Shown: piece after piece, positions 1 to 32,015 of the stretch
How positions within the stretch are numbered: position 1 is the stretch's first letter
Layout: each line of letters starts with the position of its first letter
NCBI GenBank assembly: GCA_018302745.1
Contig: JAGVZH010000010.1
Coordinates: 1 to 32,015 of the forward strand
Length of the DNA stretch: 32,015 nucleotides
Origin: Candidatus Woesearchaeota archaeon
Lineage (GTDB): Archaea > Nanobdellota > Nanobdellia > SCGC-AAA011-G17 > JAGVZH01
Direction: 5' to 3'
Translations under genes and position numbers: made by a program
The notes under the pieces: model-generated
What the model saw: only the letters and a program-made list of their open reading frames with translations
What the model was told of the DNA's origin: nothing
Databases searched by the model: none

Positions 1-2
1 AC

Positions 3-836
3 AGATTTACAATAACTCCAAGCAGCTTAGCTTGCGGAGAGTCAATAAGCGTTCTTGTAGACATTGAAAATGCAGGAAAGAAAGATGAAGATGATGTAAC
101 AGTAAGACTATTACAATCAACTCTTGGACTAGACTTAAAATCAGAGAAGTTTGATTTGGAGAACTTTGACGAGTCAGATAATGATGCAACAGCCAGGTTT
201 ACATTTGCAATACCGACAACAGTTTCTGTTGGAACTTATCCAATAGAAGCTATTGTAAATTTTGACGGCGGAAAACAGACTAACAGTGATTTTGAGGATG
301 TTATTATTGCAAGCTGTAATGGAGAAACTCTTACAGCAACTGTAGCAACTACTTCTACATCAACATCAAGCGGAGTTTCAGCAGATTTGAACTTAGTTTC
401 AAGTTCTAGCGGAGAAATATCTGGATCAGAAGGAAGCAAGACAACATTTACAGTAGACGGAGTTAATACACATACAGTGACTTTTGGGCTTATTGGAACA
501 CAGTCTGCTACTTTGACTGTTGCTTCAACACCATCAACATTTACGTTGGATGTTGGAGATTCAAGAAGTATAGACTTAAACAGTGATGGAAGGGATGATG
601 CAAGATTCACATTAAATACTGTTATTGCAGGAGTAGCTACTGTTAAGGTTGAAAGATTAAGCGGAGCAAGCTTTTTATCAACTACATCAGGAGATTTTAT
701 CCCTGTTGGAATATGGAGCCAAATATGGTCTACATTAAGCAAGCCTTCAACAATATTCTGGATAATTGTTGATTTAATATTATTAGTAGTGGCAATATTT
801 TTGATAAAAGTATTGTTTACAAAGCCTAAGAAGTAG
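3..836 (+). CDS. Surface/secreted membrane-anchored protein, 5'-truncated by the window edge (CARDB/S-layer-like beta-rich repeats, C-terminal TM helix and KPKK tail)
   Basis: The frame of ORF 156..836 stays open to position 3 (RFTITPSSLACGESISVLVDIENAGKKDEDDVTVRLLQ...). C-terminus is a TM helix followed by KPKK. Similar in organisation to the next gene. Confidence 0.7.
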   Translation, partial: RFTITPSSLACGESISVLVDIENAGKKDEDDVTVRLLQSTLGLDLKSEKFDLENFDESDNDATARFTFAIPTTVSVGTYPIEAIVNFDGGKQTNSDFEDVIIASCNGETLTATVATTSTSTSSGVSADLNLVSSSSGEISGSEGSKTTFTVDGVNTHTVTFGLIGTQSATLTVASTPSTFTLDVGDSRSIDLNSDGRDDARFTLNTVIAGVATVKVERLSGASFLSTTSGDFIPVGIWSQIWSTLSKPSTIFWIIVDLILLVVAIFLIKVLFTKPKK

Positions 837-924
837 CTATTTTAAAGTGGTTAATTAACGAAAGGTTTATAAACACTTTTTGTTTTTTATTTTATGTTAG
901 AGGTGATTCTTTTGAGGTTAAATA

Positions 925-2505
925 ATGAATAAAAATATATTCATAGGATTGATAGCATTCCTTATTTTAGCATTTAGTGTAAATGCTATAAGCTCTGTTA
1001 CTTTAAATCTGCCTTTAAACAATAGTATTCAAAGCGGAAACGTTTTATTATTAGCTACTGTTGGAAATTCAGACAACAACACAAATGTAACCTTTTTCTT
1101 TAACAATAATGTTATTGGAACTAACTCAACTGGAAATGGCACTTATAGCTTTTTATGGCCTTCTACAACAGCAAGCGATGGAATTTATAATATTACAGCC
1201 CAGGCTAATAATGGAACTACAAACTTAACCTCATCACCTGTTAGTATTACTGTTAATAATACTGGAATAACCACAACAGTTAATGTTCCTCCGGTTTTAT
1301 GCAGCAATGTCGGAGATTTAAGAATAAATGACTTTGATTTTGATGATAAACTGCTTCCTGGAGAGGATATTGTTGCTGATGTAGAAGTTGAAAACATTGG
1401 AAATGATGACATTGATGATGTTAAGATTAAATTAATTCTTTATGACAATGATAATAATGTGAATGTTACAACTAAAACATTGAAGAGCTTTGATTTGGAT
1501 GAAGATGAGGAAGTAACAAAGCAGATTACAATGAGCGTCCCCAACAATTTTGATGAGGATGATGATCTAGACCTTTTTGTCTTCGTTTTTGAAGATGGCA
1601 AGCAAAATATAAATTGCGACTCTCAGAAAGATGACATTGAAGTTGACAGGGATGATGAAGATATAAGGATAGAGGATTTCACAATAAGCCCTAGCTTAGT
1701 AAGCTGCGGAGAAAATTTTGAAGTTTATGTAAGGGTTGAAAACTTTGGAAGCGATGATCAGGATGATGTAAAATTAATTGTTAATAGCGCTGATTTGGGT
1801 ATATTAGAGGTTGAATATTTTGATTTAGATGCTTTCGATGGCATAGATGAGGATGTGACAAAAAGATATACATTCTTAGCTCCGAATATCAAGGAAGGAA
1901 GTTACAGCATTGACGTTAGAGTAGACTACGAAGATGGAGGATTAGCTGATTCAAGCTTAGGCAGCATAAAATTAGAGCAGTGCATAGTTGATCCTACCCA
2001 GACAGATGTTTCTATAATCGCATTGCCAACTACAGTTACAGAAGGAAAAGCATTTTCAATTCCTATTGTAGTTAAAAATAATGAAAATAAGGACATCACT
2101 TATGAAGTTGATGTAGCAGGAGACTGGGTTGAATTAAGCTCAAAAGATTCTGCCAAGCTATCTCCCGGACAAGAGCTTACTTTGTTTGTTTCTGGGACTG
2201 TTAAGTCTGGAATTAAGGGAAGCGCTAATGGTGTTGTAAGTGTTAAGGCTAATGGAGAATTAGTAAGAACTCAGCCAATAAGTATAAATGTTAGAGAAGA
2301 TAGGATATTGGAAGATGTTTTAAGCCCAGAGACTACAATATTTTTGGGTGTTGGAATTGCAGCTTTGATTGTTATAATTGTTATAATATTTGTGATGCAT
2401 ATTGCTTCTCAAAAAGCTGCTAAAAAAATAAAGCTGTTAAAACCATCTGACAAGAATTCTAAGAAACCAGAATCTAAGCCTAAAATTAAAGGCAAGAAGA
2501 AATAA
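925..2505 (+). CDS. Secreted/surface protein: signal peptide, Ig-like N-glycosylation-rich N-terminus, Asp/Glu-rich CARDB-like domains, C-terminal TM and Lys-rich tail
   Basis: 526 aa ORF with N-terminal hydrophobic signal, many NxS/T sites, DDxDD-rich repeats, TM helix and KKPESKPKIKGKKK tail. TATA-like tttataaa at about 864-873. Confidence 0.75.
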   Translation: MNKNIFIGLIAFLILAFSVNAISSVTLNLPLNNSIQSGNVLLLATVGNSDNNTNVTFFFNNNVIGTNSTGNGTYSFLWPSTTASDGIYNITAQANNGTTNLTSSPVSITVNNTGITTTVNVPPVLCSNVGDLRINDFDFDDKLLPGEDIVADVEVENIGNDDIDDVKIKLILYDNDNNVNVTTKTLKSFDLDEDEEVTKQITMSVPNNFDEDDDLDLFVFVFEDGKQNINCDSQKDDIEVDRDDEDIRIEDFTISPSLVSCGENFEVYVRVENFGSDDQDDVKLIVNSADLGILEVEYFDLDAFDGIDEDVTKRYTFLAPNIKEGSYSIDVRVDYEDGGLADSSLGSIKLEQCIVDPTQTDVSIIALPTTVTEGKAFSIPIVVKNNENKDITYEVDVAGDWVELSSKDSAKLSPGQELTLFVSGTVKSGIKGSANGVVSVKANGELVRTQPISINVREDRILEDVLSPETTIFLGVGIAALIVIIVIIFVMHIASQKAAKKIKLLKPSDKNSKKPESKPKIKGKKK

Positions 2506-2549
2506 TTTTAGATTTTATTCTTTTATACTAATTTTAAAATATTGATAAA

Positions 2550-2623
2550 AGCGCCGGGCAGGATTCGAACCTGCGGAAAGCCGCTCTGCAGGCGGCCCCA
2601 TTAGACCACTCTGGCACCGACGC
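2550..2623 (-). tRNA. tRNA-Cys(GCA)
   Basis: Reverse complement GCGTCGGTGCCAGAGTGGTCTAATGGGGCCGCCTGCAGAGCGGCTTTCCGCAGGTTCGAATCCTGCCCGGCGC. Acceptor stem pairs; anticodon stem GCCGC/GCGGC; loop CTGCAGA gives GCA; U73 discriminator as expected for Cys. Confidence 0.95.
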
Positions 2624-2635
2624 AAAAATAAAAAA

Positions 2636-2722
2636 CGGACCTGATGGGATTTGAACCCACGACCTTTAGCTCTCCTCTAAAATTAGAAGACTAACGCTCT
2701 ATCCAGCCTGAGCTACAGGTCC
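2636..2722 (-). tRNA. tRNA-Arg(TCT) with about 12-nt intron (2672-2683)
   Basis: Reverse complement GGACCTGTAGCTCAGGCTGGATAGAGCGTTAGTCTTCTA[ATTTTAGAGGAG]AGCTAAAGGTCGTGGGTTCAAATCCCATCAGGTCCG. Acceptor GGACCTG/CAGGTCC; anticodon stem TTAGT/GCTAA after intron removal; mature length 75 nt. Confidence 0.92.
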
Positions 2723-2809
2723 ATAAATATTTCAATTGATTATTACTTGTAAAACCTTTCTATACAAAGATTTAAATAATAATTTAACTACATTAAAAAG
2801 GGAGATAAG

Positions 2810-3466
2810 ATGGTTGACTACATCAAGTATAAGAGAAAAGCTACTGACGATAAGGAAAAAAATATCTCTATAGCAGCTTCTATTCTCAAAAGGCATTTAA
2901 GAAAGGGAGATATATTAATCATAAAACCCAACTTAACCAACATTAAAGTAAAATTATTTAATCCATCAACCTATTTTATTTCTTTTTTCAGCAAAGGCAT
3001 TACACATTCAGGAATATATGATGGAAAAGGAAATGTATATGATGTAGAGTTTAGATGGGGAAAGCATTTAAGGAAAAGAACATTGAGAGAGCTATTAAGG
3101 GTAAAATACCAATTATTTAAAGGTATTACTGTTTATGCTGTCCAGCCGAAAAAATATAGCAGAGAAAACAGGTATGATGTTGACAGATTTATAACAGACA
3201 TAATCAAGGCTGGAAAAGACATTAATTTTTCAATAAACCAATTTATTTATATGTTATATTTGGGATTTATTAAAGACACTAACTACAAAAATGCACATAA
3301 AATTAAACAGAAATTTAATGAAAAAAAAGCAGTCTGTAGCACCTTTGTCGCACATGTTTTGAAGAAAAGCGGCATAAACTTGGGAAGGAGACCTGTAGTT
3401 ACTTTTTTGCCTTCAACATTTATATTCAGCAGGAATTTTAGGATAAAGAAAAAGGTTAGGATATAA
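2810..3466 (+). CDS. YiiX/NlpC-P60-like permuted papain-fold hydrolase
   Basis: GDILIIKP...SKGITHSGIYDGKGNVYDVEFRWG...AVCSTFVAHVLKKSGI: His and Cys motif order typical of permuted papain-fold proteins. Confidence 0.6.
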   Translation: MVDYIKYKRKATDDKEKNISIAASILKRHLRKGDILIIKPNLTNIKVKLFNPSTYFISFFSKGITHSGIYDGKGNVYDVEFRWGKHLRKRTLRELLRVKYQLFKGITVYAVQPKKYSRENRYDVDRFITDIIKAGKDINFSINQFIYMLYLGFIKDTNYKNAHKIKQKFNEKKAVCSTFVAHVLKKSGINLGRRPVVTFLPSTFIFSRNFRIKKKVRI

Positions 3467-3502
3467 AAAGTTTTAAATAGCTAATTCTTTGAATCTGTTA
3501 TT

Positions 3503-6112
3503 ATGGTTAATTTTAGGGAAATAGAAAAGAAGTGGCAAAGGAAGTGGGAAGAATCTAAGGTATTCAAAGTTGATGAGGAAAATAAAACAAAGTTCTATAA
3601 TCTAGAGATGTTTCCATATCCTTCTTCATCAGGGCTACATATGGGGCATGTAAGGAATTATGCTATTGGGGATTCTTATGCAAGATTCAAGAGAATGAAT
3701 GGATTTAATGTTTTATACCCTATGGGTTATGATGCTTTTGGTCTGCCTGCAGAGAATGCAGCTATAAAAAACAAAACTCATCCTAAAGAATATACTGAAA
3801 AAGCGATTTCCGGAATTATGGATCATCAAAAAGAGATTGGGTTAAGCTATGACTGGTCTAGATTAGTAAATACAAGCAGCAAAGAGTATTACAAATGGAA
3901 TCAATGGTTTTTCTTGAAGTTTCTGGAAAATGGCTTAGCTTACAGGAAAAAAGCTCCGATTAACTGGTGCCCAAAATGCCAGACTGTATTAGCCAATGAG
4001 CAGGTTATAAATGGAAAATGCTGGAGATGTGAAAGCAAAGTTGGGATTAAAGACTTAGAGCAGTGGTTCTTGAAAATAACAAAGTATGCTGACGAATTAT
4101 TGGAAAGTATTGAAACTTTAGAAGGGTGGCCAGAAAGAATAAAATTAATGCAGAAAAACTGGATTGGAAAAAGTTTAGGCACATTAGTTAATTTTAAAAT
4201 GATGGATAGTGACTATGAAATTCCTGTTTTCACAACTAGGCCAGACACCTTGCATGGAGTTACATTTTTAGTTTACGCTCCTGAACATACAAAAGTAATG
4301 GAATTAGTAAAAAACACCAAGTATGAAAAAGATGTTCAGGAATTTATTAACAAAGTAGTTTTAGAGGAAAAATTTACAAGAACAGCGGAAGGTAAAGAGA
4401 AAGAAGGCATGTTTATCGGAAAATATGCTCTAAACCCTTTAACTGGAGATGCTGTTCCTATTTACATTGCAAATTTTGTCTTATTAGATTATGGCACAGG
4501 AGCAATAATGGCTGTCCCCGCACATGACCAAAGAGATTTCGAATTTGCAAGGAAATATGACATCCCTATCAAGGTTGTTATTAAGCCGAAAGATAAAGAA
4601 TTAAAAGCAGAAGAGATGAAAAATGCTTTTGTTGAAGAAGGAATTCTAGTCAATTCTGGAAAGTTTGATGGCATGGACAATAAAACTGCAATTCAGGAGA
4701 TTTCAAAGTTTGTTGAAAAAAAAGGATGGGGAAAAATAACAACACAATACAAATTAAGAGACTGGCTTATTTCAAGGCAAAGATACTGGGGGACTCCAAT
4801 TCCTGTAGTTTATTGTGATAAATGCGGAGTTGTTCCTGTTGATGAAAAAGAACTGCCTATATTGCTGCCGGAAGATGTTAAGTTTACAGGGGAAGGAAAT
4901 CCCTTATTATCAAATGAAGGTTTTTTAAAAGCTAAGTGCGGAAAATGCGGCGGAAAAGCAAGAAGAGAGACAGATACAATGGATACTTTTTTTGACTCCA
5001 GCTGGTATTTTTTAAGATACTGCAGCCCTGATTATGAAAAAGGTCCTTTTGACAGGGAAAAAGTAAGCTATTGGATGCCTGTTGACCAGTATATTGGAGG
5101 GGCAGAACATGCTGTTCTGCATCTTTTATACGCCAGATTCTTTACCAAAGTTCTGAGAGATTTAAAAATGCTTGATTTTGACGAGCCTTTTATCAACTTA
5201 TTTAATCAAGGGACTGTTACAAAAGAAGGAAATAAAATGAGCAAGAGCTATGGAAACGTCGTAAGCCAGGATGAGATAGCAGAAAAATATGGGATTGATA
5301 CTGCCAGAGTATTTTTATTGTCAATAGCCAATCCAGGAAGCGACTATGACTGGAGTGATGAAGGAATAGAAGGAAGCTTTAGATTTATCAACAAGATTTA
5401 CAGTTTACTGGATAATCTTGATGGGGAAGAGAATAAAATCATAGACAGCAGATTAAACAGGGTAATAAAGAGTGTTACTGAGCATGTTGAAAGTCTTGAA
5501 TTGAATTTGGCTATAATAGAATTGATGGGATTTGTTAATTATCTGTCTAAAGCAGAAGGAGCTAAAAAAGAAGCAGTTAAAAATTTGGCTTTGATGCTAA
5601 ACCCATTTGCTCCTCATTTAGCAGAGGAAATCTGGGAAAAACTTGGTAATAAAGGTTTTGCCAGTGTAGCAGATTGGCCAAAATACAGCAGTAATAAAAT
5701 AAATTATGAGTTAGAATATTCTGAGAATCTTATAGAGATAGCCTCAAATGACATTAAGAGATTACTAAAGCTTGTAAAAATAGAGCCAAAGAAAGTTACA
5801 TTATTTGTTGCAGAAAAATGGAAGTATGATTTTATGAAAAAAGCTAAGGATGCTATTAGCACTACAAGAGATGTAAAAGATGTCATGAGAAAAGTTATGG
5901 ATAAAGAGCATGCTGCTGAAATAAGCAAGATTATCCCAAAATTAATCAAAGATAACAGCAAAATTCCAAACGTAATACTAGATCAAGATAGAGAATATGA
6001 CATTTTTGTTAATGCAAAAAATCAATTACAAAAGGAGTTTGGTTTAAATTTTGAGATTAAGAAGGATGATTCCAAAGCCTTTCCTGGGAAACCTACATTG
6101 CTGATAGAGTAA
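3503..6112 (+). CDS. leuS: Leucyl-tRNA synthetase (bacterial-type core)
   Basis: FPYPSSSGLHMGHVRNYAIGD (HIGH), YPMGYDAFGLPAENAAI, CPKCQTVLANEQV..CWRC zinc site, TRPDTLHGVTF editing domain, NKMSKSYGN (KMSKS). Confidence 0.97.
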   Translation: MVNFREIEKKWQRKWEESKVFKVDEENKTKFYNLEMFPYPSSSGLHMGHVRNYAIGDSYARFKRMNGFNVLYPMGYDAFGLPAENAAIKNKTHPKEYTEKAISGIMDHQKEIGLSYDWSRLVNTSSKEYYKWNQWFFLKFLENGLAYRKKAPINWCPKCQTVLANEQVINGKCWRCESKVGIKDLEQWFLKITKYADELLESIETLEGWPERIKLMQKNWIGKSLGTLVNFKMMDSDYEIPVFTTRPDTLHGVTFLVYAPEHTKVMELVKNTKYEKDVQEFINKVVLEEKFTRTAEGKEKEGMFIGKYALNPLTGDAVPIYIANFVLLDYGTGAIMAVPAHDQRDFEFARKYDIPIKVVIKPKDKELKAEEMKNAFVEEGILVNSGKFDGMDNKTAIQEISKFVEKKGWGKITTQYKLRDWLISRQRYWGTPIPVVYCDKCGVVPVDEKELPILLPEDVKFTGEGNPLLSNEGFLKAKCGKCGGKARRETDTMDTFFDSSWYFLRYCSPDYEKGPFDREKVSYWMPVDQYIGGAEHAVLHLLYARFFTKVLRDLKMLDFDEPFINLFNQGTVTKEGNKMSKSYGNVVSQDEIAEKYGIDTARVFLLSIANPGSDYDWSDEGIEGSFRFINKIYSLLDNLDGEENKIIDSRLNRVIKSVTEHVESLELNLAIIELMGFVNYLSKAEGAKKEAVKNLALMLNPFAPHLAEEIWEKLGNKGFASVADWPKYSSNKINYELEYSENLIEIASNDIKRLLKLVKIEPKKVTLFVAEKWKYDFMKKAKDAISTTRDVKDVMRKVMDKEHAAEISKIIPKLIKDNSKIPNVILDQDREYDIFVNAKNQLQKEFGLNFEIKKDDSKAFPGKPTLLIE

Positions 6113-6165
6113 TAGGTATATTCAAGATTAATAATAGTTTTAAATTGTTCTTACATAAGAAAGAT

Positions 6166-6651
6166 ATGGGAATTTTATTTGGTGAAGAAGAAAAGAAAGC
6201 TTTAGAATATTTTGATGAAGCTGCAAAAATAGCTTTAAATTCTACCTGTCGAAGGGCAAGATGCGGCTCATTAATTGTTAGGAATGATCAAATAATCGGA
6301 ATAGGATATAACAGCCCTCCAAAAGATGAAGAAAGCCAAAGAAGATGTTCTTATTCAAAAGAATCTTATAATAAAAAAGTTACTGATAAAACCTGCTGTA
6401 TGCATGCTGAGCAAAGAGCTGTAATCGATGCATTGATAAATAATTCTGAGAAAATTGAAGGTTCAAGATTATATTTTGTCCGTCTGGATAGAGATAATAA
6501 AATATTAAAGGCTGGTAAGCCTTACTGCACTCACTGCAGCAAATTAGCTTTGGATGTAGGTATTGAGGAATTTGTTTTGTGGCATGATTTAAGGATTGCT
6601 GTTTATTGTACCAAAGAGTATAACAAAATTTCTTTTGAATATGCAGATTAA
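6166..6651 (+). CDS. Deoxycytidylate/cytidine deaminase-like zinc protein
   Basis: HAEQRAV...KPYCTHCSKLAL zinc-deaminase motifs (HAE, xCxxC). ATG at 6166 chosen over the TTG at 6145. Confidence 0.8.
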   Translation: MGILFGEEEKKALEYFDEAAKIALNSTCRRARCGSLIVRNDQIIGIGYNSPPKDEESQRRCSYSKESYNKKVTDKTCCMHAEQRAVIDALINNSEKIEGSRLYFVRLDRDNKILKAGKPYCTHCSKLALDVGIEEFVLWHDLRIAVYCTKEYNKISFEYAD

Positions 6652-6652
6652 G

Positions 6653-6677
6653 CCAATTTATTTTTATTGGTTTTTTT
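6653..6677 (+). terminator. Small stem plus U-tract just downstream of the deaminase stop codon
   Basis: CCAAT-TTATTTTT-ATTGG followed by T7. The stem is only 5 bp. Confidence 0.35.
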
Positions 6678-6912
6678 AGGAAATCTTCGTTAAAATCTTA
6701 GTTTTAATCGTCAGTGTAGTTATTAGAAAGACGCCAGTTAAGAGGTATAATTTTAGTGTAAACATAGTATTAGTATAGACAGTTCAAAAATTGTACATAA
6801 TCGTTGTTATATCTCCAGAGTCAATAGGTGAGAGTGCAACAAGGCAAAATCCAAAGGATTTTGAGTTTGTTGAGTACGAAAGTTATAAAAACATAGATTA
6901 TATCTTAATTCT

Positions 6913-7125
6913 ATGAATATTATTTTTAGTATCCACGCTGAAGAACAGATATAAGAAAGAAAAATAGAGAAGGTGTGGATTGAAGATACTATCAAAACTC
7001 CAGACAGCACTAAACGGAAGAAACCTAATAAATATATTGTAAAAAAGAAACTAAATGGAAGGCCTATAGAAGTGGTTTACATAAGAGAAAAACATATAAA
7101 GGTGGTTACAATATATTGGATATAA
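6913..7125 (+). pseudogene. DUF4258-like toxin-type ORF interrupted by one in-frame TAA (6952-6954)
   Basis: Manual translation: MNIIFSIHAEEQI*ERKIEKVWIEDTIKTPDSTKRKKPNKYIVKKKLNGRPIEVVYIREKHIKVVTIYWI*. HAxER...W...T...K and VVYxxxxxIxVVTxY motifs are typical of DUF4258. Ends 1 nt before the DUF2283 start. Confidence 0.7.
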
Positions 7126-7126
7126 G

Positions 7127-7333
7127 ATGGAAATAAAATATGATCCAGATGTTGATGCTATGTATATAAGACTTAGAGAGGGGGTCTTTCATCATAATAA
7201 AAAATTAGATGATAATACTATCATTAATTATGATAAGGAAGGCAATGTTTTAGGAATAGAACTTTTATTTGTAAAAGAAAACAACCCCTACCTGCTTCAA
7301 GATATTTCTGTAAAACAAGTAGCTACAGCTTGA
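7127..7333 (+). CDS. DUF2283 family protein (putative antitoxin partner of DUF4258)
   Basis: MEIKYDPDVDAMYIRLREG...INYDKEGNVLGIELL is the characteristic DUF2283 pattern. Confidence 0.88.
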   Translation: MEIKYDPDVDAMYIRLREGVFHHNKKLDDNTIINYDKEGNVLGIELLFVKENNPYLLQDISVKQVATA

Positions 7334-7459
7334 GGAGTATTCCACAAATTTTACATAATTCATAGTATGTTGTGAAATCAGAAAATCATATAAAAAATAA
7401 TTTTTTTCTTCATTCTTATCTCGGCATTATCCTGCATCATGTGGAGTAGAGCTTAACTA

Positions 7460-8404
7460 TTAAACCCATTCTTTTTTCTTAAAGAAAAAAAGCATCAGCA
7501 CTACACCAACAATCATTATTCCAAGTAAAATCCAGAATCCTTGAGGGTGATCTCTTAACGGCAAAACTAAATTCATGCCATAAGCGCCAGCAATTAAAGT
7601 GGGCAGCAATATCAAAGAAGCAATAACTGTAAATGACTTCATTATTTCATTTAAGTCATTTGACTGCTTTGTCAGATATGCATCTACAACACCAGTTAAC
7701 CTTTCATGATACAGATTGTTCTCATCTATTAATTGTATAATATCATTATGAAGCTGATGAATCATTTCCCTATCTGTTGGCTGAAATATTTTTTCCAGAT
7801 CATTTAAAGCGTCTCTGTTTGCATGCAATGCTTGTCTGGAATAGATTACAACCTTTTTAACGGCAAAAATTTCCTGCATTATATTTGCTTTAGTTTTTTT
7901 GAATATTTTTTCTTCTAACTTGTCTAATTCATCATCTATTTCATCAAATAACTTAAAATATTCTCTTCCTATTTCTTCTGTAATCTGATGTAAGAGGTAA
8001 TTAATTCCGTTTTTTACTATATTTGTTGGTGTTTCAGCCAAAGTTATTGACTGGATGTTATTTAGAGATGTGATAGAAGATTTATGGACAGTTACTATAT
8101 AATTCTTAGTCAAGAAAATGCCCAGAGTTACAACCTTATTTTTTTCTGAAATTCCTTTATACAGAATTAATGTATAGTTATTTCTTTGTATTATTGCTGA
8201 TCTTGAGCTGTTATCTAGGCATTTTTTTAAATCGACAATTAAAAAATTTAAATTCTTTGCCATATCCCTTAAATCATCTTCAGAAGGCTCTAGAAAATCT
8301 ACCCAGTATAGGGTTTTTTGAGCGACTTTTGACTCTGTAATATTCGCTTTTGAGAAATCTAATGTCCTTGCCTTTTCTTTTGTGTATTCTATAGTTTTAA
8401 TCAT
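7460..8404 (-). CDS. corA: CorA-like magnesium/divalent cation transporter
   Basis: 314 aa with coiled-coil stalk, two C-terminal TM helices and the GMN motif (AGAYGMNL). Confidence 0.9.
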   Translation of the reverse strand: MIKTIEYTKEKARTLDFSKANITESKVAQKTLYWVDFLEPSEDDLRDMAKNLNFLIVDLKKCLDNSSRSAIIQRNNYTLILYKGISEKNKVVTLGIFLTKNYIVTVHKSSITSLNNIQSITLAETPTNIVKNGINYLLHQITEEIGREYFKLFDEIDDELDKLEEKIFKKTKANIMQEIFAVKKVVIYSRQALHANRDALNDLEKIFQPTDREMIHQLHNDIIQLIDENNLYHERLTGVVDAYLTKQSNDLNEIMKSFTVIASLILLPTLIAGAYGMNLVLPLRDHPQGFWILLGIMIVGVVLMLFFFKKKEWV

Positions 8405-8414
8405 CTAACCTCTT

Positions 8415-9503
8415 TTATAACTTAGATTTGTATTCTTCTATCTCTTTAATAAACCTTTCTGCAGTTTTAACTATATGCTCTGGCTGGGTTTTGAATATGG
8501 CTGCTACTTTTTTTACTGTATCCTCATCATTAAATTCATCTTTATCAGGAATTTTTAGCTTTAAATCCTTTAAGAATACTTTTTGTTTTTTCTTAATGGC
8601 TTTTCTGCCTAACTTCCATTTTTCAAACAAGTCTTTAGATGCAGAAAACACTTCATTTGAAGCAACATTAAGCATCTTTGACATTTGGCTCAATATTGCT
8701 GAATACCTTTCTTCTTCTTTTTTAGCAGCCTCTCCTGCAACAAATTCAATCCTTACTATGCTGTCTGATATTTTTGTGGATCTTAGAATTTTTATCTTTC
8801 CTACTTCTGAAGTGTTGTTCGCATGAGTCCCTCCACAGCACTCTACATCTGTTCCTATAATGTTGATAATTCTTAAATTTTTTCCAGGAACTGCGCCCCC
8901 TTGGTAAATTCCCATCCCATATTCTTTTTCAGCCACATTTCTTGGCATCAAATCTTTTTTAACCTTTATTGAGCTTTCAACAATTCTATTTGCCTCTTCC
9001 TCTATTTTCTGCTCTTGCTCCTTTGTCAATGCCTCATAATGAGTAATATCAATTCTTGCCTTTTCTTCTGCTTTGAATGCTCCAGCCTGATTAATATGCT
9101 TTCCAATAACTTTTCTGGCAGCAGCATTTATTATATGGGTTCCTGTATGGTGCTGCATTAATTGGTTTCTTCTTATCAGATTAACTTTTCCAGCAACATC
9201 CTCTAATTCATGAAATTTTGGAGTTTCTTTTAATTCATGTATTATAACATCTCCTTGCTTAAAGACATTGATAACCTCTGAATCTTCAAGCAACCCCAAG
9301 TCTGGCTCCTGCCCACCTCCTCTGGGATAAAATGCAGTCTTGTCTAAAATTACATATTTATCATTTATTATATTCAGGACTTTTGCTTTGAAGCTTGTTA
9401 TAATAGGATCATCATAATACAAAACTTCGGTTGCAGGCGGCCTTTTCATCTGTATGTTTGATTTTTTATCATCCTCTTTTAATTCATCTTTTTCCCCATG
9501 CAT
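8415..9503 (-). CDS. alaS: Alanyl-tRNA synthetase, C-terminal part (editing domain); same frame stays open upstream to about 9750
   Basis: QHHTGTHIINAAARKVIG (HxxxH), ECCGGTHANNTSEVG editing-domain motifs. Contiguous coding (PELRENLPQVQEILEVEKKKYLNT...) extends to the end of the N-terminal ORF in a different frame. Confidence 0.9.
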   Translation of the reverse strand: MHGEKDELKEDDKKSNIQMKRPPATEVLYYDDPIITSFKAKVLNIINDKYVILDKTAFYPRGGGQEPDLGLLEDSEVINVFKQGDVIIHELKETPKFHELEDVAGKVNLIRRNQLMQHHTGTHIINAAARKVIGKHINQAGAFKAEEKARIDITHYEALTKEQEQKIEEEANRIVESSIKVKKDLMPRNVAEKEYGMGIYQGGAVPGKNLRIINIIGTDVECCGGTHANNTSEVGKIKILRSTKISDSIVRIEFVAGEAAKKEEERYSAILSQMSKMLNVASNEVFSASKDLFEKWKLGRKAIKKKQKVFLKDLKLKIPDKDEFNDEDTVKKVAAIFKTQPEHIVKTAERFIKEIEEYKSKL

Positions 9504-9739
9504 TTCTGAAACCTTTGCATAGAAATTTTCAGGAACAAGAATTTTTTTATTAAATTTTTCAGCTTCTTCTTTTATTAATTCCGGAGAAATGCCCTGAGAA
9601 TCATAGATTTTTAATAAAACATCCTCTGTTACGTCTTTTTTAAGAAGCTCTCCAATAATCTGCCTCGATTTTTCCTTTGTGTTTAGATATTTCTTTTTTT
9701 CAACCTCTAATATCTCCTGAACTTGAGGCAGATTTTCTC

Positions 9740-10945
9740 TTAATTCAGGGGCTTTAGGTATTTTGAATGTTCCTCACAAATATCAGATAAATTCAAATCC
9801 CATTTATACTTTGTTATGAAAGATAATGCTCTTCTTAAAATGACTCTTAGATTATAGCCTCCCCCAACATTTGATGGCAAAGCTGAATCTGCTATCGCCA
9901 CTAATAAAGCTCTTGAATGCTCTGCAACAGAGTAAAGTGCTGCTAAAGGCAGTATCTTGCTTCTTAATTCATTAACATCAACATTCAATTTTTGAGATAT
10001 GTCTATCCATACTTTTTTGATGTTGCTTGCTTCATCCACATTCAAGTAGGCTGAATAAGGAAGAAAATTCTTCATTAGATTCTTGTCAATTTCTATATCT
10101 GTAGCTTTGGTTAATTTTTTAATAACTGTTGGAAATGTTGTTTCATAGCTTGTAGAAGCTCCTTGGGAAAACCATGCATTTCTTTCCTGACCCATTCCCA
10201 TGTCCAATACTTTTAAGTTAAGCTCTTTCAATCCAGAAGGCGTTTGCTCATGAGTGATGTAAACTTGGTTGCCTAATTCCAATCCTCTGGAGAAAAACTC
10301 CATGCATGGACCTACATTCCCTCCACCAGCCCATCCATCCTCATGGAATGTAATCTCTTCATTTTTTATGCCTAAACCAGTTTTTAACCATGTATGTATA
10401 TCAGAAAAATACTTTTCCTGATCATACCTCTCTGGTGGCATGAATGCATGCTGCCCAATCATAACAAATCCAGTATAATGAGAGCCTGTTAAACCAACAT
10501 TGTCGATATCATTGAACCTTAAGCATAATTGAGGCACTGTCAAAGGATTTGCAGGAGGCTCAACTTCTCCAGAAACTACATAAGGCTGAAAATCATATAT
10601 AGATGCCTGGACGAAATCAGTATCCTCTCTCCACCTTGCAGCAACAGGATATCTTGGAATAGGAGTATAACCAAGTTTATTAAATATCTTTGAAAATTTT
10701 GTCCACACTTCAATATAATCCAGTTTATACTTGGATGGAGAATTATCAATAAACCTAAACCCCCCAGAACATTCTGGATTGTCGCATGTTTCAGAGTCTG
10801 CTGCTGTCCAAAAAAAAGTTCGGCATTTTGGGCACTGTTTTCTCTTAAATCCCTCTTCTTTTAATACTCTCGTTGAGTAATACTTATCAGGATCTTTAGA
10901 GGCAGTCTCTTTAAACTTTAACTTCATCTCTTTATCTATTAACAT
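9740..10945 (-). CDS. alaS: Alanyl-tRNA synthetase, N-terminal catalytic part (archaeal type), ends at a frameshift
   Basis: Archaeal AlaRS N-terminus ([38 protein letters not shown]), [38 protein letters not shown]-like region, [22 protein letters not shown]. Confidence 0.93.
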   Translation of the reverse strand: [401 protein letters not shown]

Positions 10946-10982
10946 AATAAAAAAGAAAGATGTGTTTATATAAATTTTTTGA

Positions 10983-11393
10983 TTATAGCAATTCGAGCTT
11001 TCTTCTCATACTTTCTATCTCTTTTTCTAATGGGCTTCTATGGGGAGATCTCTGTTTTTTAAATGATCTTTTCTCTAACTTTTGCTTTTCTTCTTTAGGC
11101 TTTGGTAAAGGAGTCATTGGAGCTGTATATTTTGGTTTTTTATGCTCTAAGTCTTTAACTTCTGGCAGACTATCTTCCAGTACTGCCTTTAGCTCGTTTA
11201 TTTCAGCAAGAACTTCGTTAAGCTTTTCCTGATACTGTTTTTTCCTGTGTTTTATTTCCCTTATAACTTCATAATGTTTTAGAATCTCAGCAGAGCTTAT
11301 TGCTGTATTTAGAATCTGTTTCCTTAAATCTATAGGACCTTCTATTTGTACGTGCATTACTCCCTGCGACTTTGACAGTTTTTCCTTAGCCAT
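10983..11393 (-). CDS. Hypothetical coiled-coil protein
   Basis: 136 aa ORF, heptad-like charged segments; tightly coupled (2 nt gap) to the upstream ORF. Confidence 0.7.
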   Translation of the reverse strand: MAKEKLSKSQGVMHVQIEGPIDLRKQILNTAISSAEILKHYEVIREIKHRKKQYQEKLNEVLAEINELKAVLEDSLPEVKDLEHKKPKYTAPMTPLPKPKEEKQKLEKRSFKKQRSPHRSPLEKEIESMRRKLELL

Positions 11394-11395
11394 GC

Positions 11396-11815
11396 CTAAT
11401 CAACTTCAAATAACTTTTCGTCAATATCCAAAAGCCTGTCCTTTATTTCACCAACATTTTCATGCCAAGAATTTAGCTCTCTATCCTCTTCTGATTTTAT
11501 AATATCAAGCTTATGCAAAATATTTTCAGCTTCTTGAACCTTTTCTTTAATATGGTGCAGTGAAGAAACTACAGATTTATACTTATTAATCTTGACAAAA
11601 AGCGGAATCTTTTTCTCTATGTCTTTCTCATGAATCATTGGAGGTCTCCTTAATGGTATTTCCAATGGCTCGAGATTAGAACCTTCCCTTGAAATTTCAG
11701 GGAATTTCGGAAAAGAAGTTTTTGGTGGTAATGGTGGAAGAGATGACTCTTCTGAAAATTTAAATGTAGGAAATTCTTTAATCTCCTTTTTCTTGCTTAA
11801 ATTAAATAATGCCAA
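11396..11815 (-). CDS. Hypothetical protein, Pro-rich N-terminus and coiled-coil C-terminus
   Basis: 139 aa ORF, LPPLPPKTSFPKFPEI...PLRRPPM segment then a helical segment. TATA-like element on the minus strand just upstream (about 11850-11865). Confidence 0.7.
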   Translation of the reverse strand: MALFNLSKKKEIKEFPTFKFSEESSLPPLPPKTSFPKFPEISREGSNLEPLEIPLRRPPMIHEKDIEKKIPLFVKINKYKSVVSSLHHIKEKVQEAENILHKLDIIKSEEDRELNSWHENVGEIKDRLLDIDEKLFEVD

Positions 11816-11957
11816 ATAAACACCTCCTATTTTTATATTAATGCTGAAATAAATTTATATAAAGGTTTTCTTATTATTCCTTAGTGGTGATTAAAATCAA
11901 GTATCTCCAAAGAAAAGATTTTTATATAGCCCTTATAACATTACTTTGGATTTTTAC

Positions 11958-12704
11958 ATGAAGATTAGCAATGAACTGGTAGAAGAATTGACAAAAGAAA
12001 TTGTCGGAAATAAGGCTGCTCCTTTAATACTTCTGATAAAAGAAAAAGGCACTTTGGGGGAGTTTAAGCTTGCAGAAAAACTTAAGCTTACTGTTAATCA
12101 GGTAAGATCGATTCTTTATGATCTTTCTTCGCATAGTCTGGTAACTTTTACAAGAAAAAAAGACAAAAAAAAGGGATGGTATAATTATTTTTGGAGCTTA
12201 AATGAAAGAAGGGCTTTAGAGTTAATTCTTAGCATGAAAAGACAAAGCCTGGAGATTCTAAAAAAAAGGCTTGATATCGAGTCTCATGAGACTTTTTACA
12301 AATGCCCTTCTGGCTGCATAAGGATGACTTTGGAAAATGCTATGGAATCCCAGTTTAAATGCCCTGAATGCGGAAGTGTTTTGGAAGAGCAAAAACACAT
12401 TGTTAATATCGAAAGCACAAATAAGCAGATAAAAAAATTGGAAGATGAAATCGGTGAACTTGGAAAAATCTCTTTTGTAGTCGAAGAAAAACCAAAGAAA
12501 AAAGAGAAGAAAAAGAAACCTAAAAAAGCCAAGAAGATTAAGAAAAAAGCAAAAAAGAAAAAGATTAAGAAAGTTAAAAAAATAAAGAGATTAAAGAAAA
12601 AAGCCATTAAGAAAAAAGGTGCTTCTAAAAAAAAGAAAAAAATTATTAAAAAAGGAAAAAGAAAATTTACACTTAAGAAACTAAAAAAGGTCTTTAAGAG
12701 ATAA
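11958..12704 (+). CDS. tfe: Transcription factor E (TFE/TFIIE-alpha) homolog with long Lys-rich C-terminal extension
   Basis: N-terminal winged helix (LAEKLKLTVNQVRSILYDLSSHSLVTF) and zinc ribbon (CPSGC...FKCPECGSVLEE), then about 80 residues dominated by Lys. Promoter tttttatata at about 11920-11929. Confidence 0.85.
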   Translation: MKISNELVEELTKEIVGNKAAPLILLIKEKGTLGEFKLAEKLKLTVNQVRSILYDLSSHSLVTFTRKKDKKKGWYNYFWSLNERRALELILSMKRQSLEILKKRLDIESHETFYKCPSGCIRMTLENAMESQFKCPECGSVLEEQKHIVNIESTNKQIKKLEDEIGELGKISFVVEEKPKKKEKKKKPKKAKKIKKKAKKKKIKKVKKIKRLKKKAIKKKGASKKKKKIIKKGKRKFTLKKLKKVFKR

Positions 12705-13281
12705 TTCCTATTAAGCCAAATAAAACCTTTGAGCCATCTAAAGGAGGTATCGGAAGCATATTAAAAATAAACAGCCATTTGTTTATGAAAGCTGTTAAGC
12801 TTAAGACTGCTGTCGTCTTTCTTTTTACATTATGTTTCTTCTTTAGGATATAAGCTGCTCCAAGCCATAATATTAAATTGACTGAAGGACCTGCTAGTGC
12901 TGTTAGTAGTGAAATTGGAGGAGTAACATTGCCTGTTAAACTCACAAATCCAGGAACTATTAAAATAAAAGGAGATGCAAGAATCTTTAAAACTATGCTA
13001 AATCCTGCTACAATTAAAGTAGTTAAATTATCATAAAATGGCACAAACACTGCACCAAGACCAAAAGCTAATCCTACAAACTTATGGGCAAGTTCATGAA
13101 GTATGACTCCTGGAGCTGCTACAAGAACTGCGAACCAAAAATCCCTTGAATCAAACCTTCTTTTGTGCATATAGTCATAAGCTGTTTTTATCCTGTAAGA
13201 GATTAATCCTGAGAATATAAATCCTAAATATAAGGAAACTATCACTAATGCTAGAATTTCAGTTATTGTGATTATAGCCAT
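12694..13281 (-). CDS. Site-2 protease family (M50) membrane metalloprotease
   Basis: HELAHK zinc motif in a TM segment and C-terminal NMLPIPPLDGSKVLFGL (NPxPPLDG-like). Confidence 0.88.
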   Translation of the reverse strand: MAIITITEILALVIVSLYLGFIFSGLISYRIKTAYDYMHKRRFDSRDFWFAVLVAAPGVILHELAHKFVGLAFGLGAVFVPFYDNLTTLIVAGFSIVLKILASPFILIVPGFVSLTGNVTPPISLLTALAGPSVNLILWLGAAYILKKKHNVKRKTTAVLSLTAFINKWLFIFNMLPIPPLDGSKVLFGLIGIIS

Positions 13282-13353
13282 ATTTTACTTTTATATGTTT
13301 AGTTTAAAAGGTTTTTGGAAAATGTATATAAATCTCAAAGTCTTATAACTCTC

Positions 13354-14571
13354 ATGGTTAAGATTCCTGATTATGTTTTAGTCAGCAGAAAGAAGAATCC
13401 AATTTATGTTCCAACTTTATTTAAGAATGTTGATATGGAAATGAATGGATTTTTTGGGAATTCTCCTCCTCAAATATTTATCGGATCAAAATTAACCTAT
13501 CCAAAAGTAAATGTAGGTATATTAAGCCCTAGCACAATAGTAGAAAACTCATGGGAATATAATTCTCAGGAATACTGGGCAAGAAATAATTATAACATTG
13601 AGCAGATAGTTGGTTTAAGGGCATCTTTGATAAATTCAAGGTTTCAGACTGAAGTTAAAAATATGAATGATAAATTTTTGGACATTGCCAAAGAAATTGG
13701 GATAGGAAAAAACCCTGTTGATGTTGAAATAGAACTGAAGAAAAAAATAAAATTAAAATTTGAAGTTGATAACATCAATATGCCTATGGGACCAAGAGCT
13801 GAGCTAAAGAAAGCTAAAATAACTGAAAATGTCAGAGTGGATAATAAAGTTGAAAAAGTTATTAATGACAATGATCTAAAGGCTTCTGAAGGAATTAACT
13901 ACTTATACAAAAAAGGCTTTGAAGACAGCAAATTAAGCCAGCTATTAAGCCTTGGTGTTTTGGGCATAAAGAAAAACAGAAAATTGGTTCCAACAAGATG
14001 GTCTATAACAGCTTCAGATGATGTAATCGGAAAAGAAATAACAAAGGAAATTAAAAATTTTAACACAATTGATGACTATAAGTTATTTTTTGGAAATTTT
14101 TTAGGAAATTATTACTTGATTATGATATTTCCTGAGGTCTTTGAGTTTGAGTTATTTGAGATGTATCTTCCTGGAAGCTCCTGGAATCAGACTAGTGTTC
14201 TGAATATCTCAACAGACTATGAGGACTATTATGGAAGGAAAGAATACGCCTCTAATACAGTAGGAGGATATTATTCTACCAGATTAGGAGTATTAGAATA
14301 TTTGAAAGAAGCAAGAAAGCAGGCTTCTGTTTTAGTCTTAAGGTTTGAATTGCCTGAATACTGGGCAAGTTTGGGAGTATGGGTTGTAAGGGAGTCAGTC
14401 AGGAAAGCTTTGGAAAATGAATTTAAGACTTTTGATGACAAGTCCGGAATGATAAACTATGCAAGGGCATTAGCTTTGAGAAATTTTAAGATTGATATCA
14501 ATAATATTCTAGTTAACAGCAAATTATTAAAAAAGAAGAAAGAACAAATGAAATTAAAGCAGTTTATTTAG
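13354..14571 (+). CDS. nreA: NreA-like archaeal DNA repair protein
   Basis: FFGNSPPQIFIGSKLTYPKVNVGILSP...YWARNNYNIEQIVGLRASLINSRFQT and LPGSSWNQTSVLNISTDYEDYYGRKEYASNTVGGYYSTRLGVLEYL are NreA-family patterns. C-terminus QMKLKQFI. ATG at 13354 preferred over the TTG at 13315. Confidence 0.85.
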   Translation: MVKIPDYVLVSRKKNPIYVPTLFKNVDMEMNGFFGNSPPQIFIGSKLTYPKVNVGILSPSTIVENSWEYNSQEYWARNNYNIEQIVGLRASLINSRFQTEVKNMNDKFLDIAKEIGIGKNPVDVEIELKKKIKLKFEVDNINMPMGPRAELKKAKITENVRVDNKVEKVINDNDLKASEGINYLYKKGFEDSKLSQLLSLGVLGIKKNRKLVPTRWSITASDDVIGKEITKEIKNFNTIDDYKLFFGNFLGNYYLIMIFPEVFEFELFEMYLPGSSWNQTSVLNISTDYEDYYGRKEYASNTVGGYYSTRLGVLEYLKEARKQASVLVLRFELPEYWASLGVWVVRESVRKALENEFKTFDDKSGMINYARALALRNFKIDINNILVNSKLLKKKKEQMKLKQFI

Positions 14572-14765
14572 CCCTTTAATGCAGATGAGCTCAATAATAC
14601 AATCCCTAAGCCAACTAAGGTTACAAAAATACCTATAGAGCCTTTGAATAATATTTTTATTAAATAGCCTACATCTCCTGACCAAGTAAATATCAGCCAA
14701 ATACCCATTAACATCACTAATAAGCCGACAAAAAGCTTGAATAAATTTTTAGTCATATCTGCCAT
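14568..14765 (-). CDS. Small membrane protein, hypothetical
   Basis: 65 aa ORF with two hydrophobic helices, overlaps the end of the convergent nreA. Confidence 0.5.
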   Translation of the reverse strand: MADMTKNLFKLFVGLLVMLMGIWLIFTWSGDVGYLIKILFKGSIGIFVTLVGLGIVLLSSSALKG

Positions 14766-14880
14766 TGTTAAACCCCCTAAAATACTAAAATTTAATTTGT
14801 TATCACCATTTAAATACTTTATCGATAAAATTTATATATGGCAGTTGTAGTCTAGGATAGTAATAAAAAAGAGGCAATTT

Positions 14881-16005
14881 ATGTATACTTTAAGGCTGAT
14901 TAACTTTCCATTAAACAAAGAGCTTAAAGAAATTTATCTCTTTTTAACTATAAAATCTCTTGCATTATCAATGTTTGGAATTTTTATTCCATTATATCTT
15001 TTAATTGATCTTGGATTTCCTTTAAAATCAGTGCTGCTATTTTTTATTATTGCAGAAGTTGTATGGATTCTTTCATCTTTTTTCAGCGGAAAAGTCCTGG
15101 CAAGGATTGGGGCGAAACACACCATCTTATTAGGAGTATTCCTTACGATTGTTTATTTAATGTTCCTAGTAACTATGAAACAAGGGATTCTGCCTTATTT
15201 TTATCTGGCAGCATTTTTCGATGGTATTTCCGCTTCTCTCTATTGGATGGGATTTCACGCGAATTTTGTAAGATCCAGCCATAGAAAATACAGGGGTCAA
15301 GAGGCTAGCATTTGGATGGTGATTCCAAAAGGAATTAATTTATTTGGTCCTATACTAGGGGGATTGATCTTAACTTTTTTTAGTTTTGAATCTTTATTTA
15401 TATTGGTAAGTATTTTGATGATATTCAGCACAATTCCTTTGTTTTTAAGCAGAGATGTATTCAAAAGATACCACTATGACTATAAAAAAATATTTGGAAG
15501 GATTAAACTTAAAGAAAGCTTGGGGCTTTTTGGCATGGGCATTAGAGCAAGATCATTTACTCTTTTATGGCCAATTTTTGTATTTTTTATTCTAGGAACA
15601 TACCTTTCTCTTGGTTCTTTGTTTAGTTTTGCCACATTATTAGGGGTAGTTTTTTTTATTATTGTTGGCAGATGGAGCGATAAGGTTGATAAAAGAACTC
15701 TGATAAGTGCAGGCTCTATAATGCATTCATTTACATGGTTTGTAAGGACTCCAATACAGACAGCATTGCAAGTGTTTAGCATAGCATCTTTGGATATGAT
15801 TACTAGCGCAGTCATTCTAGTGCCATTTGATGCATTATCTTATGACAGGGCTGCAGAAGGAAATCCTATAGAGTATATTGCCTTTAGGGAGATTATACTC
15901 CATATGGGGGCTTTATTCCTGTTAGTGTTTATGCTTTTCATTCAGAGCTTTTCAGCAGCCTTTATTTTAACAGGATTATCCAGCTTACTCTTGATTTTCT
16001 TTTGA
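14881..16005 (+). CDS. MFS transporter-like membrane protein
   Basis: 374 aa polytopic protein; GRWSDKVDKRTLISAGS resembles the MFS loop G-x-x-x-D-R/K-x-x motif. TATA-like tttatatat at about 14830-14838. Confidence 0.75.
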   Translation: MYTLRLINFPLNKELKEIYLFLTIKSLALSMFGIFIPLYLLIDLGFPLKSVLLFFIIAEVVWILSSFFSGKVLARIGAKHTILLGVFLTIVYLMFLVTMKQGILPYFYLAAFFDGISASLYWMGFHANFVRSSHRKYRGQEASIWMVIPKGINLFGPILGGLILTFFSFESLFILVSILMIFSTIPLFLSRDVFKRYHYDYKKIFGRIKLKESLGLFGMGIRARSFTLLWPIFVFFILGTYLSLGSLFSFATLLGVVFFIIVGRWSDKVDKRTLISAGSIMHSFTWFVRTPIQTALQVFSIASLDMITSAVILVPFDALSYDRAAEGNPIEYIAFREIILHMGALFLLVFMLFIQSFSAAFILTGLSSLLLIFF

Positions 16006-16052
16006 AAAAGCAAACCTTATAAATAGTATTTTTATATTGATAAAAGAGTTTT

Positions 16053-16634
16053 ATGGGAATTTATCAGCATATAAGGCAAACTTGGAAGAAGCCTAAGGAA
16101 AATTTAGGTAATTTGTATCAGTCCAGGCTAATTCAGTGGAGAAGGGACAATTCTGTTGTTAAGATAGAAAGACCTACCAGATTAGATAGAGCAAGAAGCT
16201 TGGGTTATAAGGCAAAAGAAGGGATTTTTCCAGTTAGAGTCAGAGTTCTTAGAGGAGGAAGAATGAGGAGAAGGAGCTTAAAATCAGGAAGAAGAAGCAA
16301 AAGAGCTACTGGCAGAAAAATTGTAAGCAGAAGCTATCAGGCAATAGCAGAGCAAAGGGCAGATAAAAAATACACTAATGCTGAAGTTTTGGGAAGCTAC
16401 TGGGTTGCTGAAGACGGCAAGCATAAATGGTATGAGATTATTATGGTAATTCCAAGCCATCCTTCTGTAAAGAGCGATAAAAATTTGGGATGGATATCAT
16501 CTGGAAAGCATAGGGGAAGAGTCTGGAGAGGTCTGACTTCTGCAGGAAGAAAGAGCAGAGGATTAAGAATAAAAGGCAAGGGCGCTGAAAAAGTAAGACC
16601 AAGCCTAAGGGCAAATTTAAGAAAAGCTAAATGA
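16053..16634 (+). CDS. rpl15e: Ribosomal protein L15e
   Basis: RDNSVVKIERPTRLDRARSLGYKAKEGIFPVRVRVLRGGRMRRR...GKHRGRVWRGLTSAGRKSRGL. Confidence 0.96.
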   Translation: MGIYQHIRQTWKKPKENLGNLYQSRLIQWRRDNSVVKIERPTRLDRARSLGYKAKEGIFPVRVRVLRGGRMRRRSLKSGRRSKRATGRKIVSRSYQAIAEQRADKKYTNAEVLGSYWVAEDGKHKWYEIIMVIPSHPSVKSDKNLGWISSGKHRGRVWRGLTSAGRKSRGLRIKGKGAEKVRPSLRANLRKAK

Positions 16635-16917
16635 GCTTAATTCTTTTAAATTTATTTTTTGAAAAAAAAGAGTAAAACAAAAACATTATTATTGATATAA
16701 ATATTATCACTAAGATTATTGTTACAAATACTGACACAAGGGTTAATATGGCTGCTATTATCACTGGCCCTATTATCAGCAAAAGAATTATAGATATTAA
16801 CACAGCCAGCCTATTTTTAGCTGTAAAAGATTTTGTTATTTTAATTTTATCTAAATTGAATAAGACATAAAGCAACACTAATATTATTGCCAGAATTATT
16901 ATTTCCTTTAATACCAT
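16627..16917 (-). CDS. Small membrane protein, hypothetical
   Basis: 96 aa with three hydrophobic segments; convergent overlap with rpl15e. Confidence 0.5.
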   Translation of the reverse strand: MVLKEIIILAIILVLLYVLFNLDKIKITKSFTAKNRLAVLISIILLLIIGPVIIAAILTLVSVFVTIILVIIFISIIMFLFYSFFSKNKFKRIKLI

Positions 16918-16987
16918 AATTGGAACGGATTTAATAAGTATTTAAAGATATAGATATTTTTAAATATTAAACTATTAAATAGAATGT

Positions 16988-17695
16988 ATGGGTAAAAAGA
17001 TAACTTTAACTTTTATATTACTGGCTTTTGTCTTTATGTGGTATCTTTCTAATTATAATTTCATAACTGGATTGGCAGTAGAGGACATTTTTGAAGAATT
17101 AGAAAAAGATGATCTTGGAGATTTTGAGCTTAATGGAGAGGTTGTAGTAGAGGACCAAAATACAGAAAATCAGCAAGAGGAGCAGACTGGAGATAAAACT
17201 TTGGCAGAAAAAAGCACTGTTCAGCCCACCCAGCAAATACCAAGTGATGTTATTGCTCATGAAAGCGGAGGATTTTGCGGTGATTCAATAAGGCAGCTTG
17301 GAGAAGACTGCAGCAATTGCCCTGCTGATATTAAATGCAGCAAGAATGCTTATTGTGATATTGGAGTCTGCATACCTAAAAAAAGCTCTTTTAATTTGCT
17401 TCTGATAATATTAATTGCAGTATTTTCTTTAGGCATAATATTTTCTGGTTTTATAATAGTAAAGAAAAAATTTGAAAAAAAACCTGCGAAAGAGCAAAAA
17501 GTTATTGCAGAAGAGCCAAGAAAAGAGCAAAGAAAGGAGATTGTTACAAATTATGATGAGTTGGAAAAATACATAGAAAATGCTCTGAAATCTGGATACG
17601 AAAAAACAGAAGTAAGAAATCTGCTGATTCAATCAGGCTGGAAACAAGATGATGTGGATTTTGTTTTAAGGAAATTTAATCAAAAACAATTCTAG
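16988..17695 (+). CDS. Membrane protein with Cys-rich ectodomain, second TM helix and small cytoplasmic helical domain
   Basis: N-terminal hydrophobic helix; CGDSIRQLGEDCSNCPADIKCSKNAYCDIGVC; internal TM; C-terminal YDELEKYIENALKSGYEKTEVRNLLIQSGWKQDDVDFVLRKF. Confidence 0.7.
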   Translation: MGKKITLTFILLAFVFMWYLSNYNFITGLAVEDIFEELEKDDLGDFELNGEVVVEDQNTENQQEEQTGDKTLAEKSTVQPTQQIPSDVIAHESGGFCGDSIRQLGEDCSNCPADIKCSKNAYCDIGVCIPKKSSFNLLLIILIAVFSLGIIFSGFIIVKKKFEKKPAKEQKVIAEEPRKEQRKEIVTNYDELEKYIENALKSGYEKTEVRNLLIQSGWKQDDVDFVLRKFNQKQF

Positions 17696-18302
17696 CATCT
17701 GCAATTAAAACATCATTATTAGTCAATATTAGAGGATTAATGTCTAATTCGCTTATTTTTGGGTATTTTTTAGGCAATTGAGATGCTTTTACAATAATTT
17801 TCTTTAACAGATTGAAATTAACTGGCTTTTCCCCCCTAACTCCTTTTAAAATAGGATAGACTTTTAACTCTTTCAGCATTTCATCAGCATTTCTTTTTTC
17901 TATAGGGCATATTCTTAAAGAAGTATCTTTTAATATTTCTGTATAAACATCGCCTGAGCCTACTAATACCACATGGCCAAAAACAGCGTCTTTTTTAATG
18001 CCCAGTATCAGAAACCTGCCTTTTTTATAATCCTGAATCATCGCTTCTTCAAAGCCCCTTATTTTTTTTATTTTACTGAAAGCTTTTTCCAGCTCTTTGT
18101 CGTTTCTTATATCAAGAATAACTCCGCCAGTTTCTGATTTATGGATAATTTTCCTGCCTTGTATCTTGAGGGCAATAGGATATCTTATTTTATTTGCTAT
18201 TTTAAACGCATCATCTAAATTTTTTGCAATACCTCTGTTGGATACTGGAAATTTTTGCTTTTCCAGAAAATCCTCAGCCTCTTTTTCCCTTAGTATTTTC
18301 AT
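17676..18302 (-). CDS. ATP-grasp protein similar to ADP-forming acetyl-CoA synthetase beta subunit
   Basis: REKEAEDFLEKQKFPV...YPIALKIQGRKIIHKSETGGVILDI...SELDINPLILTNNDVLIADARIVFD. Confidence 0.85.
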   Translation of the reverse strand: MKILREKEAEDFLEKQKFPVSNRGIAKNLDDAFKIANKIRYPIALKIQGRKIIHKSETGGVILDIRNDKELEKAFSKIKKIRGFEEAMIQDYKKGRFLILGIKKDAVFGHVVLVGSGDVYTEILKDTSLRICPIEKRNADEMLKELKVYPILKGVRGEKPVNFNLLKKIIVKASQLPKKYPKISELDINPLILTNNDVLIADARIVFD

Positions 18303-18352
18303 CCCTTCTTATAGGGGAAAGCCTTTTAAATACTTTTTTATTAAAAACAAAT

Positions 18353-19396
18353 ATGATAGATAAAAAACAGCTGGATGAAATTAAGGGCTATTTGGACAAA
18401 GCAGAGAACCCTTTGATTTTCTTTGATGCAGATCCTGATGGACTAAGCTCCTTCTTATTATTAAAAAAATACATGGGAAAAGGCAAAGGAGTTATTTTTG
18501 AAAGGGGGGAAAATCTTGGAGAAAAGTATATAAGAAAAGTTGATGAAAATAAGCCAGACATTGTTTTCGTTCTGGATATTTTTGATGTTTCTCAGGAATT
18601 TATAGATAAAGTTAATGTTCCTATAGTATGGATAGACCACCACCCTCCTATGGAAAGAAAAGGAGTTAAATATTTTAATCCTAAAATAAAAGATAAAGAT
18701 GATAACAGGCCTACAACCTACTGGTGTTATAAAATTACTAAAGGAAGTTTATGGATTGCAACTGTAGGAACAATAGCAGACTGGTACATTCCGGAATTTG
18801 CAAGAGAATTCGCAAAAAAATATCCTGATTTATTTGATAAAAAAATTAAAGATCCTGGAGAAGCTAATTTCAAACAGCCTATTGGAGAATTAATCAAAAT
18901 ATTTCACTTTATTTTAAAAGGAACTGTATCTGATGCTATGAGAAACGCGAATATACTTGGCAATATAGAAAGCCCTTATGAAATCTTAAAGGATGAAACT
19001 TCTAAAGGAAAATTTATCCATAAATATGCCATGCAAAAAACAAGGCTTTTTGACAAAATGCTGGAGGATGCATTAAAAGTAAAATCAGAGGGAAAACTAC
19101 ACCTTTATGTTTATTCAGCTGGAGATGTAAGCTTCACATCCTACCTTTCTAACAATGTGCAGTTTATGAAGAAAGATAAATTAGTCATAATGGCGAGAGA
19201 GCACAATGGTAATATGAAAATGAGCTTAAGAAGCCATGATCCAAAAATAAAAGTCAAGGATATATTAGAAAGAGTTCTTAAGAAAGTTCCCGGACATGGA
19301 GGGGGTCATTTGTATGCATGTGGTGCAGGAGTAAAGAAAGAGGACTTTGATAATTTTATTCAAGAGATAAAAAAAGAGTTAGATAAACTTAAATAA
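18353..19396 (+). CDS. DHH family phosphoesterase (DHH and DHHA1 domains)
   Basis: FFDADPDGLSS, VFVLDIFD, WIDHHPP, C-terminal PGHGGGHLYACGAGV. Start at ATG 18353 rather than 18224. Confidence 0.88.
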   Translation: MIDKKQLDEIKGYLDKAENPLIFFDADPDGLSSFLLLKKYMGKGKGVIFERGENLGEKYIRKVDENKPDIVFVLDIFDVSQEFIDKVNVPIVWIDHHPPMERKGVKYFNPKIKDKDDNRPTTYWCYKITKGSLWIATVGTIADWYIPEFAREFAKKYPDLFDKKIKDPGEANFKQPIGELIKIFHFILKGTVSDAMRNANILGNIESPYEILKDETSKGKFIHKYAMQKTRLFDKMLEDALKVKSEGKLHLYVYSAGDVSFTSYLSNNVQFMKKDKLVIMAREHNGNMKMSLRSHDPKIKVKDILERVLKKVPGHGGGHLYACGAGVKKEDFDNFIQEIKKELDKLK

Positions 19397-19418
19397 TGAT
19401 GCACTTTAATTATTTTTA

Positions 19419-21371
19419 ATGAAAAGACTGTTATCTATATTAATTTTTGTCTTGTTAATCGGAAGCGTGAATGCACAGCAGGAAGCTGTAGAGAATTTTC
19501 TTAATCAAGGAAATGTGGATGTTCTGGTTAAAACTACTTCGACAATTGATGTTTTATCAGATGGAAGCAGTCCTCTGCTGGATGAAATGACTACAAGATT
19601 AATATTTAAACCGTTTGACAGCGAACAGCAGAGCATTTCAGATTTAAATTTAATTCATAATGAAGGGGCATCAACTGCTGAAAAAGATGAAGAGATTGTT
19701 TATGTATGGAAAGACAAAAATACTGGAAGGCTTGAATTCGGATATAATGCCAAAGTAAGAGTGAATAATCAATTTCCAATAATTACAAATAAAATAAAGT
19801 TCCCTATTCAGGATTTAGATTCTAATTTAATCCAATATGTTAAGCCTGGAGAAAAGATAGTTATTACAAATGAAATAAGCAAAAAAGCTTCAGAGATTGC
19901 TTCTGGGGATGATGATCTATTTAGTGTTGTTTACAAACTTGCAAAATGGAATAATGAGAACATAGAATATGACCTAAATTCTTTGACAGAAAAGTCTGTA
20001 CAGGATTCACAATGGGTTTTGGACAATAGACAGGGTGTTTGTGATGAGATGACTAACTTATTTATTTCTATGGCAAGGAGCTTGGGAATACCAGCAAGAT
20101 TCATCTCTGGAATGGTATATACAAACACATTATTTGACTGGGGGCCTCACGGTTGGGCAGAAGTCTACTTTCCAGGCATAGGATGGGTTCCTTATGATCC
20201 TACATTCGGCCAGTATGGATATATTGATCCAGGCCATATTAAAATGAAAAATTCTTTTGATTCCAGCGAACCAGCTATAAAATACACATGGAGATCAAGA
20301 GATATTGATGTTGAGACAGGAGAGCTTGATATAAAAGTTAATTTATTAAGCAAAGGAGGAACTTTTACATCTCCAATAGAGATAGAAGCTCAGCTTTTAA
20401 AAGATGAAGTTAAATTTAACAGCTATGTTCCTTTAAGAGCGACTGTAAAGAACAACAATAATTTTTATGTAGCTTCAACAATCTATGTTTCTAAAGCTCC
20501 TGGATTAAAAGGCGACAGTTCAATATCAGTTTCTTTAAAACCAAAAAGCCAGAAAGATGTTTATTTTATAATAGAAATCCCTGAAGGAGAAAAAGAATTT
20601 GTTTATACCTCTACAATAGAAGTAAAAGACTCTTTTGGCAGGTTAGACCAGGATATTCTGAAATATTCAGCAAACTTTGAGCCTTATACTCTGGAGCAGG
20701 CAGAAAGCAGAGTAGAAAGATTAGAGGAAAATGGGAAAGACACATCATTGCTCTTATTGGAATGTATAAGTGATAAAGATGAATATTATGAATATGAGCA
20801 GGGGGAATTTACATGCAAAGTTGAAAATGATGGAAGCAGAAAAATAAGCAATCTGCAGGTCTGCCTTGAGAAAGACTGCAGGTATTTAGACTTAGGAGTC
20901 AGCCAAGAAAAAGAGTTAAAGTTTTTAAAAGATGGAATAGCAGAAGACATATTCGTAGTGGCCAAAAGCTCCGATTTTGTAAAATATAGTTATCCTGATT
21001 TTAAGTTTTTGAAAATACCTAATATTGAAATAAAAGACATTGAAATTTCCAAGCCATTGAAATATGATGAAATCGGCAATCTAAGCTTCTTTATCCAGCC
21101 AGATACAATAGTATATAATGCTGTGATAAATGTTGGAAATAACATCGGAGAATTAGAAATAAAGGAATTTGACACAGGACAGACCATAATTTTGCCGTTC
21201 TATGCCTTTAATTTAAAAGTTGGAAGCAATGATGTTGATATAAAAATAACTTATGAAGATAAGAATGGCAATAAGTATGAAACTATAGCAACCGTTAATA
21301 TTAATATAGAAGATGTTAATTTATTTAAAAAAATTGCATTGTTATTCAGGAGATTAGTTAATAGGATTTAG
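19419..21371 (+). CDS. Secreted/membrane transglutaminase-like domain protein
   Basis: Signal peptide; RQGVCDEMTNLFISMARSLGIPARFISG...GPHGWAEVYFPGIGWVPYDPTFGQ (Cys-His-Asp triad); Ig-like C-terminal regions. Confidence 0.9.
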   Translation: MKRLLSILIFVLLIGSVNAQQEAVENFLNQGNVDVLVKTTSTIDVLSDGSSPLLDEMTTRLIFKPFDSEQQSISDLNLIHNEGASTAEKDEEIVYVWKDKNTGRLEFGYNAKVRVNNQFPIITNKIKFPIQDLDSNLIQYVKPGEKIVITNEISKKASEIASGDDDLFSVVYKLAKWNNENIEYDLNSLTEKSVQDSQWVLDNRQGVCDEMTNLFISMARSLGIPARFISGMVYTNTLFDWGPHGWAEVYFPGIGWVPYDPTFGQYGYIDPGHIKMKNSFDSSEPAIKYTWRSRDIDVETGELDIKVNLLSKGGTFTSPIEIEAQLLKDEVKFNSYVPLRATVKNNNNFYVASTIYVSKAPGLKGDSSISVSLKPKSQKDVYFIIEIPEGEKEFVYTSTIEVKDSFGRLDQDILKYSANFEPYTLEQAESRVERLEENGKDTSLLLLECISDKDEYYEYEQGEFTCKVENDGSRKISNLQVCLEKDCRYLDLGVSQEKELKFLKDGIAEDIFVVAKSSDFVKYSYPDFKFLKIPNIEIKDIEISKPLKYDEIGNLSFFIQPDTIVYNAVINVGNNIGELEIKEFDTGQTIILPFYAFNLKVGSNDVDIKITYEDKNGNKYETIATVNINIEDVNLFKKIALLFRRLVNRI

Positions 21372-22803
21372 CGAAGTATGCTATAACTTTAGCTTTTTTT
21401 CCGCAATGAGCGCAATTTTTCTCCAATCCTTCCTGATTAAAAGGAATGTTTAATGCTTTAGCACCTTCTAATTTAGACTTTATTTCATCTTCACATTCTG
21501 TCACATTGCAGAAATTAGCCTTTACTATTTTTTTATTTTTAACAGCATCTTCAAATTCTTTCCAGTTTTTAACTTCTGCAATATTGTCATTAAGAAGCTT
21601 TTTTGCCTTCATAAACAAAGATTTTTGGATTGTTTCCAATAAAGCTTCAACCTCATCTTTTAAGTGAGATATTTTTATCTCTTTTTTTGTATTTAAGTCT
21701 CTTCTGACTAGTACAACCTGATCTTTTTTTATGTCTTTTGGACCAATTTCTAATCTTATTGGAATTCCTTTTAACTCCCATTCATTAAACTTCCATCCAG
21801 GGGAATAATTTTCCCTGTCATCCAAGTAAATTCTGAATTTTTTTTCTAATCCCTCTTTTATTTCTGAAGCTTTTTTTAATACATTTTCCTTGTCATCTTT
21901 TGTCAATATTGGAACTATCACAACTTGTGTAGGAGCTATTTTTGGAGGTATTATTAATCCCCTGTCATCTCCATGAACCATTATCATAACACCGAGCATT
22001 CTTGTTGTTATTGCCCACGTATTTTGGTAAACATACTGCTCTTTTTCATTTTTATCTAAAAATTTAATGTCAAATGCCTTTGCAAATTTTTGACCGTCAA
22101 AATGAGCGTCAGGTCCTTGGGCAGCTTTTCCGCTTGGCAGATAGAATTCCAAAGTCTGTGTATATTCTGCACCTGCAAACTTTTCTTTTTCAGTTTTTTG
22201 GCCTGCCAATGAAGGTAATGCCAAGTAATCGTTGCAGATTAACTGCCACAATTCCATAATATCTTTCATCTCTTTTTCAGCTTCTTCTTTGGCTGCAAAA
22301 ACAGTATGCCCCTCTACCCATAAAAATTCCCTTGTTCTTAAGAAAGGCACTGCATGCTTAAATTCCCATCTTACTACATTATTCCACTGGCATAATTTTA
22401 AAGGCAAATCTCTCCAGCTTCTTATCCATTTTGAGTAGGAATCATACATTATTGTTTCTGATGTAGGCCTTATTGCCAACTTTTCATTTAGTTTTTTACC
22501 CCCTCCTTCAGTTACCCATGCTACCTCTGGAGAAAATCCTTCTACATGCTCTTTTTCTTTTGTCAATAGACTTTCTGGAATCAATAGGGGAAAGTAAGAA
22601 TTTTTTATCCCCATTAATTTTAATCTTTTATCTGTTTCATCTTTAATTCTTTCCCATATTTCATAAGAATTAGGCTTGAATACAATACATCCTGATACCA
22701 TGGTATAGTCCGCCATGTCAGCTTTTTGAATTACCTGAGTATACCATTCAGATATATCTTCATCCTTTTTTACAGTTAACCCTTGAGATTCTTTTTTTGC
22801 CAT
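21358..22803 (-). CDS. proS: Prolyl-tRNA synthetase (archaeal/eukaryotic type)
   Basis: GCIVFKPNSYEIWERI, IRPTSETIMYDSYSKWIRSWRDLPLKLCQWNNVVRWEFKHAVPFLRTREFLWVEGHT, C-terminal Cys motif. Confidence 0.96.
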   Translation of the reverse strand: MAKKESQGLTVKKDEDISEWYTQVIQKADMADYTMVSGCIVFKPNSYEIWERIKDETDKRLKLMGIKNSYFPLLIPESLLTKEKEHVEGFSPEVAWVTEGGGKKLNEKLAIRPTSETIMYDSYSKWIRSWRDLPLKLCQWNNVVRWEFKHAVPFLRTREFLWVEGHTVFAAKEEAEKEMKDIMELWQLICNDYLALPSLAGQKTEKEKFAGAEYTQTLEFYLPSGKAAQGPDAHFDGQKFAKAFDIKFLDKNEKEQYVYQNTWAITTRMLGVMIMVHGDDRGLIIPPKIAPTQVVIVPILTKDDKENVLKKASEIKEGLEKKFRIYLDDRENYSPGWKFNEWELKGIPIRLEIGPKDIKKDQVVLVRRDLNTKKEIKISHLKDEVEALLETIQKSLFMKAKKLLNDNIAEVKNWKEFEDAVKNKKIVKANFCNVTECEDEIKSKLEGAKALNIPFNQEGLEKNCAHCGKKAKVIAYFAKSY

Positions 22804-22814
22804 TTTGAAAAAAA

Positions 22815-22902
22815 CGGGCCTAGCAGGATTTGAACCTGCATCATTCGGTTTCCTCTAAATAACCGAAGCCGAAGACTCTTATCCGGGTTAAGCTATAGGC
22901 CC
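22815..22902 (-). tRNA. tRNA-Arg(TCG) with about 13-nt intron (22850-22862)
   Basis: Reverse complement GGGCCTATAGCTTAACCCGGATAAGAGTCTTCGGCTTCGG[TTATTTAGAGGAA]ACCGAATGATGCAGGTTCAAATCCTGCTAGGCCCG. Anticodon stem TTCGG/CCGAA after intron removal; mature length 75 nt. Confidence 0.9.
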
Positions 22903-22951
22903 TTTATATAAATAATGATTTACAAGCCCTTTTAATATTTTTGTTTAGAAA

Positions 22952-23026
22952 CGGACCTACAGGGATTTGAACCCTGATTTCAACCTCCGCAAGGTCGCGT
23001 TCTAATCCAGGTTATACTATAGGTCC
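22952..23026 (-). tRNA. tRNA-Arg(GCG)
   Basis: Reverse complement GGACCTATAGTATAACCTGGATTAGAACGCGACCTTGCGGAGGTTGAAATCAGGGTTCAAATCCCTGTAGGTCCG. Anticodon stem CGACC/GGTTG, loop TTGCGGA. No intron. Confidence 0.92.
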
Positions 23027-23114
23027 TTAATATTGAGTAGCAGATTAGAATGGGGTGGAGTATATAAATTTAATTCGATTCATGAAAGAGCATAATAAAG
23101 AGAAAAGTTTATAT

Positions 23115-23148
23115 ATAACTTTATAGGTTATATAACTTGGGATGTTAT
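23115..23148 (+). promoter_or_regulatory. Two abutting 17-bp inverted repeats ATAAC-N7-GTTAT, candidate operator
   Basis: 23115-23131 ATAACTTTATAGGTTAT and 23132-23148 ATAACTTGGGATGTTAT, directly downstream of TATA-like gtttatata. Confidence 0.7.
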
Positions 23149-23184
23149 ATGTTAAAAAGGCAGGTGAATTAAGCACGATTGGAT

Positions 23185-23490
23185 ATGGTGAAAATAATAC
23201 TAAACAGAGATTACTTATTAACAGAAACAGAAAGGCTTGCTATAAAGGTAATCAAGGCGGAGAGGAAAGAATATCCATTTGGATACAAGATAAAATGCCA
23301 GTATATGGTGTTTAAAAGAGGAAACTGGATTCCAGTTGTAAGAGCAGATAATACAAAGCATAAATTTAAGATATCGAAAATGCACATCCATAGAATAGAC
23401 AAAAAAGAGGTTAAAGAAATTAACTTGAGATTAAAAGATATTGAAGATTATGTAATAAAATTGGGCAGAATGCTTAAAAATAAGCTCTAA
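23185..23490 (+). CDS. TumE-like (DUF6516) putative toxin
   Basis: YKIKCQYMVFKRGNWIPVVRADNTKHKFKISKMHIHRIDKKEV resembles the DUF6516/TumE core (RxDNxxH...HxH). Followed by an HTH gene. Confidence 0.6.
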   Translation: MVKIILNRDYLLTETERLAIKVIKAERKEYPFGYKIKCQYMVFKRGNWIPVVRADNTKHKFKISKMHIHRIDKKEVKEINLRLKDIEDYVIKLGRMLKNKL

Positions 23491-23511
23491 AAATTAAGGA
23501 GGATGTAAAAA

Positions 23512-23874
23512 ATGTTAAAAGCTGGAAGTGTTAGAATAAGGATTATTACTAACATAAAAAAGGAAAAAAAGGAAAGAACAAAGTTCTGGGATGCTGTAGA
23601 AAAAGGGGAAAAAATCAAATCAAGGCATCCTGAATTAGTCTTAACCCCAAAAACATTCAGCAAAGTTTTCAGCCCTGAAAGAATAAGACTGATATTCACA
23701 ATAAGAAATGAAAAAATACATTCTATATCTGGACTGGCAAAAGAATTGGAAAGACCTTTTGAGTCCGTTGACAGGGATATTAAGTATTTAGAGGGATTAG
23801 GTTTAATTAAATTAAGGAAGAAAGAAAAAGCTAAAATCCCAATAGTTGAAAGAAGATTTAATTTTATCCTTTGA
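23512..23874 (+). CDS. Winged-helix DNA-binding protein (HVO_A0114-like), putative antitoxin/autorepressor
   Basis: FSPERIRLIFTIRNEKIHSISGLAKELERPFESVDRDIKYLEGLGLIKL is a clear wHTH. RBS ggagg upstream. Confidence 0.75.
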   Translation: MLKAGSVRIRIITNIKKEKKERTKFWDAVEKGEKIKSRHPELVLTPKTFSKVFSPERIRLIFTIRNEKIHSISGLAKELERPFESVDRDIKYLEGLGLIKLRKKEKAKIPIVERRFNFIL

Positions 23875-23941
23875 TTATTTCTTTACTAAATAAAGAATTA
23901 TTGGAACAGGTTTTTTTTGCCATATCTTACTATTTTATAAT

Positions 23942-25045
23942 TCATTTTACTAATGTTTTTAAAGTTTCAATTAGAACATCAACATCACTTTCTTTATTTA
24001 ATTTTCCCAATGAAAACCTTATAGAATTTTTAGCTGCCTTTTCCCCCTTAATTGCCTTAATAACATGAGAAGGCTCTGATTTAGCAGAAGAGCACGCTGA
24101 ACCAATAGAAGCATAAATTTCATTATCATTTAATTTCAATAATAAAGAATCAGCCTCTATATCTTTAAAATAAATGTTTACATTGTTTGCTAATCTTTTT
24201 TCATTATGACCATTTAGTTCAGTATTTGGAATCTCTTTTAGTATTCTTTGGATTATTTTATTTCTTAATTCAGTTAATCTTTTATTTTCTTTGTCCTTTT
24301 CTTTTTGTATTAATTCCAGAGCAGATGCAAAACCAACTATAGCAGGAATATTATGTGTTCCAGACCTTAAATTATTTTCCTGGCCACCGCCTTGCATCAC
24401 TGATTTCATCTTAATGCTATTTTTTTTATAAAGCAAAGCAGCGCCTTTTGGTCCATACAATTTAGTTGAATTAATAGTAAGCAAATCAACACCTAAGTCT
24501 TTAACATCCAGATTTAATAAAGAAGCTTGGCAGGCATCTGTATGAAAAAGAACATTGTGCTTATGTGCAATTTTAGCTATTGCTTTTACATCCTGTATAG
24601 TTCCAATTTCATTGTTTGCATACATAATTGAAATTAAGAAAGTGTCTTTTATTATTGAATTTTCTAACTTACTTAGATTGATTATTCCATCTTTATCAAC
24701 ATCCAAATAAGTTACTTTAAAACCATGGGTTTCTAGGAATTTGCATGTTTCTAATACAGCAGGATGCTCTGTTTTCTGGGTTATGATGTGTTTTTTGTCT
24801 TTATACAGCCCCTTTAAAGCTAAGTTAATAGACTCTGTTCCTGTAGAAGTAAAAATAATTTCTGATGAAGAGCAGTTTAAAACTTTTGCAGTTTTTTCCC
24901 TTGCATTATCTAAGGCTTCTTTAGCTTCTTTTCCAGGATTGTTTAAGCTTGAAGGATTGCCAAATCTTTCTGAGAAATAAGGCAGCATTGTTTTTAGAAC
25001 TTCTTTTCTTACTGGAGTACAGGATGAATGGTCTAAGTATATCAT
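23942..25045 (-). CDS. Cysteine desulfurase, NifS/IscS-type
   Basis: MIYLDHSSCTPVRKEVL, ETGTESINLAL-type PLP motif, HTDACQ, NSTKLYGPKG (PLP Lys), IGSACSSAK active-site Cys loop. Confidence 0.93.
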   Translation of the reverse strand: MIYLDHSSCTPVRKEVLKTMLPYFSERFGNPSSLNNPGKEAKEALDNAREKTAKVLNCSSSEIIFTSTGTESINLALKGLYKDKKHIITQKTEHPAVLETCKFLETHGFKVTYLDVDKDGIINLSKLENSIIKDTFLISIMYANNEIGTIQDVKAIAKIAHKHNVLFHTDACQASLLNLDVKDLGVDLLTINSTKLYGPKGAALLYKKNSIKMKSVMQGGGQENNLRSGTHNIPAIVGFASALELIQKEKDKENKRLTELRNKIIQRILKEIPNTELNGHNEKRLANNVNIYFKDIEADSLLLKLNDNEIYASIGSACSSAKSEPSHVIKAIKGEKAAKNSIRFSLGKLNKESDVDVLIETLKTLVK

Positions 25046-25767
25046 ATTAATTTATAGCCTTCTTTCTCTAATTGATCTACCAGTTCTTTTCCACCAGTTT
25101 TTTTAATTTCTCCATTAATTAAAACATTTACTTTGTCTGTGTGGACATAATTTAATATTCTCTGGTAATGGGTAATTATTAAAATTCCTGTTCCATTTTC
25201 TCTAGCTTTATTAATACCTTTAGCTATAATTTTCAATGCATCTATATCTGTCCCTGAATCTGCCTCATCTAAAATGGCTATTTTTGGCTTTAGCATTAGT
25301 AGCTGCAAAATTTCCATTTTTTTCTTTTCTCCACCTGAAAAACCCTCATTTAAGTATCTTTTCGCAAAACTTTCATCTATTCCCAAAAAATCCATATTCT
25401 CCTTTAATATTTTTTTAAAATCAATTACTGAAAGTTTGTTTTCTCTTCTTGAATTTACTGCAGATCTAATAAAGCTTGAAATTGTCACGCCTGAAATCTC
25501 TGGAGGATGCTGGAATGACAAAAATAAACCTTCTTTTGCCCTTTTGTCTGTTGTTAAATTTGTAATGTCTTTATCATCTAAAATTATTTTGCCTTTTTTT
25601 AATTCATAATTTTTGTTTCCCATCAAGACATTGCTTAAAGTTGTCTTTCCGGAGCCATTTGGACCCATTAAAGCTACAACTTCTCCCTGATTAACTTCTA
25701 AGTTAATGTTTTTTATAATTTCCTTTCCTTCTACTTCTGCTGTTATATTTTCTACTTTAAGCTTCAT
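25042..25767 (-). CDS. sufC: Fe-S cluster assembly ATPase SufC
   Basis: GPNGSGKTTLSNVLMG (Walker A), SFQHPPEISGV, FSGGEKKKMEILQLL, AILDEADSGTDIDAL. Confidence 0.95.
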   Translation of the reverse strand: MKLKVENITAEVEGKEIIKNINLEVNQGEVVALMGPNGSGKTTLSNVLMGNKNYELKKGKIILDDKDITNLTTDKRAKEGLFLSFQHPPEISGVTISSFIRSAVNSRRENKLSVIDFKKILKENMDFLGIDESFAKRYLNEGFSGGEKKKMEILQLLMLKPKIAILDEADSGTDIDALKIIAKGINKARENGTGILIITHYQRILNYVHTDKVNVLINGEIKKTGGKELVDQLEKEGYKLI

Positions 25768-26125
25768 TTTTATTCAGCCCTTTCTTAATTGCAACCAATG
25801 AAAGCATTGCGCATTTTACTCTCATTGGAGTTAATTTTATTCCTATCATATCTAAAATATCATTTCTTTCAAGATTCTTAATATCCTCGATGTTCTTGCC
25901 CTTGATAGCCTCTGATAATATCGATGCAGTTGCTATTGAAATTGCACAGCCTTCTGACTCATATCTAATATCTTTTAATTTTCCACCCTCTACTTTTAGA
26001 TAAATATGGACTTTATCTCCGCATAATGGGTTTTGGTCAGAGTATTCAATGTTGTAACTATCCAATTTGCCAAAATTTCTTGGCTCTTTATAGTTATCCA
26101 TTATATTTTCTCTGTAAATTGACAT
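25757..26125 (-). CDS. sufU: Fe-S cluster scaffold/sulfur-transfer protein, SufU/IscU-like
   Basis: Three conserved Cys: NPLCGD, SEGCAIS, VKCAMLSL; EPRNFGKL N-terminus. Confidence 0.9.
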   Translation of the reverse strand: MSIYRENIMDNYKEPRNFGKLDSYNIEYSDQNPLCGDKVHIYLKVEGGKLKDIRYESEGCAISIATASILSEAIKGKNIEDIKNLERNDILDMIGIKLTPMRVKCAMLSLVAIKKGLNKNEA

Positions 26126-26126
26126 T

Positions 26127-27320
26127 TTAATTAAACACCTTCCTGGCTTCTTTTAAAGCTTCAGCAACTTTGTCAATATCCTCTTTTGTATTGTAAATAT
26201 AAAAGCTTATTCTGCATGTTGCAGGAACTTTTAATTTGTCCATCAAAACTTGAGCACAATGGTGTCCTGACCTTATGGCAATTTTTTTGTCATTTAATAC
26301 TGCAGACACATCATGAGGATGTATCAATTTATCATTATTGTAAAGATTAAAGGAAATTATTCCTGCCTGGCTTTTTGGCTTGTAGATTTTAATTCCTTCT
26401 ACTTCTGAAAGTTTTTCTAAAGCATATTCTTTTAATTCATTTTCATATTTTTCAATGTTTTCCATCCCAATTTTATTTAAGTAATCAATAGCTGCTGAAA
26501 ATCCCACTGCTGCAGCAACATTAGGAGTTCCTGCCTCAAATTTCCATGGAATATCATTAAAATCAGTATCATCAATTCTGACATCCCTTATCATATCTCC
26601 TCCGTAAAGGAAAGGGGATAATTTTTCTAAGAGTTTTTCTTTACCAAACAATATTCCTAATCCCATTGGACCAAGCATTTTATGCACTGAAAATGCAAAA
26701 AAATCACAATTTAAGTCTTTAAGATCTATTTTTTTATGAGGCGCAGACTGGCATCCATCTATAACTGTAATAATATTATTCTCATTAGCTAATTTGCATA
26801 TTTCTTTTATGTCATTTACACTCCCTGTTGCATTAGAAACATGGGTTAAAGCCAAAATTTTTGTTTTTTCAGTTATTTTATTTTCAATATTTTCTAAAGT
26901 AAAATCTTCATTTACTTTAATTACCGAAAATTTTAAATTTCTTGACTTGCACAATTGTTGCCATGGAACAAAATTGCTGTGATGTTCCATTTCTGTCACT
27001 AAAACTTCATCCCCTTCCTTTAAGTCAGAAGTTAGTGAATAAGCTGCTAAATTTAATGCTTCTGTAGCATTTTTGGTGTAAATTATTTCCTGAGGATTGC
27101 AGTTTAGGAAAGATGCGCATTTTTCCTTTGATTTTTCGTACAGTTCTGTGGACATCTCACTTAAATCATAGACTCCTCTGTGGATATTAGATTTGTATTT
27201 ATTGTAGAAATCAGCTATAGCATTAATTACTTGTTTTGGTGACTGAGAAGTTGCAGATGAGTCTAAGTAAATCAATCCTTCATTGTTTTCAAATATTGGA
27301 AAGTCTTTTTTAACATTCAT
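26127..27320 (-). CDS. sufS: Cysteine desulfurase SufS
   Basis: YLDSSATSQSPKQVI, TEMEHHSNFVPWQ, FSVHKMLGPMGLGIL (PLP Lys), IRSGHHCAQ catalytic Cys. Confidence 0.95.
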   Translation of the reverse strand: MNVKKDFPIFENNEGLIYLDSSATSQSPKQVINAIADFYNKYKSNIHRGVYDLSEMSTELYEKSKEKCASFLNCNPQEIIYTKNATEALNLAAYSLTSDLKEGDEVLVTEMEHHSNFVPWQQLCKSRNLKFSVIKVNEDFTLENIENKITEKTKILALTHVSNATGSVNDIKEICKLANENNIITVIDGCQSAPHKKIDLKDLNCDFFAFSVHKMLGPMGLGILFGKEKLLEKLSPFLYGGDMIRDVRIDDTDFNDIPWKFEAGTPNVAAAVGFSAAIDYLNKIGMENIEKYENELKEYALEKLSEVEGIKIYKPKSQAGIISFNLYNNDKLIHPHDVSAVLNDKKIAIRSGHHCAQVLMDKLKVPATCRISFYIYNTKEDIDKVAEALKEARKVFN

Positions 27321-28417
27321 TTTATTTTATTTTTAACTAATTCAGTTACTTCATCCTTAATCTCTTCAATTGGAATTTCTTTTATTATCGGCTCTATAAA
27401 TCCGGAAACAATTATTTGTTTGGATTCTTTTTCAGATAGTCCTCTTGACATAAGGTAGAACATCTGGGATTTGTCAATTTCCCCCATTGTAGTTCCGTGG
27501 GAGCATTTTACATCATGATTTTCAATTTCCAATTGAGGAACAGCGTCAACTTCAGCTGTTTCATTCAAGGTTAATGCATCTGCTTTTTGATATCCTGATG
27601 ATTTAAAAGCGTTTTTTCCAATTCTGATTAATCCGTTGTAAATGCATTTAGAATTGTCGTCAAAGACATTTTTTACCCTTATATTTGAAACTGTATAGGG
27701 ATCAACATGCTTTGTTGAGTTATTAACATCAAATTGCTGGTTATTAGTACCAATAAAAACACCCAATGAATCTGTTGATGCGCCTTCCTTTTCCAGATTA
27801 GATTCTGTTCTTGAAACGCAAAAGTCAGAGCCAGTAAATAAATCAAACCATTTAACATTGGAGTCTTTGGATGTTTTGGCTTTTTTAAGACAAAAATTAA
27901 ATCTGTTATTTTTTAAATTTTGCAAGTGAATATAATTAATTTTAGCGTTGTCTTTTAGTATTAATTCAACACATTTACTGTAATAATCAGACTCTTTTTC
28001 TGAAAAGTCCTTGTCAATAATTGTTATTTTGGAATTTTCCTCTGCCAAGACAATAACATGAGAAAAGGTGTTTTTGCTGGTATCATTATTCAGGACAATT
28101 GGTTCTTTATTTTGGGAGCCTTTAGGTATTGTAATAAACATAAAGTCATTTAATTCAGAATAATGCAGGGAAGTAAACTTGTTTGTGTTAAAAGGAATAA
28201 CTGAATTAAGATAATCCAAAGAATCCTTATCTTTTTTTGACTTTAATATTATGTTTAATGGGCAATGTATGTATGAAGTAGAATCCAGAGAGTTCTTTAT
28301 TTCATTTAAATTTAATTTAGGCGGATTTAAAGTAATGTTCAAGCCATACTTAAAGTTATAGTCTGGCAACTTTGAAAAAGCTTCTATAGACTTCTGTTTT
28401 AGTGTATTTAATTCCAT
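27317..28417 (-). CDS. sufD: Fe-S assembly protein SufD
   Basis: SufBD core: [53 protein letters not shown]. Confidence 0.92.
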   Translation of the reverse strand: MELNTLKQKSIEAFSKLPDYNFKYGLNITLNPPKLNLNEIKNSLDSTSYIHCPLNIILKSKKDKDSLDYLNSVIPFNTNKFTSLHYSELNDFMFITIPKGSQNKEPIVLNNDTSKNTFSHVIVLAEENSKITIIDKDFSEKESDYYSKCVELILKDNAKINYIHLQNLKNNRFNFCLKKAKTSKDSNVKWFDLFTGSDFCVSRTESNLEKEGASTDSLGVFIGTNNQQFDVNNSTKHVDPYTVSNIRVKNVFDDNSKCIYNGLIRIGKNAFKSSGYQKADALTLNETAEVDAVPQLEIENHDVKCSHGTTMGEIDKSQMFYLMSRGLSEKESKQIIVSGFIEPIIKEIPIEEIKDEVTELVKNKIK

Positions 28418-28435
28418 ATGTAAAATTTGAGGCTG

Positions 28436-29833
28436 TCAACCTAATGAGCCCTCCATCTCCATCTCTATTAGTTTATTCATCTCTACTGCATACTCTATTG
28501 GCAGCTCTTTTATTATCGGCTCTATAAATCCGGAAACAATCATTTTTCTCGCTTCCTCTTCTGATAATCCTCTGGACATCAAGTAGAACAACTGCTCTTC
28601 TCCAATTCTTGAGACAGTAGCTTCATGCTCTATTGAGGATTTTTTATTTTCTCTTTTCATGTAAGGAATTGTGTTTGATATTGACTCATTATCTGTCATC
28701 AAAGCGTCGCATTGGACATTAGATTTTGAATGAATAGCATTTTTATTGATATGGACCAATCCTCTGTAAGAAGCAATTCCTCCTCCTTTGGCAATGCTTT
28801 TGTTTACTATTGTTGAAGATGTATTTTTAGCTAAATGATAGATTTTAGCTCCAACATCCTGATTTTGGTTTTTGTTTGCAAAAGCAATCGATAGATGATC
28901 TGCTCTTGAATTTTCTCCTTTTAACATTGAACATGGATAGACCATACTAAGTTTTGATCCCATATTGCCAGTTACCCATTCCATTACTGCATTTTTTTCA
29001 ACAAAAGCCCTTTTTGTGTTTAAGTTGTATGTGTTTTTTGACCAGTTTTCAACACTTGAATATCTCATCCTTGCATTATTATGAACAAAGATTTCTACAC
29101 ATCCAGCATGAAGTGAATTGTTGTTATATTGAGGGGCAGAGCATCCTTCAACATAGTGAAGTTCGGCGCCTTCATCTACAATAATTAAAGTATGTTCAAA
29201 TTGCCCCATGTCGGCGGAATTCATTCTAAAGTATGCTTGCAGAGGCATGTCAACTTTTACATTTTTTGGAATGTAAATAAAAGTTCCTCCACTCCAAAAT
29301 GCCCCGTGCAAGGCAACATATTTATGCAGAGTTGGCGGAACACATTTCATAAAATATTTTTTAAATAATTCTTCATGCTCTTTTAAAGCAACATCGCAAT
29401 CAACGAAAATAACGCCTTGTTTTGCTAAATCCTCCCTTATGTTATGATACACAACTTCAGACTCAAATTGGGCTCCTGCTCCTGCCAAGGTTTTTCTTTC
29501 TGCTTCTGGAATTCCTAATTTATCAAAAACTTTTTTAATATCTTCAGGAACATCCTTCCAGTCTTTGGAGTTTTTTCTTGCTTCAGGCTTTACATAATAA
29601 GTTATTTTATTCAAATCTAAATCAGACAAATCAGGCCCCCAATTAGGTGTTTCCAGTTTGTTGAAAATTTCCAGGCATTTTAATCTGAAATCAAGCATCC
29701 ACTTAGGTTCAGTCTTATCTTTGGAGATTTCCCTTACAACATCTTCATTAATGCCTTCTTTTGCCTTATAAGCATACTTCAAAGTAGATGGCTTGTCTAA
29801 AAATTCTCTGGTTTCCTGAAATGAAGTTTCCAT
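28436..29833 (-). CDS. sufB: Fe-S assembly scaffold SufB
   Basis: Full SufB motifs: [70 protein letters not shown]. Confidence 0.96.
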
Positions 29834-29836
29834 TTT

Positions 29837-30397
29837 TTAATAAAAGGATGATCCGCAACCGCAGGTTCCTGCTGCATTTGGGTTTGAAATCTTAAAACCA
29901 GAACCCTGCAATGAATCAACATAATTAATTGTAATTCCTTTTAATTTTTCAAGTGTATCCTTGTTTATGAAGATTTTAGCTCCATTTTTTTCAAAAACCT
30001 CATCATTCTCTTTTGGTGACTCGTCAAAGTCAAAGATATATTGTAATCCAGAACATCCTCCTGAGGAAACCTCAACTCTAAATCCCTGGCCTTCCCTGTT
30101 TTCTGCTTTTAGCAGCTGCTTTATTTTGTCAGCAGCCTTGTCAGTTATTGTTATTCCTTCAGAAGACTTTTCAGATCTTTCAACTGCCTCATTTAAGGTT
30201 TTTACTATTTTAGTTATTTGTTCATCTGTCATCCCATGCCCTCTAAGACCCTGCCCTAAAGTTTCTATTGGCGATATTCCGCAGCCTATGCAGTGAACTC
30301 CTGTTTTCATTAAAGGCTCAACTGCAGCAGGAAATTTGTCTACTATCTCTCCTATGAGAGTATCTTCTGTAATTTTACTTTGCTGTATTGTTTCCAT
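29837..30397 (-). CDS. DUF1858 domain fused to A-type carrier (SufA/HesB/IscA-like)
   Basis: N-terminal DUF1858-like EDTLIGEIVDKFPAAVEPLMKTGVHCIGCGISPIETLGQG. C-terminal A-type carrier SSGGCSGLQYIFDFDE...NPNAAGTCGCGSSF. Confidence 0.92.
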   Translation of the reverse strand: METIQQSKITEDTLIGEIVDKFPAAVEPLMKTGVHCIGCGISPIETLGQGLRGHGMTDEQITKIVKTLNEAVERSEKSSEGITITDKAADKIKQLLKAENREGQGFRVEVSSGGCSGLQYIFDFDESPKENDEVFEKNGAKIFINKDTLEKLKGITINYVDSLQGSGFKISNPNAAGTCGCGSSFY

Positions 30398-30406
30398 TTT
30401 TCCCTC

Positions 30407-30763
30407 CTATCTTTTACAATAATCACAAATTTTGTTGTCAAAAGTGTCTAATTGCTTATGAACCTGGCAGATTAAGTCTGATTTTCTAAAATCACGGCAT
30501 AATTCATTAATCTCTTGTATGACTAAAAAGTGGTTTTGTGCTATTTTTTTTGCTGATTCATCTATTAGTTTTTGGAATTCTTCATTAAACTTGACTTCTT
30601 TAGCTCTTTTTTCTGAAATATACTGGGAGATCGCTGCTGGTGTTATTCCTAATATTTGGGCTACTGCTTTTTGGGATAAGCTGAATTTGATTAAAGCTTT
30701 GGCTAATTCTCTTCTTATTGCAGGTATTATGTATAAAACTTCTATCTCTTGTGGCTGTAACAT
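30407..30763 (-). CDS. HTH (Xre-like) transcriptional regulator with Cys-rich C-terminus, candidate SUF operon regulator
   Basis: KALIKFSLSQKAVAQILGITPAAISQYISEKRAK HTH. C-terminal LC...IC QVH...IC DYC cluster. First gene of the SUF-directed minus-strand run. Confidence 0.8.
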   Translation of the reverse strand: MLQPQEIEVLYIIPAIRRELAKALIKFSLSQKAVAQILGITPAAISQYISEKRAKEVKFNEEFQKLIDESAKKIAQNHFLVIQEINELCRDFRKSDLICQVHKQLDTFDNKICDYCKR

Positions 30764-30764
30764 A

Positions 30765-30781
30765 AATTAACGGCGTTAATT
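30765..30781. promoter_or_regulatory. 17-bp perfect palindrome AATTAACG-G-CGTTAATT, candidate operator of the SUF operon
   Basis: 8-bp perfect arms around one central base, 2 nt upstream of the regulator ATG and abutting the minus-strand TATA box. Confidence 0.75.
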
Positions 30782-30793
30782 CTATATATAAAG
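30782..30793 (-). promoter_or_regulatory. TATA box of the SUF operon
   Basis: ctttatatatag on the minus strand, about 25 nt upstream of the regulator start codon; suggests a leaderless or short-leader transcript. Confidence 0.6.
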
Positions 30794-30905
30794 ATTTCGG
30801 ATGGATTGGTTTTGCACAAAAAGTTAATTTTAATGAAGATCAGGTCTAAAATCTATATTTGCGTAGGCTAATATTTATAATAGTTAAAAGTATATATTTA
30901 TCGTG

Positions 30906-31478
30906 ATGAAATTGGAAAGTAGCCATCAAGTTACTATTGAGAGATTGCATTTAAAAGTAGATGAAGATGGTAATTTAATACTGCCTCAGAAAAAGATTTT
31001 GCTTGATGCTAATCCTATAATTTTTATGATGTGGTATAAAAAAGAAAAATACGGAGAAGATGTTTTAGATATTTTTGATGAAGAAAATATAGTATGGATT
31101 AATAATATAATTTATGATGAAGTGTTAGGAGTTTTATTAAATAAATCTCCCTATGATGGGATGTACAAAGATAAAGAAGAAACTAAAAAAGCAATAAACA
31201 AATTTCTAAAAGAAAATAAAATACAACTTGATGATAATCCGAATATTGGAAAAAATAATATACAATTAGTGAGGAGTAAAGCAAAGAAGACAAAATCTAG
31301 AGCTGGTGAAATAGATAAATTCATTTTAGCATATTGCTTATCCAATGATATTGAGATTGTTTATTCTAATGATAGAGAGTTCAGAAAATTGGCTACTTTT
31401 TTGGGATTAGATGCTAGAAATTTTGAATCTAATGAGGATAAATTAAACAAAAAGCTCAAGTCAGCATTTAGAAAATAA
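30906..31478 (+). CDS. PIN-domain-like putative ribonuclease
   Basis: KILLDANPIIFMMW, NIIYDEVLG, GEIDKFILAYCLSNDIEIVYSNDREFRKLA: acidic residues in PIN-like order. GTG at 30903 is also possible. Confidence 0.7.
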   Translation: MKLESSHQVTIERLHLKVDEDGNLILPQKKILLDANPIIFMMWYKKEKYGEDVLDIFDEENIVWINNIIYDEVLGVLLNKSPYDGMYKDKEETKKAINKFLKENKIQLDDNPNIGKNNIQLVRSKAKKTKSRAGEIDKFILAYCLSNDIEIVYSNDREFRKLATFLGLDARNFESNEDKLNKKLKSAFRK

Positions 31479-31805
31479 TCATACTAAATTTATGTTAAAA
31501 TCTTTTATAAATTGTTTTTCTGCCCTTTCCTTAGTTTTGTGCTTCTTTAAGTATTTTTCCCAAGACTCTTTTTTATATTCTCTTACTGCTTCAACAGCTC
31601 TCTCTTTGTCTTTTTTAGGAATATTTTTAGCAAATAATTCCATTCTCCTTATCTTTGCCTCAACCTTAAGGTAGTGTTCAATCTGGGGCAAAATATGAGA
31701 AATAACTTCATTAGTTTTATGCTCAAATTCATCGATTTCTTGATGAACCTGAGAGGTTCTTTCTTTCATTCTATCTATCTCACCAAGTATGGATATATCA
31801 AACAT
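31479..31805 (-). CDS. Hypothetical helical/coiled-coil protein
   Basis: 108 aa, strongly charged helical composition. Its stop codon directly abuts the PIN gene stop codon. Confidence 0.55.
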   Translation of the reverse strand: MFDISILGEIDRMKERTSQVHQEIDEFEHKTNEVISHILPQIEHYLKVEAKIRRMELFAKNIPKKDKERAVEAVREYKKESWEKYLKKHKTKERAEKQFIKDFNINLV

Positions 31806-31953
31806 ACATGATATTTAAATTCTTTGTTTTAGCTTTAAAAGCCCTAAGACCTCAGAATATATGTTTTTAATATATGGTAATGGCACAAAAAAGGATTGTA
31901 TCAAAACTCATTTTTAGGGCTCTGGTGCAATCCTAAGTTTTAAGTAGAATAGA

Positions 31954-32003
31954 GGCATAGCCTCCTTTATGCTGCAAAGCTAAAAGGAGTGTGATGCTAT
32001 GCC
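31954..32003 (+). promoter_or_regulatory. Hairpin sequestering SD and start codon of the right-edge ORF
   Basis: GGCATAGC (31954-31961) pairs with GCTATGCC (31996-32003); CTCCTTT (31962-31968) pairs with AAAGGAG (31983-31989). Confidence 0.6.
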
Positions 32004-32015
32004 CCAAAAGAATGA
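31999..32015 (+). CDS. Start of an ORF truncated by the window end (MPQKN...), unidentifiable
   Basis: aaaggag SD 9-10 nt upstream of ATG at 31999. Only 5 codons visible. Confidence 0.35.

Follow-up and report, generated by a model that had tools for sequence, protein, structure and literature searches.

Does the helix-turn-helix (HTH) protein encoded at the head of a SUF operon in a Candidatus Woesearchaeota genome control that operon through the palindrome in its own promoter, and is it the cellular status of iron-sulfur (Fe-S) clusters that it reads? The window analyzed here, a stretch of 32,015 nucleotides, carries an eight-gene operon that runs on the minus strand from 30763 to 23942 in the order regulator, DUF1858-SufA, sufB, sufD, sufS, sufU, sufC and an IscS/NifS-type desulfurase, with adjacent genes 0-19 nt apart or slightly overlapping and with sufA no more than 10 nt after the regulator (Table 1). 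The desulfurase of the last gene matches TIGR03402 with E=6.5e-134, below the cut-off of that model, and the subfamily model NF002806 above its own cut-off. An initial annotation had described the first gene as an HTH reading frame with Cys and His residues near its C terminus and its promoter as holding a palindrome squeezed into the gap from TATA box to ATG, and both descriptions prove exact.

The palindrome AATTAACGGCGTTAATT occurs only once in exact form in the genome of 701,703 bases, with the regulator’s ATG (30763-30761, minus strand) directly 3' of it. Set against the usual archaeal TATA-to-start distance, the distance from TATA box to ATG suggests that the transcript is leaderless and starts at about 30760-30763; with the start at or beside the ATG, the palindrome would occupy the whole interval that separates TATA box from start site, and a protein bound there would block the polymerase. 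Taken as a bare 8-1-8 dyad the palindrome is not unusual, as the window holds two perfect ones vs. 1.15 expected in shuffled sequence, and its significance thus derives from position and conservation rather than from the dyad alone. A PIN-domain gene (30903-31478) lies divergent from the SUF operon, with no operator of its own visible.

Table 1. Features of the regulator gene, its promoter and the SUF operon in the window
Feature	Position	Strand	Basis or remark
Operator palindrome AATTAACGGCGTTAATT	30765-30781	.	17 bp, exact, unique in genome
Conserved core TTAACGCCGTTAA within palindrome	30767-30779		13-bp, N3-spacer form of family operator
TATA-like element CTTTATATATAG	30782-30793	minus	sequence
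Regulator, 118 aa	30407-30763	minus	HTH_3 + helical linker + C-terminal C-x2-H-x10-C-x2-C; ORF, Pfam, AlphaFold2
Regulator HTH region, residues 20-54	30602-30706	minus	Pfam
Regulator T41 codon	30641-30643	minus	residue varying with operator base
Putative metal/cluster site C99-x2-H102-x10-C113-x2-C116	30416-30469	minus	residue conservation in 63 relatives
SufA-type carrier with N-terminal DUF1858 domain	29837-30397	minus	Pfam Fe-S_biosyn + DUF1858; TIGR00049
sufB	28436-29833	minus	TIGR01980, E=1.4e-216
sufD	27317-28417	minus	TIGR01981
sufS cysteine desulfurase	26127-27320	minus	TIGR01979
sufU/iscU-type scaffold	25757-26125	minus	TIGR01994
sufC ATPase	25042-25767	minus	TIGR01978
IscS/NifS-type cysteine desulfurase, last operon gene	23942-25045	minus	TIGR03402 + NF002806
			

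By its sequence the regulator is an HTH_3 protein of the XRE/Cro-like superfamily (E=7.4e-6, 26.3 bits vs. a gathering cut-off of 23), as are 30 of 40 relatives matched to the same model, and it belongs to a family that includes the N-terminal part of ThiR, here without the ThiN domain. Pfam and NCBIfam models cover only the HTH part of the regulator and of these 40 relatives, and none of them names the family. Relatives are found in 234 of 371 genomes sampled from the phylum, the closest (55-56% identity) in another genome from the same family, apparently the Woesearchaeota record CP066683.1. While a scan of GTDB with the single regulator sequence returned no relatives, one with a 40-sequence profile returned 249, and the 80 of these that were kept carry the labels Woesearchaeota, Pacearchaeota, Micrarchaeota, Aenigmatarchaeota, Parvarchaeota or Nanoarchaeota or come from unnamed archaea. 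All of 63 relatives compared have C99 and C113, 62 have C116 and 56 have H102, which is replaced by Cys in three and by Tyr in four; C89, the cysteine of the ELC motif, is kept in only 19, so that from the set of four Cys and a His first put forward as cluster ligands three cysteines and the histidine stand and C89 drops out. The AlphaFold2 model, built on a 62-sequence alignment, is helical with a mean pLDDT of 90, the tail with the three cysteines and the histidine (CHCC) being less certain at 64-74, and comparison with the PDB by sequence and fold yielded generic HTH matches only, with no significant match to the whole protein.

The DNA side of the system is conserved along with the protein. 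An exact TTAAC-N3/4-GTTAA stands upstream (within about 150 bp) of 38 of the 63 orthologues vs. 0.1% of dinucleotide shuffles, which contradicts the lack of conservation that the initial annotation had named as refuting its proposal, and with at most one mismatch it is found upstream of 47 (shuffles, 4%). Upstream of the regulators such sites are 246 times as dense as in the remainder of these loci. In 32 of 47 relatives a TATA-like box is present no more than 22 bp 5' of the operator, compared with 10 of 186 control windows. Of 82 N4 operators, 81 have AT as their central pair of bases, though the search did not require it, which gives the form TTMAC-NATN-GTKAA. The 13-bp form with an N3 spacer is shared by the window and seven other loci (L033, L045, L080, L140, L157, L166 and L170); N3 operators mostly lack the central AT that is near-invariant in the 14-bp form. 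At the scale of whole genomes TTAACNATNGTTAA is present in 159 of the 234 that have the regulator vs. 26 of the 137 that lack it (odds ratio 9, p=2e-20, uncorrected for shared ancestry), and a reversed control pattern occurs at a similarly low frequency in the two groups of the 371 genomes. Operator sites occur in 185 of the 371, and most site-bearing genomes have one or two.

The genes next to the regulator point to its main target. We collected 111 distinct regulators, 109 of them evaluable for gene neighborhood, and 90 of these adjoin Fe-S assembly genes of either the SUF (42) or the ISC (48) type, which lie downstream of the regulator in 78 cases and divergent from it in 12. The operator accompanies 75 of the 90 linked regulators and one of the 19 unlinked ones (p=1e-10, shared ancestry not corrected for), the other 18 being without it; in the genome of one unlinked regulator (G339) the operator is instead found 5 bp before sufB (L242). 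Together, operator conservation and linkage strongly support the earlier proposals of autoregulation through the palindrome and of control over the SUF operon, and make it very likely that Fe-S assembly is autoregulated through this operator. At one locus (L157:4974-6494), behind the operator TTAACAATGTTAA, the reading frame of the regulator continues into that of a cysteine desulfurase (HTH_3 + Aminotran_5); the fusion is tentative, as it comes from one MAG only, and is possibly an assembly artifact.

Variation in the operator is mirrored in the protein. In an unbiased scan of all 118 regulator residues against operator class, residue 41, which lies in the HTH motif and adjoins the predicted helix 42-49, scored best of all positions (CC vs. 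AA operators, p=2e-7, again uncorrected for shared ancestry): it is T or S with 61 of 63 TTAAC/GTTAA operators (non-T/S in two) and A or R with all six symmetric TTCAC/GTGAA operators, including that of an Aenigmatarchaeota MAG (L139). Since the variant operators accompany a changed residue 41, the regulator most likely binds the TTAAC-type operator itself, and of the indirect signs of such binding this covariation is the strongest.

Sites away from the regulator extend the list of candidate targets. They were surveyed in 34 genomes and in several many-site genomes, the latter chosen for that property, so that the proportions do not represent a random sample. Among the genes at or just after these sites are those for Fe/Mn superoxide dismutase (six genomes), a DUF1858-SufA carrier (four), FTR1 iron permease (three), AhpC-type peroxiredoxin (two) and ferredoxin (two), together with cysteine desulfurase, DsbA-like thioredoxins, MsrAB, DoxX (two genomes), radical SAM/B12 proteins and one hemerythrin; some further sites are intragenic or precede genes without an obvious connection. 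A search of the window’s own genome with N3/N4 spacers gives four sites vs. three for the reversed control, and no second target can therefore be claimed there. A two-mismatch site in C45, considered as an extra operator, is not convincing. In two genomes of one family the operator precedes a gene for an amino-acid-kinase-domain protein (L214:2202-3482 and L218:468-1757), and another genome (G042, L276-L280) carries five exact operator copies, none near a gene start in simple ORF calls, which may be part of a repeat.

How does such a regulator relate to those already known to govern Fe-S assembly? IscR binds a [2Fe-2S] cluster with three Cys and one His. The window locus resembles those of IscR and RisR, both of the Rrf2 family, in that the regulator is the first gene of the operon, has a palindrome in its promoter and a Cys-rich site, and probably represses itself together with the assembly operon, and across the family of the window regulator the candidate regulon, like theirs, reaches into oxidative stress (regulatory logic of IscR and RisR in PMC8593673 and PMC9973013). 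Unlike them, the window regulator is an HTH_3/Cro-like protein with C-x2-H-x10-C-x2-C spacing and a TTAAC-N3/4-GTTAA operator, and no Rrf2 model is among the Pfam and NCBIfam matches listed for it and its 40 relatives. SufR, a DeoR-type protein of Cyanobacteria and Actinobacteria, is likewise a dedicated regulator of the suf locus, with a [4Fe-4S] site in its C-terminal part ligated by C-X12-C-X13-C-X14-C (PMC8593673). The window protein, with 118 aa, another class of HTH and its C-x2-H-x10-C-x2-C tail, does not share this ligand spacing, in keeping with the original assignment to a family distinct from both SufR and IscR. Archaea also control stress genes with regulators that respond to thiols or redox state, namely SurR, MsvR and the OxsR-type proteins, which belong to other fold families with other operators. 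Unlike the window regulator, they were not found heading Fe-S operons here; MsvR (PMC3729527) and a TrmB-type regulator (PMC9426492) exemplify archaeal redox regulation. The ThiR-type thiamine regulators of archaea (HTH_3 + ThiN) are homologous to the window protein over residues 4-118, including the HTH and all four CHCC residues, with 26-29% identity and tblastn E-values down to 1e-8. ThiR has a ThiN domain (PF10120) at its C terminus and thiamine genes for neighbors, whereas the window protein stops past its CHCC motif and stands with SUF genes; the ThiN-type matches are haloarchaeal plasmid proteins in thiamine loci, and thiamine operons have been named as being under ThiR regulation (PMC10746257). 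The presence of CHCC in these ThiN-domain regulators suggests an ancestral, possibly structural metal site.

In light of these results we propose, with a probability of about 60% for the model as a whole, that the regulator is a dimeric HTH feedback repressor with a CHCC sensor, from a family spread over DPANN archaea whose members adjoin SUF or ISC operons and, in some genomes, oxidative-stress and iron genes. As a dimer it would sit on TTAACGCCGTTAA, in the gap from its TATA box to its start codon, and so keep its own eight-gene SUF operon from being initiated. The C-x2-H-x10-C-x2-C site would be the likely sensor of cluster status: with its ligand in place, most likely an Fe-S cluster that the operon’s own products assemble, it would bring about repression, and when clusters are scarce, or are lost to oxidants or iron lack, the regulator would leave the operator. 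Conservation, linkage, operator position, regulon content and protein-operator covariation support this model, in which dimerization, direct binding, repression as the sign of control and the identity of the cluster are inferred. Regulon content and the invariant ligands make Fe-S binding by the CHCC motif plausible, and we consider it slightly more probable than its opposite that the regulator senses Fe-S clusters.

The strongest competing explanation, in our view possible and clearly less probable, keeps the same operator and regulon and places a structural or redox-active zinc in the CHCC site, making the protein an oxidant sensor or a constitutive feedback brake. C-x2-H...C-x2-C is a common zinc ligand pattern, the replacement of H102 by Cys in some relatives is one that zinc sites tolerate, and oxidant-defense genes are among the extra targets; furthermore, all four CHCC residues are kept in haloarchaeal ThiN-domain regulators found with thiamine genes, so that the module is not confined to an Fe-S role, may be a zinc site, and makes structural zinc a serious alternative. 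Against this, the core target in SUF and ISC genomes alike is Fe-S assembly, the A-type carrier, ferredoxin and FTR1 among the extra targets are easier to reconcile with a signal of Fe-S or iron status than with oxidants alone, and stand-alone members of the family have no other evident sensor. That CHCC instead holds a mononuclear Fe2+, following a logic like that of Fur or DtxR, is improbable: the operator does precede FTR1 iron permease genes in three genomes, but Fe2+ sensors mostly use N/O ligands, for which a thiolate-rich site would be unusual, and the core target is cluster assembly rather than uptake. Finally, we can practically dismiss the reading that the palindrome arose by chance or has some other role, for instance for the PIN-domain gene (30903) that diverges from the operon. 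Chance alone predicts roughly one perfect 8-1-8 dyad in each window, and the dyad by itself is not significant, but conservation across the phylum and position rule out chance and covariation with the protein speaks against it as well.

If the Fe-S feedback model holds, DPANN archaea would gain a dedicated regulator of Fe-S assembly with a readable operator, few targets and one residue that determines which operator is preferred, three properties that make it directly testable with purified protein. It would also mean that feedback on Fe-S assembly evolved at least twice, with unrelated DNA-binding folds. Rrf2 regulators such as IscR are rare in archaea, only five of 641 sequences in a survey of 553 proteomes being archaeal (PMC9973013). 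In the open-access literature we found neither a description of this family nor one of a regulator dedicated to SUF or ISC in archaea, and the names “IssR” (an archaeal regulator) and COG2522 led to none either; a prior description in subscription papers is possible. COG2522 we take to comprise archaeal HTH regulators and to be a possible profile for the family. The broadest statement, to which we give even odds, is that of an undescribed archaeal family of Fe-S sensors that joins a Cro-like HTH to a Cys3-His site, acts as a general feedback and oxidative-stress regulator of SUF and ISC across DPANN, evolved independently of IscR and SufR, and has its sensor module in common with the thiamine regulators of other archaea. 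Given the shared CHCC motif, the metal of ThiR-type regulators seems of interest too. The same C-x2-H...C-x2-C arrangement is seen in a haloarchaeal ThiN-domain regulator at L316:2986-3912.
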